From assembly GCF_014191775.1 (NCBI RefSeq), contig NZ_JACHXA010000010.1, positions 62,001 to 126,000 on the forward strand: a DNA stretch of 64,000 nt. Direction: 5' to 3'. Positions 1-64,000 of the stretch are shown here, in pieces; position 1 is the first letter of the stretch, and every line of letters begins with the position of its first letter. The notes below the pieces were generated by a model. That model made no database searches. It was not told where the DNA came from and saw only the letters and a program-made list of their open reading frames with translations. This DNA is from Limibacillus halophilus (lineage in GTDB: Bacteria > Pseudomonadota > Alphaproteobacteria > Kiloniellales > CECT-8803). The translations under genes were made by a program, and so were the position numbers.

Positions 1-863
1 CCGGCACGGCGATGCCATGCGCCGTAGCGCTCGGCAAAGATATAGGCGTTCACGCCGGTCGGCATGGCTGCCAGCAAGACCGCGACAGCGGTCCAAAGAG
101 GCGGTAGCTCAAAGATCCAAGCCGCCGCTACCCAGACGATCAACGGGTGGATGATCAATTTGATGAAGCTTACCGTGATCGAGTCCATCAGATTACCGGC
201 CAAGCGATACTGCCGGAGCGCTGCCCCCGTGCTAAAGAGCGCGCAAGGAATCACCGCCTGCGCAAGCAAGTCCAGGAAACGGTCGGCGGCGGCAGGCAGC
301 CCCCAGCCCGTCTCGCCCCAGAAAATACCGATGACCAGCGCCAGGATGAGCGGATTTCCAAGAATACCCTTCAAGCTCTGGATCAGCGTGGACAGAAGTC
401 CGCCGCCACCTGCGCGGACCAACTCAAGAGCGACGGTCACTGTCGAGAAATAGAGAATTCCATGGAACGCCAGAAGCAGGAAGAAAGGCTGTGCCGCGGC
501 ATCGCCGAAGGCTGTCAGCACCAGCGGAATCCCGAACATGACCGAGTTTGAGAAGCAACCGGTCATACCGGCGATGACGGATTCCATCGCGCCTTGCCGG
601 AACACCGCTTTCCCCACAAACCAAGTCAACAGCGCCACCGCCAGACTGCTTCCGTAGTAAGCGACCAGAAAATCGAAGGGTAGGTCGCCGGGCAGCGGCG
701 AGCGGGCCATGGCGCGAAACAGAAGCGCGGGTGCGGCGAAGTTGAACACGAATGTCGCCAGCGTCTGAGCGGCACCTTCCTTCAACCAGCCGAAATGTGC
801 GGCGATATATCCCAGTAAAGCGAGGCCGAAAACCGGCGCAGCGATATTGAAAACGATTTCCAT
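1..863 (-). CDS. AEC (auxin efflux carrier) family transporter, 3' end cut off by the window
   Basis: Inner-membrane secondary transporter of the AEC family, which exports or exchanges small organic acids in the members that have been studied. The reading frame starts at the ATG at 863 (MEIVFNIAAPVFGL) and stays open to the left window edge, giving about 287 residues of a family that is usually 300-320 long, so only the C-terminal end is missing. Hydrophobic helices alternate with short loops; the GNPLILALVIG and SNSVMFGIPL segments are typical of the family's two half-repeats. The gene runs away from the ACT-domain gene, which is also on the minus strand and ends 57 bases upstream. An overlapping 157-codon ORF at 424-897 is a shadow in another frame. 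Substrate unknown. Confidence 0.85.
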   Translation of the reverse strand, partial: MEIVFNIAAPVFGLALLGYIAAHFGWLKEGAAQTLATFVFNFAAPALLFRAMARSPLPGDLPFDFLVAYYGSSLAVALLTWFVGKAVFRQGAMESVIAGMTGCFSNSVMFGIPLVLTAFGDAAAQPFFLLLAFHGILYFSTVTVALELVRAGGGGLLSTLIQSLKGILGNPLILALVIGIFWGETGWGLPAAADRFLDLLAQAVIPCALFSTGAALRQYRLAGNLMDSITVSFIKLIIHPLIVWVAAAWIFELPPLWTAVAVLLAAMPTGVNAYIFAERYGAWHRRA

Positions 864-920
864 GCGGGCGAACACCAACCTCGATCACGCGCCGCAAGTC
901 GCTGCGCCTTGGTCATTTTT

Positions 921-1277
921 TCAGGATTTAACCGCAGTCAGCACCGTCTCCACACCCCAAATCTGGCGCAGGCACCGCGCGATATAATCTCCTTTGTCAG
1001 GTTCCAGTCCTTGGACCTGCAGGTCAATGGTCAGTTTCTCCCCGCGTGGCCCGGCGCGGTCGCTGTGCCAGCGGTCCGGTACGATATTGCGCTTGGCAAA
1101 CAGTTCCAAAACACGCGGCATCACACCCGGGTCGGCGTGAGCAAGCAACGAGAAGCAAAAGGTTGAAGGTCGAAGAGCCGGGGGAAATCCCGGCTTGGGT
1201 TTGTTAGCGGTCTCGGCGACCGCATGTGGTTCTGTACCCAACATGACGTTGAAACTCCGAAGCATGGTTCCAGGCAA
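921..1277 (-). CDS. Small ACT-domain protein
   Basis: Stand-alone regulatory-type protein of 118 residues. Residues about 40-115 form one ACT fold: the segment FSLLAHADPGVMPRVLELFA has the beta-alpha pattern with the small-residue turn (ADPGV) that binds a ligand in amino-acid-sensing ACT domains, followed by strands carrying LTIDLQVQGL. The closest look is to the regulatory subunit of acetohydroxyacid synthase, but the usual second half is missing. The first 35 residues are of low quality and the true start may be internal (M12). No enzyme partner is adjacent: the neighbours are an AEC transporter and a divergent ArsR regulator. Its partner and ligand cannot be deduced. Confidence 0.72.
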   Translation of the reverse strand: MPGTMLRSFNVMLGTEPHAVAETANKPKPGFPPALRPSTFCFSLLAHADPGVMPRVLELFAKRNIVPDRWHSDRAGPRGEKLTIDLQVQGLEPDKGDYIARCLRQIWGVETVLTAVKS

Positions 1278-1456
1278 ACAAACAGCAAAATCCCGGTCGC
1301 CCGCAGGGCGCCGGGTCGCTAATTCGCAGCCCGCTTCGTTGTTTCGGCATCAATTCCATAAGTTCAGCTTACGCAATGACTTAAGAGTGGTCAAGTATAC
1401 CAGACATGTCCTCCAGCCCCCTTGCTCATTTGTCAGCGACCTAGTAACCATCGGCT

Positions 1457-1819
1457 ATGGACAGCATCACAATCAATAACAAGCGCGAGATTAGCGCCGA
1501 GGATCAACCCGCGACCCTGCATGAGCAGATGCGGTCCAATGCTCGCATGGCGAGTCGATTCCTTAAGGCCGTCAGCCACGAAAACCGCTTGTTGATACTC
1601 TGTCTGTTGGCCGAAGGCGAAAAAGCGGTGACGGAGCTTGAACGGACGCTCGGCATGCGTCAGCCAGCAGTCTCGCAGCAGCTGGCTCGCCTGCGCAGCG
1701 ACAATCTGGTGCGGGCTAGGCGCGATGGCAAGGCCATCTATTACTCTATCGCCAGCGAGGAAGCACGGCAGCTGCTGACCCTGCTCCACAGCCTTTATTG
1801 TGGCAAGTCTGAGTCGTAG
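1457..1819 (+). CDS. ArsR-family repressor with the SqrR/BigR-type cysteine pair
   Basis: Winged-helix DNA-binding repressor of 120 residues. The recognition region (TELERTLGMRQPAVSQQLARL, about residues 59-79) and the wing (ARRDGKAIYYSI) are well kept. It has exactly two cysteines, C49 and C115, 66 residues apart. That matches the spacing of the redox pair in the sulfide-responsive repressors SqrR (C41/C107) and BigR (C42/C108), which form a polysulfide bridge, and metal-binding motifs of arsenic or zinc sensors are absent. The N-terminus is about 7 residues longer than in those proteins. No sulfide-oxidising gene lies beside it; the next gene downstream is an NCS2 permease 229 bases away. 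Role as a persulfide sensor is inferred from the cysteines. Confidence 0.85.
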   Translation: MDSITINNKREISAEDQPATLHEQMRSNARMASRFLKAVSHENRLLILCLLAEGEKAVTELERTLGMRQPAVSQQLARLRSDNLVRARRDGKAIYYSIASEEARQLLTLLHSLYCGKSES

Positions 1820-2048
1820 CGTCTGCCCATTCCAACGAGAATGCCCGGCAATGACTCCTTTTACTTCTCAGAATCGATAAGGCGTTCTATTAAGACCTGT
1901 CATTGAAGGCTGCCTGCTTTTGGGAGTCTGGGTCAGAAGAGCAATCCGGGGGACTGCTTTTCATCTTGCCTGGACCAACTACGACCCAGCACCAAGCGTG
2001 ACCCGGTGTCAAAAACGATGGGCGGCCGATACAGGGGAGTAATCCGTC

Positions 2049-3347
2049 ATGTCAGATATCCAGTCTATCGATGTAGGCCAACGGCCAACCGGCGGCCTTT
2101 GGGCCATTCTGAGCCTGCAGCATCTCTTTGCGATGTTCGGCGCAACCGTTTTGGTTCCCATTCTAACCGGGCTGCCGCCTGAGGTGGCTCTTGTCAGCAG
2201 TGGTCTTGGAACCTTGATTTATCTCCTTTGCACCGGTGGTCAGGTGCCGGGTTATCTGGGCTCCTCCTTCGCCTTTATCGGTCCAATCGTCGCTGGTGCG
2301 GCGCTTGCGGGAACCAGCGGCGCGCTGTTTGGTGCGTTTTGTGCCGGTGGCGTTTACCTGCTCGTTGCCGCCCTGGTGCGCGGATTTGGGGTGGGCTGGT
2401 TGATGCGGCTCCTGCCGCCGGTCGTCGTTGGGCCGATCATCATGGTCATTGGCTTAGGGCTGGCGTCGATCGCTGTGGGCATGGCTCAGGGCACCATCGC
2501 CGGGGGACCTTACAACCTGACCAATTTTCTCGTGGCTTTGGTCACCCTGGGCGCGATTCTGTTTTTCTCTCTGGTGCTGAAGGGCTTTTTCAGCGTCATC
2601 CCCATTATTCTGGGTATCGGCATTGGCTATATCGTGGCCTTGATCGCGGGCCTCGTGGATTTCACGCCGGTTGCCGAAGCTCCCTTGTTCCGCGTTCCCG
2701 GCTTCGTCAGCTTCCTCGGCGGGTTCGGCGAAGGCGGGATTCCCTGGGGTGTCCTGCCCATCCTGGTGCCGGTCGCGCTCGTCACCATTGCCGAGCACAT
2801 CGGAGACACGGTCGTGCTTAGCCGTGTCGTCGGGCGTAACTATCTCAAGACACCGGGTCTTCACCGGACCCTGTTGGGCGACGGCCTGGCAACCATGGCA
2901 GCGGCCGTGATCGGCGGTCCTCCAAACACCACTTACGGCGAGAATATTGGCGTTTTGGCAATCACCCGCGTCTATTCCGTCTGGGTTATCGGCGGTGCCG
3001 CGGTCCTGGCCATTCTCCTGGGTTTCCTCGGCACGGTGGCGGCCTTCCTCGGATCGATTCCGACGGCGGTCATGGGCGGCGTTTCCATTGCCCTGTTCGG
3101 CGTCATCGCCTCCTCGGGTATCCGTACCTTGATCGAGGGCAAGGTCGATTTCGGAGAGCGCCGCAACCTGCTCGTTGCATCCGTCATTCTGGTCATCGGA
3201 ATTGGTGGCGCGACCTTGCAGATCAGCGATCAGTTCACAATCTCTTCGATGGCGCTTGCCGCTATCGTGGGCGTGGCGCTGCATGCACTGCTGCCTGACC
3301 GGCATCTGGGCGGTGACACTGAAACGGTCCTGGGCGGTCATGGCTGA
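2049..3347 (+). CDS. uraA: NCS2 family uracil/xanthine permease (UraA-like)
   Basis: Inner-membrane proton symporter for a nucleobase, 432 residues with about 14 membrane segments. The N-terminal QHLFAMFGATVLVPILTG is the family's first helix. Two glutamates that bind the base and proton in UraA have counterparts: E249 in IAEHIGD and E298 in the signature PPNTTYGENIGV. The start follows a good ribosome site (GGGGAG). It is monocistronic: a hairpin terminator lies just downstream and the next gene converges on it. UraA-type uracil transport is more likely than xanthine from the general look of the signature, but the substrate is not certain. A long antisense ORF over most of the gene is a shadow. 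Confidence 0.9.
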   Translation: MSDIQSIDVGQRPTGGLWAILSLQHLFAMFGATVLVPILTGLPPEVALVSSGLGTLIYLLCTGGQVPGYLGSSFAFIGPIVAGAALAGTSGALFGAFCAGGVYLLVAALVRGFGVGWLMRLLPPVVVGPIIMVIGLGLASIAVGMAQGTIAGGPYNLTNFLVALVTLGAILFFSLVLKGFFSVIPIILGIGIGYIVALIAGLVDFTPVAEAPLFRVPGFVSFLGGFGEGGIPWGVLPILVPVALVTIAEHIGDTVVLSRVVGRNYLKTPGLHRTLLGDGLATMAAAVIGGPPNTTYGENIGVLAITRVYSVWVIGGAAVLAILLGFLGTVAAFLGSIPTAVMGGVSIALFGVIASSGIRTLIEGKVDFGERRNLLVASVILVIGIGGATLQISDQFTISSMALAAIVGVALHALLPDRHLGGDTETVLGGHG

Positions 3348-3370
3348 ACGCCGGTAAGCTAATCAACGGC

Positions 3371-3410
3371 AAAGGGCCGATGCGCTGGCTGGCGTATCGG
3401 CCCTTTCTTT
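3371..3410. terminator. Bidirectional intrinsic terminator
   Basis: AAAGGGCCGAT and ATCGGCCCTTT form a perfect 11-base stem, extended inward by three further pairs, around a short loop (CTGGCTGG), followed by a T-rich run. Because the stem itself begins with As and ends with Ts it can work in both directions. It sits between the convergent permease gene and the amino-acid ABC permease gene. Confidence 0.85.
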
Positions 3411-3432
3411 GTTTCGAACTATCGGAACCTTC

Positions 3433-4398
3433 TCAGCGCCGGTCGCCCTTACCGTAGTGAGCTTCGATTCGTGCTTGAACCATTTCGAAGCAGATCGACA
3501 TGGCCCAGTATACGAGCGATGCGGTGATGAGCATTTCCAGGTGCTTGAACTCTGCCCGGCCTTGCGTTTTGGCAAGAAACGTCAGCTCCCAAACGCCGAC
3601 AACCGAAACCAAGGAGGAATCCTTCAGCATGGCGATGAACTGATTGCCCGTCGGCGGCACTATCAACTTCATGGCTTGAGGCAGCACGATCTTACGCATG
3701 ATCACCACATGCTTCAGCCCCAGCGCCGAGGCAGCCTCGTATTGACCCTGGGCGACGCCGATGATTCCGGCCCTGAAAATCTCCGCCATGTAAGCGCCGT
3801 AGCAAAGCGAGAGCGCCGCGATTCCCGCCGGCACGGGATCCACGACGAAACCCATCTGCGGCAGCCCGATATAGATCAGATAGATCTGCATCAGTAACGG
3901 CAGGCCGCGAAAAAAGGAGATGTAGAAGGACGATATGCCGTAGGCGATTGGATTTTTCGACAGCTTGGCCAGCGCCGCAACTAACGCAATGACGCAGGCA
4001 ATGGCGATTGAGACGAGCGAGATATAGATCGTCGTGAAGGCGCCCTGCGTGATCAGGAAGCCGACCTTTTTGCCGATAAAACTGTAGCTAAGGTCGAAGG
4101 AATAGAAAAAAGCCATGAAGAGGACAAACAGTTGCCCCCAAACGAGCGGTAAGCGCACGCGCTTTGGCAGCAAACCGACAATGATAGCATCGAGCCAGAT
4201 TAAGGCCGTGACCACCAGCCCGCAGGCAAAGCGGCCCCATAAACCGCTTTCGCCCGGCTCGCCAATGGCCGGGCGGAGGAATTCGCCGATCATGGTGTCG
4301 CGGAGATCGACCAGCGCAAAGAGAAAGACACCGAACCAATAGCCGATCCAACGGCGCGCCAGCGGCCTTTCGAATAAAGTAAAGACGGAATCCATCAT
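3433..4398 (-). CDS. Polar amino-acid ABC transporter permease with N-terminal extension
   Basis: Inner-membrane subunit of a PAAT-family importer (HisM/GlnP type). The C-terminal 210 residues carry the core fold: GAFTTIYISLVS, FRGLPLLMQIYLIY and the EAA loop that contacts the ATPase (EAASALGLKHVVIMRKIVLPQA). About 110 residues with some four extra hydrophobic helices precede it, so it is longer than the usual 220-240 residues. I chose the ATG at 4398; the frame is open to a TTG at 4440, whose ribosome site is too close. It lies downstream of the binding-protein gene in the same direction, about 100 bases away. No ATPase gene is present in the window. A basic amino acid or trimethyllysine as substrate is suggested only by the neighbouring aminotransferase and dioxygenase. 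Confidence 0.88.
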   Translation of the reverse strand: MMDSVFTLFERPLARRWIGYWFGVFLFALVDLRDTMIGEFLRPAIGEPGESGLWGRFACGLVVTALIWLDAIIVGLLPKRVRLPLVWGQLFVLFMAFFYSFDLSYSFIGKKVGFLITQGAFTTIYISLVSIAIACVIALVAALAKLSKNPIAYGISSFYISFFRGLPLLMQIYLIYIGLPQMGFVVDPVPAGIAALSLCYGAYMAEIFRAGIIGVAQGQYEAASALGLKHVVIMRKIVLPQAMKLIVPPTGNQFIAMLKDSSLVSVVGVWELTFLAKTQGRAEFKHLEMLITASLVYWAMSICFEMVQARIEAHYGKGDRR

Positions 4399-4498
4399 GA
4401 AACGGCCGCCGACGCTGGGCAGGCGGCAACGCCTTGCCAAGCTCCATAGCCCGGCAAGGACGCTGCACCCTGCGTTCGGTTCTTGATCACACCACCTG

Positions 4499-5332
4499 TC
4501 ACTTTACGGTGGTGTAGTCGACGCCGTACCACTTCTCGGAGAGAGCCGCCAACGTGCCATCGTCATGCATCGCTTGAACGGCCTCTGCGATCTTGGCATT
4601 GAATTCGTCGTCGCCTTTATCGGTCGCGACGGCCAACGGCTCGTAGAAGCCCGGTTCACCGACGACCCGCAGGGGATAGTTGTTCTTGATGGCCTCCATG
4701 ATCGTCGGCAGAGCCGACATCACTGCGTCCAAACGAGTGCCGTCACCAAGACGGAGATCGTCGAAGGCATTGGTATCGGTCTCATACGACCGGATTTCTC
4801 CAGCATCTACATCATAGGTGAACTCTGGTGTGCCGACGGCATCAATAACCAGGTTCTTGTTCAAATAAGCCTCGTAGGTACAACCGCCGCATACACCGAT
4901 CGTCTTGCCATTGAGATCGGCCAGCGATTGCGCGCTGCTGTCTTTATGCACGGCGAATGCCGCCGGTACGTAGTAGTAGATTGCAGGGAAGTCGAGCACC
5001 TCGGCGCGCTGGGTCGTTGGCGTCATTGAGCCGACCGACATGTCCCAGCGGCCCTGCCAGTTTCCAGCGGTAATCACCTCCCAAGAAGGCGTGATGATCT
5101 TCAGCTCCACGCCCAACCGCTTTGCGATCTCGCGGCCCACGTCGACGTCAAAGCCATCCATTTCGTTATTATCGTTCAGGAAAGATTGCGGCGGATAGGC
5201 CGGATCGGAAGACATGACAAGTTGCTTTTCGGCCATTACCCGGTCCAGCGTAGCGCCGGCAAAAGCCACAATTGGTATCAAAACAAGCCCTGCTGCAAAC
5301 AGACTCGCTGATATGAATCCTGTAACTTTCAT
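4499..5332 (-). CDS. Periplasmic amino-acid-binding protein of an ABC transporter
   Basis: Cluster-F (SBP_bac_3) solute-binding protein of 277 residues with a classical signal peptide (cleavage near AFA|GA, residue 25). The ligand-site pattern of the polar amino-acid family is seen: SSDPAYPPQSF, MDGFDVDVGREIAKRLG, GSMTPTTQRAEVLDF (the arginine normally holds the alpha-carboxylate) and LDAVMSALP (the aspartate normally holds the alpha-amino group). CGGCT contains two close cysteines, unusual for the group. It is the first gene of a binding-protein/permease pair and is transcribed away from the aminotransferase gene at 5517. Their shared 184-base promoter region contains a dyad resembling the TetR operator at 7382, so it could belong to the same regulon. 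Confidence 0.9.
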   Translation of the reverse strand: MKVTGFISASLFAAGLVLIPIVAFAGATLDRVMAEKQLVMSSDPAYPPQSFLNDNNEMDGFDVDVGREIAKRLGVELKIITPSWEVITAGNWQGRWDMSVGSMTPTTQRAEVLDFPAIYYYVPAAFAVHKDSSAQSLADLNGKTIGVCGGCTYEAYLNKNLVIDAVGTPEFTYDVDAGEIRSYETDTNAFDDLRLGDGTRLDAVMSALPTIMEAIKNNYPLRVVGEPGFYEPLAVATDKGDDEFNAKIAEAVQAMHDDGTLAALSEKWYGVDYTTVK

Positions 5333-5483
5333 TACTTCATCTCCCTATCGTTGTCTCTTTTCGATGGTAAGACTGAACACAATCGCTTGTGGCGAAATTC
5401 AGCTCCACAGTTGCCCTAATCATGGAGTAAGTTCGCGAAAATCGCGCGAGCTTTTTTCCCAAGCAGTCGTTAGATTAAACTTC

Positions 5484-5499
5484 TTGATCATTCGTACAA
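5484..5499. promoter_or_regulatory. Imperfect TetR-type operator TTGATC-N4-GTACAA
   Basis: The dyad TTGATC-ATTC-GTACAA lies 17 bases before the aminotransferase start, inside the region shared with the divergent amino-acid importer genes. Spacer, right half and the following CAAG are identical to the perfect dyad TTGTAC-ATTC-GTACAA upstream of the TetR gene at 7382-7397; two bases of the left half differ. A repeat of 14 bases (ATTCGTACAACAAG) at two promoters 1.9 kb apart is best read as a shared regulator site. Confidence 0.65.
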
Positions 5500-5516
5500 C
5501 AAGAAAACGGTAGACC

Positions 5517-6728
5517 ATGTCACTTGCAAAGAGCGCCCGGCAAGGTACGGACCAAAGCCGATTCTCGTCCGTCGTTGAACAGATATCCGGCGAGGGCGCG
5601 CGTGCCTGGGAGATTCATTTTGTAGCCTCACAGCGCTTCGCGGCCGGGCAGGACATTTTGCGTTTGACGATTGGCGATCACGACTTCGACGCTCCGACGG
5701 CAGCGATCGAGGCAACCGTGGCAGCGCTTCGGTCCGGTCGCCACCACTATACCCGTGCGGGCGGCGAGTTACCCTTGCGCGATGCTGTCGCACGGTGGCA
5801 GTCCAAGTTGAATGGCCAACGCCTGTCACAGGAAAATGTCGTTGTTCTGCCGGGCGCACAGTCGGCACTTTACACGGGCGCGCGCTGCCTGTTCCAAGCG
5901 GGTGACAGCATCATCGTTCCTGACCCGATGTACGCCACTTATGAAGCAACGCTCCGGGCGAGCGGCGCCGAGGTGCGGCGCGTCCCACTACACCCTGAGA
6001 ACGCGTGGCGGTTGGATCCACAGGATGTTGCGCACGCGATCGACAACAGTGTTCGCGGGATCGTTCTGACGTCGCCCCACAACCCAACCGGCGCGCTGAT
6101 CGACGCGGAAAGCCTTGATGCCATCGCTCAACTCGCGCGTGATCATGACCTCTGGATCATAAGCGACGAGGTTTACGCGGCGATGGTCTACGAGGGTGAG
6201 CACCGGTCGATTGCAACTTTGCCCGGCATGTCGGACCGCACGTTGGTTCTGGGTTCGCTTTCCAAATCCCACGCCATGCCCGGTTGGCGTATTGGCTGGG
6301 GCGCGGGTCCGGCAGACCTGATCGAACACATGATTCAGCTTTCAAGCTGCATGTTCTTCGGCCAACCGCCCTTTGCCCAGGACGGCGCGCTAGAGGCCAT
6401 CGAAAGCAGCGCTGATACCGCCGTGTGGATACGCGACCTCTATAGGGTGCGCCGGGACCGGTTTTGCGATCAGGTGGCGAAGATTCCCAGATTGTCCTTT
6501 CAACGGCCTGCGGCTGGCATGTTCGTGATGCTCGACGTTCGCCAAACCGGTGTTTCAGCGAAAGAATTCGCCTGGGGCCTTTTGGATGCCGAAGGTTTGG
6601 CCCTGATGCCAGGAGAAGGGTTTGGCGACATGGGCAAAGGTCACCTTCGGGTCAGCCTGTCGGTCGATACCGATACCATCGATGATGCCGTGGCACGGTT
6701 GGCCCGCTATACTGGAAAGTTAGCCTGA
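5517..6728 (+). CDS. PLP-dependent aminotransferase, AruH (arginine:pyruvate transaminase)-like
   Basis: Fold-type-I class I/II aminotransferase of 403 residues. PLP-binding residues are in place: N189 in SPHNPTGA, D217 and Y220 in ISDEVYAA, the Schiff-base lysine K250 in SLSKSHAMPGWRIGW, and a C-terminal arginine (LRVSLSV) for the substrate carboxylate. The text is closest to what I recall of Pseudomonas AruH, which transaminates L-arginine, including the stretches GEGARAWEIH, DPMYATYEA and LPGMSDRTLVLGSLSKSHAM. It is monocistronic, overlaps the end of the convergent TetR gene by 9 bases and has an operator-like dyad just upstream. Given the trimethyllysine-dioxygenase-like gene under the same dyad, a cationic amino acid such as arginine, trimethyllysine or hydroxytrimethyllysine is a reasonable but unproven substrate. 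Confidence 0.88.
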   Translation: MSLAKSARQGTDQSRFSSVVEQISGEGARAWEIHFVASQRFAAGQDILRLTIGDHDFDAPTAAIEATVAALRSGRHHYTRAGGELPLRDAVARWQSKLNGQRLSQENVVVLPGAQSALYTGARCLFQAGDSIIVPDPMYATYEATLRASGAEVRRVPLHPENAWRLDPQDVAHAIDNSVRGIVLTSPHNPTGALIDAESLDAIAQLARDHDLWIISDEVYAAMVYEGEHRSIATLPGMSDRTLVLGSLSKSHAMPGWRIGWGAGPADLIEHMIQLSSCMFFGQPPFAQDGALEAIESSADTAVWIRDLYRVRRDRFCDQVAKIPRLSFQRPAAGMFVMLDVRQTGVSAKEFAWGLLDAEGLALMPGEGFGDMGKGHLRVSLSVDTDTIDDAVARLARYTGKLA

Positions 6729-7352
6729 ACGGTTTCCCGTATCGGGGAACGCCCACAGCCGCCCGATCCAATTAAGCACCGTCTGGCAGCCTTCGTCGGC
6801 GGAAAACACCTCGGGGTCAAGACACCATTCCAGCCAAAGGCCGTCGAGCATTGCAGAAAGACTGATCGCCGTCAGCCGGGTGTCGAGTGTAACGCCGCGC
6901 TTTTCCGCCGCCGCGCCGAGCAGCCCCTCCAGCCGCTCGCGATAAGCTGCATAAACCTCCCGATGCATACCGAAAACCCGCGTATCCGTCCTGACGAGGC
7001 TCCAAAAACCGATCCAGACCGCCAACAGGTCGCTGTCCAGAATGGGCGGTTCGAAACTCGCCTTCACGAAAGCCGTCAGACGCGCGTCCGGGTCCGGGCC
7101 TGCGGCGACCAACGCGGCGCCCAGTGTCCTGTCGACAGTTTCTCCAATCTGCCAGTAGGTCTGCGCTATCAGGTCTTCCTTGCCCGCGAAATGATGATTG
7201 ACGAGGCCGGGAGAAACCTCCGCACGCAGCGAGATTTCTCGCACCGACGTGCCCGCCACGCCCAACTCCGCAAGGCATCTCGCAGTTGCCTCGATCAACT
7301 TGCGGCGACGTTCTTCCGGCAAATCGCGGCTGTATTTCGGTTGTCTTTGCAC
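6720..7352 (-). CDS. BetI-like TetR-family transcriptional repressor
   Basis: TetR regulator of 210 residues. The N-terminal HTH spans about residues 15-60 (VREISLRAEVSPGLVNHHFAGK) and the C-terminal half has the BetI_C pattern ending in AMLDGLWLEWCLD. BetI proteins respond to choline; the ligand here may be another trimethylammonium compound. The frame is open to 7409, but I chose the GTG at 7352: it has an AGGGGC ribosome site, and the perfect operator dyad at 7382-7397 then falls in the 5' leader, as expected for autoregulation. It is divergent from the dioxygenase gene and convergent with the aminotransferase gene, so one dyad can control both sides. No betA, betB or choline transporter is nearby, so it is not the betI of a choline operon. 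Confidence 0.88.
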   Translation of the reverse strand: MQRQPKYSRDLPEERRRKLIEATARCLAELGVAGTSVREISLRAEVSPGLVNHHFAGKEDLIAQTYWQIGETVDRTLGAALVAAGPDPDARLTAFVKASFEPPILDSDLLAVWIGFWSLVRTDTRVFGMHREVYAAYRERLEGLLGAAAEKRGVTLDTRLTAISLSAMLDGLWLEWCLDPEVFSADEGCQTVLNWIGRLWAFPDTGNRSG

Positions 7353-7381
7353 CAGAGCCCCTATTCCTCTTGCTTTATTTA

Positions 7382-7397
7382 TTGTACATTCGTACAA
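7382..7397. promoter_or_regulatory. Perfect TetR operator dyad TTGTAC-N4-GTACAA
   Basis: A perfect 6+6 inverted repeat around ATTC in the intergenic region between the divergent TetR gene (start 7352) and the dioxygenase gene (start 7442). The related dyad at 5484-5499 has the same spacer and right half. Size and location fit a TetR-family site repressing both directions. Confidence 0.75.
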
Positions 7398-7441
7398 CAA
7401 GGATATCAATCAGCGCGTCACTATCCCGTGAGGAGCCCGAC

Positions 7442-8575
7442 ATGGGAAGCCTTATCCGTTCAGCAGCACTAGATGCGTCCCTCTGCAATGTCACCTGGAG
7501 CGACGGTCATACGACCGCCTTCCCGGCCCTCTGGTTACGCGACCATTGTGGCTGCCCAGATTGCCTGCATCCGGAAACGCATCAGCGGTTAGTGGATACT
7601 TTCTCGCTACCGGACGATCTGACGCCCCAGGATCCGCAGGTGGCGGACAATGGGCGGGCCTTGATCCTAACTTGGTCGCCGGAGCGCCACAGCAGTCGGT
7701 ACGATGCGGACCTGTTGCGGCGTCTGGCCGATGGCAAAGAACCGACCGATCCCGTGGCAAAGACCCTTTGGGACGCCGCGACGCTTGCCGAAGAAGGCCT
7801 TGGTGAAGTACCGGCGGAAGGCTTTTTATCCGACGATGACCTGTTGGCCGAGGCGCTGACCAAGCTGGACCGGCGCGGCTTTCTGTTCGTGGAAGGTCTC
7901 GATCCAACGCCCGAGGCAACTCAGGCCGTGGCCCGTCGCATCTCCTACATTCGGGAAACGATTTTTGGCGGCTTTTGGGATTTTACCGCCAATATGGAGC
8001 ACAAGGACACAGCGTACACGACCCTGGAGATCGGGCCGCACACGGACGGCACCTACAGCTTCGACGGTCCCGGCTATCAGATGTTCCATTGCCTCGCATT
8101 TGAGGGGACCGGCGGCGAAAGCCTGCTGGTCGATGGCTTCCGCGTCGCCCGGGAAATCCAGGAGCGCGCGCCCGACCTCTATCGGGTCCTCGGCGAAATC
8201 GCCGTGCCAGGCCAGTATCTGGATCACGAACGCGGCGTCCATTTGCTGGCTAAAAGACCGGTGCTGCGCCACGATTCGGACGGCGCGTTAATCCAAGTCA
8301 GCTATAACAATCACGACCGTGCCGCTTTCCTGCCGGACCGGGAGCGACTGGAAGCCTTTTACGAAGGGCTCCGCCTGTTCCATCGCCTAGCCAACGACCC
8401 GGCTTTCCAGATGATCGAGCGCCTGGCCCCCGGCCGCATGTTGATTTTCGACAATTGGCGCACGCTGCACGGCCGCAAGGCCTACCAGGGCAAACGCCGG
8501 CTGGCTGGTGCTTACATCAACAAGGAAGACGTTGAGAGCCGCCTGCGCGTGCTACAGCTCAAAGGCGCTGTCTAA
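7442..8575 (+). CDS. Trimethyllysine-dioxygenase-like Fe(II)/2-oxoglutarate oxygenase
   Basis: Member of the TMLD/BBOX family, 377 residues. N-terminal GBBH-like domain with zinc ligands C36, C38, C41 and H43 (RDHCGCPDCLH); C-terminal TauD fold with iron ligands H200 and D202 (GPHTDGTY) and H343 (FDNWRTLHGR). Within the family it resembles trimethyllysine dioxygenase more than gamma-butyrobetaine dioxygenase: HCLAFEGTGGESLLVDGF and YNNHDRA match what I recall of human TMLHE. TMLD hydroxylates N6-trimethyllysine at carbon 3, the first step of carnitine synthesis. The ATG at 7442 follows GAGGAGC; the longer frame from 7286 would run over the operator and is rejected. The stop lies 4 bases from the end of the convergent quinone-oxidoreductase gene. 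Substrate assignment is inferred. Confidence 0.82.
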   Translation: MGSLIRSAALDASLCNVTWSDGHTTAFPALWLRDHCGCPDCLHPETHQRLVDTFSLPDDLTPQDPQVADNGRALILTWSPERHSSRYDADLLRRLADGKEPTDPVAKTLWDAATLAEEGLGEVPAEGFLSDDDLLAEALTKLDRRGFLFVEGLDPTPEATQAVARRISYIRETIFGGFWDFTANMEHKDTAYTTLEIGPHTDGTYSFDGPGYQMFHCLAFEGTGGESLLVDGFRVAREIQERAPDLYRVLGEIAVPGQYLDHERGVHLLAKRPVLRHDSDGALIQVSYNNHDRAAFLPDRERLEAFYEGLRLFHRLANDPAFQMIERLAPGRMLIFDNWRTLHGRKAYQGKRRLAGAYINKEDVESRLRVLQLKGAV

Positions 8576-8579
8576 CGAT

Positions 8580-9563
8580 CTAAAGCGTCACGACGACGCT
8601 GCCGAGCTTGCCGGCACTCTCGACCAATTCGTGGGCTTTAGCGCAATCATCCAACGTGAAGGTACGTGCGACCGCGTGGGTCAAGCGACCGTCCAACAAC
8701 CATCGGGTCAGGTCCTCGATCCCCTGGCGGCGGGCGGCTGGTGTCAGGCGGTAGACAAGCACGATCCGCAAGGTCACGTCCTTGAACAGGAAGTCGGCGA
8801 AGGGGAAGGTCGGGTTCATATTGGCGGCCGAGCCATAGGCCGCGATCACACCGTTGGGAGCGATGACCTTTGCCGTCGTCTCCAGGTTCGCCCCGAACTC
8901 CAACTCGACGATGCGCTCCACGCCGCGACCATTGGTGATATCCATGACGGCGGTGGCGACGTCCTCGTCCCGGTAGTTGAGGATATGGTCGGCCCCGGCG
9001 CTGCGGGCGTGAGCCGCCTTCTCCGGTCCGCTGACCGTCGTGATGACCTGGGCACCACCCAGCTTGGCCATTTGTATGGCATAGCGCGCCACGCTGCCCG
9101 CGCCACCCGTGACCAATACCGTTTGACCTTCAACCGGCCCATCGGCAAACACCGTACGTTGGGCGGTCAAGGCAGGAATGCCGAAGCAGGCGCCCGCCTC
9201 GAACGCTGTATTGTCCGGCAGCGGAACAGCCTGGATCGCAGGCAGCGCGATATACTCGGCCGCCGTGCCGAAGGGGCGCTGCCACTGGCCGTTCCAAATC
9301 CACACCCGTTGTCCGATCCTGGCGCCATCGACGCCGCGCCCGACCGCCTCTATGACGCCGGCGCCGTCGCTATGCGGCACTATGCGCGGAAAAGGCATAC
9401 CGCCGGGTCGCGCCCCCGAGCGCAGCTTAACGTCGGAAGGATTGACGCCGGAGGCCCTAAGGCGCACCAGAACCTCGCCATCCCTGGGCTTCGGCGTCTC
9501 AAGTTCAGCGACCGTCAATACGCTGGCTGCCGAACCCTGGCTATCGTAAAAAGCCGCTTTCAT
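8580..9563 (-). CDS. NADPH:quinone reductase-like zinc-independent MDR oxidoreductase
   Basis: Medium-chain dehydrogenase/reductase of the zeta-crystallin (QOR) group, 327 residues. GroES-like N-terminal part with ASGVNPSDVKLRSG and PHSDGAGVIEAVG; Rossmann part with VLVTGGAGSVARYAIQMAKLGGA; no catalytic zinc cysteines are seen. Last gene of the seven-gene carnitine operon, 44 bases after caiD. QOR-type enzymes reduce quinones or enones with NADPH. In this setting it may act on an alpha,beta-unsaturated intermediate or simply detoxify; the sequence does not decide this. Confidence 0.88.
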   Translation of the reverse strand: MKAAFYDSQGSAASVLTVAELETPKPRDGEVLVRLRASGVNPSDVKLRSGARPGGMPFPRIVPHSDGAGVIEAVGRGVDGARIGQRVWIWNGQWQRPFGTAAEYIALPAIQAVPLPDNTAFEAGACFGIPALTAQRTVFADGPVEGQTVLVTGGAGSVARYAIQMAKLGGAQVITTVSGPEKAAHARSAGADHILNYRDEDVATAVMDITNGRGVERIVELEFGANLETTAKVIAPNGVIAAYGSAANMNPTFPFADFLFKDVTLRIVLVYRLTPAARRQGIEDLTRWLLDGRLTHAVARTFTLDDCAKAHELVESAGKLGSVVVTL

Positions 9564-9607
9564 GCTCCTGCCTCTCCCTTACCGGCCTACCCACAAAGAC
9601 GCCAGCT

Positions 9608-10393
9608 CTATTGCCCCTTCCATTCGGGCCCCCGCTTGGCAGCGAAGGCCTTGGCGCCCTCCAACTGATCAGCACTGTTGTAGAGCCTCTGGACGGTGGC
9701 AAGCTTACCGCCGTTTATCAAGTCCATGGTCTCCTGGAAGGTGCGATTCTCCGCCGTGCGGGCCACCTCCTTGATGGCCGCAAAAACAAGCTGCGGCCCC
9801 GCGGCCAGTAAATCGGCGACTTCTCTTGCGCGCGGCATCAGTTGGTCATGCGGTACAATTTCGTTCACCACGCCCCAGTGCTTGGCTTCCTCGACCTCCA
9901 TCCAACGGCCCACCAAGAGCAATTCCATGGCCACGTGGTAGGGCATGCGTTTGGGAAGTTTAACGGTCGCTGCATCGGCCAAGGTTCCAGCCTTAATCTC
10001 CGGCAGCGCAAAACGGGCCTGATCGGACGCCAGGATAATATCGCAGGACAAGGCCAGCTCGAAGCCGCCACCGACCGCCATGCCGTTGACCGCGGCGATA
10101 ACCGGTTTGTTGAGGCCTGGCAGCTCCTGCAGCCCGCCAAAGCCTCCAACCCCATAATCGCTGTCGGGCCGCACGCCCTCGGCCGCTGCCTTCAGATCCC
10201 AGCCTGCACTGAAGAAACGCCCGGTGCCGCCCGTTACGATGGCGACATGCAGTGACGGGTCATCGCGAAACCCAGCAAAGATATCCCCCATGGCACGGCT
10301 GGTCTCGTTGTCGATGGCGTTGGCCTTTGGCCGGTCCAAAGTAACCTCGAACACCGCGCCCCGGCGTTCCACCTTGATGGCTTCCTTACCCAT
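9608..10393 (-). CDS. caiD: CaiD-like crotonobetainyl-CoA hydratase
   Basis: Crotonase-fold enzyme of 261 residues, expected to hydrate crotonobetainyl-CoA to L-carnitinyl-CoA (reversible). Similarity to E. coli CaiD as I recall it is strong over the whole length: TLDRPKANAID, FFSAGWDLKAAAEG, KPVIAAVNG, GGGFELAL and the closing KRGPEWKGQ. The catalytic glutamate pair is present at E112 (GGGFELAL) and E132 (FALPEIKAG), and the oxyanion-hole glycines are kept. Its start overlaps the end of the ligase gene by 8 bases, which suggests translational coupling. CaiD without CaiB or CaiE, beside an acyl-CoA dehydrogenase and an ADP-forming ligase, points to aerobic oxidation of gamma-butyrobetaine through CoA esters rather than anaerobic carnitine respiration. 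Confidence 0.87.
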   Translation of the reverse strand: MGKEAIKVERRGAVFEVTLDRPKANAIDNETSRAMGDIFAGFRDDPSLHVAIVTGGTGRFFSAGWDLKAAAEGVRPDSDYGVGGFGGLQELPGLNKPVIAAVNGMAVGGGFELALSCDIILASDQARFALPEIKAGTLADAATVKLPKRMPYHVAMELLLVGRWMEVEEAKHWGVVNEIVPHDQLMPRAREVADLLAAGPQLVFAAIKEVARTAENRTFQETMDLINGGKLATVQRLYNSADQLEGAKAFAAKRGPEWKGQ

Positions 10394-12476
10394 TCTTTTC
10401 TCCCTTCACAATCCGCATGAATGCATCCACCGCGACCACGCCCTTGCCGTGCGGCCGGACGATGACGGGATTGACGTCCAGTTCGATCAAGCGTCCCGCC
10501 TCGGACAAGGCAAACCGCTGGATCGCCTCAACAGCAGCGATCAGCGCCGCCCGGTCCCCCGGAGGCTTGCCGCGATAACCCGCCAATAGCTGCGCCACCT
10601 TCAAGCGAGACAGGCCCTCCTCAATCTCGGCCCGGCTGGCAGGCAGGGGCAGCAGCACCGAATCCGCGATCAACTCCACCAGAACACCGCCGGACCCCAA
10701 CAGCAAATAAGGACCAATCACAGGATCGCGCTGGCAGCCAACAATGACTTCGGCCAAGCCGTCGCCGATCATTTCCTCTACCAACAGTCCACTGCCCATG
10801 GGCAGCAACTCCTCGGCCGCGTGGGCCACGCTATCGGCATCCGCCAGGCCCAAACGCACCGCCCCTAGTTCGCTCTTGTGCGCCAACCCCTCGCCCACCG
10901 CCTTCAACACCACCGGAAAACCCAGCGCCTCAGCAATCACCATGGCTTCGGCGGCGTTCGCCGCAAGACCGCCTCGCGGTAGAGGGAGCCCGGCTGCTCG
11001 CAGGCGCTGCTTGGCCGCCCATTCGCTCATGGACACGGCCTCACCTTTCGTCAGAGGCGGGATGGTAACAGGTTCAGGCCAATCCCGACGCCAAGCATCG
11101 CCGATGGCAGCGGCGACCTCGGCGGCGGTCAGGGCCTCCTCGATACCCCCGAAGGGGATCATCCCGCGAGCCAAGATATCCTCGGCCCTGGCTTCCGGCA
11201 AATTTTCGGGAAGGGAGGCGACAACAGCGCAACGCCCGCCCGTCCGTCGCGATGCAGCCTCCAATGCTCTTAGCGTGATATCCCAATCGTGGGTCTCGCA
11301 ACGATCGGCCCGCGGAAAGTCCAGGATCAAGAAACTGAGATCGAAACCGCAGCCCAGCATGGCTGCAAAGGTTTCGGTCATGCGCGTCTCATCGGCCCAG
11401 ATGAAGGTGTGGTAATCCAGCGGATTGGAGACGTGCACCAGATCGCTCAAGGTATCTTTGACCCGTTGGCGCTGCGCCGGGTCTAAGCTTCGAAACCGCA
11501 ATTTGCGGCTATCAATGGCATCGGCAATGAGCGAAGCCTCGCCTCCCGAACAACTCATCGAAGCGAGATCGCGGCCCGTCAAGGGACCGCCTTGATGCAA
11601 CAGCTTCAAGGTTTCCAGGAACGCCGGCACGTTGTGGACACGGCCGATACCCAAACGGCGAAGAAAGGCGTCAGCGACGGCATCAGCCCCCGCCAGCGAA
11701 GCCGTATGGCTGAAGGTCAGCGCCGCGGCCGCCTCCGAGCGCCCTACTTTCAGCGCAACCAGGGGCACTCCCCTGGCACGTGCTTTTGCGGCAAGCGTCA
11801 CGAAAGCGGCGGCATCACCCAGTCCTTCTATATGCAGGCCGATGGCGCTGACGCGGGGGTCCTCCAGCAGGGCATCAGCCATCGCCGCCAAACCAACCTT
11901 TGCCTGATTGCCCATGGCGACGAGGAAGGCTATCGGCAGGCCGCGCTGGTTCATGGTCAAGTTGATGGCCATGTTGCCGCTTTGAGTCAGAATGGCCACG
12001 CCCCGCTCCCGGCGCTGGCCGCCATGCTGATCAGGCCAGAGTAAAGCCCCCTCCAGGTAGTTAATCAGGCCATAGCAGTTGGGGCCCAGGATCGGCATGT
12101 CGCCGGACGCCTCGATCAGTGCGGCCTGAAGGTCTTCGCCCGCCCCGCCGGTTTCGCGAAATCCGGAGGCGTAGCAGATGGCTCCCCCTGCGCCCATGGC
12201 GGCCAGTTCACGCACCACCTCGATGGAAAGCTCCCGCCTGACCGCCACGAAGGCAGCATCGGGAACTTCAGGCAGATCGGCCAAAGTTCTGAAGCAAGGC
12301 ACACCCTCGACTTTCTCGTGGCGTGGATGCACCGGATAAATCAGTCCGCTATAGCCCATGCGGCGGCACTGACGTATGACTTCGGCGGCTTCACGTCCGC
12401 CAATCACGGCAATGGAGCGAGGGTGCAAAAGGCGTTGAAAACCGCTCAACTTAGTACCAGCGGGCCGTTCGTCCAT
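10386..12476 (-). CDS. ADP-forming (NDP-forming) acyl-CoA synthetase, single chain
   Basis: Acetate:CoA-ligase-type (ACD) enzyme of 696 residues joining an acid and CoA at the cost of ATP, with ADP and phosphate as products; the reaction is reversible. Domains in order: CoA-binding Rossmann (about 15-145, HPRSIAVIGG), succinyl-CoA-ligase-like domains (about 155-450) with the phospho-histidine H257 in FSHTASLAG, and ATP-grasp (about 480-690, GFPVVLKAVGEGLAHKSELGAV). It sits between acyl-CoA dehydrogenase (9-base gap) and caiD (8-base overlap), so it probably activates gamma-butyrobetaine or carnitine, replacing the CaiC ligase and CaiB transferase of enterobacteria. Because it is reversible it might also release betaine from betainyl-CoA while making ATP; that is speculation. 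Confidence 0.87.
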   Translation of the reverse strand: MDERPAGTKLSGFQRLLHPRSIAVIGGREAAEVIRQCRRMGYSGLIYPVHPRHEKVEGVPCFRTLADLPEVPDAAFVAVRRELSIEVVRELAAMGAGGAICYASGFRETGGAGEDLQAALIEASGDMPILGPNCYGLINYLEGALLWPDQHGGQRRERGVAILTQSGNMAINLTMNQRGLPIAFLVAMGNQAKVGLAAMADALLEDPRVSAIGLHIEGLGDAAAFVTLAAKARARGVPLVALKVGRSEAAAALTFSHTASLAGADAVADAFLRRLGIGRVHNVPAFLETLKLLHQGGPLTGRDLASMSCSGGEASLIADAIDSRKLRFRSLDPAQRQRVKDTLSDLVHVSNPLDYHTFIWADETRMTETFAAMLGCGFDLSFLILDFPRADRCETHDWDITLRALEAASRRTGGRCAVVASLPENLPEARAEDILARGMIPFGGIEEALTAAEVAAAIGDAWRRDWPEPVTIPPLTKGEAVSMSEWAAKQRLRAAGLPLPRGGLAANAAEAMVIAEALGFPVVLKAVGEGLAHKSELGAVRLGLADADSVAHAAEELLPMGSGLLVEEMIGDGLAEVIVGCQRDPVIGPYLLLGSGGVLVELIADSVLLPLPASRAEIEEGLSRLKVAQLLAGYRGKPPGDRAALIAAVEAIQRFALSEAGRLIELDVNPVIVRPHGKGVVAVDAFMRIVKGEKNG

Positions 12477-12485
12477 GGCGACTCC

Positions 12486-13646
12486 TCAAGCCCCCTTGGG
12501 CCGCAGCAATTCCCGGCTAATGATATGGCGTTGAATCTCGCTGGTGCCGTCCCAGATACGCTCGACCCTGGCGTCCCGCCAGAAGCGCTCGATGGGCAGT
12601 TCATCCATCAAGCCCATGCCGCCGAAAATCTGTAGCGTCTCATCGGTCACTTTCGCCAAGGTTTCCGATGCAAAGACCTTGGCCTGAGCAATCTCGCGAT
12701 TGGCATCCAGCCCCTGGTCCAGCCGCCAGGCGGCAGCCAGTGTCAACCAGTCCGCCGCATCGATCGACGTAACCATGTCGGCCAACTTGAAGGACACGCC
12801 CTGGAACTTGCCGATTGGCTGGCCGAACTGCTTGCGCTCGGCAGCCCAATCGACCGCCATATCGAAACATCGCCGCGCCCGCCCGACCGACATCGCGGCA
12901 ACAGTGATCCGCGTCGCATAGAGCCACGAGTTCATGACGGCAAAGCCGCCGTCCAGTTCACCAAGAATTTGACTGGAAGGAAGCCGGCAATCATCGAACG
13001 AGAGAATGCTGTTGTGATAGCCCCGATGCGAGACCGAGTTGTATCCCTTGCGGATTTCGAAGCCCGGCGTACCTCGGTCGACCAGGAAGCAGGTGATTTT
13101 CTTTTTCGGGCCGCGTGCGGTTTCCTCCTCGCCGGTCGCCACGAAAACGATCACGAAATCAGCGATATCCGCGTGGCTGATAAAATGTTTGGTTCCGTTG
13201 ATTACGAAGTCATCGCCGTCGGCCCGCGCAAAGCATTTCATGCCGCGTACATCGGACCCCGCGTCCGGCTCGGTCATCGCCAGCGCGTCGATCCTTTCGC
13301 CGCGCACGCTGGGTAATAAATAGCGCTCGCGTTGTTCGTCGTTGCAGGCGCACAGGATGTTCGACGGGCGGCCCCACCAAACCGAAAGCGCCATGGAGGC
13401 GCGGCCCAACTCACGCTCAAGCAAGGCAAAAGTCAGATGATCCAACCCGCCGCCGCCGTAGGCCTCCGGGATGTTGGGCGCATAGAACCCCATCTCCATC
13501 ACCTTGCGCTGGATCTCACGGCCGATCTCCGGTGCGCAGATGCCGCTGCGCTCCACCTCCGCTTCCAGAGGATAAAGCTCTTTCTCGACGAAGCTGCGAA
13601 CGGTGTCGACCACCATCTCCTGTTCCTGGGTCAAACCGAAATGCAT
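12486..13646 (-). CDS. Acyl-CoA dehydrogenase, candidate gamma-butyrobetainyl-CoA dehydrogenase
   Basis: FAD acyl-CoA dehydrogenase of 386 residues with the full domain order: N-terminal helices (1-120), beta domain with AMTEPDAGSDVRGM (FAD/substrate loop), C-terminal helices with ERKQFGQPIGKFQ and QIFGGMGLMDELPIERFWRDARV. In the usual catalytic-base motif Y-E-G-T the glutamate is replaced: the text reads RIWDGTSEIQR, so an aspartate occupies the position of Glu376 of MCAD, and I see no glutamate at the alternative site used by isovaleryl-CoA dehydrogenase (TRITVAAMSVG). This may mark an unusual substrate. Between SDR and ligase genes in the carnitine operon; by analogy with CaiA it would form crotonobetainyl-CoA. 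Confidence 0.88.
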   Translation of the reverse strand: MHFGLTQEQEMVVDTVRSFVEKELYPLEAEVERSGICAPEIGREIQRKVMEMGFYAPNIPEAYGGGGLDHLTFALLERELGRASMALSVWWGRPSNILCACNDEQRERYLLPSVRGERIDALAMTEPDAGSDVRGMKCFARADGDDFVINGTKHFISHADIADFVIVFVATGEEETARGPKKKITCFLVDRGTPGFEIRKGYNSVSHRGYHNSILSFDDCRLPSSQILGELDGGFAVMNSWLYATRITVAAMSVGRARRCFDMAVDWAAERKQFGQPIGKFQGVSFKLADMVTSIDAADWLTLAAAWRLDQGLDANREIAQAKVFASETLAKVTDETLQIFGGMGLMDELPIERFWRDARVERIWDGTSEIQRHIISRELLRPKGA

Positions 13647-13675
13647 CGCTTGGCTCCTTCCCGCCCCGATGGGGA

Positions 13676-14431
13676 CTACTTGGATTCCGTGTTACCGTCC
13701 ACCGCCAGGGCTTGCCCCGACACAGCGCTACCCAGGGGCGATGCCAGATACAACACCATACCAGCCACCTCCTCCGGGCGAATGAACCGCCGCAGCGACG
13801 AGTCCTTGGTGTAGCGGGCGCGCACCGTCTCTTCGCTGTCGCCAGTCGCCTTTGCCTCGGCGGCGATCACGCGGACCATACGTTCTCCTTCAACCGAACC
13901 GGGGCAGATGGCATTAACCCGAATTCCATGCGGGCCCAGTTCGCTGGCCATGGTCTTGGTCAGGCCGATCACGCCCCATTTAGCCGTGGCGTAGGGGCTG
14001 CGCCGCGCAAAACCAAAGAGCCCGGCCGTCGAGGAGAAGTTTACGATCAAACCGCTGCCCTGCGCCTTCATCGCCGGAATGACCGCGCGACTGCAAAGGA
14101 AACTGCCGTCCAAAGTCACCGCAAGACAGGCACGCCAATCCACTAGCGATAGCTCTTCAAGAGGACCGGTCGGTCCGGCGATACCGGCGGTGTTGACCAG
14201 AATGTCGACCCCGCCCAGCGTCTCCTGCGCCTGGGCCATGAAGGCCGTGACCTGAGGTTCATCCGTAACGTCCGCCCGATAAGCAGGGACGTCCGGATGA
14301 TCGGCTTTGAAGCGCGTCAAGGTCTCCGGCGAAGCGTCGCAGACCGCCACCGAATCACCCTCGCCCAGGAAGCTTTCAGCCAAAACCTTCCCGATGCCAC
14401 CGGCGCCTGCCGTGATGATGACCTTGCGCAT
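13676..14431 (-). CDS. Short-chain dehydrogenase/reductase in the carnitine operon
   Basis: Classical SDR of 251 residues. The cofactor loop is slightly atypical (ITAGAGGIGK instead of TGxxxGIG); NTAG at 80-83 and the catalytic S134, Y147 and K151 (SPYATAKWG) are present. Acidic C31-D32 after the second strand favours NAD over NADP. The ATG at 14431 follows GGGGG; an upstream GTG at 14467 would overlap the carnitine dehydrogenase gene and is less likely. Its neighbours suggest oxidation of a hydroxy intermediate, for example D-carnitine or a carnitinyl-CoA ester, but there is no direct evidence for the substrate. Confidence 0.88.
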   Translation of the reverse strand: MRKVIITAGAGGIGKVLAESFLGEGDSVAVCDASPETLTRFKADHPDVPAYRADVTDEPQVTAFMAQAQETLGGVDILVNTAGIAGPTGPLEELSLVDWRACLAVTLDGSFLCSRAVIPAMKAQGSGLIVNFSSTAGLFGFARRSPYATAKWGVIGLTKTMASELGPHGIRVNAICPGSVEGERMVRVIAAEAKATGDSEETVRARYTKDSSLRRFIRPEEVAGMVLYLASPLGSAVSGQALAVDGNTESK

Positions 14432-14450
14432 CGTCTTAACCCCCGGATCG

Positions 14451-15440
14451 TTATGTCTTGTCGCCACGAAGCTGCGCCCGGTACTGCTTTAGAACCGCGC
14501 CCGCGCCCCAGTCCTTGGGCTCCAGTGCCTGCATGATCGCCACCAAATTTTCGTCGCGGATGCGCTCGAGTTCTCGAAAGGATCGACCGCCGGCTTGCGC
14601 GTCGGTTTGCTCGGCGATGCGTTCGATAAGCTCCTCCGTCATCTCAGGCACGTCCATCAACTTTGTCCAGGGCCATTTCAGGGCCGGTCCGAACTGCGCC
14701 ATGAAATGGCGCATGCCAGCCTCGCCGCCCGCGATATTGAAGACTTGGAAGGTACCCATCTGCGCCCAGCGCAGGCCGCATCCATACCGGATGGCGTCAT
14801 CGATCTCCTCGGCAGAGGCTATGCCGTCCTTGACCAACCACAGGGCCTCACGCCACAGCGCCTCCATCAAGCGGTCAGCGATAAAGGCCTCGATCTCACG
14901 CCGTACATGCAGCGGTTTCATCCCCAGAGACACATAGAGGGTCTTGGCGCGCTCGATCGCTTCCGGTGCGGTCTTTTCACCGCCGACAAGCTCAACCAAC
15001 GGCAAGAGGTAAACCGGATTGAACGGATGCGCGACCAGCAGTCGCTCAGGGCGCTTCATCTTTGCCTGCAGTTCCGTCGGCAAGAGGCCGGAGGTGGATG
15101 AACAGATCAACGCATCCTCCGGCGCGAGAGCATCCACCTCGGCAAAGAGGTTCTGCTTCAATTCAAGGCGCTCCGGTGCGGACTCCTGAATGAAGGTGGC
15201 ACCGCTGACCGCCTCGGCGAGATCGGCGGTGATCGTCAGACGACCCTCGCTGGGCCGCCCTTCCGGAATCAGGTCGGCGAAGGCGCGTCGTGCGTTCGTC
15301 ATGACTTCGCCCATTTTGCGTGCGGCCTGTGGGTCCGGATCGAAGAGAACAACATCGATCCCGTTCAACAGCAGACGCGCCGCCCAGCCGCCGCCGATAA
15401 CGCCGCCGCCAAGGAGGGCTGCCTTGCCAATCACTGACAT
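14451..15440 (-). CDS. lcdH: L-carnitine 3-dehydrogenase
   Basis: NAD-dependent oxidation of L-carnitine to 3-dehydrocarnitine in the cytoplasm. The 329-residue protein belongs to the 3-hydroxyacyl-CoA dehydrogenase fold: NAD loop GGGVIGGGWAARLL at the N-terminus, active-site region SSTSGLLPTEL and HPFNPVYLLPLVELVGG, and a C-terminal dimerisation domain. The segments GCGLRWAQMGTFQVF, GGEAGMRHFMAQFGPALKWP and WTKLMDVPEMT are the features I recall as particular to carnitine dehydrogenases as against ordinary HBD enzymes. It lies 17 bases downstream of the BKACE gene. In Pseudomonas this gene is cdhA of the caiX-cdhCAB operon; here the thioesterase cdhC is absent from the cluster. Confidence 0.92.
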   Translation of the reverse strand: MSVIGKAALLGGGVIGGGWAARLLLNGIDVVLFDPDPQAARKMGEVMTNARRAFADLIPEGRPSEGRLTITADLAEAVSGATFIQESAPERLELKQNLFAEVDALAPEDALICSSTSGLLPTELQAKMKRPERLLVAHPFNPVYLLPLVELVGGEKTAPEAIERAKTLYVSLGMKPLHVRREIEAFIADRLMEALWREALWLVKDGIASAEEIDDAIRYGCGLRWAQMGTFQVFNIAGGEAGMRHFMAQFGPALKWPWTKLMDVPEMTEELIERIAEQTDAQAGGRSFRELERIRDENLVAIMQALEPKDWGAGAVLKQYRAQLRGDKT

Positions 15441-15457
15441 GATCTCGGTTCCTTCCC

Positions 15458-16354
15458 TTACCCGCGTTTCTTGAGCTTGAGTTTCTCGCGCACGGCGTCC
15501 GGCCCGAGAAGCTTGACGTTCATGCCGTCAAGGATATGAACCGCACGCTCGACAAGCTGTGCGTTGGTCGCCAACACGCCTCGATCGAGATAAATGTTGT
15601 CCTCCAATCCAACCCGAACATTGCCACCGGCCAACATCGCCATGGCAACGTAAGGAAGTTGATTGCGGCCGATGGAAAAGGCCGAGAAAACCGCATCCCT
15701 CGGCAGGCGATTAACCAGTGCCATCAACGTCCCTGGATCGTCCGGCGCGCCGTAAGGAATACCCATGCAGAGTTGAACCATGATGGGGTCGTCGAGCACG
15801 CCGTCCTTGATCATGTCATGGACCATGACCAAGTGGCCGAAATCAAAAACCTCGAGTTCCGGCCGCACGCCCAGCTCTTGGACCCGGCGCGCCATGGCAT
15901 TCAAGGCGGCGGGCGGATTGCACATGATGTAATTGCCACCCGCGGCAAAATTCATGGATCCGCAATCCAGCGTACAGATCTCCGGCAATAGCTGCTCCAC
16001 ATGAGCCAAGCGCTCCAACGGTCCAGCGATATCGGTGCCGCTTTCATCCAGCGGCAGAGGTTGCTCGCCCTCGCCGAAAACCAAGTCGCCGCCCATGCCT
16101 GCCGTCAGATTCAACACAACATCGACGTCGCTGGAGCGGATGCGATCCACGACTTCCTTGAAGAGCTTCGGATCACGAGACCCACGCCCGGTCTCCGGAT
16201 CGCGCACATGAATGTGCACTATGGCGGCGCCCGCCTTGGCTGCCTCGATTGCACTGTCGGCGATTTCCTTGGGTGTCACAGGCACCTTGTCACTCTTGCC
16301 GACCGTATCTCCGGCGCCGGTGACCGCGCAGGTTATGAAAACTTCCCGGTTCAT
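15458..16354 (-). CDS. BKACE family 3-dehydrocarnitine cleavage enzyme
   Basis: Zinc-dependent beta-keto acid cleavage enzyme (DUF849) of 298 residues. It condenses a beta-keto acid with acetyl-CoA and releases acetoacetate; for dehydrocarnitine the other product is betainyl-CoA. Zinc histidines H47 and H49 are in IVHIHVRDP, and the later glutamate is in VGLEDNIYL. First gene of the carnitine operon. The ATG at 16354 is preceded by GAAGGGAG; 24 further codons upstream are open but lack a better site. Substrate assignment rests on the adjacent carnitine dehydrogenase and CdhR-like regulator, as in Pseudomonas cdhB, and on published BKACE work that includes dehydrocarnitine. Confidence 0.9.
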
Positions 16355-16438
16355 CACTTTCTCCCTTCGTAGGTCTGCCTTGCCATTTTCCTGCAGGCTT
16401 GCTGGACGAGGCGCTTGTGGCCGCAATCAAAACCTGAG

Positions 16439-17497
16439 ATGAAGAAGCTTGTGTTGCAGATTCGGACAAGATTAATGCTAAAACCGCCACATACGCATTT
16501 CTTCCGACCGCTTGCCGCCGACCAGCGCCAGCGTGTGGGCCTATTGCTGGTGCCGTCATTCTCGCACATGACACTGGCGGGAATCATGGATCCATTGCGC
16601 GCAGCCAACAGGCAGGCAGGCCGGGCGCTATACGAGACCTGTCTGATCTCCACGGATGGCAAGCCGGTAAGGAGCACAAGTGGCTTTGAAATCGCCGTCG
16701 ACGCGAGCCTTGGCGAGCGCCTGGAACTGGATCAATTGTTCGTGGTTTCAAGCTATGAGGTGGATAAGTTCTGCAAGCCAGCGGTCCTGCGTGACCTTCG
16801 TCGCGTCGCGGCCAGCGGCCTGCCTATCGGCGGCATGGAATCAGGTGTCTTCGTTCTGGCGCGCGCCGGTCTGCTAGACGGGTACCGCGCAACGGCTCAC
16901 TGGGAGGATCTGGACCATTTCGCAACCGAGTTTCCACGGGTCGCGACAGTCGGTGACCGTTATGTGGTCGACCGCAACAGAGCCTCCACAAGCGGCGCTA
17001 TTCCTACCTTGGATTTCGCAATCCATCTGCTTCGCCAACAACAGGGCTTTGCCCTGGCATTGGAAGTCGCAAGCACCTTCATCTACGAGCAGGAGTCGTC
17101 GCCGCGCGACGCGCAACGCATGCTATCGCTGGGCCGTCTGAAATGGGCCGAGCCGCATTTGGCAGCCGCCATCGACCTGATGGAGCAAAATCTGGAACAA
17201 CCATTGTCGTTGATGAAGCTGGCATCCCGCATCGGCGTCAGCGAACGGACATTGCAGCGCGATTTTCATCGGGTCATGGGGACCTCGCCTGCCCGCTTCT
17301 ACCAGTGGATCAGACTCAACGCCGCTCGCCGCCTGCTTTTGCAAACCGACCTACCCATGACGGATGTCGCCGCAGCCTGCGGATTCGAGGATCGCTCCGC
17401 ATTCTCCCGCGCCTTTCGCACAAGATTTGATAACGCGCCTTCTGTCCTGCGCGGCGAAGATCGCAAGCCGCCTAGCGGTTCGGTCCGAAGAGGCTGA
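16439..17497 (+). CDS. CdhR-like GATase1/AraC transcriptional activator of the carnitine operon
   Basis: Regulator of 352 residues: N-terminal DJ-1/PfpI-like sensor domain (about 30-205; LLLVPSFSHMTLAGIMDPLRA, GMESGVFVLARAGLL) and C-terminal AraC-type double HTH (about 235-325; ASRIGVSERTLQRDFHRVMG, MTDVAAACGFEDRSAFSRAF). This is the GlxA/GbdR/CdhR group, in which CdhR activates carnitine catabolism. It is divergent from the BKACE gene with an 84-base shared promoter region, the usual arrangement. I chose the ATG at 16439; a TTG at 16415 is upstream and an ATG at 16475 is also possible. Its end overlaps the convergent carbonic anhydrase gene by 26 bases. Confidence 0.9.
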   Translation: MKKLVLQIRTRLMLKPPHTHFFRPLAADQRQRVGLLLVPSFSHMTLAGIMDPLRAANRQAGRALYETCLISTDGKPVRSTSGFEIAVDASLGERLELDQLFVVSSYEVDKFCKPAVLRDLRRVAASGLPIGGMESGVFVLARAGLLDGYRATAHWEDLDHFATEFPRVATVGDRYVVDRNRASTSGAIPTLDFAIHLLRQQQGFALALEVASTFIYEQESSPRDAQRMLSLGRLKWAEPHLAAAIDLMEQNLEQPLSLMKLASRIGVSERTLQRDFHRVMGTSPARFYQWIRLNAARRLLLQTDLPMTDVAAACGFEDRSAFSRAFRTRFDNAPSVLRGEDRKPPSGSVRRG

Positions 17498-18071
17498 TAT
17501 CCAGGTCGCGAATCAACCCGTCCTTCAGACCATAGATCCAACCATGAATGTTCACCTTCTGCCCAGCGCGCCAGGCTGCCCTGATAACCGGCGATTCGGC
17601 TAGATTGAGCACTTGCTGGGCGACATTCAATTCACAAAGCCGGTCGCGCCGCTCTTCCTCTCCCTGACAGGAATCCAGGTCGCTTTTGTTGCTGTCGATG
17701 ATTGATTGGATCGGCGCCAACCAATGTTCCGACAAACCGGTCGCATTCCCCTCCAGGGCCGCGCGCACCCCGGAGCAGCCGTAGTGGCCACAAAGAATAA
17801 TCTCGCTGGTTTTCAAGCCGTGAATGGCGAACTGCAAGACGGAGCTGCAATTGAGGTCAACCGGGTGCACTTGGTTGGCGACATTGCGGTGAACAAAAAT
17901 CTCACCTGGGTCCATGCCCACAATCTCGTTGGCAGGTACGCGGCTGTCACTGCATCCGATCCATAGGAACCTGGGGGTTTGTTGTCGGGACAGGCGGCGA
18001 AAGAAATCCGGATCGCGCTCGATTTTGCGAGCGGCCCAAATCTTATTGTTCTCCAACAATTTTTGCAGCAT
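17472..18071 (-). CDS. Beta-class carbonic anhydrase
   Basis: Cytoplasmic zinc enzyme for reversible CO2 hydration, 199 residues, the usual length for the Can type. Zinc ligands are C40 and D42 (WIGCSDSRVPAN), H96 and C99 (CGHYGCSG); the Asp-Arg dyad D42/R44 is intact, and the FVHRNVAN signature follows. Monocistronic, convergent with the regulator gene at its 3' end. It has no evident functional link to the carnitine cluster. The call could only be wrong in subtype. Confidence 0.95.
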   Translation of the reverse strand: MLQKLLENNKIWAARKIERDPDFFRRLSRQQTPRFLWIGCSDSRVPANEIVGMDPGEIFVHRNVANQVHPVDLNCSSVLQFAIHGLKTSEIILCGHYGCSGVRAALEGNATGLSEHWLAPIQSIIDSNKSDLDSCQGEEERRDRLCELNVAQQVLNLAESPVIRAAWRAGQKVNIHGWIYGLKDGLIRDLDISLFGPNR

Positions 18072-18180
18072 GACAAAGCACCTCCTGTCGTAGTCTATAG
18101 CAGGTTTCTACCGGATTCTCCCGCCGGTGCACGTAAAATTATGACGCAGTACGATCCGATCTGCGGTAATCGCCTAGAAT

Positions 18181-18199
18181 TAAAGTTTTTTTTACTTTA
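18181..18199. repeat. AT-rich inverted repeat TAAAGT-N7-ACTTTA
   Basis: A perfect 6-base inverted repeat around seven thymines, in the 190-base divergent intergenic region between carbonic anhydrase and the small membrane protein. It could be an operator or a weak hairpin; nothing identifies its binding protein. Confidence 0.4.
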
Positions 18200-18261
18200 G
18201 TCGGCAAAGATCAACAGGTCGCACCAAGGCGGCAACAGCGAACATACGGAGCATCAAGCGA

Positions 18262-18489
18262 ATGCCGCAGGCATTACAGAAGAAAGAATCCTTTGCCGGG
18301 TCCCACCCCTATGCCTGCCTGTTGGCAGCTTGTTTGACGGCGGGGACCATTCTGCTGCTACTCCTAAAAGGGTATTGGTATGCCTTAATCGGCACGCCCG
18401 TCGCCATCCTGATCGGACTTGTTGCTTATGGTAGCCTGCGTGTCACGGCTGTCATCAAGGACGAAGACTGGATGGGCGGAGAACACTGA
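18262..18489 (+). CDS. Small two-helix membrane protein, unknown function
   Basis: 75 residues with two hydrophobic helices (about 18-35, ACLLAACLTAGTILLLLL, and 41-58, LIGTPVAILIGLVAYGS) joined by a short turn, with a charged C-terminal tail (VIKDEDWMGGEH). The ATG follows a GGAGCATCAAGCGA leader with a recognisable ribosome site. Codon choice is like the neighbours, so it looks like a real gene. Not recognised as a named family. Confidence 0.65.
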   Translation: MPQALQKKESFAGSHPYACLLAACLTAGTILLLLLKGYWYALIGTPVAILIGLVAYGSLRVTAVIKDEDWMGGEH

Positions 18490-18552
18490 CGCGTTCTGCC
18501 CGCCTGATCAAAGTGCAAGCAATCATTGTACCATCTGGCGAGGAACCGGAAC

Positions 18553-19968
18553 CTACTCGCGCCCATAGACATCATCGAATCGAACGATGTCGTCTTCACC
18601 CAGATAGCTGCCACTTTGAACTTCGATCAACTCCAGGTCGCCCTTTCCCGGATTCTCCAGCCGGTGTTTCGCACCGCGTGGAATATAGGTCGATTGGTTC
18701 TCCTCCAGGATAATCTCTCGATCCTCGCAGGTCACCTTGGCGCAGCCCCGCACAACGATCCAGTGCTCGGCCCTGTGATGGTGCAACTGCATCGAGGTTC
18801 CCTGCCCTGGCTTGATGACAATGCTCTTAACCTGAAATCGCTCTCCGGAATCCAGAGCATCAAAACTACCCCAAGGGCGATAGACCCGCCGATGAACCTG
18901 ATGCCGCGTGCTGCCCTCGGCATCCAGTCTGGCCACGACCTTGCGAATTTCCTGCGCCCGCCCACGGTCGGCGACCAGAATTGAATCATCTGATTCGACG
19001 ACTATCAGGTTCTCGACGCCGAAGACTGCCAGCAGGCTTTTCTCCGACCAAACCAGGGAATTTTTGCTTTCCAACGCAATCACGTCGCCCCGCCCGGCAT
19101 TCCCGTCCGCATCCTTGTCCAGCAATTGCCAGAGTGCATCCCACGAACCTATGTCGGTCCAGCCCGCATCAAGTTCGACCACCGCTCCCTTGCCTGTTTG
19201 TTCCATCACTAGGACATCGAAGGAGCCGGCAGGACAGGCCGTGAAAGGCTCGGAGGCCAGCCGCAAAAAATCGAGGTCGCGCTCGGCGCCGTCCAAAGCA
19301 AGTCGGCAGGCGGCCAGTATCTCGGGCGCCAGGTGCTCGAGTTCTGAAAGTAAGACCGAAGCCTTGAAAACGAACAGACCGCTGTTCCACAGAAACCCGC
19401 CTTGGGACAGCATGACGGCAGCCCGGTCCGCGTTCGGCTTTTCCACAAAATGGGCGATGCGATGACCTGGGCTCCCATTAATCTGCTCACCGGGCTTGAT
19501 GTAACCATAGCCGGTTTCAGGGCGATCAGGAGTTACCCCGAAAGTAACAACAAAGCCGTCTTCCGCCAGGCTAACCGCCTGGCCGGTTACCACTTCAAAG
19601 GCCTGCGAATTCATCACCACATGATCGGCCGGTGAAATGACCACAATCGGGTCGGCGCCATCCTTTGTAGCCGCCAAGGCAGCCAGGGTGATCGCCGGCG
19701 CAGTGTTTCGACCAACCGGTTCCAGAATTATCTCTGCAGACCCCGCCGGCAGCGTCCGAAGCTGCTCGGCAACGATGAAGCGATGCACCTCATTGCAAAT
19801 CACAAGCGGTGGTGTAGACGCGACCGCAAACAAACGCTCCGCGGTTTGCTGCAACAGGGTTTGCCCGGACGTCAGCGAAAGGAACTGCTTTGGGTAGGCC
19901 TGACGCGACTGCGGCCACAAGCGCGTACCCGCACCGCCGCTCAGAATGACCGGAAAGATCGGTGACAT
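18553..19968 (-). CDS. manC: Bifunctional mannose-1-phosphate guanylyltransferase / mannose-6-phosphate isomerase
   Basis: Type II PMI-GMP enzyme of 471 residues making GDP-mannose for surface polysaccharide. Nucleotidyltransferase domain first (FPVILSGGAGTRLWPQSR with the pyrophosphorylase signature; FVEKPNADRA), then the cupin isomerase domain from about residue 340 (RPWGSFDALDSGERFQVKSI, QLHHHRAEHWIVVRGCA, STYIPRGAKHRLENPG). The ATG at 19968 overlaps the stop of gmd as TAATG, so translation is coupled; the ORF is open 28 codons further upstream but that would lie inside gmd. The next step after gmd (fucose synthase or a 4-reductase) is not in the window. Confidence 0.94.
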   Translation of the reverse strand: MSPIFPVILSGGAGTRLWPQSRQAYPKQFLSLTSGQTLLQQTAERLFAVASTPPLVICNEVHRFIVAEQLRTLPAGSAEIILEPVGRNTAPAITLAALAATKDGADPIVVISPADHVVMNSQAFEVVTGQAVSLAEDGFVVTFGVTPDRPETGYGYIKPGEQINGSPGHRIAHFVEKPNADRAAVMLSQGGFLWNSGLFVFKASVLLSELEHLAPEILAACRLALDGAERDLDFLRLASEPFTACPAGSFDVLVMEQTGKGAVVELDAGWTDIGSWDALWQLLDKDADGNAGRGDVIALESKNSLVWSEKSLLAVFGVENLIVVESDDSILVADRGRAQEIRKVVARLDAEGSTRHQVHRRVYRPWGSFDALDSGERFQVKSIVIKPGQGTSMQLHHHRAEHWIVVRGCAKVTCEDREIILEENQSTYIPRGAKHRLENPGKGDLELIEVQSGSYLGEDDIVRFDDVYGRE

Positions 19969-21002
19969 TACTGTGTGCGCCCCTGGCAGCGCTCCAGATC
20001 GCGAGTCACCATCATTCGGGCCAATTCCTCTAACGGCGTTTTGGCCTCCCACCCAAGAACCCGCTTGGCCTTTGAAGGATCGCCGATCAAGAGATCGACC
20101 TCCGCCGGGCGGTAAAACTTCTCGGCCACGCGCACGACACGATTGCCCGTGGCGGTGTCGATACCGACTTCCTGCAATCCGCTACCGCGAAACTCCAGGG
20201 ACATTCCTAACGCCTCGCTCGCCAGACGTACGAAATTGCGGACCGTCTCCGAACGCCCGGTCGCCAACACAAAGCTGTCCGGCTCGGCGGCAGTGAGCAT
20301 CAGGCGCATCCCCTCGACAAACTCTCCCGCAAAGCCCCAATCGCGTTTCGCATCAAGGTTGCCCAACTCCAGGCATTCCTGCTGGCCCAGCCGAATACGT
20401 GCCAAGCCTTGCGTGATTTTGCGCGTGACGAACTCTTCGCCGCGCAATGGCGACTCGTGGTTGAAAAGGATACCGCTTGCCGCAAACAAGCCGTAGGACT
20501 CGCGATAGTTGACCGTGGCCCAATGGGCAAAAAGCTTAGATACCGCATAAGGGCTGCGGGGATGGAATGGCGTCGTTTCACTTTGAGGAACTTCCTGCAC
20601 CTTGCCAAACAGTTCCGAGGATGAAGCCTGATAAAAGCGGATACCCGGATTGACGCTGCGAATCGCCTCCAGCAAATGAAGTGCGCCCAAGGCGTTGATC
20701 TGCGCCGTCGTAATGGGTTGGTCGAAGGAAACCGCCACAAAGCTCTGGGCGGCAAGGTTATAGACCTCATCGGGTTCGCTGCGCTCGATCAAACGGATGC
20801 TGGACCCGGGGTCGGTAACATCGTGCTCGACAAGGCTGAGATTCGGATGGCAGTCGATCCCAAGTTCCTTCAAACGCCAGAAATTCGTGGAACTGGTGCG
20901 CCGGTGCGTGCCGAAAACCTTGTACCCACAGCCCAGAAGGTGTGCGGCCAGATAGGCTCCATCCTGGCCCGTGATCCCGGTAATCAGCGCAGTTCCTCGC
21001 AC
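19968..21002 (-). CDS. gmd: GDP-mannose 4,6-dehydratase
   Basis: Short-chain-type sugar nucleotide dehydratase of 344 residues producing GDP-4-keto-6-deoxymannose. NADP loop [12 protein letters not shown], catalytic segments [12 protein letters not shown] and [12 protein letters not shown] (Tyr-x-x-x-Lys), family segments [17 protein letters not shown] and [12 protein letters not shown]. First gene of a two-gene operon with manC. GDP-linked 6-deoxy sugars go into O-antigen or capsule; the GtrII-like protein at 46 kb is another hint of surface glycan decoration but is not linked to it. Confidence 0.95.
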
Positions 21003-21243
21003 GAAGCTTCCTTCCCTCGCCGCCTTATTCCGGTCAGCGCCGTACCTGCTGCACTGCTCGACTTGACGCTCCCAACCCTTCTATTCTTGTGCCAAAGAAG
21101 CGCTTTCAAGGCAAACGCCTAATGGGTTTGGTGAGACGAGCAACAGCATTCCCGCTTTCAATTCGCGCATAAAACACTAAATTCTGCCGCAAACAAAAAC
21201 GAACACCCGATGTTTTTCTCTAGTTAGCAGGAGTGACCCTTCT

Positions 21244-23415
21244 ATGGTCGAACGCCTCCCCGTCGGCGATTTACAGGTCGACAACGAACTCTACCACTTC
21301 ATCAACCAGGAAGCTCTTCCGGGCACAGGCGTGGAACAAGCCGCCTTCTGGAGCGCGCTGGATGGGATTGTCCATGATCTCGCGCCTCGCAATCGTGAAC
21401 TTTTGAACAAGCGTGACAGCTTGCAAGCCGCCATCGACCAATGGCACCGGGAGCGCAAAGGCCAGCCCCACGATGCCGAGGCCTACAAGGCTTTTCTCTC
21501 GGAAATCGGCTACCTGCTGCCTGAAGGCGATAACTTCTCGGTAGAGACCGACAACGTGGATGATGAGATTGCCAAGATTGCCGGGCCGCAGCTCGTCGTA
21601 CCGGTGATGAACGCCCGCTACGCACTCAATGCGGCCAACGCCCGCTGGGGCAGTCTCTACGATGCGCTATACGGCACGGACGCTATCCCCGACACTGATG
21701 GCGCGGTGCGCGGCAGCGCGTTCAATCCGAAGCGCGGCCAAAAGGTTATTGCATTCGCGCGTGATTTCTTGGACCATCGCATGCCGCTGGCCAACGGATC
21801 GCACAAAGACGCCACTGCTTACCGCATCACTGACGGCAAGCTGACAGTCAGTCTTGCCGGAGGCGCCAGCAGCGGCCTCAAGGACCCGAACCAGTTCGCC
21901 GGATTCCGCGGCGAGGCCGACGCACCGACCGCTATCTTGCTGGTTAATCACGGTCTGCACGTGGAAATGGTTATCGACCGCTCGCATTTTATCGGCAAGA
22001 CCGACCCGGCGGGCGTTGCGGACCTGATCATGGAATCGGCCCTCACCACGATCATGGACTGCGAGGATTCGATCGCAGCCGTCGATGCGGCGGACAAGGT
22101 GGCGGTTTACCGCAACTGGCTAGGGCTGATGAAGGGCGACCTGACGGAAACCCTGGAGAAGAACGGCAAGACCATCGAGCGGCGCCTGAACGAAGACCGG
22201 CTGTACAAGTCCGCTAGCGGCGGCGAACTGCGGCTGCCTGGCCGAAGCCTGATGCTGGTTCGCAACGTGGGGCATCTGATGACCATCGGCGCTATATTTG
22301 ACAAGGACGGCAATGAGATCCCGGAAGGCATCCTGGACAGCATGATGACGTCTCTAATCGCCTTGCATGATATCAGAGAGCGTCGCGCCAACAGCCGCGC
22401 CGGTTCGGTTTACATCGTAAAGCCGAAGATGCACGGCCCCGAGGAAGTCGCCTTCGCCAACGAACTGTTCGGACGCGTCGAACAGGCGCTCGGCATGGCG
22501 CCGTCGACATTAAAGATGGGCATCATGGACGAGGAACGGCGCACAACCGTCAACCTCAAGGAGTGCATCCGCGCCGCGAAAACCCGCGTCGTCTTCATCA
22601 ATACCGGGTTCCTCGACCGGACGGGCGACGAAATCCACACGTCGATGGAAGCCGGTCCCGTCATCCGAAAGGGCGACATGAAATCAGCGGCCTGGATTTC
22701 GGCCTATGAGGACTGGAATGTGGATATCGGTCTGGCCTGCGGCCTGCAGGGCCGCGCACAGATCGGCAAGGGCATGTGGGCCATGCCGGATCGTATGGCT
22801 GACATGCTGGTTCAGAAGATCGGCCACCCGAAAGCCGGCGCCAACACCGCCTGGGTCCCGTCGCCCACGGCGGCCACGCTCCATGCGCTCCATTACCACG
22901 AGGTTTCCGTTGCCGAACGCCAGGAGAAGCTGAAATCACGTCAACGGGCCAAACTGGCCGACATCCTCACCATCCCCCTGGCCGACCGCCCAAACTGGTC
23001 GAGCGAAGAGATACAACAGGAGTTGGACAACAACGCCCAGGGAATCCTGGGGTACGTGGTGCGTTGGGTCGATGCCGGCGTTGGCTGTTCGAAGGTTCCC
23101 GACATCAACAATGTGGGCCTGATGGAGGACCGTGCGACGCTACGAATTTCCAGCCAGCACATCGCCAACTGGCTGCACCACGGAATCTGCAGCGAGGATC
23201 AGGTGATGGAAACCCTACGGCGCATGGCTGCCGTCGTCGACAGTCAGAACGCGGGCGACCCGAGCTACCGGCCGATGGCCAAGGACTTCGCCGGCAGCGT
23301 CGCCTTTCAGGCAGCCTGTGATCTCGTCTTCAAGGGAACGGCGCAGCCAAACGGCTACACCGAGCCGGTGCTTCATCGTCGCCGGATCGAAGCGAAGCGG
23401 AAATTCGCCAGCTAA
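21244..23415 (+). CDS. glcB: Malate synthase G
   Basis: Condenses glyoxylate with acetyl-CoA to malate. 723 residues, the standard length of isoform G as against about 530 for isoform A. Recognisable blocks are [55 protein letters not shown], the acetyl-CoA region GMWAMPDRM and the C-terminal plug with [20 protein letters not shown]. The ATG follows GCAGGAGTG. Monocistronic; 12 bases from the convergent racemase-family gene. It would assimilate glyoxylate formed from glycine or purine breakdown, which fits a glycine-yielding betaine pathway, though no direct link is visible. Confidence 0.96.
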
Positions 23416-23427
23416 GGGAAGCGGAAG

Positions 23428-24201
23428 TTACTGGGCGGCGATTCCCTGTTTTGACGGGGTTTCGCCGCCGCGGTCACTCCTTTCGGCGAATACCCGCTCG
23501 AACAAGCTGCCAAACCCGGGCTGCACCTGGCCCACGCCCATCAGGCGCAGGCATTCGGCGAAACTCGCCTGATTGGAGGAGATGACCGGCTTCCCCAGAT
23601 CCGCCTCCAGTTTCGCAAGGTTCTCGATCGTGCGAAATCCGGTACAGGAGATGAAAACCGCCTCAGCGCGATCATTGTCGACCGCCCTGGCACGGCGATA
23701 GGAAACTTCCGGTGCGCATTCCTGAATGTCGGCCGTCTGGACCAAGCCACCCCCCTGCCAAGCCGTGACTTCGATCCCGTTATCCTCGAGCCAGCGTTTC
23801 TCGATCTCGGTCACTTCGTCCGTATAGGGCGTAGCCAAGGCAACCCTGCTAATCCCCAAAAGACGCAGCGCCCTGAGCACTGCGGTCGAGGTGGTCGTCG
23901 ATGGTAGACCACTGGCGTTTTCGATGATGTCTATCAGGCGGGCGTCATAACCCACGCCGCCGACGAAACTGCCGGAGGTGCAGCCAAAGCACATCACGTC
24001 CAGTCGGCACTGGGTAAGTTGCTCCGCCGAACGGGCGGCGTCGGTCTCCATTCCCAAAAGCGCCTCGGGTGAAACTTCCTTGAGGTAAACGCGGTTGGCA
24101 TGAACCGAGACGCCCTCCGGCGCCAGTCTCGCGAACTCTGGCTCCATGACCGTGTTACCGGTCGGCACCATCAAGCCGATCCGTCCACGCCAACCGTACA
24201 T
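23428..24201 (-). CDS. Maleate isomerase / arylmalonate decarboxylase-like Asp/Glu racemase superfamily enzyme
   Basis: Cofactor-free enzyme of 257 residues using a cysteine pair: C74 in CFGCTSGSF and C186 in FISCTGFRT, with the N-terminal substrate loop VPTGNTVMEPEF. That layout is typical of maleate cis-trans isomerase and its relatives. Last gene of the LIV-type transport operon, 29 bases after the CMD-family gene. This suggests that the imported compound is a carboxylic acid processed here, but the family also has racemases and decarboxylases, so the reaction stays open. Confidence 0.82.
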   Translation of the reverse strand: MYGWRGRIGLMVPTGNTVMEPEFARLAPEGVSVHANRVYLKEVSPEALLGMETDAARSAEQLTQCRLDVMCFGCTSGSFVGGVGYDARLIDIIENASGLPSTTTSTAVLRALRLLGISRVALATPYTDEVTEIEKRWLEDNGIEVTAWQGGGLVQTADIQECAPEVSYRRARAVDNDRAEAVFISCTGFRTIENLAKLEADLGKPVISSNQASFAECLRLMGVGQVQPGFGSLFERVFAERSDRGGETPSKQGIAAQ

Positions 24202-24230
24202 TGCTGCCTCCTGGCCGGGCTTTCCGGCGC

Positions 24231-24824
24231 TTACTCCGCCGCGTCGTGCTGCGGCAGGGCTTCCGTCGAGGAACCATGCGACAGGTAATCCTCGATTACA
24301 CCTTCTTCCATGCCGATCTGCAGCGCGTCGTTCACCCGGTTAAAGAAGCCGCAGAGCGCGGTCCTCACCGTCAATTCGACGATCTGCTCTTCGGTGAAAT
24401 GCTTCTTCATCTCATCGAAGATCACATCGCGCATGTACTGGGGCTTTTCGGTCACCTGAACCGCAAAGTCACGTACCAGACGATCGACGTCATTCAACCC
24501 GGGGCAGTCCGGCTCCAAGATGTTCGCGACCGTCTCAGCGCCCAGACCCTGCTCGACAAGCCGGGGGGCATGGTGGGCCACGCAGTAGGTGCACTCGTTG
24601 ATTTTGGAGACCACCACCAGCGCAATCTCCAGGTATCGCTTGTCGAGGATCTGCTCATCCTTAAGGTCGAGCAGCAGACCCTGAATGTGCTTGAGGACCG
24701 GAGCCCGGTGCGCAAACACCTTCACTTGATTGAGGAAGGGGCCATACTCCTCCGAGAAGCGCTTGTAGATTCCGCGAACGTCCTCGGGAACCTCATGAAT
24801 TTCAATATCGCGTACCCTCGCCAT
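24231..24824 (-). CDS. Carboxymuconolactone decarboxylase / AhpD-like protein
   Basis: All-helical protein of 197 residues with the redox motif C78-x-x-C81 followed by histidines 84-85 (ECTYCVAHHAPRL), as in AhpD alkylhydroperoxidases. A second half (VELTVRTALCGFFNRVNDAL) completes the fold. Between the binding-protein gene (93 bases upstream) and the maleate-isomerase-like gene. True CMD enzymes of protocatechuate breakdown lack the CxxC pair, so an AhpD-like redox role is more likely. Confidence 0.8.
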   Translation of the reverse strand: MARVRDIEIHEVPEDVRGIYKRFSEEYGPFLNQVKVFAHRAPVLKHIQGLLLDLKDEQILDKRYLEIALVVVSKINECTYCVAHHAPRLVEQGLGAETVANILEPDCPGLNDVDRLVRDFAVQVTEKPQYMRDVIFDEMKKHFTEEQIVELTVRTALCGFFNRVNDALQIGMEEGVIEDYLSHGSSTEALPQHDAAE

Positions 24825-24917
24825 GATCTCAACTCTCCTTGATGCAAACCTTCATATTACTATGGCGACGGCGGCGGCGGCGAACAAGTCACCGCCCCCA
24901 ACCCGATCGCCGATATC

Positions 24918-26147
24918 TCAGCCTTTAAACTCCAAACGCTCCACGACGACATCCTTGCCGTCCTGAACCTCGGTAAGCTGGAAGTCCCTACCCAGCACCA
25001 TGCCCTCGTTGTCGAACTCGACCGACGAGCTGGCACCGGAATAGTTAATCTCTTCACCGGCGCGAATGGCCTCCAAGCCTTCCAGAACGCTGAAGACTTC
25101 CTTCTTGCCGGGCCCGGTCGTTACCTCCCAGATTGCCTTGGCGACCTTTGCCGTATCCGTGGAACCGGCCTTTTCGACGGCCAACAGCAACGATGACATC
25201 TGGTCGCGCCCGGCGGTGCCGAATGGGTGTTGCACTTCGCCGGTATCTTCCAGGCCCGCTTCCTGAAGGTACATCGCATAGGCCTTGCTGCCGATAGGGG
25301 GAACCGGCACACCATGCAACAGGCCGTTGGCGGCCTCGCCCACGGCCTCCTTGAACTTGTCGCCCGTCGCAATCGACACGGAGATCACCTGACCCTCGTA
25401 CCCGGAACGGAAGATTTCCTTATAGACCGCCGTAAAGTCGGTGACGTAGGCAGGGATGAAGACGGCTTCCGGATCGCCGGCGATCAATTGCTCCACCTCC
25501 GTACGGTAAGACGATTGCCCACCGTTGTAGAAGAAAGGCTCGTTGATTACCTGGGCGCCCTTCGCCTTTACCTTGGCGGCGAAGGCATCGATCATCGACC
25601 CGGTGAAGTCGTTGTTCAGCGCCATTAGGGAAAAGGTCTTGAAGCCGCGCCGCAGCGCCAGGTCGGCAATGGCATCGCCCCAGACCGGCGAAAGCGCCTG
25701 GAAATTGAACACCAGACCCTTCTCGTCCTTGGCCGGAATGTCTGCCGAGGACGACGTGCACATCTGAATTACACCAGCTTCCTGGCACTTCGGCATGATG
25801 CCCAGTGTCACCGAAGACGACCACGTTCCCAGAATTCCGATAACCTGGTTGACGTTGATCAGCTTGTCGGCCGCCCGGACCGCGGTTTCAGGGTTCGTCT
25901 CCGAATTCTCCTGGGTCAGCTGCACCTCGCGCCCCAAGACCCCGCCCGCTGCATTCACCTCTTCAACCACCCGGCGGTGCGCCGCCGCGATATTAGGGCC
26001 GAAGGGGCCGCCGCCACCGGTATTGGGTGTCAGGCTTCCGACATTTATTGGGTCCGCGCCAAGGACCAACTTTGGCGCAATTGCCGTTGCGGCAAAGGCC
26101 GCCGCCGTTCCTTGAAGCGCCCTGCGGCGCGTGATCAGCTTGTTCAT
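24918..26147 (-). CDS. LIV-type ABC transporter substrate-binding protein with Tat signal
   Basis: Periplasmic binding protein of the leucine/amide/urea group (type I fold), 409 residues. The N-terminus has a twin-arginine-like signal (TRRRALQGTAAAFAATAIA, cleavage near LGA). Segments INVGSLTPNTGGGGPFGP, AVRAADKLINVNQVIGILG and ALNNDFTGSMIDAF are characteristic. It is placed after livM with a 114-base AT-rich gap, which may hold its own promoter or a processing site to raise its level over the membrane components. Substrate unknown. Confidence 0.92.
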   Translation of the reverse strand: MNKLITRRRALQGTAAAFAATAIAPKLVLGADPINVGSLTPNTGGGGPFGPNIAAAHRRVVEEVNAAGGVLGREVQLTQENSETNPETAVRAADKLINVNQVIGILGTWSSSVTLGIMPKCQEAGVIQMCTSSSADIPAKDEKGLVFNFQALSPVWGDAIADLALRRGFKTFSLMALNNDFTGSMIDAFAAKVKAKGAQVINEPFFYNGGQSSYRTEVEQLIAGDPEAVFIPAYVTDFTAVYKEIFRSGYEGQVISVSIATGDKFKEAVGEAANGLLHGVPVPPIGSKAYAMYLQEAGLEDTGEVQHPFGTAGRDQMSSLLLAVEKAGSTDTAKVAKAIWEVTTGPGKKEVFSVLEGLEAIRAGEEINYSGASSSVEFDNEGMVLGRDFQLTEVQDGKDVVVERLEFKG

Positions 26148-26261
26148 TTTCGTTCTCCTCTGTCCCCATTTCCTGGCGGGTAGCCCACCGGTTTCCTCGT
26201 TCTCGTGTCGCTAGGATTTTCACACTATGTCATGTTTATTTTTTTGTTAATTACAGTTTTT

Positions 26262-27161
26262 TCAAGGGTTATATCGAAATTTCTCCTCTGGCATGAGACC
26301 GCGGGGGCGCAAGCGGAGTACGACAATCAACAGAACGCCGATCAGAATGATTCGCAGCGCTGATAGCTTCTCCGCGTCCAACCAGATCATGAAATCGCCG
26401 AGAAATCGCGTGCCCTCAAGCAGGGCCATGACCACGCCCGCGCCGATCAGCAGCCCCTTGTTGTTACCGGCCCCACCAACGATCACCGACATCCATATGA
26501 AAATAGCGACCATGGGCATGAATACATCCGGGCTGATGTTCTGGACGTAGTGGGCATAAAGCGCCCCGCCCAGCCCCATAAAGGCGCCACCCAGGGCGAA
26601 TACCTGGATCCGGTATCGCAGCACTACCTTTCCCAAGACCCCGGCAACCACATCATCCTCGCGAATGGCGCGCAGGACCCGTCCATAAGGGCTGCGGCGG
26701 ATGCGTTCGCTAATCAGGAATATGATCAGTACGGTGACGGCAACCAGAGCGAGGTAGAAATAAGCGTATTGGTCACGATCAAGCATTCCGCCCAACGGGC
26801 GGGCATCGATACGCAGGCCGCGCGGTCCCTCCGTCAGCCAATCCTCGTTGAGAACGAACAAGCGGACGATCTCGCCAAACCCCAGCGTTACAATCGCCAG
26901 GAAATCCTCGCGCAGTCGGATCGACAACAGCGCGACGGCCGCGCCCCAGATCAAGCCCATGACGGGCGCTGCAAGCATGGCCCATTCAACCGGCCACCCT
27001 GCCTTCACGCTAAGAAGCCCGCTGGTGTAAGCGCCGATGGCGTAGAATCCGGCGACACCGAAATTCACCATGCCGGTCATGCCCCACTGCAGGTTCAGAG
27101 CAAGGGCCATGATCATAAAGAAACCGACATAGGTGGCGATGGAAACGAAGTAGAAGGTCAT
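26262..27161 (-). CDS. livM: LIV-type ABC transporter permease LivM
   Basis: Inner-membrane permease of about 299 residues. LALNLQWGMTGMVNFGVAGFYAIGAYTSGLL is the hallmark N-terminal stretch; the EAA-like loop is RRSPYGRVLRAIREDDVVAGVLGK; the end LRLRPRGLMPEE is typical. The ATG at 27161 was chosen over the 27257 start because it matches the family N-terminus and the earlier codons overlap livH. Confidence 0.93.
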   Translation of the reverse strand: MTFYFVSIATYVGFFMIMALALNLQWGMTGMVNFGVAGFYAIGAYTSGLLSVKAGWPVEWAMLAAPVMGLIWGAAVALLSIRLREDFLAIVTLGFGEIVRLFVLNEDWLTEGPRGLRIDARPLGGMLDRDQYAYFYLALVAVTVLIIFLISERIRRSPYGRVLRAIREDDVVAGVLGKVVLRYRIQVFALGGAFMGLGGALYAHYVQNISPDVFMPMVAIFIWMSVIVGGAGNNKGLLIGAGVVMALLEGTRFLGDFMIWLDAEKLSALRIILIGVLLIVVLRLRPRGLMPEEKFRYNP

Positions 27162-27177
27162 GACGGCTGCCTCTCCC

Positions 27178-28038
27178 TCATTTCTTGATCTGCGCCTCGC
27201 CGAACAGCCCCTGAGGCCGCAACAGCAAGAGCAATGCAATGATGATAAAACCGACACCGACCTTGTAGGTACTGGGCAGAACCAGAACGGTCAGTTCTTC
27301 GGCAATTCCTACCAACAACGCTCCCAGCATCGCGCCGTAGGCAGAGCCGATGCCGCCGAGGATCGCTGCCGCAAAGATCGGAATTGTAAGGTTCCAGCCC
27401 AATAGAGGCTCGATCACCAGATCGAGTCCCCCCAGAGTGCCGGTCAACCCGAAAAGCGCGCCGCAATACAGCCAGGTGAAAGCGATGACGCGGCCGGTGT
27501 TGATGCCGCGCACCTGCGCGAGCATGAAGTTATCGGATGTCGCCCGCATGGCTTTGCCTATACGCGTGTAGCGAAGGATTGCGTGGGTCAGACTAGCTAC
27601 AGCCAAAGCCAGACCGATGATCCAAACCTGTTCGACGGTGATGCGCATCCCCGCGAATTTCATCGGACGCGTAAGCGGCAGGTCGAATCCGCGCACATCC
27701 GCACCCCAGAATAACCGCACGCCCTGTTCCAGAATTAATGTCAGCGCAATGGAGACGATCAACAGGGTAATCGGCGAATGCTCGCGCATCGGCTTGAACA
27801 CGATCTCATCGCTCAACCACACCAATGCTCCGGTCACCGCCATACCCAGCAAAGTCGCCAGCACGAGCGGTAAGCCCAGTGTCACATTGAAGGCGAAAAC
27901 CGCGAACGCGCCGACGGTGATATATCCGCCGATCGCGAAGTTTGGAAACCGCAAGATGCCAAAAAGCATGCTGAAGGCCACCGCCGGCGGACCTATCAAT
28001 GCGGCATTCACCAACGCGTTGATCAAAACCTGCCCCAT
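27178..28038 (-). CDS. livH: LIV-type ABC transporter permease LivH
   Basis: Inner-membrane permease of 286 residues with eight or so helices. AFSMLFGILRFPNFAIGGY and the loop RYTRIGKAMRATSDNFMLAQVRGIN are family marks; the C-terminus LLLLRPQGLFGE is standard. The ATG at 28038 matches the usual N-terminus (MGQVLINALVNAALIGP). Gaps to its neighbours are 13 and 16 bases, so it is operonic. Confidence 0.93.
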   Translation of the reverse strand: MGQVLINALVNAALIGPPAVAFSMLFGILRFPNFAIGGYITVGAFAVFAFNVTLGLPLVLATLLGMAVTGALVWLSDEIVFKPMREHSPITLLIVSIALTLILEQGVRLFWGADVRGFDLPLTRPMKFAGMRITVEQVWIIGLALAVASLTHAILRYTRIGKAMRATSDNFMLAQVRGINTGRVIAFTWLYCGALFGLTGTLGGLDLVIEPLLGWNLTIPIFAAAILGGIGSAYGAMLGALLVGIAEELTVLVLPSTYKVGVGFIIIALLLLLRPQGLFGEAQIKK

Positions 28039-28051
28039 CGGCCCGCCCCCT

Positions 28052-28768
28052 CTATTGCCGGGTGCCGAGGTAGAGTTCTCCCACCTCGGCATTGTCCAGC
28101 AACTCGCTTGCCGGAAGGTTCAGCTTGATTTCGCCGGCGGCCATGACGATGCCGCGATCGGCAATACCAAGACCCTGGATTGCATTTTGTTCGACCATCA
28201 GCACACCTACGCCGGTCTCGTTGACACGCCGGACCGTTTCAAACATCTGGCCAACCATCTTCGGACTGAGCCCCGCGGAAGGCTCATCCAGAAGCAAGAG
28301 TCTTGGCGCGACCATCATAGCCATGCCGAAGGCCGCCATTTGCCGCTGTCCGCCGGAGAGATTGCCCGCACGTACGGCAGATCGCTCCTGCAACACCGGG
28401 AATAGCTCAAAGACGTGCTCCATTCGTTCGTGACGCGTATCCGTCGCAGTCCATGCACCCATCTCCAGGTTTTCTTGCACTGTGAGGGTACGAAAGACGT
28501 TAGCCTCCTGCGGCACATAAGCGACGCCGTGCGCGGCCATTCTGTTCGCAACCATCCCCGTCAGATCATCACCATCGACGCGTACACTTCCGATGCGAGG
28601 ACGTACAACACCTGCCAGCGTCTTAATCAGCGTCGATTTCCCCGCGCCATTCGGCCCGATAATTGTTGTGATGCTCCCGGCCGATAGCTCGAAAGTGACA
28701 TCCTTGATGATGTCGCCTTTTCCATAGCCGGCGCAGAGCCCCTCTACCGCCAACAGAGGCCCGGTCAT
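28052..28768 (-). CDS. livF: LIV-type ABC transporter ATP-binding protein LivF
   Basis: Cytoplasmic ATPase of 238 residues. Walker A IGPNGAGKSTLIKTLAG, signature LSGGQRQMAAFGMAMM, Walker B LLLLDEPSAGLSPK, and the switch histidine replaced by glutamine-like context in MVEQNAI as usual for LivF. Its ATG overlaps the livG stop by 4 bases (ATGA). Confidence 0.94.
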   Translation of the reverse strand: MTGPLLAVEGLCAGYGKGDIIKDVTFELSAGSITTIIGPNGAGKSTLIKTLAGVVRPRIGSVRVDGDDLTGMVANRMAAHGVAYVPQEANVFRTLTVQENLEMGAWTATDTRHERMEHVFELFPVLQERSAVRAGNLSGGQRQMAAFGMAMMVAPRLLLLDEPSAGLSPKMVGQMFETVRRVNETGVGVLMVEQNAIQGLGIADRGIVMAAGEIKLNLPASELLDNAEVGELYLGTRQ

Positions 28769-29571
28769 GCCACTCCCCCAAGATAAGCTTCGATCACCGT
28801 TGGATCTCGGCGCACCAGGTCAAAGGGGCCCTCGGTCAGCTTGCGCCCTTCGGTCATGACGATGACCGGGTCGCATAGGCGGGCGATGATATCCATGTCA
28901 TGTTCGACGATCAGGAAAGTCCGGCCCTGGTCCCGGTTAAGGGTGATGATGATCTCCTCCAGGGTTTTCATCAGTGCCGGGTTTACTCCCGCTCCGGGTT
29001 CGTCCAGCAGGATCAGCTCGCAATCCAGCATCAAGGCCCGCGCAAGTTCCAAGAGCTTCTTCTGACCACCCGAGAGGTTCTCCGCATACTCGTCGCGGAG
29101 GTCCGCAAGGCGCGCAAACTCAAGAACCTCACACGCCTTTGCATAAAGCGCCCTTTCCTCCCGCGCCACTGCACCCGGTTGCAGAAAAATGGGGAGCAAA
29201 CGCTCGCCGAGCTGCGCGAGGGGCGCCAGCATTAGATTTTCCAGGCAGGTTAAACGGCCGAGTTCCCGGCTCAGCTGGAAGGTGCGAACGACTCCCAAGG
29301 GCGCTAAACGATGCGATGGCCATCCGGTGATGTTCCGCCCGAACGCATGGACCTCGCCGGAATCCGGCGGGATTACGCCCGACATGCAGTTGAACAGCGT
29401 TGACTTGCCAGCCCCATTGGGGCCGATCAAACCCGTCACTGTGCCGCGTCGCACCTCTAAATCCATACCGGAAAGCGCTTGCACGCCACCAAAGGCTTTC
29501 TGCAGGCCGCTGACCGAAAGAATTGCGTCGCCACCTGCGTTTTGCAGTGCAGCCCCATCTGCCCCAAACAA
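28765..29571 (-). CDS. livG: LIV-type ABC transporter ATP-binding protein LivG
   Basis: First gene of the transporter operon, 268 residues. Walker A GPNGAGKSTLFNCMSG, signature ENLSGGQKKLLELARALM, Walker B LILLDEPGAGVNPA, switch VEHDMDII. The frame begins at a TTG (29571) preceded by GGAGAGGATC; no in-frame ATG precedes the first strand, so TTG is the best start although slightly long-spaced. Confidence 0.92.
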   Translation of the reverse strand: MFGADGAALQNAGGDAILSVSGLQKAFGGVQALSGMDLEVRRGTVTGLIGPNGAGKSTLFNCMSGVIPPDSGEVHAFGRNITGWPSHRLAPLGVVRTFQLSRELGRLTCLENLMLAPLAQLGERLLPIFLQPGAVAREERALYAKACEVLEFARLADLRDEYAENLSGGQKKLLELARALMLDCELILLDEPGAGVNPALMKTLEEIIITLNRDQGRTFLIVEHDMDIIARLCDPVIVMTEGRKLTEGPFDLVRRDPTVIEAYLGGVA

Positions 29572-29797
29572 GTGTTTTTGATCCTCTCCGCTTTTGTAGC
29601 TCTAGTTAGATAACCACTGTAACCACGGACCCGTCCACCGCGCCACACGATCTTGTGAAATACGTGATCTGGAGATCTATTTTCCGTTTATCCCCCCAAT
29701 TCCCATCATCCACAGGCAGAACGACTCGCAGCTTTTGTATTAAAATGCAGAATAATTTACACATACCTCCGAACCAGGAAGGCCGGGCGGCTAATTG

Positions 29798-32035
29798 ATG
29801 ACCGATGAACCAGCGCAACATGATGATCTTTCAGCACGATTGCTGGATTGGTTGCAGGCGGGCGAGAAGCAGCCTGGCGGAAAGCTGCCGCTGTACGACG
29901 CAAACGGGGAGCGCATTCCCAAGGCGTTGATTCAGGTTTCTCTTGAGTATGGATTGGTAGAGCCCTGGACGCCCGGTGTTGCGGCTTTGGGTATCTGTAA
30001 GCTGACCCCCCTTGGCCGTAGATTTTTGAGCGCACCGATCCCGCAAGGCACCCCCTTACCGGACGCCTCGGACACGCAGCTTGAACCATCCCAAAGCATT
30101 TCATCCAAGACGGAACCCGGTTCTTCATTGGATGAACCGGACTTGGTCGATTGGGTCCGCGACGATCCGGCCGAAGAGCAGTGGACTTCGGCAAACTGGG
30201 TGCCGGAATCCTGGAATGAGCCGCCCGCCGGGCAGGCATCACCGGCCGAACACGATTTTGACATCACGGAAACCGGCGATATTTTTGCGCCGGAGCCGCA
30301 GGCCCACGCCGATGAATCGGCCTCTGCCCGGCATAACACCATTTTCAACGTTGATGAGGATTTTCGTCCCGACAGCCGCCACCCCGATGGCCCGCGTTCT
30401 GACATGTTAAGCAGCCAGGATTCCGACGATCCGGATTCCGAAGTTTGGGACGACGAAGATTCGGATTTGGACGCATGGGATATAGCGCTACGCGGTCACA
30501 CGGATACGCTTGACGGGCCGCCTGAACTGGCGTCGAGCGAACCTGATGACCGGCGCCGGGACGATCTGGACGAACGCGACCGCTTGCCGCCGATCGATGC
30601 GCCGACCGCACGCTTTAGCCCCAGACCAACGGCCGCGGGAACCATTGGTTCCGGCAGATTCAGACCCGGTGGCGCAGACGGCCGGCCGCTTCCCGCAGAC
30701 GGCATGGTCCTGAAGAACAAGCGCTTCGATGACACCCTGCCCGATGCCCTTCTTGATTTGCGTACGCAGCCTGATGGACGCGAGTCGATAACCAGTCGGC
30801 GCACTTTGCGGCTTTTAGTCCTTTCCGCAGTGGTAACAGCGATTTCGGTTGTTCTGATTTTCCTGTTTCTCCTGAATCTCAACCGCGACGGTCCGCAAAT
30901 TGCCATTCTGGCACCGGAAAATCTCTCTCCCGTGGAGCCCGTTGCTGAGACCTCCACTGAACTGCCTACCAGCCTCCCAGGCGAGGACGCTCAGAGCGAC
31001 GATAACCTGACCGCGACTACGCCATTTATCACAGCGCCGTCCCCCCAGCATCCGGCGGTGACAGAAACTCCGGAAACAGAGACAGCGGAACCGTCCCCGA
31101 CCGTTGAAATCCCGGAAAACACGACGAGCAAAAAAGGATTTGCAGGTACGAAAAACTCCCGTTTTTCGGCCGAAACGCTAGTGATACCTTTCGACCCTGC
31201 TTCTCGCCAGATTATCGAGCGGATCGTTCCGCCTGCGGCCCCGACCGCGCCAATCCCAGCGGTTTCGTCGTCAACGAACAGCGATGGCACAACCGACTCC
31301 GCTCCCATCGACGTTCCGGAGACCGCCGCTTTGGAAGCCCCACAAGACCAAGTCCCGGAACCTCAGCAATCGACACCAACCACACAGCAAGCGCTTCCGG
31401 GCGCTGGCGAAAATGTTGAATCGGAAAGTACGTCGCCGGGGTTGGCTGGCTCCGAACCGACGGGCAGTAGTACGGCGCCTTCACGGATCAGTTCAGACTT
31501 TCTGCCGGATGCCGTTCCCTTGACCCGGCAATCCCCCGACGATGCCGCGCCGGAGGAAGCCTTCAGCCCGAACCCCGATCCCCATTTATCAGAGAGAAGC
31601 TCACTGCGCCTCGCCGACCCCAAAAGCGATTCGGGCGACCCATCACCCCAGACCTCCGCCGTACCAGGACCAGGGCCGGGGTCGTCGGTATCTCTACCGC
31701 TTGCAAAACCCGCGGCGCCCCAGACCTCCACAGCGACCTTCCAGACAGTATCGCTTCCGTTACCCGGGCGGCGATCCGGCCAATATAGGCTGCAACTCCT
31801 GGCGACCGGAGATCGCAACGATGCGGAGTTGCGCAAAGAGCAACTCATCTGGCGCTACAGCGATCTGTTCCAGGAGGCCCCTGTCTTTATCGAGGTGGTT
31901 CGTCGTACCGCCGCTCCAACCCTCTATCGTGTGAAGGTCGGCGCTTTCGACAGTCGTGATCGTGCACAAACGCTCTGTCTGGCACTCCGCGAGCGTGGTC
32001 AGGACTGCCTGTTGCTGACCACGCCCTCTCGTTGA
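29798..32035 (+). CDS. Single-span SPOR-domain protein with long disordered linkers
   Basis: 745 residues. Order: a compact N-terminal domain (about 5-80) with LSARLLDWLQAG and ALGICKLTPLGRRFLSA that could be a winged helix; an acidic, Asp/Ser/Pro-rich stretch to about 330; one membrane helix (about 337-358, LLVLSAVVTAISVVLIFLF); a Pro/Thr/Ser/Glu-rich periplasmic linker of about 300 residues; and a C-terminal SPOR domain (about 655-742, YRLQLLATGDRNDAELRKEQ, LYRVKVGAFDSRDRA). SPOR domains bind denuded peptidoglycan at division sites, so a cell-envelope or division role is likely. I prefer the ATG at 29798 over the TTG at 29795. Not an FtsN or DamX in a recognisable sense. Confidence 0.85.
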   Translation: MTDEPAQHDDLSARLLDWLQAGEKQPGGKLPLYDANGERIPKALIQVSLEYGLVEPWTPGVAALGICKLTPLGRRFLSAPIPQGTPLPDASDTQLEPSQSISSKTEPGSSLDEPDLVDWVRDDPAEEQWTSANWVPESWNEPPAGQASPAEHDFDITETGDIFAPEPQAHADESASARHNTIFNVDEDFRPDSRHPDGPRSDMLSSQDSDDPDSEVWDDEDSDLDAWDIALRGHTDTLDGPPELASSEPDDRRRDDLDERDRLPPIDAPTARFSPRPTAAGTIGSGRFRPGGADGRPLPADGMVLKNKRFDDTLPDALLDLRTQPDGRESITSRRTLRLLVLSAVVTAISVVLIFLFLLNLNRDGPQIAILAPENLSPVEPVAETSTELPTSLPGEDAQSDDNLTATTPFITAPSPQHPAVTETPETETAEPSPTVEIPENTTSKKGFAGTKNSRFSAETLVIPFDPASRQIIERIVPPAAPTAPIPAVSSSTNSDGTTDSAPIDVPETAALEAPQDQVPEPQQSTPTTQQALPGAGENVESESTSPGLAGSEPTGSSTAPSRISSDFLPDAVPLTRQSPDDAAPEEAFSPNPDPHLSERSSLRLADPKSDSGDPSPQTSAVPGPGPGSSVSLPLAKPAAPQTSTATFQTVSLPLPGRRSGQYRLQLLATGDRNDAELRKEQLIWRYSDLFQEAPVFIEVVRRTAAPTLYRVKVGAFDSRDRAQTLCLALRERGQDCLLLTTPSR

Positions 32036-32048
32036 AACGCCGAGTAAC

Positions 32049-32480
32049 TTAGGAAGCGCTGCAACGGCCGACGGCGACAAAGCTGTTTGGCGCGCCGTAT
32101 GTCGAAATGTTCTCTGAAAAGAGGTAACCCCAGGTGAAGGTCTTTTTCATACTATCGTATGCGACCATTTCAGCGCCCAAGGTGCAGACATAAAGCATTG
32201 GCTGCAGATCCTTGTAGGGTTTGGCGCAAACAAAGCTTTCCTGCTTGCCAAGCGTTTGAGAGCCGGGGCGCTTGGGATGGGTCATGACCATCTCCACCTC
32301 GGAAATAAACTCCATCGCAAAGCCATCGCCCTGAAACGGCAGAACTGAACTGGAGCCGTCCTTGAACTCGATACCGCCGGTGGTTTCCTCGTTGCACTGG
32401 AGGACTTGTCCCACCTGCGCATCCGCGGCCCCTAAAGGCAACAGGGCAGCCAGGCCCAGAACCGCAAAGAATAAACGCAT
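32049..32480 (-). CDS. Secreted protein of unknown function
   Basis: 143 residues with a clear signal peptide (MRLFFAVLGLAALLPLGAADA, cleavage near residue 20). The mature part has four cysteines (QCNEETTG, FVCAKPY, YVCTLG, GRCSAS), likely two disulfides, and ends in a beta-rich pattern. Convergent with the SPOR gene, 13 bases away. Not recognised. Confidence 0.72.
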   Translation of the reverse strand: MRLFFAVLGLAALLPLGAADAQVGQVLQCNEETTGGIEFKDGSSSVLPFQGDGFAMEFISEVEMVMTHPKRPGSQTLGKQESFVCAKPYKDLQPMLYVCTLGAEMVAYDSMKKTFTWGYLFSENISTYGAPNSFVAVGRCSAS

Positions 32481-32570
32481 GTCGCTTTCTCCCTGTTCTT
32501 ACGCATGTTGAAGCCGATGAGAAGTCGTGGCAATCGGCCCCCGATTGGGATGCCGGCAAGGATCCGGTGA

Positions 32571-32954
32571 TTACCGGTTCATCTGCCGCAACTCCTGGGT
32601 TATATCCTGCGCTTGGCGCAAACGGCTGAGCGATTCCGCCTGATCGAATGGATCTGCCCGACCGCTTGCAAAAGCTTTCTGATAAAGTCTGTAGCTTGCT
32701 TTCGCCTCGGCTTCCTGATCGCCACCGCTGCAACCCGCTGAAGCAAGGCTCAAGTAATCGTGCCCGGTTACACCGGCATACTGCCTTACCTGCGGCCAAA
32801 GGTAGCTGTCATAGCTGTTGCCAGCGACCCATCCGATCAGCGTCAAGCCCTCATCACGCCGATCACAAGGATGACCTTGCGCCGAGGCAAGATGAGCCGC
32901 GAGAAGCGGCAGCGCCAAGGCAACGCCGATCCAAAATTTTCTCAGTGGCCTCAT
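32571..32954 (-). CDS. Secreted protein of unknown function, rap/TPR-like tail
   Basis: About 127 residues. Signal peptide MRPLRKFWIGVALALPLLAAHLASA, then HPCDRRDEGL and a helical second half (AEAKASYRLYQKAFASG, DPFDQAESLSRLRQAQD) that could be one helical-hairpin repeat. The ATG at 32954 gives a proper signal peptide; an ATG four codons upstream is the longest frame. It is 90 bases upstream of the other secreted unknown and in the same direction, so the two may be co-transcribed. Confidence 0.65.
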   Translation of the reverse strand: MRPLRKFWIGVALALPLLAAHLASAQGHPCDRRDEGLTLIGWVAGNSYDSYLWPQVRQYAGVTGHDYLSLASAGCSGGDQEAEAKASYRLYQKAFASGRADPFDQAESLSRLRQAQDITQELRQMNR

Positions 32955-33040
32955 AGAATGCTCCACTCAATCCACAATATGCAATTGCAGACAGAATAAG
33001 ACGTAGCGACCCCTCTAAGCAACCAAAGCTGTCGCGCCGG

Positions 33041-33685
33041 TCAATTTTGTGTGGGCAAATAGCTGTCCGACCATTTCAACACGAGGTTGAACGACACAGA
33101 AATTCGCTGCTCACGAGACAGGTTCGGGTGTACGAAATGATGCAGGAAAGCGGGCCAAATCATGATCGTTCCGGCTTTTGGCTGGACCGTGAATTCGGCC
33201 TCGATCTGCGGATCGTTTCGGATTGCCGTCATGTTCGCTTGCGGTCTCGGATCATAGAATGAAATGGCACCGGGCCGGCGGTCCTTGCGCCCCGGCAGAT
33301 CTTCGTACTTCTCTGGGATCGCAACATAGTAGGTGCCGCTCAACCATGCATGCGGGTGATTGTGGAGATCGTGATAATCCCCGAAGCGGTTCACGTTTGC
33401 CCAACCCTGCATCGCCCAGTCCACTCGGTAGTCGATTCCCGCTTGGCGCAGATAGTCGATGGCGCTCTTGTTTATGCACTCGCGCAGCCAGCCAATCGCC
33501 GGGTGGTCGCGATCGAGGAAGTTCTCCGCCAAGTAATCCGTCGTCAGATCCTTGCGTGCGCTTTCCAGACTCTCGATTTCCGCAGCGAGCACCTTATTCG
33601 CCATCTCCGCTTGGGGAATTTCCCGACGCAAAAGCAAGGTAGGCCAAAGCTGGTAGAATCCGTTGGGGTCAGGTTTTTGTTTCAT
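33041..33685 (-). CDS. TIGR02466-type 2OG-Fe(II) oxygenase family protein
   Basis: 214 residues with a double-stranded beta-helix pattern. Candidate iron ligands are in YHDLHNHPHAWLSGTYYV and the later LHHFVHP, followed by an arginine for 2-oxoglutarate (QRISVSFNLV). This is the layout of the TIGR02466 putative 2OG-Fe(II) oxygenases, whose substrate is unknown. Convergent neighbours are absent; gloA starts divergently 149 bases away. Confidence 0.78.
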   Translation of the reverse strand: MKQKPDPNGFYQLWPTLLLRREIPQAEMANKVLAAEIESLESARKDLTTDYLAENFLDRDHPAIGWLRECINKSAIDYLRQAGIDYRVDWAMQGWANVNRFGDYHDLHNHPHAWLSGTYYVAIPEKYEDLPGRKDRRPGAISFYDPRPQANMTAIRNDPQIEAEFTVQPKAGTIMIWPAFLHHFVHPNLSREQRISVSFNLVLKWSDSYLPTQN

Positions 33686-33834
33686 GATATCGGGAGGCTA
33701 TCGCCTCCCGGCGCCGGATGCCAGCCCCCTTCCACCCAATTGCCGGATACCCGGTTGCCAAACTCAATAGCACTCGCCACTTTAGCTTGAAGCAACCGCC
33801 ATTCCGGCATCGACGAGAAGGAATTATCCAAACG

Positions 33835-34275
33835 ATGAGGTATCTGCACACCATGGTCCGCGTGACCGACCTCGAAAAGTCGCTCGACTTTTATTGCACT
33901 AAACTCGGCATGACCGAAGTTCGGCGCTACGACAACGACAAGGGACGTTTCACGCTGGTGTTCCTTGCCGCTTCCCACGATAAGGAAAATGCAAAAGCCC
34001 ATTCCGCCCCGGTCGTGGAACTGACCTACAACTGGGACCCCGAGGCTTACGACGGCGGCCGCAACTTCGGCCACTTGGCCTACGAGATCGATGATATCTA
34101 TGCCACCTGCCAGAAACTGATGGATAGCGGCGTTACCATCAATCGCCCGCCCCGCGACGGTCGCATGGCTTTCATTCGCTCACCTGATGGCATCTCCATT
34201 GAACTGTTGCAGGCCGGTGAAGCGCTGGAACTGCGCGAACCCTGGACTTCAATGCCCAACACCGGCACGTGGTAA
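33835..34275 (+). CDS. gloA: Lactoylglutathione lyase (glyoxalase I)
   Basis: Detoxifies methylglyoxal as its glutathione hemithioacetal. 146 residues. The four metal ligands of the nickel-type enzyme are present: H5 (YLHTMVRV), E62 (PVVELTYN), H80 (NFGHLAYE) and E123 (GISIELLQ). The ATG at 33835 matches the family N-terminus and follows GAGAAGGA; the longer frame from 33718 is unsupported. It ends 21 bases from the convergent MFS gene. Confidence 0.94.
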
Positions 34276-34296
34276 ACAGCAACAAATGCGGTGCAT

Positions 34297-35619
34297 TCAG
34301 TCCTGCTGAGCTTCTTCAAGCCTCCAGCAGGCGAATGCTGCCGCAAAGGCTCCCAGGGTTAAAATCGCGAGCGCCATCAAGAGACTCCAAGACATTACCA
34401 GCCCGATCACAACGCCGCTGCCAAGCAGGACCACGCCGATAAGGCTGTTGCTGAGAGCAACATACTGGGCCCGGGTTTCGGCGGTCGTCATATCGATCAA
34501 CTGTGTCTTGCGACCGATCCTGACACCGGAATGCGACACGCCGAGCACAAACAGTACCGCGCCATGAAGCCAGAGGCTGCCCAGAACCTGCGGCAAGGCA
34601 GCGTGGATGGCTAGAACGACCGCGCCAAGAAGCCCGGCACCGACGGCTGCATAGGTCATGGTTCGGCGGCTTGATCGATCGGATAAGCCGCCCCAAACCG
34701 CCGAACTGAGAGTTCCCGCAAGGCCGGTCGCAACGACTAGCAATCCAAGAGTGGCGAGCGATCCGTCAGTACCCTGCTGCGCGAAAGCGACATATATTGG
34801 GCCTGCAAACGCAGTACTCAAAAGGAGCGAGCGCGCCCACAGGAAGCGCCGCAACTCGGCATCCGCAAACAACAGATCGATCTGTCCCGTCAACACCGAC
34901 TTCAAGTCGCGCCCACCTTCGGTAGCGCCCTCCTCTTCGTCCAGCGTCAAGAAGGTGACCGCCCCCAACAGCCAAGAAACCCCGGCGGCGGCAATAATAG
35001 CGAACAGCAGGCCATCGCTGCGTTGAACCTCAGGCACGAGCGTCAAATAGATGCCCACCAGTCCCGTGACCGCACCGGCGATGGACTCTGCATAGCCCGA
35101 CAAGCGGCCTCGTTTCGCCTTAGCCACCGTCTTGCCGAGCACGTCCTTGGCTGCAACGGACGCGACGCCACGCGCCAGGCTGAAGACCGCAAGCAAAGCA
35201 ATGACTGCGACACCGGCGGAAAAACCCTCAAGCCCCGCCATGCCGGCCATTGCCATGGCGAGGATGCAGAGACCTTCCACGGCACTGGCAAAGGCCCAAA
35301 AGTGCTTGCGCCGTGGAAAGCTGCGAATCAACCCGCCGACCAGCAACTGCGGCAAGAGAGACAGAGACTCGCGGATCGGCACCAGAAGCCCTACGAAAAA
35401 GGCCGGAGCACCCAGCGCGCCGAGCAACCAGGGTAACACCACCTTGGAATCGGCAAGGCCGTCGCCGATTTTGCTGAGGCCCATGGCCGCCGTCTGGATA
35501 ACGAAACTACGCGGCTGGTCGTGGCAGGCCGCCTCGCTAATATCCTTGCAGAGCCGCGCATCCTCCTCACCAACGGCGGCATGGAATAACCTTTCGGTCC
35601 AATGAAGGGCCTTTTCCAC
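34297..35619 (-). CDS. MFS transporter
   Basis: Inner-membrane carrier of 440 residues with about 12 helices and a soluble N-terminal tail of some 50 residues (LHWTERLFHAAVGEEDARLCKD). The half-repeat loop features are weak, e.g. GGLSDRSSRRTMTY between helices 8 and 9. It begins 5 bases after the stop of the ModE-type HTH gene, so the two form an operon and the HTH protein likely regulates it. Cargo not evident. Confidence 0.85.
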   Translation of the reverse strand: MEKALHWTERLFHAAVGEEDARLCKDISEAACHDQPRSFVIQTAAMGLSKIGDGLADSKVVLPWLLGALGAPAFFVGLLVPIRESLSLLPQLLVGGLIRSFPRRKHFWAFASAVEGLCILAMAMAGMAGLEGFSAGVAVIALLAVFSLARGVASVAAKDVLGKTVAKAKRGRLSGYAESIAGAVTGLVGIYLTLVPEVQRSDGLLFAIIAAAGVSWLLGAVTFLTLDEEEGATEGGRDLKSVLTGQIDLLFADAELRRFLWARSLLLSTAFAGPIYVAFAQQGTDGSLATLGLLVVATGLAGTLSSAVWGGLSDRSSRRTMTYAAVGAGLLGAVVLAIHAALPQVLGSLWLHGAVLFVLGVSHSGVRIGRKTQLIDMTTAETRAQYVALSNSLIGVVLLGSGVVIGLVMSWSLLMALAILTLGAFAAAFACWRLEEAQQD

Positions 35620-35624
35620 TTCTT

Positions 35625-35996
35625 TTATTCCTTCTTTCCAGCCAGCGTCGAGGCGGAGCCAAAGGCGTTTAGCTCTTCTGCCGTCGCCGCCTGGGCGGCA
35701 GCCACAAGACTTTCGAACCGACGAACGAGGTCATGCCCTTCCGTCGTCAGGCGCGCGCCGCCGCGCTGCTTTCCGCCCACATGCGTTTCCACGACCAAAA
35801 ACGCGAAGCAACTGTTCAACTCGTCGACCAGCCGCCAGGCACGGCTATAAGACATATTCAGCGCGCGGGCTGCCGCGGCAATCGAGAAATGCTCATCGAG
35901 CGCCTTCAATAGCGCAATCTTGCCGGGGCCAAGCTGACCACCGCCCGGCAGCGTAATCTTGATCCAAAGCCGCGCTTTGCTGTTGGAAGATGTCAT
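35625..35996 (-). CDS. ModE N-terminal-type winged-helix regulator (DNA-binding domain only)
   Basis: 123 residues equal to the ModE DNA-binding domain: LGPGKIALLKALDEHFSIAAAARALNMSYSRAWRLVDELN and the wing GGKQRGGARLTTEGHDLV. The molybdate-binding MOP domains of full ModE are absent, as in the LysR-like 'MobB/ModE-short' proteins. First gene of the pair with the MFS transporter. No molybdenum genes are close, so molybdate need not be the signal. Confidence 0.85.
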   Translation of the reverse strand: MTSSNSKARLWIKITLPGGGQLGPGKIALLKALDEHFSIAAAARALNMSYSRAWRLVDELNSCFAFLVVETHVGGKQRGGARLTTEGHDLVRRFESLVAAAQAATAEELNAFGSASTLAGKKE

Positions 35997-36152
35997 GCCC
36001 TCAACCCTATCGCACTGTCCTTACGAAACTATAGGCCCCAGAAATTTGCCGGCCTTCCATTCTCGGTAATCACCATACCCCTTGAACCAGCAAATCTATT
36101 TGATAGCTTTTGTTGTGACACCCTTTGAGGAAGATTTGGAGAGGATTACTAA

Positions 36153-36440
36153 ATGTCCAGTGAAGGCCTTCACGAGCCGATTGAGAAGCTCAGCAAGAAA
36201 ACCATCAACATGCACCGTGCCATCGTCTCCCTGATGGAGGAGTTGGAGGCGGTCGATTGGTATCAGCAACGTGCCGATGCCTGCGATGATCCGGAGCTCA
36301 AGGCCATCCTGATCCACAATGCTAACGAAGAAATCGAGCACGCGATGATGGTGCTGGAATGGATTCGGCGGAACAACGAGACCTTCGACAGCGAGATGAA
36401 AGAGCGCCTGTTCAGCGACGCGCCGATCTCCGATCACTGA
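36153..36440 (+). CDS. EncFtn-like short ferritin without an encapsulation tail
   Basis: Ferroxidase of 95 residues in the encapsulated-ferritin family. It closely follows Rhodospirillum rubrum EncFtn as I recall it (HRAIVSLMEELEAVDWY, DDPELKAILIHN, EEIEHAMMVLEWIRRN). The iron-site residues correspond to E30, E32, W36, E60 and H63. Such half-ferritins make a metal site only at the interface of two subunits and normally carry a C-terminal peptide that targets them into an encapsulin shell. Here the protein stops right after the fold (APISDH), with no such peptide, and no encapsulin gene is within the window. The ATG follows GGAGAGG. Monocistronic. Confidence 0.88.
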   Translation: MSSEGLHEPIEKLSKKTINMHRAIVSLMEELEAVDWYQQRADACDDPELKAILIHNANEEIEHAMMVLEWIRRNNETFDSEMKERLFSDAPISDH

Positions 36441-36578
36441 GGTATCTCAGTGCCAAAGTCGGCGGCACTGGGATAGCAAAACAGCACGATGGTGATCCTC
36501 GCTGGCAAGGCAAAAATAGGTCAGACGCGAGGACACCATCACGGGGGGCGTCTGCGTTCACATGAAGAAAACACTCCG

Positions 36579-38147
36579 CTAGTCCAAACCCATCCCCTGC
36601 CGAGCCAATAGGATTGGCAAGCGCTGGCGTAACTCTTTATCCAGTTCGCTGGAGACATGCCGCGGGAAAAAGCTGGCAAGGCGCTCCTTCTTGACTGCAG
36701 TCGCGGTCTCGACCACGTCGGGACGACCTTTCTCCACCCATTCCTTGGGGCTGGTGCGATCGCCGAGCTCCGGATAGACGTAATCTCGCTGCATCAACTC
36801 CAGCGTCGAGGAATGCCCCAGGTAATGACCCGGCCCTTCGGTGCAGACCTGCCGCATCACTTCAAGCGACAGGGAATCCTCGGTCACCTCGATTCCACGC
36901 ACGCAACGCAGGCACTGTCCCAGCATGTCATTATCCAACAACAAACTCTCCAGGCAGAAACCGAGAAGCGATGCGTGCATGCCCGCCGACTCATAAACCA
37001 TATTGAGCCCGGCCAGCCCGGCCATCACGTTCGAGATCGCCTTTTCATAGCCCGCCTGAAGGTCGGGAAGCTTCGAATCGGCCATGCCCGCCGCCGCCCC
37101 GCCCGGCAAATCATAGAACTGCGCCATCTGCGCACAGGCGGCTGACAATAATGCCTGCTCGCCCGAGCCACCGGACATCGCGCCAGTTCGCAAGTCGGAT
37201 ACGAAAGGCCAGGTTCCGAAAATCGCCGGAGCCCCGGGCTGAATCGCATTGACGTAGCAAATGCCAGCCAGGACTTCCGCGGTGGCCTGCATTACCGCGC
37301 CGGCCAGGGCAGGCGGCGCCGTCGCACCCGCTTGGCCTGCCGACAGCAACAGAACGGGCATGCCGCCGTGAACACAAGCTTCGAGAACGCGGCAAGCATC
37401 CTCGGCAAACTTCATCGGCGGAACGACAAAGCAGTTCGAGTTGGATACGAAAGGCCGGTCTCTCCAAGCCGCTTCGCCGCCGGCAACCGCATGCAGAAGG
37501 TCGAACACCTTGGGCATGTTCTCGCCCAGCGTGAAGCTGCAACCGACGTGCTTGGTGGTTCCGGCGATGGAGGCATAAAGCGTGTTGATGTCCAGCTCTT
37601 CCAGGGTATTCACGTCGCAGGGCGTGAGCGGGCGCTGAAAGAAGTGGATGTTGTCCAGCTGCTGGACCAACCGCGCGGCATCATAAAGGTCCTGAACCGT
37701 GGCGTTGCGGTAGATACGCTGCTCGACATCCACCATCATCGTCGCCGCACCTGCGGTTCCGAAATGCACTTTCTTGCCCTGCGGATGGAGGTCGTACAGC
37801 GGGTCGCGACCGTACAGCGGTCTATTGCGCCATGCCTTCGCAACCATGTCCTCAACCATGGCTCTGGGAAATCTCAACCGCCCGTCGTCACCCAGAATCG
37901 CACCCGCGGCGGTGCAGTACTCGATACAAGAGGGAATTGCATCGGCTAGACCGATCTGCTCCAACGCATCCAGGGCCGCCTCATGGACGCGCCGTACCTG
38001 GTCATCGGACAGCGGGCGATACACACCGCCTTCGAGCCCGGCTCGGATCGGCTTCAAATCGTCGGGAAGAGGTGCAGCGCGTGCCGCCCTCCGGGCCTCT
38101 CGACCACCTTTCCTTCGGCCTTCGCGGACTGCTGTTTCTTCCGTCAT
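36579..38147 (-). CDS. MttB superfamily methyltransferase, non-pyrrolysine
   Basis: 522-residue TIM-barrel methyltransferase of the trimethylamine/glycine-betaine type. Family blocks include VHFGTAGAATMMVD, SIAGTTKHVGCSF, PPMKFAEDACRVLEA, GAPAIFGTWPFVSDLRTGAMSGGSGEQ and QLGQCLRCVRG-like context. No internal amber codon, so it is of the MtgB class rather than true MttB with pyrrolysine. The N-terminus is very basic (GRRKGGREARRAARAA). Last gene of the XRE-DMGDH-DMGDH-mttB operon, 41 bases after the DMGDH gene. MtgB homologs transfer one methyl of a quaternary amine to a corrinoid protein; no corrinoid protein is nearby, so the methyl acceptor is unknown. Likely substrate is glycine betaine or another trimethylammonium compound (inference). 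Confidence 0.87.
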   Translation of the reverse strand: MTEETAVREGRRKGGREARRAARAAPLPDDLKPIRAGLEGGVYRPLSDDQVRRVHEAALDALEQIGLADAIPSCIEYCTAAGAILGDDGRLRFPRAMVEDMVAKAWRNRPLYGRDPLYDLHPQGKKVHFGTAGAATMMVDVEQRIYRNATVQDLYDAARLVQQLDNIHFFQRPLTPCDVNTLEELDINTLYASIAGTTKHVGCSFTLGENMPKVFDLLHAVAGGEAAWRDRPFVSNSNCFVVPPMKFAEDACRVLEACVHGGMPVLLLSAGQAGATAPPALAGAVMQATAEVLAGICYVNAIQPGAPAIFGTWPFVSDLRTGAMSGGSGEQALLSAACAQMAQFYDLPGGAAAGMADSKLPDLQAGYEKAISNVMAGLAGLNMVYESAGMHASLLGFCLESLLLDNDMLGQCLRCVRGIEVTEDSLSLEVMRQVCTEGPGHYLGHSSTLELMQRDYVYPELGDRTSPKEWVEKGRPDVVETATAVKKERLASFFPRHVSSELDKELRQRLPILLARQGMGLD

Positions 38148-38188
38148 GGCCCGATTTCCTTCTTGCTGAGGTTTTCAATGCTTCCTGT

Positions 38189-40660
38189 TCATAGTCGGGT
38201 ACGATCCGCCTTGGGATCGTAGAGTGGTTTGAGCGAGGCTTCAGCCGGGTACCGAACGCCGGCGACCTCGATCTCGTAGTGCGAGGCCAGTTGATCGGCT
38301 GCACTTTCGCCCTCCACACAAGGCACATAGCCCAGCCCGATGGCCCCACCCAGCCAGTGCCCATAGTTGCCGGAGGTCAAGCGGCCTACGATCTTGCCGT
38401 CACGCAGGATCGGCTCGTTATGGAATAGCAAGGGCTCGGGGTCGGTTAGCTTGAACTGCAGCATCCGGCGGCCAACCCCTGTCTGCTTTTTCGCAAGCAC
38501 CGCCTCACGCCCTAGGAAGTCGCCGAAGCAGGACGTCGGCTTGTCTGTTTTGACCGCGAATCCCAGGCCCGCTTCCAGCACATGATCCTCGTCGGTTATG
38601 TCGTGGCCGAAGTGACGGAAAGCCTTTTCGATACGGCAGGAGTCCAGCACATGGAGACCGCAGAGCCGAAGTCCTTGCGACGGCCCTGCCTGAGCTATGC
38701 TGTCGAACACATGACCGGCCATCTCACTGGAGACGTAAAGCTCCCACCCCAACTCACCGACATAGGAAATTCGGTGAGCGCGTGCGATCCCGAGCCCGAT
38801 CTCGATCTGCTGCATGGTCCCAAATGGGAAATCTTCGTTGGAAAGGGATTGCGGTGTCAGGGGTTGCAACAAGTCCCTGGCCTTGGGACCCATAACGCAG
38901 ATTACCGCCTCCCCCGCCGTAACATCGACCGCCACGCAATGCGCCTCGTCCGGGATATTGCGCTTCAACCAAGCCATATCGCGCTGCAATGTCGCGCCCG
39001 GCGTGACCACTAGGAAGCTGGTTTCATCCAGGCGCGTAATGGTCACGTCCGCCTCAATACCGCCATGCCGGTTGAGCCACTGCGTATAAACGATGCCGCC
39101 GGGCTCAACCGCTACGTCGTTGCCGGAAAGACGCTGCAAAACCGCCTCTGCGTCGCGGCCTTCGACCCGTATCTTGCCAAAGGAAGACATATCGAACAGC
39201 CCAACTGCGCTGCGGACGGCCTTGTGCTCCTCTGCGGCATAAGCAAACCAGTTTTGCCGTTTCCAGCTGTAAGTGTATTCGGCTTTGCGGCCCTTCTCGA
39301 TCTCGTCGGGCGGCAGGAACCAGTTGGCCCGCTCCCAGCCGCTTGCTTCGCCGAAACAGGCGCCGCGCGCAGCTAAACGCTCATGCAAGGGCGAGGTGCG
39401 CACGCCCCGCGCAGAGGCATACTGGCGGTAAGGATAGTGATCGGCATAAAGCAACCCCAGCGTCTCCGTGACCCGCTCCTTGAGATACCGCCTGTTGCCC
39501 TGGAAGGGCTGCATTCGGCGGATATCGACATCCCAGAGGTCAAAGGGAGGTTCGCCTGCATTCATCCACTCGGCCAGTGCTTTTCCCGCGCCGCCCGCCG
39601 ATTGAATCCCGATGGAATTGAACCCCGCCGCCACGAAGAAATTATTCAACTCCGGCGCTTCGCCCAACAGATAGCGGTCATCCGGCGTGAAACTTTCCGG
39701 GCCATTGAAGAACGTATGGATACCGGTCGATTCCAGAACCGGAAAGCGGTTCACCGCCTTTTCGAGAATCGGCTCGAAGTGTTCGAAATCCTCGGGCAGC
39801 TGATCGAAGCAGAAATCTTCGGGGATGCCGTCCAGCGCCCAAGGCTTTGAGACAGGCTCGAACGCACCCAGCAAAATCTTGCCCGCGTCTTCTTTGTAAT
39901 AGGCGCATTCGTCCGGGACCCGCAGAACCGGCAATGTCGATGGCAGGCCGGGCACCGGTTCGGTGACGATGTAGAAGTGCTCGCACGCCTGCAACGGCAC
40001 ATTCACCCCCGCCATGCGGCCAACTTCGCGGCCCCACATGCCGGCGCAGTTCACGACATACTCAGCACGGACCTCGCCCTTGTCGGTCGAAACGCCGGTA
40101 ACGCGCCCGGCCTCCTGGTGGATGGCGGTCACTTTGGTATTCTCGAAAATCCTGACCCCCCGGTTGCGCGCACCCTTGGCCAGTGCCAGCGCGATGTTGG
40201 CCGGATCGCCCTGCCCGTCGGTCGGCAGGAAGACACCGCCCTTCACCCCATCGAGATTTATGTATGGGTGCTTTTCAAGACATTGCTCCGGTGACAGGAC
40301 GTCCGCCCGCAAACCAAAGGTCGCCGCCATTGATGCGCCGCGCTTTAGCTCCTCGAAACGATCATCGCTCAAAGCCAGGGCTAGCGAGCCGCGCTGGCGA
40401 AGCCCGGTCGCAACCTCTGTTTCCTCTTCCAAGGTGGCATACAATTCGGCGGTATACTTGGCTAGCTGGGTCATGTTGTAGGATGCGCGAAGCTGCCCGA
40501 TCAGCCCCGCCGCGTGCCAGGTGGTCCCACTGGTGAGTTGTTTGCGTTCCAACAGTATGACGTCCCGCCAACCGAGCTTGGCCAGGTGATAGGCAACGGA
40601 ACAGCCAATCACGCCGCCACCGATAATGACCGCTCGCGCTGACCCGGGAAAATCGTTCAT
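38189..40660 (-). CDS. DMGDH/sarcosine-dehydrogenase-like flavoprotein with GcvT domain (copy 1)
   Basis: 823 residues. FAD-binding DAO domain (1-380; AVIIGGGVIGCSVAYHLAKLG), with the covalent-flavin histidine motif GTTWHAAGL; FAO middle domain (about 380-440); GCV_T folate-binding domain (about 440-820; GELGWELYVSSEMAGHVFD, GHWLGGAIGLGYV). Enzymes of this build oxidise an N-methyl group and pass the one-carbon unit to tetrahydrofolate. Its start lies 12 bases after the stop of copy 2. With the MttB homolog it suggests successive demethylation of a betaine to glycine. Dimethylglycine, sarcosine or a longer N-methyl amine are all possible. Confidence 0.88.
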   Translation of the reverse strand: MNDFPGSARAVIIGGGVIGCSVAYHLAKLGWRDVILLERKQLTSGTTWHAAGLIGQLRASYNMTQLAKYTAELYATLEEETEVATGLRQRGSLALALSDDRFEELKRGASMAATFGLRADVLSPEQCLEKHPYINLDGVKGGVFLPTDGQGDPANIALALAKGARNRGVRIFENTKVTAIHQEAGRVTGVSTDKGEVRAEYVVNCAGMWGREVGRMAGVNVPLQACEHFYIVTEPVPGLPSTLPVLRVPDECAYYKEDAGKILLGAFEPVSKPWALDGIPEDFCFDQLPEDFEHFEPILEKAVNRFPVLESTGIHTFFNGPESFTPDDRYLLGEAPELNNFFVAAGFNSIGIQSAGGAGKALAEWMNAGEPPFDLWDVDIRRMQPFQGNRRYLKERVTETLGLLYADHYPYRQYASARGVRTSPLHERLAARGACFGEASGWERANWFLPPDEIEKGRKAEYTYSWKRQNWFAYAAEEHKAVRSAVGLFDMSSFGKIRVEGRDAEAVLQRLSGNDVAVEPGGIVYTQWLNRHGGIEADVTITRLDETSFLVVTPGATLQRDMAWLKRNIPDEAHCVAVDVTAGEAVICVMGPKARDLLQPLTPQSLSNEDFPFGTMQQIEIGLGIARAHRISYVGELGWELYVSSEMAGHVFDSIAQAGPSQGLRLCGLHVLDSCRIEKAFRHFGHDITDEDHVLEAGLGFAVKTDKPTSCFGDFLGREAVLAKKQTGVGRRMLQFKLTDPEPLLFHNEPILRDGKIVGRLTSGNYGHWLGGAIGLGYVPCVEGESAADQLASHYEIEVAGVRYPAEASLKPLYDPKADRTRL

Positions 40661-40672
40661 TCGAAATCTCTC

Positions 40673-43111
40673 CTAACTCTTCAATCGACTATTGCTCGGG
40701 TCGTAGAGCGGTTCGCTCCCGACCACGGCTGAAAAACGCTCGCCAAAAATATCGACTTCCAGGGCGGTGCCTTCGACCGCCAAATCACGGCGCACATAGG
40801 AAAGCGCAATCGACTTGCCGATACGGTGCCCGTAGCCGCCCGAAGTAACGAGCCCGACCCGCTCGCCATCCTTCCAGATCGTCGCCAGATAGGGCGCATC
40901 CGCAGTCCCAGCATCGACGATCAGCGGCACGAAACGCTCGCTTGGCCCCTTCTGCTTTTCCTGGAGCAGGGCGTCGCGCCCGACGAACGCTGCCTTGTCG
41001 AGCTTGACGAAACGGTCCAGCGCACCCGCCAGCGGAGAGAAGTCCGTGGAAAGGTCTTCCTTCCAGGATCGGTAACACTTCTCCAATCGCATTGCGTTCA
41101 GAGCATAGATGCCAAAGTCACGGATGCCTTCGGCCTCACCTGCCGTCCAGAGCGCTTGGTAAACGCCGACCATGTACTCGTTCGGCAGGTGAATTTCCCA
41201 GCCCAACTCGCCGGCGTAACTGACCCGGATCGCGCGCCCACGAGCCATCCCGATCACGATCGGCTGGTGGCTTAACCAAGGGAAGTTCTCGCTGGAAAGG
41301 TCGTTCTCGCAAACCTGGGTCAGCACGGCGCGGCTCTTGGGACCCGTCAAAACCAGAGTGCCCCAAGCCGCCGTCACGTTATCGATCTTGATACCGGAAT
41401 CAGCCGGCAAGTGCGCCAGCAGCCAGTCCCGGTCATGCCATTCAGCCCCTGACGCCGTCATCAGCCAGAAGTGATCCTCGGCAAAACGCGTTACCGTCAT
41501 TTCGGTCAGGATGCGACCGGATTTGGTTGCAAAGTAGACCAGCCCGATCCGCCCGGGTTTGGGCAACGCGCCGGTGATCAGATCTTCCAGCCAAGCGGCG
41601 GCACCGTCGCCGGAAACCTCGAAGCGTGCAAAGCCAGGGAGATCGAGAATGCCAACCGCCTCCTGCACGGCCTTGCATTCCTCGCCGACGGCATCGAACC
41701 AATTAGTCCGGTGAAAGGAGAGTTGGTTTTCGGCTTCGTCCTTACCGGCTCTCGGGAACCAGCAGGCGCGTTCCCATCCGGCCCGCGCACCGAAGACGGC
41801 ACCCTTGGCCCGGAGCGTTTCATAGAGGGGTGAGGTCTTGGCGGGGCGTCCCGCGGGCCGTTCCTCGTTGGGATAACCGATGGCATATTCACGTTGATAA
41901 AGCTCTACGGCCTTGGCGCGGGTATATTCTTTGGTAACGTAGCCGGTGAACCGTCTTGGGTCGATCGACCACATATCCCATTCGGTCTCGCCCTCGACGA
42001 CCCACTCCGCCAGGACCTTGCCCGCGCCACCGCCCTGAGTGATGCCAAAGGAGAAGACGCAAGCTTCGAAGGCGTTGGGCACGCCGGGCATGGGTCCGAC
42101 CAGCGGATTGCCGTCCGGTGTGTAAGGTATCGGGCCGTTGATGACTTTCTGTATGCCTGCCTTGCCCAGGATCGGCACGCGGCGGCAGGCATCCTCGATA
42201 TAGAATTCCAATCGCTCCAAGTCGTCCGGATAAAGCTGGAAGGAAAAATCCTCGGGCATCGGATCGTTCTCGTTGACCCAATGCGGCGTCGCTTGCCACT
42301 CGTAGGGACCCAGGATCAAGCCGTCGCGTTCCTGACGCAGGTAATAGGAAATATCGGGATCGCGCAGCAATGGCACTTTCCCATTGAGCGCAGCCAGTTC
42401 CGGCACCGACTCTGTGACAAGATACTGATGCGCCATCGCGACGCTGGGAACGTCGCGCCCAAAGAAACGACCGACCTCTGCGGCCCTGTAACCTGCTGCG
42501 TTCACAACCTTCTCGCAGCGAATGCTGCCCTGCGCCGTGATCACTTCCCACTCGCCCGAAGCGAGGCGGCGCACATCCGTAACCGGCGCAAAGCGGATAA
42601 TCTTGGCACCCAGATCGCGCGCGCCCTTAGCAAAGGCCTGGGTAAGCTGGGCCGGGTCGATATCGCCATCGGTGGGATCCCAGACGCCACCGAGAATATC
42701 GTGGGTTTCAAGAAAAGGGTGGGCGGCGCGCATCTCTTCGGTCGTCATCATATCGAAGTCGATGCCCTGGTGGCGCGCCATGCCGACCACGTGTTGAAAC
42801 TCCTCCATGCGGTCCTTGCTGTGGGCCAGCCGGATCGAACCTGTATTGTGGTAGTTCATCGGATAGTCCACCTCGTCGGCGAGACGGGTGTAGAGCGCGG
42901 TCGAATAGCGCTGCATCTTCATGATAGACCAGGAACCGGAGAAGCTTGGACAGTTGCCGGCAGCGTGCCAGGTCGAACCGGAGGTCAACTCGTTCTTCTC
43001 CAGCAGCACGCAGTCACTCCAACCCATCTTGGCTATGTGGTATAGGCTGGAGCAGCCAACGACACCGCCACCGATGATCACGACACGGGCATGGGATGGA
43101 AGTTGGGCCAT
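40673..43111 (-). CDS. DMGDH/sarcosine-dehydrogenase-like flavoprotein with GcvT domain (copy 2)
   Basis: 812 residues, same architecture as copy 1 and plainly a paralog of it: VVIIGGGVVGCSSLYHIAKMG, flavin histidine in GSTWHAAGN, GcvT part with GELGWEIHLPNEYMVGVYQ and GYGHRIGKSIALSYV. After WHAAG it reads NCPSFSGSW where copy 1 and typical DMGDH have GLxxxLR, so the active-site lining differs and the two copies probably take different N-methyl substrates. Follows the XRE-cupin regulator gene by 23 bases. Confidence 0.88.
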   Translation of the reverse strand: MAQLPSHARVVIIGGGVVGCSSLYHIAKMGWSDCVLLEKNELTSGSTWHAAGNCPSFSGSWSIMKMQRYSTALYTRLADEVDYPMNYHNTGSIRLAHSKDRMEEFQHVVGMARHQGIDFDMMTTEEMRAAHPFLETHDILGGVWDPTDGDIDPAQLTQAFAKGARDLGAKIIRFAPVTDVRRLASGEWEVITAQGSIRCEKVVNAAGYRAAEVGRFFGRDVPSVAMAHQYLVTESVPELAALNGKVPLLRDPDISYYLRQERDGLILGPYEWQATPHWVNENDPMPEDFSFQLYPDDLERLEFYIEDACRRVPILGKAGIQKVINGPIPYTPDGNPLVGPMPGVPNAFEACVFSFGITQGGGAGKVLAEWVVEGETEWDMWSIDPRRFTGYVTKEYTRAKAVELYQREYAIGYPNEERPAGRPAKTSPLYETLRAKGAVFGARAGWERACWFPRAGKDEAENQLSFHRTNWFDAVGEECKAVQEAVGILDLPGFARFEVSGDGAAAWLEDLITGALPKPGRIGLVYFATKSGRILTEMTVTRFAEDHFWLMTASGAEWHDRDWLLAHLPADSGIKIDNVTAAWGTLVLTGPKSRAVLTQVCENDLSSENFPWLSHQPIVIGMARGRAIRVSYAGELGWEIHLPNEYMVGVYQALWTAGEAEGIRDFGIYALNAMRLEKCYRSWKEDLSTDFSPLAGALDRFVKLDKAAFVGRDALLQEKQKGPSERFVPLIVDAGTADAPYLATIWKDGERVGLVTSGGYGHRIGKSIALSYVRRDLAVEGTALEVDIFGERFSAVVGSEPLYDPSNSRLKS

Positions 43112-43134
43112 GGTCGCTTTTTCCTCTTCTTTGA

Positions 43135-43728
43135 TCAGTACACCGGCGGAGCGATCACCCAGATCACCACCGCCGGTTCATCATGGGGATTTGCCCAGCG
43201 ATGCGTTTCCCCCTTGAATCGGAAACTGTCGCCGGGATTGAGGTGGAATGAGCGTTCGCCGATCCACAAATCGAGCCGGCCAGCAACCAAATAGCCGGCT
43301 TCCTCGGTGGGACGCAGCGCCGGTTCCGGCAATGCGGATCCAGGTTCGAACACGCTCCGGAAAATCTCGAAGCTGCCCCCCAGGTCAGGCGACAGCAATT
43401 CCTCTAGCAACCCATCCTTGCGGTCGCCCAGAACACGGCGCGACTGGGCGCGCACGATGTAACCGCGTTCTTCCTGCGGCGCCGCGTCGTTCTGGAAAAA
43501 GAAACCGAGCGGTAGTCCAAAAAGGGCCGCAATGTGCCGGAGGTCGGCGATCGAAGGTTCCGACAAGCCCCGTTCGACCTGGCTAACCCAGCCAACCGAG
43601 CGCCCTAGCTTTGAGGCAATATCCTGGAGCGTGAGGCCGCGGGCCCGCCGCAAGGCGCGCAAATCCGCGCCGACGCCACCCTTTTCCGCCTCGAAGGTCG
43701 CTTTGTCCAAAGCGCGGCTCCCTGCCAC
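43135..43728 (-). CDS. XRE-cupin transcriptional regulator
   Basis: 197 residues: XRE-type HTH (about 22-76; LTLQDIASKLGRSVGWVSQVERG) and a C-terminal cupin_2 sensor (about 118-195; LPEPALRPTEEAGYLVAGRLDLWIG, LNPGDSFRFKGETHRWANP). First gene of the operon with the DMGDH and MttB genes, and so the likely regulator of that demethylation pathway; the cupin would bind the inducer. The frame starts with GTG at 43728 without a ribosome site; a TTG at 43710 behind CAGGGAGCC is a good alternative. Confidence 0.9.
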   Translation of the reverse strand: MAGSRALDKATFEAEKGGVGADLRALRRARGLTLQDIASKLGRSVGWVSQVERGLSEPSIADLRHIAALFGLPLGFFFQNDAAPQEERGYIVRAQSRRVLGDRKDGLLEELLSPDLGGSFEIFRSVFEPGSALPEPALRPTEEAGYLVAGRLDLWIGERSFHLNPGDSFRFKGETHRWANPHDEPAVVIWVIAPPVY

Positions 43729-43754
43729 ATGAAATTTTTTTAGATTTTTTCATG
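43728..43754. promoter_or_regulatory. Inverted repeat CATGAAA-N13-TTTCATG upstream of the XRE-cupin gene
   Basis: A perfect 7-base inverted repeat in very AT-rich DNA directly at the 5' end of the regulator gene; CATGAAA recurs directly at 43751-43757, so the two copies in the same orientation are 23 bases apart. Location and symmetry fit an autoregulatory operator of the XRE-cupin protein. Confidence 0.5.
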
Positions 43755-43796
43755 AAAATTTCTGTCGATGCAAGAATTTTCACCATACTGATGCGA

Positions 43797-44705
43797 CTAC
43801 GCATGCCCGGCGGTCTCCTCCAGGATCCAATCGCGCAGTATCCGCGCCGAAGCCGAGAGTCGCCGACCTTGAGGAACAAGCAGATAAAAGGAATCGCTGG
43901 CCAGGATTGCCTTTCCAATGCCCAAAGCTTCCAGGCGGCCGGACTGGACGGCCGCCGCGGCCATCCAGCGCCGTAGCAGAGCAACACCCTGCCCCGCCTC
44001 GCACAATGCGAAAGCGGTAGCCACGGTATCGACTTCCAATACAGCCGGCGCCGCATTCGCCGAAGAGAGCTCAATCTTGGATTGGGCTGCCGACCACTCC
44101 TGCCAACCCTCCCGGTATCCGATAACTTCAATGAGCCGTTGCTGGGATAGCCATTCGCCTTTGTCCCGTTCTTTGGCCGCCATTGCCAAAGCCGGGTTCG
44201 CAAAAGGCTCAAGATAGTCCTCGGTGAGGCGAAACACCTCGTTACCGGGCCATCGGCCGTCGCCATAGCGAATCTCAAGATCGATAGCGGCCTGATCAAA
44301 GTCAGAGGCCCATAAGGTGGTCAGAATGCGGAGCGGCACGGCCGGATGCCGATCCAAGAAACTCGTAATCCTTGGCAGCAACCAGTGGGCTTGAAAAGAC
44401 GCCGTAGCGCGCAACTGCACGCCCTCTTTTTCCCGCCGACCGAAGAGCGCGTCCGTACCGCGTAGCAAGCTCTCGAAGGCCTGCTGGACGACCGGCCTAT
44501 AGGCCTCGCCCGCCTCGGTCAGATTGATACCGCGCGGCAGCCGCTTGAAAAGCGGCCGTCCCAAGCGCTCCTCAAGCAAGCGCACCTGTTGACTGACTGC
44601 AGAAGGTGTCACGCCCAGCTCCTGCGCCGCACCGACAAAGCTGCCATTGCGCGCGGCCGCGTCGAAGGCCCGTAACCAGATCAAGGGGGGTAAGGTAATA
44701 CTCAT
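43797..44705 (-). CDS. LysR-family regulator, GcvA-like
   Basis: 302 residues. N-terminal HTH (about 8-66; WLRAFDAAARNGSFVGAAQELGVTPSAVSQQVRLLEE) and a C-terminal substrate-binding domain with the GcvA-type stretches LRATASFQAHWLLPRI and ALCEAGQGVALLRRWMA. Divergent from the BBOX-like gene, which it probably controls; GcvA-like regulators often govern betaine or glycine-related enzymes. Its 3' end is 68 bases from the XRE-cupin start in the same direction. Confidence 0.9.
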   Translation of the reverse strand: MSITLPPLIWLRAFDAAARNGSFVGAAQELGVTPSAVSQQVRLLEERLGRPLFKRLPRGINLTEAGEAYRPVVQQAFESLLRGTDALFGRREKEGVQLRATASFQAHWLLPRITSFLDRHPAVPLRILTTLWASDFDQAAIDLEIRYGDGRWPGNEVFRLTEDYLEPFANPALAMAAKERDKGEWLSQQRLIEVIGYREGWQEWSAAQSKIELSSANAAPAVLEVDTVATAFALCEAGQGVALLRRWMAAAAVQSGRLEALGIGKAILASDSFYLLVPQGRRLSASARILRDWILEETAGHA

Positions 44706-44717
44706 GACAAAGCCTAG

Positions 44718-44740
44718 CCTTAGTTTAACTTATTCTTAGG
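44718..44740. promoter_or_regulatory. Candidate LysR site CCTTAG-N11-CTTAGG
   Basis: An imperfect dyad (five of six bases symmetric) spaced as in T-N11-A boxes, in the intergenic region between the divergent LysR gene and the gamma-butyrobetaine-dioxygenase-like gene. Found by eye only. Confidence 0.4.
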
Positions 44741-44828
44741 CCAAAGATTAGTCATTTGCTTGCGCCAGGCCAAGCACCGCATCTTCATGGCTAGCTTTGC
44801 GCCCCAACCCACAAGGACCTCGGAAACG

Positions 44829-46040
44829 ATGATCGCCCCAGCAAGCCAAGCCGGTTCGAGCCTCCAAGCGCGCAACGCTCCGCGCCCGGACATGGCCGAC
44901 CCCGCGCCCTATCCATTGGTTTCGAGGCTAGTTGGCCTTGAGGCCACCGACGATGCCGTCAAAGCGCTGTGGGATGACCACCGGGAAAGCCAGTTCCACG
45001 CTGTCTGGCTGCGCGATAACTGCGCCTGCGCTACCTGCCGCCACCCCGCGACCCAGGAGCGGACCTTTTTGCTTCTGGACGCTGAACAGCCAAGCTTGAG
45101 GGCCGCGACGATCCTGCCCGGCGGGCACCTCGAAGCGACCTTTGCCGACGGACACACCTCAAGCTTCGATGCTGGCTGGCTCCGGGCCAAGGCTTACGAT
45201 GCCTGGGCCTTGGCCGAACGCGACCAGCCACCGGTCGAGTGGGCTGCCGACATGGAGATACCAAGGTTTCCTTTCGCCGAGGTGATGATGGGTTCGGAAG
45301 GGCTTGCCCGTTGGCTAAAGGGTTTGCTGGAGACCGGCATAGCCATCGTTACGGAAGCCCCGGCGGAATCGGGACGACTATTCGAAATCGTCAACCGTGT
45401 TCAAAACCCCAAGGAGACCAACTTCGGCACGCTGTTCGAGGTGTTTTCGAAGCCAAAGCCCAATTCAAGCGCTTACACGTCCTTGGGCCTGGAACCGCAC
45501 GCGGATCTGGTTAACTGGGCCTGCCCGCCGGATTTTCAGGCGCTTTTCTGCATCGAGAATAGCACGGGCGGCGGTCGTTCCATTTTCGTCAACGCCATGA
45601 CCGTAACCGAGGCCCTGAGGCTCCAGGACCCGGAAGCCTTCACATTGCTCTCCGAAGTTCCTGTCGAGTTTCGCTTCCAGGATGAAACCTGTGATCTGCG
45701 CCATCTAGCGCCGGTCGTCGAACTGGACCGCCAGGGAAGAATACGGCGCTTACGCTTCAACAACTGGCTGCGCAATCAAACTTGTGCACCGGTGGAGAGC
45801 ATGGCGGCCTGGTACCGTGCCTATGCAAAGCTCTGGAGCCTGATCCGGGATCGCCGCTATCAACTGCGCCCGAGGCTGGCACCCGGCGAGATGGTGATCT
45901 TCGACAATGTCCGCGTCCTGCACGGTCGGGAAGCCTACGACGCGAATGCCGGCCGCCGTAACCTGGAAGGTTGTTACCTGGATCGTGACTGGGTCACAAG
46001 CTGCCTGCGATTGACGGACCGTGAGGCCGCAGCGCTTTAA
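44829..46040 (+). CDS. Gamma-butyrobetaine-dioxygenase-like Fe(II)/2-oxoglutarate oxygenase
   Basis: Paralog of the enzyme at 7442, 403 residues. N-terminal zinc site C65, C67, C70, H72 (RDNCACATCRH); iron ligands H224 and D226 (EPHADLVNW) and H365 (FDNVRVLHGR). Segments VVELDRQGRIRRLRFNN and ARRNLEGCYLDRDWV-like text match what I recall of BBOX1 rather than TMLHE, so hydroxylation of gamma-butyrobetaine to L-carnitine is the best guess. The ATG at 44829 follows a GGA-rich leader; the longest frame uses a TTG at 44760. Divergent from a LysR gene; overlaps the convergent GtrII-like gene by 4 bases. Confidence 0.83.
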   Translation: MIAPASQAGSSLQARNAPRPDMADPAPYPLVSRLVGLEATDDAVKALWDDHRESQFHAVWLRDNCACATCRHPATQERTFLLLDAEQPSLRAATILPGGHLEATFADGHTSSFDAGWLRAKAYDAWALAERDQPPVEWAADMEIPRFPFAEVMMGSEGLARWLKGLLETGIAIVTEAPAESGRLFEIVNRVQNPKETNFGTLFEVFSKPKPNSSAYTSLGLEPHADLVNWACPPDFQALFCIENSTGGGRSIFVNAMTVTEALRLQDPEAFTLLSEVPVEFRFQDETCDLRHLAPVVELDRQGRIRRLRFNNWLRNQTCAPVESMAAWYRAYAKLWSLIRDRRYQLRPRLAPGEMVIFDNVRVLHGREAYDANAGRRNLEGCYLDRDWVTSCLRLTDREAAAL

Positions 46041-47782
46041 GGGCCATCGTCCCCCAGCAGGACGATCAGTATTCCTTCCGGTAACAGCTTGATGCTGGTC
46101 GGGTGTGGCCAGGGTTGCATGGCCGAGAGAGGGTCTCGGAACAGTCGGCGCACTTCCTTGTCTCGCAGCCGACCGGTAGGCCGGTCAAAGCGGATCGTGT
46201 TGGATGCACTGAGTTGCAGCAGATTGTACAGGCGAGTGGGGTGGCAATTCAAAACACCGCATTCAACGATGCTACTGTCCATGGGTCCCGCGTGGGCGGG
46301 CATTGCATAGGGTCGTTCACTCGCAGTCGGAAGGCGCCCGACAGGGTAAACAATCAGGGGTTTGGCACCGTTTTCCGTAACCGCCTCCAAGTCGCTCATG
46401 GCTTCGATCCGCTCTATCATGCGCGTGGCGATCGACCAGTCCCGGCGGTTCAGGTTGTAGGTGACGAAACTCGCCGCATTGTGCTGAAACACGAAGATCA
46501 GTATGAGCGTCAGAGCAAGGCCCTTCATCAACCCCCCAATCAGCCCCCCGGTCAGCAGCCGTGGCGCACCTTCCAGCGCAAGCAAGGCGAAGCCCGCATA
46601 AGCCAGCGCTAAGGACACGATCCCGTTGTAGCGGTAGCTGTTGGGCGTACGCATGATCCCCAGCAGCCAAGGCAGAACCAAAAATCCGCAGGCCAATAAT
46701 AATCCGACCCCGATGTACCAGACCGCATTCAACGGTTTCTGTTTCGAACCGCGATGGATGAGCGCCAAGGGATAGACCGCCAGCAGGCCGAGAAAGAGCC
46801 ACTTGGCGAACTGGGGGACTAAGTGTTGTGGCAAGAACAAAAACTGCTCGAAATAGGCCAGGAAGCGCGCCAGGGTCATTTGCAATTCGCCCGTCGAACT
46901 CACCAAAGACCCGGATAGTGCATAGCCCTTGGCCATTTGTCCGAGACCGTAGGCCGTCTGCGTCACGTAGACGGACAGACCGTAGAGGAATATCCCGCAC
47001 CCGAAGATCACGACCATAAGGGCCAAACGTTTGACGAAGATAGTTGGTGCGACCTCGTCGAAACCGTTGCGCAGCAACGCACGCATCCAGCCAAGGAGAA
47101 AAATCATTGGCGCCATTGGCGCCATCGCCTGGTACCCGGAGGCCGAAAGCGCCAGGCATAAACTTGACGCTAGGCCCAGGGACAGGGCTTTCAGCAGGCC
47201 TAGGGGTTGACCTTGCACCATCCGCCAGGCGAGCAGACCGCTCGCCAATGCCAGCAAGGTTGCAAGGCCCGCGTTGGGATGATTGTTCTTGAAATTGACC
47301 ATCTCGGCCCAAAAAGGCGTCAAGACGAACAAACCCAGGAAAGCAAACCCCGCGAAGCGATCATCCACCACCAGAAAACGCAGCGCCAACAACCCGCCCA
47401 CCAGCCACAATGCGACCATAAAACTCAACGTGAAGGCCGGCGCGAAGAGTTTGTCGGCGAACACCATCCAGATGTAGCGTTGCAGCCATCGTCCGAGCGA
47501 CACGACGACATCGTACTGGTTGCCTTCTTTCCAGACGGCGGACCAGTCATCTCCCGCCAGGGTCATGTTGAACATGACGAAGCCATAGGCGATCAGACAG
47601 AGCAGAATGACGACCAACAGGCCGTCTCTGTGGTGACCGATGAGATATTCGCTCCACCCGCAAATGGGCTGGCTATTAGCCACGACCTTGCTTGATTCGG
47701 ATTGCACCACTGTTATGCCCCCCAGCATGCAAGCGTCTTTTGTGGCGCTTGATTCTTGCCGATCTTTCGTTTGTTTTGGCAT
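46037..47782 (-). CDS. GtrII-like multi-span glucosyltransferase-domain membrane protein
   Basis: 581 residues with about 10-12 membrane helices and an N-terminal soluble tail of about 50 residues. The early periplasmic loop contains the acidic pair in LAGDDW that GT-C type transferases use, and GRWLQRYIW and NNHPNAGLATLLALASG follow the GtrII family pattern. GtrII adds glucose to O-antigen from a lipid-linked donor. No gtrA or gtrB flippase/donor genes are next to it, so the glycan acceptor is open. Confidence 0.75.
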   Translation of the reverse strand: MPKQTKDRQESSATKDACMLGGITVVQSESSKVVANSQPICGWSEYLIGHHRDGLLVVILLCLIAYGFVMFNMTLAGDDWSAVWKEGNQYDVVVSLGRWLQRYIWMVFADKLFAPAFTLSFMVALWLVGGLLALRFLVVDDRFAGFAFLGLFVLTPFWAEMVNFKNNHPNAGLATLLALASGLLAWRMVQGQPLGLLKALSLGLASSLCLALSASGYQAMAPMAPMIFLLGWMRALLRNGFDEVAPTIFVKRLALMVVIFGCGIFLYGLSVYVTQTAYGLGQMAKGYALSGSLVSSTGELQMTLARFLAYFEQFLFLPQHLVPQFAKWLFLGLLAVYPLALIHRGSKQKPLNAVWYIGVGLLLACGFLVLPWLLGIMRTPNSYRYNGIVSLALAYAGFALLALEGAPRLLTGGLIGGLMKGLALTLILIFVFQHNAASFVTYNLNRRDWSIATRMIERIEAMSDLEAVTENGAKPLIVYPVGRLPTASERPYAMPAHAGPMDSSIVECGVLNCHPTRLYNLLQLSASNTIRFDRPTGRLRDKEVRRLFRDPLSAMQPWPHPTSIKLLPEGILIVLLGDDGP

Positions 47783-47811
47783 GATCTAGGAAAGCTAGGC
47801 AAGAAAACGCT

Positions 47812-48042
47812 ATGCCGAACAGACCAAAATCAATTCTCGGACAGGTTCTCACAGGCGCCATCCTGCGACGCTCCCTGATCGTCACATTCATTGTCGGATC
47901 GCTTCTGAATGTTATCAACCAGGGCGACAGTCTGTTCACCACACAGCCCATCGACTGGATCAAGCTTTGCCTGACCTTTTGCGTGCCCTTCCTGGTCACG
48001 ACTTATGGTGCCTATAGCGCCCTCATGGCGCAAAAACCCTAA
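47812..48042 (+). CDS. nrtS: NrtS-like small nitrate/nitrite transporter subunit
   Basis: 76 residues with two hydrophobic helices. The first reads RRSLIVTFIVGSLLNVINQGD, the second LCLTFCVPFLVTTYGAYSAL; this INQGD...WIKL...VPFxVTTYGAxSA layout is what I recall of NrtS proteins, small nitrate/nitrite carriers first described in cyanobacteria. Divergent from the GtrII-like gene with only 29 bases between starts. No nitrate reductase genes are in the window. Confidence 0.7.
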   Translation: MPNRPKSILGQVLTGAILRRSLIVTFIVGSLLNVINQGDSLFTTQPIDWIKLCLTFCVPFLVTTYGAYSALMAQKP

Positions 48043-48067
48043 CTGTTTACGATGTCAGGATATTATT

Positions 48068-48187
48068 TCAGGCGTTGATGACGGCGCGCAGTCCATAGGC
48101 GAGTGCACCAACCGCAAGCACCCCGATAATCCAGTAGGCGGCAAACCACAGCAGCTTCTTCACCAAGCTGGATTTGGTGCCCCTCAA
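48068..48187 (-). CDS. CydX-like small subunit of cytochrome bd (DUF2474 type)
   Basis: 39 residues starting with a TTG whose bases overlap the stop of cydB (TTGA). A single membrane helix follows a basic stretch: SSLVKKLLWFAAYWIIGVLA then VGALAYGLRAVINA. Position right after cydB, size and the W-x-x-x-x-x-W pattern fit the small accessory subunits (CydX or DUF2474) needed for stable cytochrome bd. Too short to stand out by length; support is position and hydrophobic pattern. Confidence 0.75.
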   Translation of the reverse strand: MRGTKSSLVKKLLWFAAYWIIGVLAVGALAYGLRAVINA

Positions 48188-49188
48188 TGGTAACCTTCCG
48201 ACGGATCGACTTTGCCGCGGAAGACCCAGTAACTGTAGCCGCTGTAGAGCAGAATCAATGGCAAGAGCACGACCGATCCCACCAGCAGGAAACTCAGGCT
48301 GTCGTCAGGCGCCGCAGCCTGCCAGATCGTCAGGCTTGGCGGCACCATGTAGGGATAGAAGCTAATCCCTATGCCCGCAAAGCATAGAATGAAAAAGGCA
48401 AGCGCCGAGAGGAACGGTAAGGCGTCCTGGCCCTCGCGTAGCCCACGGAAAAGGAAGAATGCGGAAGCCAGGACCAAAGACGGCACGATAACCGTGAAGG
48501 CCGTCGTGGGTCCGCTGAACCAGCGATCGAGATAAGTCGGATTCAGGAATGGCGTCCAAAGACTGACCGCCCCGATCAAGCCCAGCGTTCCATACGCCGA
48601 CCAATAGGCATAGCGCCGCGCTGTAGAACGAACGAAGCCCTCGGTTTTCATGACCAGCCAAGTTGAACCCAAGAGGATGTAACCGACCACAAGCGCTATG
48701 CCAGTCAAGATACTGAAGGGTGTCAGCCAATCCCACCAACCCCCTGCATAAGCACGGCCCTCGATCTCGATTCCCTGCACCAGAGCGCCCAAGGCAACGC
48801 CTTGTGCGAGCGTTGCCAACAGTGAGCCCCCGAAGAAGGCCGCATCCCACAGCCAACGGCTTTTTGAGGCACGCCAGCGAAACTCGAACGCGACGCCCCG
48901 GAAAATCAACCCCGCCAGCATTGCAATGATCGGGGCGTAGAGCGCAGGAAGAATCACGGAGTAGGCCAAGGGAAAAACAGCCAGCAACCCGCCGCCGCCC
49001 AGTACCAGCCAAGTTTCATTCCCGTCCCACACCGGCGCCACACTGTTCATCATCAGGTCTCGGCTGCCCTCGCCCTTGATGAAGGGAAACAAAATACCAA
49101 CGCCTAGATCAAACCCATCCAGGATCACGTAGGCCAGAACGGCAAAAGCAATCAGTCCGGCCCAGATGAATGCGAGATCGACTTCCAT
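48184..49188 (-). CDS. cydB: Cytochrome bd / CIO oxidase subunit II
   Basis: 334 residues, about nine membrane helices. FAVLAYVILDGFDLGVGILFP and VWDGNETWLVLGGGGLLAVFP are the subunit II signatures; EFRWRASKSRW follows. Partner of cydA 13 bases upstream. Quinol oxidase for growth at low oxygen or under cyanide/sulfide stress. Confidence 0.96.
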   Translation of the reverse strand: MEVDLAFIWAGLIAFAVLAYVILDGFDLGVGILFPFIKGEGSRDLMMNSVAPVWDGNETWLVLGGGGLLAVFPLAYSVILPALYAPIIAMLAGLIFRGVAFEFRWRASKSRWLWDAAFFGGSLLATLAQGVALGALVQGIEIEGRAYAGGWWDWLTPFSILTGIALVVGYILLGSTWLVMKTEGFVRSTARRYAYWSAYGTLGLIGAVSLWTPFLNPTYLDRWFSGPTTAFTVIVPSLVLASAFFLFRGLREGQDALPFLSALAFFILCFAGIGISFYPYMVPPSLTIWQAAAPDDSLSFLLVGSVVLLPLILLYSGYSYWVFRGKVDPSEGYH

Positions 49189-49201
49189 CTTGCTTCCTCC
49201 C

Positions 49202-50632
49202 TCACCCTTGGCCCGGGTGACCGTGTGATTTAGAGGCCTGCCACGCCCCTGGCATGATACCTGCCGCCCGTGTCGGCACCTGCATCTCGTCTTCGCTCTC
49301 GCGGCTCGGCCCTTTGGCCATGACTTTCAGGACGTAGTAAATGCCGGCTCCGAACACCGTCGTATAAACCACGAAGAACAACAGCAAGGATCCCAGCAGC
49401 GCTGGCGCTTCCAGCGGTGAAACCGACTCAGCCGTACGCAGCAACCCATAAATGGTGAAAGGCTGACGCCCGACTTCCGTCGTGATCCAGCCCGCGAGGA
49501 TGGCCACGAAACCGGCCGGCCCCATTAGGACGCTCGCCCGCAGCAGCAGCCGCGCATTGGCCAAGCCGCCGCCCCAGCGACGGTGTATCAGGCTCCAGAA
49601 GCCAATCAGCACCATCGCGAAGCCCAAGCCGACCATGATCCGGAAGCTCCAGAATACGAGCGCAGCCGGAGGCCGATCCTCCTTGGGCCAGGACTTGAGG
49701 CCCTTCAATTCACCGTCCCAGTCATGGGTCAGGATGTAACTTCCGAGTTTTGGAATCTCGACCGCGTAGCGCGTGACTTCGGCCTCGTCGTCCGGCAGGC
49801 CGAACAAGATCAAGGGTGCGCCTTGTCGCGTTTCGTAATGGCCTTCCATCGCAGCTATCTTGGCTGGTTGGTGCTCCAACGTGTTGAGACCATGGAGGTC
49901 GCCGGCGACGATCTGCAAGGGCGCCACCAAGGCCGCCATCCACATGGCCATGGAGAACATGATCAGTGCGGGACGATTATCCCTGTCGTGCAGAAGATGC
50001 CACGCCCCCACGGCCCCCACGGCGAATGCGGTCGTCAGATAGGCGGCCAGAACCATATGCACCAGCCGATAGGGGAAGGAGGGATTGAACACCACAGCCC
50101 ACCAATCAACCGGGATGAACTGCCCGACATCGTTCATCCCGTATCCTGCCGGCGTCTGCATCCAACTATTGACCGAGAGAATCCAGAAAGCCGAGAACAG
50201 GGTGCCGACTGCAACCATCAGAGTGGCGAAAAAGTGTAATCCGGGCCCGACACGTTCCTTCCCGAAGAGCATCACACCCAGGAACCCCGCTTCCAAGAAA
50301 AAGGCGGAAAGAACCTCATACCCCATCAACGGGCCAATAACGGGACCTGCTTTATCAGAGAAGACGCTCCAGTTGGTACCGAACTCGTAGCTCATCACGA
50401 TCCCGGAGACGACGCCCATTCCAAACACGATCGCGAAGACCTTTTTCCAAAAATCAAACAGGTCCAGAAATACGCTGTCCTTTTTCCACAACCAGAGACC
50501 TTCAAGAACCGCCAGGTAGCTTGCCAAACCGATCGTGAACGCCGGGAATATGATGTGAAAGGAAATCGTGAAGGCGAACTGTATCCGTGCCAACATCACG
50601 GGATCGAACAAGCTGTCCATCAAGCCGTCCAT
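49202..50632 (-). CDS. cydA: Cytochrome bd oxidase subunit I, CIO type
   Basis: 476 residues. ISFHIIFPAFTIGLASYLA carries a heme histidine; GYEVLSAFFLEAGFLGVMLFG the conserved glutamates; YRLVHMVLAAYLTTAF a second histidine; GWITTEVGRQPFTIYGLLRT the quinol region. The Q-loop is short, as in cyanide-insensitive oxidases rather than E. coli CydA. First gene of the cydA-cydB-cydX operon. Its regulation may involve redox or sulfide, but no site was found. Confidence 0.95.
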   Translation of the reverse strand: MDGLMDSLFDPVMLARIQFAFTISFHIIFPAFTIGLASYLAVLEGLWLWKKDSVFLDLFDFWKKVFAIVFGMGVVSGIVMSYEFGTNWSVFSDKAGPVIGPLMGYEVLSAFFLEAGFLGVMLFGKERVGPGLHFFATLMVAVGTLFSAFWILSVNSWMQTPAGYGMNDVGQFIPVDWWAVVFNPSFPYRLVHMVLAAYLTTAFAVGAVGAWHLLHDRDNRPALIMFSMAMWMAALVAPLQIVAGDLHGLNTLEHQPAKIAAMEGHYETRQGAPLILFGLPDDEAEVTRYAVEIPKLGSYILTHDWDGELKGLKSWPKEDRPPAALVFWSFRIMVGLGFAMVLIGFWSLIHRRWGGGLANARLLLRASVLMGPAGFVAILAGWITTEVGRQPFTIYGLLRTAESVSPLEAPALLGSLLLFFVVYTTVFGAGIYYVLKVMAKGPSRESEDEMQVPTRAAGIMPGAWQASKSHGHPGQG

Positions 50633-50821
50633 ACTGGGAACCTCCCTCTTGGTTCGTGTAGATTACCAGACATTCGGCGGTTGAGCATCACCTGCCCATC
50701 TAATTGCCAACAAGCCGTCTTACCAGTGGCCGCTTTGTCGCAGCCAAGCAGCCAACTATCGATACTCAAACCGAAAACCGCTATATGATGGAACACGCAA
50801 TCTAGCGATCTGGGAGTGACT

Positions 50822-52243
50822 ATGACTATCACCCGGCGGCAATTTTTACAGACTGCGGCGCTTACCACCGGCGGACTGTTGTTGCCCGGCGTTGCCCGAA
50901 GCGACGAAGGCGGTTGGACACGGCTGCGAGCGGCTCCCGCAGAGGCGATGCTGCTGGACGGCAAGCCTGATGACCCCATGACCGCCGTTTGGGCCTATGA
51001 GGGGACGGTCCCCGGTCTCCCTTTGCGGTTTCGCAAAGGCGAGCGCGCAAAAATCCGCCTGCAGAACGGACTGGAACAGCCGACGAGCATTCACTGGCAC
51101 GGCCTGCGTGTCCCCAATGCCATGGACGGCGTCGCAGGATTGACACAGGCCGCGGTCGAGCCCGGCGACTCCTTCGATTATGAGTTTGTCGTGCCGGACA
51201 GCGGCACCTATTGGTATCACAGCCACAACCGCTCCTGGGAACAGGTCGCGCGCGGCCTTTACGGCACGTTGGTGGTTGAGGAAGAGAACCCTCCGGCAGT
51301 CGATCATGATCTGACCTTGGCAATCGACGATTGGCGCATAGCCGACGACGGGCAAATCCACGAGGATTCGTTCGGCTCGATGATGGACTTGTCGCATGCC
51401 GGGCGCATGGGCAACTGGCTCACCGTCAACGGGAAATCGCTCGCCAAGTTCAACGTAAGCGCCGGCGACCGCTTACGGCTGCGTCTCCTCAACGCCGCGA
51501 ATGCGCGCATTTTCGACCTCGACTTATCGCCCGCCGAATCGACCTTGATTGCGCTGGACGGACAGCCCGTCACGCCGCGGCGGTTGGACGGGCCGCTCAA
51601 GCTGGCACCGGGTCAACGCGCCGACCTCATCGTCGATCTGACGGGCGAGCCCGGAAGCAGGTTGGTGTTGAACGCCGTGAGCGGTGGAGATCCCGTTGAG
51701 GCCGCGGTTTTCGAGTATGACCAAACCGAAGGGCGCGACCGCATCGCGGGCCGTCCCGAAGGTGCGCTCGAGGCGCCGCAACGACCGCCTTTGGATCATG
51801 CCAACATGGTCGAACAGGGTCTGCTGATGGAAGGCGGCGCTATGGGCAGAATGGAAAGCGGACGGTTCCAAGGACAGGAAATGACGCCAAGAGAGTTAAT
51901 GTCCTTTGGTAAGATTTGGACATTCAACGGGGTTGCAGGCGACATGAGCGACATGCACGACCCGCTGCTGCGTGTCGAGCGAGGCCGGAGCGTTGCAATC
52001 GACATGTTTAACGACACGCGCTTTCCCCATGCGATGCATCTTCATGGCCATCACTTCCAAGTGCTGGAAATCGATCGCGAACCAGCGCGTCATCAGGACT
52101 GGATGGATACGGTGCTGATGTTCCCGGGCGAGCGTCTCAAGATCGGCTTTGTGGCGGACAACCCGGGCAAGTGGCTGTTCCACTGTCACATGCTCGAACA
52201 CCACGCTGCCGGAATGGGAACCTGGCTGGAGGTCGGCACTTGA
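50822..52243 (+). CDS. Multicopper oxidase with Tat signal
   Basis: Exported three-cupredoxin oxidase of 473 residues. Signal TRRQFLQTAALTTGGLLLPG. All four copper motifs are present: IHWHGLR (about 95), YWYHSHN (about 133), HAMHLHGHHF (about 400) and HCHMLEHHAAGM (about 455). A Met-rich stretch (LLMEGGAMGRMESGRFQGQEM) in the third domain resembles cuprous-oxidase loops such as in CueO. ATG at 50822 with GGGAG upstream. Divergent from cydA; copper defence or oxidation of phenols are possible. Confidence 0.93.
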   Translation: MTITRRQFLQTAALTTGGLLLPGVARSDEGGWTRLRAAPAEAMLLDGKPDDPMTAVWAYEGTVPGLPLRFRKGERAKIRLQNGLEQPTSIHWHGLRVPNAMDGVAGLTQAAVEPGDSFDYEFVVPDSGTYWYHSHNRSWEQVARGLYGTLVVEEENPPAVDHDLTLAIDDWRIADDGQIHEDSFGSMMDLSHAGRMGNWLTVNGKSLAKFNVSAGDRLRLRLLNAANARIFDLDLSPAESTLIALDGQPVTPRRLDGPLKLAPGQRADLIVDLTGEPGSRLVLNAVSGGDPVEAAVFEYDQTEGRDRIAGRPEGALEAPQRPPLDHANMVEQGLLMEGGAMGRMESGRFQGQEMTPRELMSFGKIWTFNGVAGDMSDMHDPLLRVERGRSVAIDMFNDTRFPHAMHLHGHHFQVLEIDREPARHQDWMDTVLMFPGERLKIGFVADNPGKWLFHCHMLEHHAAGMGTWLEVGT

Positions 52244-52286
52244 CCCCTTGCGGCAGCGGCGTCGGCACTCTACACCTTCGCACGTC

Positions 52287-54107
52287 ATGGCGGCTCCATT
52301 ACTCACCCTGCAGAATATTCATCTAAGCTTCGGCGGTCCGGCGCTGCTGGAGGGTGCCGACTTGACCGTCGGTATGGGTGAGCGGCTGTGCCTGGTTGGC
52401 CGTAACGGCAGCGGCAAGTCGACCTTGCTGAAGATCGCAGCCGGAATGATCGAAGCGGATCGCGGCGACCGGGTCCTGCAAAAAGGCGTGACACTCCGGT
52501 ACCTGCCTCAAGAGCCGGAGTTATCAGGCTTCAAGACGACCCTGGCCTACGTGGAAGACGGACTCGACGAGGTCGCCGACCCTTACCGGGCGCGCTACTT
52601 GCTGGAACACCTTGGGCTCACCGGAGACGAAGACCCCGCGACGCTTTCCGGCGGGGAAGCACGCCGTGCGGCCCTTGCAAAGGTGCTGGCGCCGGCGCCC
52701 GATATTCTGCTGCTCGACGAGCCGACAAATCATCTGGATTTGCCAACCATCGAGTGGTTGGAAAGCGAGCTGCAGAGCAGCAGCTCGGCGCTCGTGCTGA
52801 TCAGCCACGACCGACGTTTCCTCGAAGCGTTGTCGCGCAGCACTGTTTGGATAGACAGAGGCCAAGCGCGGTTGCTGAATAAGGGTTTTGGCGACTTTGA
52901 GTCCTGGCGCGACGACGTGCTTGAGCAAGAAGCGGCGGAGCGGCACAAGCTGGATCGAAAACTGGTCGCCGAGGCCGATTGGCTGCGTTACGGCGTGACC
53001 GCAAGACGTAAGCGCAATCAAGGCCGCCTGCGCGCCCTGCAAGATCTGCGGCGGCAACGCAGGGAGCAGCGCAAGGCACCCGGCAAAATGCGGGTTACCC
53101 TGGAGAAGGCGGGTGGATCCAGCAAGCTGGTGATCGAAGCCGAAGGCCTGTCGAAGGCCTATAGTAAGCGCCCTCTTATCGAAAACTTCTCAACCCGGAT
53201 TCTGCGCGGCGACCGGATCGGAATCGTCGGGCCGAACGGTGCGGGGAAAACCACACTGCTCCGCCTCTTGACCGGCTCCCTGGTGCCGGACGCCGGCCGC
53301 GTGAAACTGGGCGTGACCCTGCAAATGGTGACGCTTGACCAAAAACGGGAAAGCCTGGACCCGAACTGGACCCTGACCGAGGCGTTGACTGGTGGTCGCG
53401 GCGATAGCGTGTGGGTCGGCGGCCAATCACGGCATGTCATGAGCTACATGAAAGATTTTCTCTTTTCGCCGGAGCAGGCACGCACCCCTATATCGCGTCT
53501 GTCGGGCGGCGAACGCGGACGGTTGATGCTCGCCCGCGCTTTCGCCCAGCCGGCCAATCTTCTGGTGCTTGACGAACCGACCAACGACTTGGATTTGGAA
53601 ACGTTGGATCTGCTGCAAGAGCTTCTGGCCGACTACGAGGGTACGGTTATCCTGGTCAGTCATGATCGCGACTTCCTGGACCGTGTCGCCACCTCCGTCA
53701 TAGCTGCCGAAGGCAAAGGGTTATGGACCGAGTACGCCGGTGGCTATTCGGATATGCTGAACCAGCGCGGTACAGCGCTTCCGGGACGCCTAGGTTTGGT
53801 GGCAACAGCGGCCAAACCCGCAAAGGAAGCGCCGGAAGCGACACCCAAAGCGCGCCTGACCGCAAAGCGGAAATTATCCTTCAAGGAAAAGCACGCGCTT
53901 GAAACCCTGCCCGGCAACATTGAAAACCTGCTGGCTGAAAGTGCGGCACTCGAGAAAAAACTTGCCGATCCTCAGCTGTTTCAGCGCGACCCGGAAGCTT
54001 TCGAGAAAATCGCAAAAGCACTGGAAGCAAAACGCGGCGCTCTCGAGCAGGCCGAGGAACGCTGGCTGGAGCTTGAAATTCTGCGGCAGGAAATCGAAGA
54101 GTCCTGA
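52287..54107 (+). CDS. uup: ABC-F family ATPase Uup
   Basis: Cytoplasmic duplicated ATPase without membrane part, 606 residues. Two Walker A motifs (GRNGSGKSTLLK, GPNGAGKTTLLR), two signatures (LSGGEARRAALAKVL, LSGGERGRLMLARAF), linker rich in Arg/Lys between them, and the C-terminal coiled coil typical of Uup (LPGNIENLLAESAALEKKL, ALEQAEERWLELE). Acts on DNA branch points or the ribosome. ATG at 52287; earlier codons of the frame overlap the multicopper oxidase gene. It lies 43 bases after that gene. Confidence 0.94.
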   Translation: MAAPLLTLQNIHLSFGGPALLEGADLTVGMGERLCLVGRNGSGKSTLLKIAAGMIEADRGDRVLQKGVTLRYLPQEPELSGFKTTLAYVEDGLDEVADPYRARYLLEHLGLTGDEDPATLSGGEARRAALAKVLAPAPDILLLDEPTNHLDLPTIEWLESELQSSSSALVLISHDRRFLEALSRSTVWIDRGQARLLNKGFGDFESWRDDVLEQEAAERHKLDRKLVAEADWLRYGVTARRKRNQGRLRALQDLRRQRREQRKAPGKMRVTLEKAGGSSKLVIEAEGLSKAYSKRPLIENFSTRILRGDRIGIVGPNGAGKTTLLRLLTGSLVPDAGRVKLGVTLQMVTLDQKRESLDPNWTLTEALTGGRGDSVWVGGQSRHVMSYMKDFLFSPEQARTPISRLSGGERGRLMLARAFAQPANLLVLDEPTNDLDLETLDLLQELLADYEGTVILVSHDRDFLDRVATSVIAAEGKGLWTEYAGGYSDMLNQRGTALPGRLGLVATAAKPAKEAPEATPKARLTAKRKLSFKEKHALETLPGNIENLLAESAALEKKLADPQLFQRDPEAFEKIAKALEAKRGALEQAEERWLELEILRQEIEES

Positions 54108-54182
54108 GGCCGGTCCTGCTTTGCAGGTAGATTGCCGATCGCGGGGGCGCCATTCAGGCTTTCATATTCCGGCACCCACACT

Positions 54183-54554
54183 ATGCTGCCAATGATGAAC
54201 GATACGCGCCGCAAAGAACCGCCATACATTGCCAGCTATCAGGCCATGCTGATGCCATTGGGTCCCGTGGCGCCGCGGCGGATGTTCGGCGGTTGGGGCA
54301 TTTTTCTCGACGGTATCATGTTCGCTCTGGTTGCGGACGGCGACCTCTATCTGAAAGCCGACGCTGAAAACGAAGCAACCTTCCGACAGGCAAAGGCCAA
54401 GCAATTCACCTATAACGCCAAAGGCAAGGCCGTCGCCATGTCCTATTGGAGTCCGCCAGCGACGGTCATGAAGGATTTCGACCGTTTCACGGCCTGGGCC
54501 GAAAGCGCCTTGGCCGCAGCCCGGCGCTCCAAGAAATCCAGGAGCCGTTCCTAG
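54183..54554 (+). CDS. TfoX N-terminal-domain protein
   Basis: About 123 residues: PRRMFGGWGIFLDGIMFALVADGDLYLKADAEN is the TfoX_N fold signature, as in Sxy/TfoX competence regulators but without the C-terminal domain. Tail is basic (ARRSKKSRSRS). Start is the ATG at 54183 or that at 54195. Lies 76 bases downstream of uup in the same direction. Function of single-domain members is unknown. Confidence 0.83.
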   Translation: MLPMMNDTRRKEPPYIASYQAMLMPLGPVAPRRMFGGWGIFLDGIMFALVADGDLYLKADAENEATFRQAKAKQFTYNAKGKAVAMSYWSPPATVMKDFDRFTAWAESALAAARRSKKSRSRS

Positions 54555-54665
54555 CAAGAAATCCGGCAACCAAGGCGCTTTTGGCAACTGCGCACTTGAG
54601 GCCTAGGCGCTTCCGGGCTAATTCCTCTCCACCTTGCCTCGCCATCCGAGTATCGGGATCCCTGT

Positions 54666-55544
54666 ATGAACAGCAACATTCCACTGATGACCGGCTTTGA
54701 GCCCTTGGCCAAGCGTTACAAGGGCCTGATCGTCGATCTGTTCGGTGTGCTGCACAATGGTGTTGCGGCGCTTCCAGGAGCCGTCGAGGCGGCGCGGCGC
54801 TACCGCGCTGGTGGCGGGAAACTCTTGATCCTCTCCAACGCCCCGCGCCGCAATTGCGCCGTGCGGGAAAGCTGCGCGGCCATGGGCATTGATGGCAGTG
54901 TGTACGACGAACTCCTGTCTTCGGGCGAGGAAACCTGGCGGCACCTGAAAGAGAGGCCGGATTCCTGGTATGTGAACCTGGGTAATCGCTGCTTTCACAT
55001 GGGGCCCGATCAGGATCCGGGAATGCGCGCGGGCCTGGACCTCAGTTTCGTCGAAGCGCCTGAGGAAGCGGACTTTGTGTTGCACACCGGCGCGCACATG
55101 CCAGAGGATTCCCTAGAACGGTTCGCCGCGGTCACCCAGCGATGCGCCGCATTGAATTTGCCGATGATCTGCGCCAACCCGGACCTGGAGGTCCTGCGCG
55201 GTTCAACGCGGGAAATCTGCGCCGGCGCGGTGGCCGCCTACTACGAAACCTTGGGTGGTGAAGTTCGTTACCACGGCAAGCCGCACCCCGACATCTATGA
55301 ACGCGCGCTGGGCTTGCTCGGCCTTGCACCTGGCGACCCCATTCTTTGCATCGGTGATACGCTGCGCACGGATGTCGCCGGAGCCCAGGTCGCGGGACTC
55401 GACTCGCTCTGGATTCTATCGGGCATCCATGCGCAGGCGCTCGACCTGACGCCTGATAAGACGCCCTCCCCCACTGCGCTGTCTGATTTTTGTGCCTCGC
55501 AAGGCTTGTATCCGACCTACGCCCAGGACTGGCTGCGCTGGTAA
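54666..55544 (+). CDS. HAD superfamily phosphatase, subclass IIA (TIGR01459 type)
   Basis: 292 residues. Motif I is DLFGVLHNG (nucleophile D; usual form DVWGVLHDG), motif II LILSNAPRR, motif III KPHPDIYERAL and motif IV CIGDTLRTDVAGAQ. The C2-type cap lies between. Related to NagD/PGP phosphatases; substrate unknown. GAT in motif I is changed to F at the second aspartate position, as in other TIGR01459 members. Confidence 0.88.
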   Translation: MNSNIPLMTGFEPLAKRYKGLIVDLFGVLHNGVAALPGAVEAARRYRAGGGKLLILSNAPRRNCAVRESCAAMGIDGSVYDELLSSGEETWRHLKERPDSWYVNLGNRCFHMGPDQDPGMRAGLDLSFVEAPEEADFVLHTGAHMPEDSLERFAAVTQRCAALNLPMICANPDLEVLRGSTREICAGAVAAYYETLGGEVRYHGKPHPDIYERALGLLGLAPGDPILCIGDTLRTDVAGAQVAGLDSLWILSGIHAQALDLTPDKTPSPTALSDFCASQGLYPTYAQDWLRW

Positions 55545-55745
55545 TCTACAGAGCCTCTAGCCTTTCCAGCAGCAACACTGTCGACCCGCTCTCCCTGCCC
55601 TGCTTTCGGGCGGGTGGTTGTTGATGTGACAAGTTAATACACTTTTCTTGTGGTTTTGTTGTCGTTGTTTCTTGTAGTTTGTCGGCCGTAATACCATGCG
55701 GGCTGCTGGGACTGCGGCCTTTCCCCGACAAGCGACAAGGATCGT

Positions 55746-57656
55746 ATGACTATGAAAGAGTTTCTGGCCGCCTTCATGGCGGAGGAGGAGACGCGCCGGC
55801 AGCGGGCTGAGAAGACCCTGGGCCAGGCGCTGGCGCAGCCCAAGCGGGCGGATGGCACGCGGGGCCGCGCGCCCGAGGTCATGCAGGCGCTCGAGCGCGG
55901 CGACGCTCTGGGTGCGGAACAGGGTAGCCCTGCCGATCTGTCCCTCAAGATGAACCGCCAGTTGCTGGACAAGGCCCGCGCGCCCCAGGACCGCATCGGC
56001 GAAGAGCAGCGCCGGGCGCTGGCCCGTGACGGCTTTGCCTTCGGGCCCCGCGGGGCTTTGCTTTTCGATCCGGCCTCTCCTCAGGGTGAGGGTCAGGAGC
56101 GCTCCAGCAACCCGCTTAACCTGACGCCGGGCCGGGGCCTGCGGGAGGGCGGCGCGCAGCGGGGTATCCTCTCGGGCCTGGCCAAGGACGCCGGCGCGCG
56201 CTTTACCCCGAACAGCCGCGAACGCCTGGCCCGCAAGACCGCCTTCCGGCAAGGGCTGAGCCAGACCGACGAGGCGGAGTTCGCGGCCACCGGCAAGCAC
56301 CTGGACGAAGGCATGACGGCCTTGCGCAGCCGCAGGGCGGCCTCCAACGACGGACTGGAGCGCAAGGGTCTGGCCATCATGGAGGAAGACCTGGGCGAGA
56401 TGGAAACCGACTTCGCCCGCGAGAAGCAAATCCGCGAAACCTCCGTGCCGTCGCGGTCATCGTCCCCTGACTTTGATGCCACACGCAACGAGGCACCAGC
56501 CCAGGCCGATGCGCGAGAACGCGAGAGCAACCTGCAACCTTTCAACGATGCAACCCGCCGTAACCTCGAAGACGTAGAGCGGGCGCAGGCCGATTTGGAG
56601 CGCCAACGCCAGCGCCAACGCGCGATCCTGGAACAGTCGGCTGAGGAGCGTGACGACCCTGCGACGCGACCCCAACGTCAACAGGCCGTAGCGAAGGACA
56701 TTGAGGAGGCTCAACGCAACCTGGGTAAGGCCCGGGTAATGGCTCGGGACGACATTCTGAAACAGTTTGAAACGGGTGATACTTCCGTGAAGGAGGCTCA
56801 GGCCCAGGCCAGAACGGCTTTTGGTGCAGAGGATCCGATCCACGAGCAGTTCAACAAGGGGCTTGTGGCCGCCGGTGCGCGGACCCTGGAACAATCGTCC
56901 TTCGGCGATCCGGCAAAGGCTGGAGAAGCCGCCGGGCGGCTGGGCGAGTTACGCCAGCAGGCCGAAACCAGGGGAGAATTGAATGACGCGGCAAAGGGCT
57001 TTTATAACAAGCGAAGTGAGGATGCCTCAGACCTTCCCAAGCTGGCCAAAACGCTGGAGGAGAAGAATGCGGCGCTAGATACTCTGGCCGCACCCATCGC
57101 CGCCTTGGGACAGAAGAAGTTTGACGGGACCCTGACTGCGGGCGAACGTCAGGAACTGCGCGAACTGAAAGACCAGCAAAGCGATGCTGCAAAAGAAGCC
57201 GCAACAGCGCAGGAGACCCTGACGGAGAAGTCCAAGACCTTGATCCAACTGGAAGTCGGCCACGGCTTGGCGGCCTTGGTGGAGGCCCGCAATGGCCGGG
57301 AGGTATTGGATCAGGTCTTCCAGGTCGGCGAGGCGATAAAAGAGGGGAGTTTGATCGGCGGTGTAGCAACCGGGGCGCTAGAGGGTGCGAAGGCCTTTCC
57401 CAATGTTCCACGGATGGTGACGAGAGCCGCTGGCGGTTTTGCAAAGGGGGCTGTTTTCGGCGGGCTGACCGATGGGACGGTCGCTGGCCTGCAGCAGATG
57501 CTGGCGGATGGCAGCCTGGACGACCTGCCGCGTTTGCTGCGCGAGGACCCACAAAAGGCGATCGACGTCGTGGGTAATCTAGAGGACCTGGAGCTCTTGG
57601 GACAGATCCTCAGCGTCTCTCCTGATCTGGTGGAGATCATCATCAATAAGAAGTAA
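55746..57656 (+). CDS. Long coiled-coil protein of unknown function
   Basis: 636 residues, not recognised. Highly charged and mostly helical: heptad-rich stretches at about 270-340 (LEDVERAQADLERQRQRQRA) and 420-500 (LAKTLEEKNAALDTLAAP, ERQELRELKDQQSDAAKEAA). Near the C-terminus a glycine-rich amphipathic part (SLIGGVATGALEGAKAF, AAGGFAKGAVFGGLTDG) precedes repeated short Leu/Asp units (GSLDDLPRLLRED, VGNLEDLELLGQ). No signal peptide. The 201-base upstream gap is AT-rich with repeated TTGT steps, unlike its surroundings. Followed 54 bases on by another unknown gene. Phage-like structural or secreted-effector roles are conceivable but unsupported. Confidence 0.7.
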   Translation: MTMKEFLAAFMAEEETRRQRAEKTLGQALAQPKRADGTRGRAPEVMQALERGDALGAEQGSPADLSLKMNRQLLDKARAPQDRIGEEQRRALARDGFAFGPRGALLFDPASPQGEGQERSSNPLNLTPGRGLREGGAQRGILSGLAKDAGARFTPNSRERLARKTAFRQGLSQTDEAEFAATGKHLDEGMTALRSRRAASNDGLERKGLAIMEEDLGEMETDFAREKQIRETSVPSRSSSPDFDATRNEAPAQADARERESNLQPFNDATRRNLEDVERAQADLERQRQRQRAILEQSAEERDDPATRPQRQQAVAKDIEEAQRNLGKARVMARDDILKQFETGDTSVKEAQAQARTAFGAEDPIHEQFNKGLVAAGARTLEQSSFGDPAKAGEAAGRLGELRQQAETRGELNDAAKGFYNKRSEDASDLPKLAKTLEEKNAALDTLAAPIAALGQKKFDGTLTAGERQELRELKDQQSDAAKEAATAQETLTEKSKTLIQLEVGHGLAALVEARNGREVLDQVFQVGEAIKEGSLIGGVATGALEGAKAFPNVPRMVTRAAGGFAKGAVFGGLTDGTVAGLQQMLADGSLDDLPRLLREDPQKAIDVVGNLEDLELLGQILSVSPDLVEIIINKK

Positions 57657-57710
57657 GTTCTCATCTCTCTCCAGTTGCAAAGAAAATAGTATTTTTGTAG
57701 GAATGCTAGA

Positions 57711-58694
57711 ATGCACCTGTTCTGGGAGATATTTCGCCCCACCCGCAAGGGAATCTACCGCACGCTCTTCATCATGTTCCTTGTGACCATCGATGACATC
57801 CCCTTTTTCTGGAGGCACTTCACCGACGATGGTTACGGCAGCTACCTGCCGCCCGATGAGATCGACCCGGCCCCGGCCCCGGTTGCACCCTGGCCCGCGA
57901 TACTGGGACCTGAGGTTTTGGGACCTGAGGGTTCTGGGGCAGAGACCTCTAGCGGGTCAGGCAGGGTGCAGACACTGCCCCGCCTGACCCGCGCCGATCT
58001 CAAGCGCTTCTTCTTTCAAGAGGGAACAGAAGACGACATTCCCCTCACCGACCCGGAGCGGTTTGGCCTCGTCACTCGGCGCTTCGATGGGCGACCGGTA
58101 GGGATTTGGGGAGCCGGTAGTGGTGAATTTGGCAACACCTATGTGCTGGACTTCTACAGCCATATCCGCGAAGCGGTACCTGCACTGCCCGAAGCTTATC
58201 TGGCAATCGGTGACGATACGCCGCCTGGGGACCCCGAAACCAATGCGGAGATCAGCGTCTATTCCGCCTTGAAGGAGTGGAAGCCAAAACATCGCGGCGG
58301 CGCCTGGAATCCGTTCCTGTCGGGCAAGATCGGCGAGCGCATGGTTGCGCAGGGCTGCAGCGCCCATCCAGCGTTCCATGCCACGGAGAATGCCTGGACT
58401 GGAGAGGGTGAAATGCCGCCCGCCGAAAAATACCGGGTGCATCAGGGCCGCATAGGCATCTTTCATCGCCTGGGGGAGCCGACGGTGGAACACTGCCTGT
58501 TTCGCGCGCTGATGGTGACGCTGGGGCTGCACCCGACCGAGGCATTCTTCTTTAAGGAGGGCCCCGTAACCCCGGAGGAACAGGCTAAGGCTCTAGCCGC
58601 CCTCAAGCTGCTTTACCACCCGGCCATCACCCCCGGCCTCGACGAATGGACCTTCGTCCAAACACTCCTCAACAGAAACATGATCGATCCTTGA
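57711..58694 (+). CDS. DUF2927-like protein of unknown function
   Basis: 327 residues. An N-terminal hydrophobic stretch (IYRTLFIMFLVTIDDIPFFW) could anchor it; a Pro/Gly linker follows (residues about 50-80) with a short in-gene direct repeat; the C-terminal third (EHCLFRALMVTLGLHPTEA, ALKLLYHPAITPG) resembles the end of DUF2927 proteins, putative metal-dependent peptidases. No HExxH motif is seen. In line with the coiled-coil gene upstream. Confidence 0.6.
   Translation: MHLFWEIFRPTRKGIYRTLFIMFLVTIDDIPFFWRHFTDDGYGSYLPPDEIDPAPAPVAPWPAILGPEVLGPEGSGAETSSGSGRVQTLPRLTRADLKRFFFQEGTEDDIPLTDPERFGLVTRRFDGRPVGIWGAGSGEFGNTYVLDFYSHIREAVPALPEAYLAIGDDTPPGDPETNAEISVYSALKEWKPKHRGGAWNPFLSGKIGERMVAQGCSAHPAFHATENAWTGEGEMPPAEKYRVHQGRIGIFHRLGEPTVEHCLFRALMVTLGLHPTEAFFFKEGPVTPEEQAKALAALKLLYHPAITPGLDEWTFVQTLLNRNMIDP
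57899..57930 (+). repeat. Short tandem repeat TGGGACCTGAGG-like
   Basis: Two near-identical units (GGGACCTGAGGTTTT and GGGACCTGAGGGTTC) inside the linker of the DUF2927-like gene, encoding the pair LGPEVLGPEG. A likely replication-slippage product. Confidence 0.5.
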
Positions 58695-58787
58695 ACCGAC
58701 GCCTCTGGCAGCAGGCGGCATCGCGGTGCATAGTAACCGGTGGACAGAAAGGCGCCCGCATGGCGCAACCAAACCGGGGGGCATTCC

Positions 58788-59447
58788 ATGAGAAGCCTTG
58801 CCGTCATGACGCTCCTGTTTTGCGGCCTCCTCTCGTCGGGTAGGGGTACAGCAGGCGAAAGCTTTCGCGCCGCCGGCTTCACCTTCAGCGACGAACGCGG
58901 CGGTTTCAATTTGCTGTCCGTATCGGGAAGCGGACACAAGCTGGACCCCCTGGTGATTGTCGAGGAGATAACCGACTTTGGACCGGTACTCCTGGTGATT
59001 CGCGCAGACAGTGACACGCTGGATTTGCACAGGGGCAAATCCGGTATGACTTCAACTTTGAACCTGTCAGTGATCAAGGTCGTCATCAACCGGACGGAGC
59101 GCGCATGGTCGGCATTCGATATGGAACTGCGTGAGGAGGAGAACACACCCAGCCCCTATGGCGACGGTCTCTCGTTTGGGCAAATGGCAGGTTCGGAACG
59201 CAAGCTTGAATCCGACAGCTTCAATATCTGGCACCAACTCGACGAACCGCTTGACCGGATCAGCTTTATCGACGGCGGTGTCGATTCCGGCGCGGCCGCT
59301 CAATTCACCTTCCAGATCACCGACCCAACCTTGCAGCCTGTCTTTTTTCTTCTCCAGGAACCACGCTGGCTGATTTCCGGCTCGCCAACAAGGTTGGCAG
59401 CGGGCGGTCCCAATCCGCTATCAGAGTCCCTTGGCCAACGTCCGTAG
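58788..59447 (+). CDS. Secreted protein of unknown function
   Basis: 219 residues with a signal peptide (MRSLAVMTLLFCGLLSSGRGTAG). The mature part is beta-rich (FGPVLLVIRADSDTL, VIKVVINRTERAWSAFDMEL, AAQFTFQITDPTLQPVFFLLQEP) and has no cysteine, like a jelly-roll or sandwich domain. ATG at 58788, preceded by GGGGGG. Third of a row of unknowns; its end overlaps the convergent B12-binding gene by 27 bases. Confidence 0.68.
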   Translation: MRSLAVMTLLFCGLLSSGRGTAGESFRAAGFTFSDERGGFNLLSVSGSGHKLDPLVIVEEITDFGPVLLVIRADSDTLDLHRGKSGMTSTLNLSVIKVVINRTERAWSAFDMELREEENTPSPYGDGLSFGQMAGSERKLESDSFNIWHQLDEPLDRISFIDGGVDSGAAAQFTFQITDPTLQPVFFLLQEPRWLISGSPTRLAAGGPNPLSESLGQRP

Positions 59448-61190
59448 CATGTCCTCCACCCGTCGGCAGGGGACGGCGCCCAGGGTCCGGAGCTGGCCGC
59501 TCACATCCTGCGGCAAGGCCGAATTGCTATCCTTGGGAATCTGATTCAGCTTGCCGCCGATAAAGATGGGAATCGAGAGCCCGGCGGCCTCAAATGCCGC
59601 CTTCACGCTGCGCAGATAATCAAGCGCCACACCATTGTAGGTGCTGATGGCCAACGCACTCGCGCCTTCCTTCGCCGCAAGCGCGGCCAGTGCCTCCGGC
59701 TCGGCATGCACACCGGCGTCCGAGGTCCGAATTCCGCTGCGCCGGAGCGTCTCGGCCAACAGCATCTTGCCGTACTCATGCACATCGCTGGAGGCGATGC
59801 AGACACACAGATTCGCCGCTGAAAGCGCGTCCCGCTCGGTATCGCTGAGACAGGCCGTCACGGCCTCCGCCTGATCGCGCAACTCACGCACCGGGGAAGC
59901 CTCGATCACCGGCCGCCTGCCGCGCAACACCGCCGGATCCGCCTCACCCGGGCCGTAAAGTTCCTCCAAGCGACGCGCACCAATCCGGCGGAGTGCCAAC
60001 AACAGGTGCAAAGGATCGTCGATGGCAACACCGGCGGTTTGAAGCCCGTCGAGAACACGCTGCTTGAATCGACCGCCCGCCTCCAGCAGTAAAGCCGTTT
60101 GCGCCTCGGCGGCGGCAATATCGAATAGATCTGCGAGGGCGGCAGCGCGCGGCGCCAATCCGACGGCATGAAGTTGCGCGTCGATCACCTCGCCGATGTC
60201 GGGAATGCGATCGGCTTCGGTTACGGGTATGGGCGTCACCGCGTGCCCGCTGGGCAGCAAGACCTGAGCCACCATATCAATCGTCAGGTAACTGCCGAGC
60301 TTCGCCTGATTGATCGCAGCGGGTACGGCCTCGCGGTAAAGCGTCGTGTTGCCGTAGACCATCGTGCCGGGAATGTCGCGATCCCACGCCAGCGCCCTTT
60401 GAAAGGCCAGACGCGCCAGGGGATCGGAAAAAGTATGACCGTAGCAGTGACCGATAACACCGCCGATCAGGTCCTCGACAATGTAGCGTTCCAGCAGTAC
60501 CGCCCCGAAGGCGCAGGCCAGGTCCGTGAAGAGCGCGGCAAAGCCGTCGTCCAGATTGGAATGAATCAGGATTGGGACAGGTTGAGCGGCGCAGAGCGCC
60601 AAAGCTTCGACGGTCGCCTGGGTGGTCGCTACATCCTCAGTACAACCGGGCATGCGGAAGGTAAAATACTGACCCAAGTTACCGATAGCCGTCGCCCCGG
60701 CCTGCAAGGCGAACGCGGTGTTCTCCAGCGCAGCGGGAAGCCCAATCACGAAATCACCGAAGTGGGGTGCAACGGGACCAGCCGCCGTCAAGGCGCGAAA
60801 GGCCTCGGCACCCTCCAGTATCAGCCCTGTGCCCTTGCCGCGATGCGTGCGCTCGGCAAGCGGGTAACCCATCGACCAATCGAGACAAATGCCATACCGG
60901 TCGATCCGTCCTCCTTCGGCTTCGACCGCACGCGCAATCGCGGTCCAAGCCTCTCGGCTCAATGCCGGGTCACGGAAGCCGATCTGCGCATGTTGCATGA
61001 TGCGCCCCTCGGCAATTGCCTGGCGCTTATAGGTTATCTCGCAATCGACTCCATAGTGATCGAGGAAGGCACTGGCGCCCACTTGAACTTCTCGGCTGCG
61101 CTTTCGGCCTGACTCCAGCGCTACCTTGCCGGAGGGTAAGCCGTCGCCGAACAGAGGGTTGGTGACTGGATCAAGCACCGGACAGCTCAA
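59421..61190 (-). CDS. Cobalamin-binding-domain protein, possible B12-dependent mutase
   Basis: 589 residues in one chain. C-terminal B12-binding Rossmann domain (about 455-585): D-x-H-x-x-G motif DVHEYGK, followed by SALAISTYNGVALDYL and IPIFIGGKLNQI as in mutase and methyltransferase B12 domains. The first 430 residues look like a TIM barrel (YGICLDWSMGYPLAER, ATAIGNLGQYFTF, AQPVPILIHSNLDDG, GGVIGHCYGHTF) with a distant feel of glutamate mutase MutE. I cannot name the reaction. A TTG start overlaps the PhyH stop (TTGA); GTG at 61178 is an alternative. Translation coupling with PhyH points to one pathway. Confidence 0.75.
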   Translation of the reverse strand: MSCPVLDPVTNPLFGDGLPSGKVALESGRKRSREVQVGASAFLDHYGVDCEITYKRQAIAEGRIMQHAQIGFRDPALSREAWTAIARAVEAEGGRIDRYGICLDWSMGYPLAERTHRGKGTGLILEGAEAFRALTAAGPVAPHFGDFVIGLPAALENTAFALQAGATAIGNLGQYFTFRMPGCTEDVATTQATVEALALCAAQPVPILIHSNLDDGFAALFTDLACAFGAVLLERYIVEDLIGGVIGHCYGHTFSDPLARLAFQRALAWDRDIPGTMVYGNTTLYREAVPAAINQAKLGSYLTIDMVAQVLLPSGHAVTPIPVTEADRIPDIGEVIDAQLHAVGLAPRAAALADLFDIAAAEAQTALLLEAGGRFKQRVLDGLQTAGVAIDDPLHLLLALRRIGARRLEELYGPGEADPAVLRGRRPVIEASPVRELRDQAEAVTACLSDTERDALSAANLCVCIASSDVHEYGKMLLAETLRRSGIRTSDAGVHAEPEALAALAAKEGASALAISTYNGVALDYLRSVKAAFEAAGLSIPIFIGGKLNQIPKDSNSALPQDVSGQLRTLGAVPCRRVEDMLRTLAKGL

Positions 61191-61987
61191 TGCCCAAGCG
61201 TGAAGTCGTTGCGGCCCGTGCGGTCCTCGCCGCGCACCAGAAAGAGAGCGCGCTTGGAGTAGCCGTGCGCCGATCCCGCCTGCTCGGTCGACTGGCCGCC
61301 GGCGTGATTGTAATAGGAACTGCCCGGCATGAAGCGTAGGACCAGGCCCATGCGACGACGATCGGAGGTGTTCGCATTGGAGCCGTGCACCAGATAGACA
61401 TCGTGCAGGGAAACCTGCCCCGGCTCCAAGACGATGTCGCGGGCAGAAGCTAGGTCCACCTGATCCTCGTCAATGACCTGCGCCAGTGTGTAGTCCGGTC
61501 GTTCTTCCCAGTGATGCTTGAAGACCTTCCGTTCCCGATGCGATCCGGGAATGAAGCGCATACAGCCGTTTTCCGGATAAGACCCGTCCAGGGATATCCA
61601 AACCGTGCAGGTCTCCAGCGGCTCGATGGGGTAGTAGTCGCCGTCTTGATGCCAGGGCGTGGCTTTACCCTGCCCAGCCGGTTTACCAAAGATCGTAACG
61701 CCCCAAAGGATGATATCCGGGCCCATGACCTGTTCGACCATGTCCAGTATCTCCGGCCGCGTGGCGATGCGCAGCCACTCGGGGTCGCCTTTGACGCCGT
61801 ACCCACCGGACTGCAAGTGAGGACCCAGAATAAAATCGGGCGAAAATTTCGGATCATCCTTATGGGATTCCAAGAGGCGGTCGTAGGCCCCGCCGATGCG
61901 CAAAAGAGCTTCTTCGGATAACCGGAAGTTCGGAATTACGAGTCCATCCCTGTTGTAAGTCTCCATCTCAGAATCACTCAGAGCCAT
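61187..61987 (-). CDS. Phytanoyl-CoA dioxygenase (PhyH) family oxygenase
   Basis: 266 residues. Iron ligands in PWHQDGDYYPIEP (His and Asp) and in VYLVHGSNANTSDRRRMG (distal His and 2-oxoglutarate arginine); GCMRFIPGSHRERKVF is the family core. ATG at 61987 behind GGGAG; the TTG at 62008 is upstream. First gene of the pair with the B12-binding protein. PhyH members hydroxylate small molecules including betaine-like compounds (e.g. ectoine); substrate here unknown. Confidence 0.88.
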   Translation of the reverse strand: MALSDSEMETYNRDGLVIPNFRLSEEALLRIGGAYDRLLESHKDDPKFSPDFILGPHLQSGGYGVKGDPEWLRIATRPEILDMVEQVMGPDIILWGVTIFGKPAGQGKATPWHQDGDYYPIEPLETCTVWISLDGSYPENGCMRFIPGSHRERKVFKHHWEERPDYTLAQVIDEDQVDLASARDIVLEPGQVSLHDVYLVHGSNANTSDRRRMGLVLRFMPGSSYYNHAGGQSTEQAGSAHGYSKRALFLVRGEDRTGRNDFTLGH

Positions 61988-62177
61988 TGCCACCGATACT
62001 CCCTGCAATTGCGCTTTCCCACACTATCTGACCCCGAGGATAACCCGCCAACCTGGCACCATGAAGGATCTAAATCTGACGGCTGGCATGTCCTCACTGC
62101 ACGACAAATCACTACATTGGCGAAACATTTGAAACGTTACTCTATTTTCCGATCCACTCTGGTAGCTGGAAAAGCGA

Positions 62178-62426
62178 ATGGATGAACGTTTTACCAAAGA
62201 GCAAATCACCCGCTTGATATCCTCAATCCGGAAAGGGCGCCCTCTGCCGCCGGAAGAGCGGGCGGAATTTGCGCGAACCACGAAGGTCTTCTTCGACAAA
62301 TGCGCTGCCTTCAAGCACACGGCACGGGTGCTGGCGAAGCGCTGCACCAAGGAAATTCGGCACCATAACGAAGACCTCGATGCGCAATGGCTCGATGATG
62401 TTACCGAAGAGATTGAGTGGTGGTAG
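62178..62426 (+). CDS. Small protein of unknown function, ended by an amber codon
   Basis: 82 codons, highly charged and helical (RFTKEQITRLISSIRKG, EERAEFARTTKVFFDK, HNEDLDAQWLDDVTEEIEWW). Not recognised. The end is TGG TGG TAG, and the same frame stays open for 35 more codons with high GC at third positions. The gene may be a truncated form of a 118-codon ORF or a genuine short protein. Confidence 0.5.
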   Translation: MDERFTKEQITRLISSIRKGRPLPPEERAEFARTTKVFFDKCAAFKHTARVLAKRCTKEIRHHNEDLDAQWLDDVTEEIEWW

Positions 62427-62534
62427 CACTTCCTGACCGTTTTCGACCCGGAGGTCGTGCAGAACTGGCGCGCTATCGCCACCAAGCCTTTTCAGTTCGA
62501 AGCCTTCCTGCTGGACGATGAGGAGACGGCCTAA
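62427..62534 (+). pseudogene. In-frame continuation of the ORF at 62178 beyond an amber stop
   Basis: Thirty-five sense codons then TAA at 62532, in phase with the ORF upstream. It reads as ordinary protein (FLTVFDPEVVQNWRAIATK, QFEAFLLDDEETA), and about 30 of 35 codons end in G or C, as in real genes here. The simplest reading is a recent nonsense change such as TGG to TAG. Confidence 0.45.
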
Positions 62535-62667
62535 TTAACCGCAGCGCGCCACCGCAGCCTACCTTGCCGCCAGCCCGCAATCCGGCATAGGCTGCGGAGA
62601 AGTGCGCGGACCTTCTTCCACGTCCAGCGCCCGGGATTACAGCATCAACAGCGGGAATCATAAGACA

Positions 62668-64000
62668 ATGAGCAAGACCCTGAAATGCATCTCGCCGATC
62701 GACGGTTCGGTTTTTGCGGAGCGTCCCGTCGCCTCACCGGCAGAGGCCGCCGCGTCCGTTGCCCGCGCGCGCGCCGCCCAGAAAGCTTGGGCCGGACGGC
62801 CGCTTGAGGAACGTATCGCCTTGGTGCAGGCAGGGGTTCGCCAATTGAACAGCATGTCCGACGAGGTCGTCCCGGAACTGGCCCATATGATGGGGCGTCC
62901 GGTGCGTTATGGCGGTGAGTTCGGTGGCGTGAACGAGCGAGCCGACTACATGGCGAAGATCGCGGCCCGCGCGCTGGCGCCCATGGTCGTCGAGGAATCC
63001 GAGACCTTCGAACGGAGGATTGAGCGGGAGCCGCAAGGGGTCGTATTGGTCATCGCGCCTTGGAATTATCCCTACCTAACCGCCATCAATACTATTGTCC
63101 CCGCACTGATCGCTGGAAACGCCGTCGTCTTGAAGCATGCGACCCAGACGTTGCTGGTGGGAGAGCGGATCGTCCGTGCCTTTGCCGAATCCGGGTTCCC
63201 GGACGACCTCTTCATCAACCTTTTCCTTGACCACGAAGGAACCGAAGCACTGATTGCCGCGGGGAGCTTCAACTTTATCAACTTCACCGGCTCCGTCGGC
63301 GGCGGCCGCGCGATCGAGCGCGCTGCTGCGGGTACTTTCACCGGTCTGGGATTGGAACTTGGCGGCAAGGATCCCGGCTATGTCATGGAAGACGCAAACC
63401 TCGACTGGGCCGTCGACGTCTTGATGGATGGCGCGCTCTACAACGCAGGGCAGTGTTGCTGTGGTATCGAACGCATCTACGTCACCGATACACTTTATGA
63501 TGCCTTCGTCGAAAAGGCCGCGGCCTGGGCCAGGAAGTTGAAACTCGGCAATCCCCTGGTGCAGGAAACCACCCTGGGGCCGATGGCCAACGCGCGCTTC
63601 GCATCCGAGGTTCGCGCGCAGACGGCGGAGGCCATAGCGGCCGGAGCAACGCCATTGGTCGACCCGACGCTTTTTCCTGAGGACGATGGCGGCACCTATC
63701 TGATGCCTCAAGTCCTGGTGAACGTCACTCACGACATGCGCGTGATGCGTGACGAGAGCTTCGGCCCGGTTGTTGGGATCATGAGGGTCAGAGACGATGA
63801 GGAAGCCATAGCCCTGATGAACGACTGTGAGTTCGGTCTTACGGCGTCGCTCTGGACCAGTGACCCGGTTCGCGCCGCGCGCATCGGGGCAAGGATCGAA
63901 ACCGGCACCGTGATGATGAACCGGGCAGACTATCTGGACCCTGCGCTCTGCTGGACAGGTTGCAAAAACACCGGCCGTGGCGGAGCCTTGTCGGAGATTG
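62668..64000 (+). CDS. Aldehyde dehydrogenase, 3' end cut off by the window
   Basis: NAD(P)-dependent aldehyde dehydrogenase; 444 of an expected 455-480 residues are present. Nucleotide and active-site motifs: VVLVIAPWNYPYL, NFTGSVGGGRAIE, the glutamate of LGLELGGKDP and the cysteine in NAGQCCCGIER (three cysteines in a row as in ALDH2), then ESFGPVVGIM and GLTASLWTS. The ATG at 62668 is preceded by a weak site. Its position outside the carnitine clusters leaves the aldehyde unspecified; 4-trimethylaminobutyraldehyde, which would fill the missing step between the two dioxygenases, is a testable idea. Confidence 0.92.
   Translation, partial: MSKTLKCISPIDGSVFAERPVASPAEAAASVARARAAQKAWAGRPLEERIALVQAGVRQLNSMSDEVVPELAHMMGRPVRYGGEFGGVNERADYMAKIAARALAPMVVEESETFERRIEREPQGVVLVIAPWNYPYLTAINTIVPALIAGNAVVLKHATQTLLVGERIVRAFAESGFPDDLFINLFLDHEGTEALIAAGSFNFINFTGSVGGGRAIERAAAGTFTGLGLELGGKDPGYVMEDANLDWAVDVLMDGALYNAGQCCCGIERIYVTDTLYDAFVEKAAAWARKLKLGNPLVQETTLGPMANARFASEVRAQTAEAIAAGATPLVDPTLFPEDDGGTYLMPQVLVNVTHDMRVMRDESFGPVVGIMRVRDDEEAIALMNDCEFGLTASLWTSDPVRAARIGARIETGTVMMNRADYLDPALCWTGCKNTGRGGALSEI

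Follow-up and report, generated by a model that had tools for sequence, protein, structure and literature searches.

Five genes lie together at positions 3433-8575 of the window, by which we mean the whole 64,000-nucleotide stretch of Limibacillus halophilus DNA that was analyzed, and open frames were found for all five of them where the earlier note had placed them. Two genes are on the reverse strand at the left end: an amino-acid type ABC importer permease with an N-terminal extension (BPD_transp_1; 3433-4440), whose true start is probably at about 4395 (MMDSVFTLFERPLARR), and a family-3 substrate-binding protein (SBP_bac_3; 4499-5332). These are followed by a class I/II aminotransferase on the forward strand (Aminotran_1_2; 5517-6728), a BetI-like TetR repressor on the reverse strand (6720-7352) and, again on the forward strand, a trimethyllysine-dioxygenase-like Fe(II)/2-oxoglutarate dioxygenase with TauD and GBBH-like_N domains (7442-8575). 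For the dioxygenase, the mechanical open reading frame runs from 7286, but we place the start at the ATG at 7442, behind GAGGAG at 7430-7435. The mechanical frame of the repressor extends to a TTG at 7409, and we prefer the GTG at 7352 because the longer frame would cover the dyad described below. No aldolase, aldehyde dehydrogenase or ATPase gene is present within the five-gene cluster.

A 16-bp dyad, TTGTAC-N4-GTACAA, occurs at two places in this cluster. The perfect copy (TTGTACATTCGTACAA, 7382-7397) is between the repressor and the dioxygenase, and a copy with two mismatches (TTGATCATTCGTACAA, 5484-5499) is between the divergent promoters of the binding protein and the aminotransferase; both are predicted operators. 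Thus, the earlier observation that the same dyad precedes the aminotransferase/importer and the regulator/dioxygenase regions is correct. The number of matches is by itself unsurprising, i.e., 11 within three mismatches against 8.4 expected, and these two are the best of the 11, the remaining nine each having three mismatches. The 15-mer CATTCGTACAACAAG has exactly two exact copies, with three matches within three mismatches against 0.93 expected. In the 3.48-Mb genome, the only perfect matches to TTGNWCATTCGTACAA, which has the ATTC spacer, are these two; seven sites (the two exact ones included) are within two mismatches, against two for the reversed control. Three of the other five near-dyads (L218-L220) were read, and all three are inside coding frames. 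A trimethylamine/histamine-dehydrogenase-type gene is about 9 kb away from one of them, at 52% to that of the related locus L090. The degenerate form of the dyad was no commoner than its reversed control in six of 10 genomes, including the window's own, and is not specific genome-wide.

The dyad is nevertheless well beyond chance, since it is conserved in related loci. Related dyads are present in the promoter windows of the module genes in 35 of the 36 loci that have a relative of the TetR gene, versus four of the 37 that lack one, although the first figure is optimistic because we chose TTGAAC and TTATAC as operator variants after viewing the same loci. These 73 loci omit L025, L022 and L020, which were taken as duplicate records, and many of them are from related genomes. 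The window's own core alone is found in 22 of the 36 loci and in none of the 37; with 200 permuted cores, the same test gave a mean of 0.85, one core reaching 16. Permuted core sets (120 of them) gave a mean of 2.5 of 36 and a maximum of 11, and a spacing of four gave the 35, whereas every other spacing from 0 to 10 gave 11 or fewer. Dyads also stand at the promoters of importer genes in L143, L144, L151, L168-L171 and L173, which represent several lineages. Because the dyad tracks the TetR relative, it is very probably the operator of the BetI-like repressor, and the five genes very probably form one regulon, as predicted from sequence. The single regulon proposed earlier is, therefore, borne out by the conservation of the dyad across related loci.

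The repressor resembles the choline-responsive BetI repressors in having TetR_N and BetI-type TetR_C_6 domains. However, it is below the cut-offs of both BetI models (NF001978, 99.6 bits with a cut-off of 118; TIGR03384, 95.9 bits with a cut-off of 201.3), and its dyad, with a 4-bp spacer, precedes other genes.

The dioxygenase scores 310.2 bits against the trimethyllysine dioxygenase model TIGR02410, which is over the cut-off of 268.3. It is far under the cut-offs of the TmpA model (267 bits; cut-off 400) and of the gamma-butyrobetaine (BBOX) model TIGR02409 (256.2 bits; cut-off 414.75). Its D189 aligns with Asn191 of BBOX and with the Asn of TmpA. The Asp is present in all 49 sequences with an identity of about 40% or higher, the window's own among them, while 14 of the 15 others have Asn or Ser; the 40% line was set after the table was seen. 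According to PMC7764450, Asp231 of trimethyllysine hydroxylase (TMLH) corresponds to BBOX Asn191 and binds the alpha-ammonium of the substrate; the same paper gives the iron site as H242-D244-H389, with R391 and R398. The window enzyme has H200, D202 and H343 as iron ligands and R345 and R352 for 2-oxoglutarate, all invariant in our alignment, the match to the TMLH residues being inferred from spacing. Two of the three aromatic cage residues of TMLH are also kept (W179 and Y192 for W221 and Y234), and F175 takes the place of Tyr217, as does a Phe in 62 of the 64 sequences, window included. The structure model has the same fold as BBOX1 (Z 38.1, rmsd 2.6, 369 aligned) and TmpA (Z 38.0, rmsd 2.8, 363 aligned), and the alignment scores to the two are about 160 bits each; a BBOX or TmpA identity was rejected from the model scores together with the Asp in place of the specificity Asn. 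The assignment to the trimethyllysine rather than the gamma-butyrobetaine type is supported. Unlike the eukaryotic enzyme (TMLH/TMLD), which catalyzes the first step of carnitine biosynthesis, the window enzyme has the Phe for Tyr217, is bacterial and is under a repressor with an importer, and so it is probably catabolic.

Five dioxygenase relatives from such modules were also scanned. The one in L090 is below the trimethyllysine cut-off (247.8), and the one in L144 matches the BBOX model slightly better (306.3, below the cut-off) than the trimethyllysine model (305.3). No dioxygenase relatives were found on plasmids at E 1e-60. The window's own genome has other members of the superfamily, namely a TmpA-like gene (L002), a BBOX-like gene at 44760-46040 of the window and a weak fourth match (L004).

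In the 26 importer genomes of the order, the importer adjoins the dioxygenase in 14 and the aminotransferase in seven, some contigs ending nearby; it occurs with the dioxygenase, the aminotransferase or both. Among 17 genomes of the class that were found via the binding protein alone, the dioxygenase is adjacent in four, the aminotransferase in four and both in two, a tally that leaves out an aminotransferase of 27% located 4 kb away in L154. The binding-protein tally as a whole covers 42 loci, nine of which were fetched because of their dioxygenase, and it is biased toward the dioxygenase link accordingly. Permease relatives, 47-71% identical, adjoin the binding protein in importer loci; none was seen beside it in L154, L156 and L167. 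In L159, L161 and L162, the dioxygenase, binding protein and permease are followed on the same strand by a gene that clusters with the trimethylamine/histamine-dehydrogenase relative found in L090; of these proteins, only the one from L090 was compared with solved structures.

We consider it somewhat probable that the five genes are one regulon for using an amino acid that is cationic and carries a trimethylammonium group, free N6,N6,N6-trimethyllysine (TML) being the most likely one. None of the NCBIfam matches listed for the aminotransferase (25 of 86) is over the cut-off; the best of those listed, to the hydroxyarginine enzyme GntC, scores 275.6 against a cut-off of 415. In six related loci without a dioxygenase, the importer, repressor and aminotransferase are followed by a relative of 5-guanidino-2-oxopentanoate (2-ketoarginine) decarboxylase. 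The L169 protein has 760 bits (cut-off 500), those of L151, L171 and L173 are over the cut-off and were assigned by place, and those of L168 and L170 were assigned by BLAST cluster; L148 has such a relative behind its importer genes (595.9 bits). There may therefore be a branch that proceeds by transamination, or the substrate may be arginine-like. In the latter case, it would be arginine itself or some other amino acid with a guanidino or cationic group, the importer and aminotransferase would belong to a route of the arginine-transaminase type, and the dioxygenase would hydroxylate the same compound with its cage around the guanidinium. The nearest structure to the binding protein, TTC0807, which contains aminoethylcysteine or ornithine (Z 28.9, rmsd 2.2 and 233 aligned for the form with aminoethylcysteine), would agree with this. 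However, the dioxygenase is over the trimethyllysine cut-off and keeps the alpha-ammonium Asp of TMLH. The resemblance to the AruH/AruI arginine transaminase pathway lies in those six loci, where an aminotransferase is beside an AruI-family decarboxylase; the window's genome has no match to this decarboxylase (NF005712) at E 1e-100 and has the dioxygenase in that place. We regard an arginine-type substrate as unlikely.

The binding protein matches PF00497 (SBP_bac_3) with 113.9 bits, and its structure model (pLDDT 89.9), like that of the dioxygenase, gives the fold and not the ligand. It keeps the carboxylate Arg (R109, invariant in the alignment). In family-3 amino-acid binders, an Asp binds the alpha-amine; A207 sits opposite this Asp of AncQR and TTC0807, and none of the 39 aligned binding proteins has an acidic residue there, although three have an Asp one position earlier. 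W84 and Y119 are invariant, and Y120 and Y156 are nearly so. This pocket would suit a betaine carboxylate whose alpha-amine is missing or not free, such as gamma-butyrobetaine, delta-valerobetaine, carnitine or an alpha-N-methylated amino acid, with a BBOX-like dioxygenase and the aminotransferase acting on another compound. Mammalian BBOX is described as hydroxylating delta-valerobetaine (PMC11773067), and the near-equal scores of the L144 dioxygenase point the same way. Against it, D189 replaces BBOX Asn191, and the aminotransferase and decarboxylase relatives, which need an alpha-amino acid, adjoin binding proteins with the same compared pocket residues in L147 and L148. All 24 compared pocket positions are as in the window in eight of the 14 dioxygenase-only loci, in both further two-enzyme loci (L099 and L026), in L148 and in one of the six aminotransferase-only loci (L147), the pocket being somewhat different in the other five. 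Import of such a betaine seems improbable to us. It is quite unlikely that the cluster is a looser one for scavenging, in which the dioxygenase and repressor deal with TML while the importer and aminotransferase, under the same repressor, act broadly on several amines or amino acids. The free combination of importer, dioxygenase and aminotransferase between loci would agree with such a cluster, as would the Dongia-type loci, which have the repressor and dioxygenase with the importer not nearby, and the importer relatives in rhizobial flavin-monooxygenase operons (81 plasmid records have an importer relative, and eight regions were viewed). The repeated linkage speaks against it, as do the operators ahead of importer genes in a number of lineages.

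The earlier proposal that TML explains all five genes is, therefore, partly supported: it holds for the repressor regulon and the dioxygenase class and is weakest for the importer and aminotransferase, given A207, the other partners and the decarboxylase loci. Further points against it are the Phe in place of cage Tyr217, the scores of the L090 and L144 dioxygenases, the BetI scores under the cut-offs, the lack of aldolase, aldehyde dehydrogenase and ATPase genes in the cluster, the near-dyads inside coding frames and the differing pocket of five aminotransferase-only loci, whereas the linkage of the importer with the two enzymes and the dehydrogenase-type genes of L159, L161 and L162 speak for it. 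TML is our prediction for the best single substrate. In a TML regulon, the BetI-like repressor would sit on the two dyads and, until it bound TML or a product, repress its own gene as well as those for the importer, aminotransferase and dioxygenase. The importer would take up TML, probably with an ATPase encoded elsewhere, and the dioxygenase would hydroxylate it at C3. A housekeeping SHMT-type aldolase could split the hydroxylated TML into glycine and trimethylaminobutyraldehyde, an aldehyde dehydrogenase could convert the latter to gamma-butyrobetaine, and general betaine enzymes would complete the route. Against this, when compared with the aldehyde dehydrogenase next to the dioxygenase of Dongia deserti, those of the window's genome reach 41% identity at most. 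The aminotransferase may be a second branch or may act on a product.

In the literature searched, we found no bacterial trimethyllysine importer or regulon, and breakdown only as the gut-bacterial route in which DavB and DavA convert trimethyllysine to delta-valerobetaine (PMC11773067); to that extent, it was fair to call the process little described. That route resembles the one proposed here in that bacteria degrade the compound we predict; however, it uses a monooxygenase and an amidase, and neither kind is among the five window genes.

More tentatively, Alphaproteobacteria, and some Gammaproteobacteria judging from the repressor-dioxygenase pair, may own a dedicated TML regulon, in which an enzyme of the type that opens carnitine synthesis in eukaryotes serves as the catabolic entry step and one TetR operator also controls the importer as well as, in other branches, transamination and decarboxylation toward products of the delta-valerobetaine type. 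Turnover of methylated proteins releases trimethyllysine, and the brown-algal compound laminine is trimethyllysine. If the proposal is true, carriers of the regulon would consume protein-derived free trimethyllysine and, in the sea, laminine, and the occurrence in bacteria of a TMLH together with a repressor and an importer of its own would mean that the initial reaction of carnitine synthesis is used for feeding. The regulon would also offer a trimethyllysine sensor and tie environmental bacteria to methylamine release. One of the related loci, L022, comes from Kiloniella laminariae.

The importer part of the cluster consists of an ABC permease (3433-4440, minus strand) and a family-3 substrate-binding protein (4499-5332, minus), followed by a class I/II aminotransferase (5517-6728, plus), a BetI-type TetR regulator (6720 to about 7352, minus) and a TauD/GBBH-type dioxygenase (7442-8575, plus). 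Open frames and family searches thus bear out the earlier note's claim that the five genes lie together, at 3433-8575, and every protein is a member of a known family. A gene for the importer ATPase was not found within 3433-8575. ATPases of this kind are present elsewhere in the genome; the best is 70% identical to the ATPase that adjoins the importer of locus L153, and its gene lies at 175055-175831 of contig C4.

The same note had placed one dyad before both gene regions. Copies of TTGTAC-N4-GTACAA do occur at 7382-7397 (TTGTACATTCGTACAA) and 5484-5499 (TTGATCATTCGTACAA); these are the two best matches in the window, and a genome-wide search with their joint form gave no other exact matches. 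We scanned the promoter windows of the binding-protein, aminotransferase, TetR and dioxygenase genes in 73 loci, the window included, after excluding three loci taken for repeats of the same records. With a consensus that includes two variants picked after a first look at the loci, a site is present in 35 of the 36 loci that have a relative of the TetR gene vs. four of the 37 that do not. Altogether, 54 of 104 sites fall in the promoter windows, which make up 40,551 of 1,083,133 bases, where 3.9 would be expected. The window's own dyad core alone is found in 22/36 and 0/37 loci, respectively, while 200 permuted cores gave a mean of 0.85 loci and a maximum of 16. When spacers of 0 to 10 were tried, only 4 stood out. 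Fourteen loci have more than one site; for example, in L144, L143, L151, L168-L171 and L173, one site precedes the binding protein and another lies in the gap between repressor and enzyme or before the repressor. Because the dyad follows the repressor across loci, there is good evidence from sequence that it is the predicted binding site of the repressor and that importer, aminotransferase and dioxygenase form one regulon.

A second dyad, TTGTAAGTTCTTACAA, occurs in three related loci (L009 at 6622, L014 at 6628 and L015 at 6629), near a second TetR gene adjoining the dioxygenase. This suggests a pair of repressors with split operators.

The dioxygenase's score passes the curated threshold for trimethyllysine dioxygenase and falls far short of the TmpA and BBOX thresholds, and its predicted structure superposes full length on BBOX1 and TmpA (Z 38). 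The specificity position differs from that of both enzymes, being Asp (D189) instead of Asn. According to a review (PMC7764450), Asp231 of the eukaryotic trimethyllysine dioxygenase (TMLH), the homologue of Asn191 in BBOX, is thought to give specificity by binding the alpha-ammonium group, and mutagenesis showed that W221, Y217, Y234, D231 and N334 matter for the substrate. Of 64 distinct sequences compared, 49, the window's among them, share about 40% identity or more, and every one of these has Asp; the remaining 15 have Asn (12), Ser (two) or Asp (one). Of the cage residues, the 49 keep Trp179, apart from four with Tyr, and Tyr192, apart from one with Ser, whereas Tyr217 of the TMLH cage is replaced by Phe. 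Trimethyllysine offers both a free alpha-ammonium and a trimethylammonium group, and gamma-butyrobetaine does not.

Five related dioxygenases were also scanned. Those of L014, L026 and L085 match the trimethyllysine model best and exceed its cut-off, and that of L090 falls below it; the L144 enzyme exceeds it, yet scores one bit more against the BBOX model, whose cut-off it does not reach. By eye, phosphonate (phn)-like genes are close to the dioxygenases of L093 and L094, which share 53-54% identity with the window's, and so other trimethylammonium compounds may be substrates for part of this clade.

In the binding protein, the carboxylate-binding Arg (R109) is retained, but Ala207 takes the place of an Asp of AncQR and TTC0807, the residue that holds the alpha-amine in amino-acid binders. 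None of 39 aligned binding proteins has an acid at this position; three have Asp one position earlier. Because an aminotransferase needs an amino acid, an amino-acid ligand is still plausible despite the missing Asp, though the absence makes the ligand less certain. All 24 pocket positions compared are the same as the window's in eight of the 14 loci with only the dioxygenase, and also in L099 and L026 (both enzymes), L147 (aminotransferase only) and L148. The other dioxygenase-only loci have Arg at 208 (four), a change at position 229 (one) or five differences (L144), and five Kiloniella-type aminotransferase loci also differ at five positions. Relatives of the binding protein, 58-62% identical and accompanied by permease and ATPase, are present in seven of eight plasmid regions viewed (L236-L242, from rhizobia and Thalassospira), behind conserved genes for a flavin reductase, an aldehyde dehydrogenase, an LLM flavin monooxygenase and a hydrolase; the eighth is arranged differently. 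The annotation of these operons names no substrate, and the pocket is similar to the window's in the four plasmid proteins compared. Since these relatives accompany flavin-monooxygenase sets, importers of this family have a part in several routes, not just one.

The partner genes display varied patterns. When the dioxygenase was used to search public genomes, 27 loci were found, and 18 of them have a TetR relative. Searches with the binding protein at E 1e-70 found it in 17 of 385 genomes of the class; at E 1e-60 it was found in 26 of 61 genomes of the order. Among these 26, the dioxygenase adjoins the importer in 14, the aminotransferase does so in seven, and both do only in the window. L026 and L099 (which is the same place as L025) likewise have both enzymes. 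Six loci, all from one Kiloniella-type genus (L151, L168-L171 and L173), have a 5-guanidino-2-oxopentanoate decarboxylase relative after the aminotransferase (760 bits in L169, cut-off 500), and in L148 such a relative follows the importer genes. A gene from one further sequence cluster is nearby in eight loci; the L090 member of this cluster matches histamine dehydrogenase (808 bits) better than trimethylamine dehydrogenase (515), and in L159, L161 and L162 the gene comes after those for dioxygenase, binding protein and permease, all on one strand. In L014 (Dongia deserti) and L015, an aldehyde dehydrogenase-type gene directly follows the dioxygenase, consistent with a hydroxylase-aldolase-dehydrogenase route; the aldehyde dehydrogenases of the window's genome are distant from that of L014, at most 41% identical.

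In the route that we propose, trimethyllysine would enter the cell and the repressor would then leave its operators. The dioxygenase would form 3-hydroxytrimethyllysine, and enzymes from other parts of the genome, an aldolase and a dehydrogenase, would convert this to gamma-butyrobetaine for general betaine breakdown. The aminotransferase might open a second branch, through the 2-oxo acid towards delta-valerobetaine, or recycle a side product. The evidence reaches the regulon and the enzyme class; that the compound is trimethyllysine we infer as somewhat probable, with confidence slightly lowered since the model scores of some module relatives are less clear-cut. Known bacterial trimethyllysine breakdown runs via DavB and DavA, according to one report (PMC11773067), and our searches of an open-access library returned no description of a TMLH-type dioxygenase with an importer and an aminotransferase under one TetR operator.

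Other loci of this genome also have related genes. A BBOX-like gene at 44760-46040 of the window has Ser at the specificity position and, by eye, is near two dimethylglycine/sarcosine dehydrogenase-like genes (38189-46040). On contig C5 (L002/L221), a TmpA-like dioxygenase is followed, by eye, by an HD-domain gene of TmpB-type appearance and a phosphatase-like gene; because of this set, the bacterium may also use trimethylaminoethylphosphonate. Finally, L219 (15776-17827; C1:421775) has a trimethylamine/histamine-dehydrogenase-type gene, 52% identical to that of L090; by eye, its region also has genes resembling a TetR regulator and an ABC importer.
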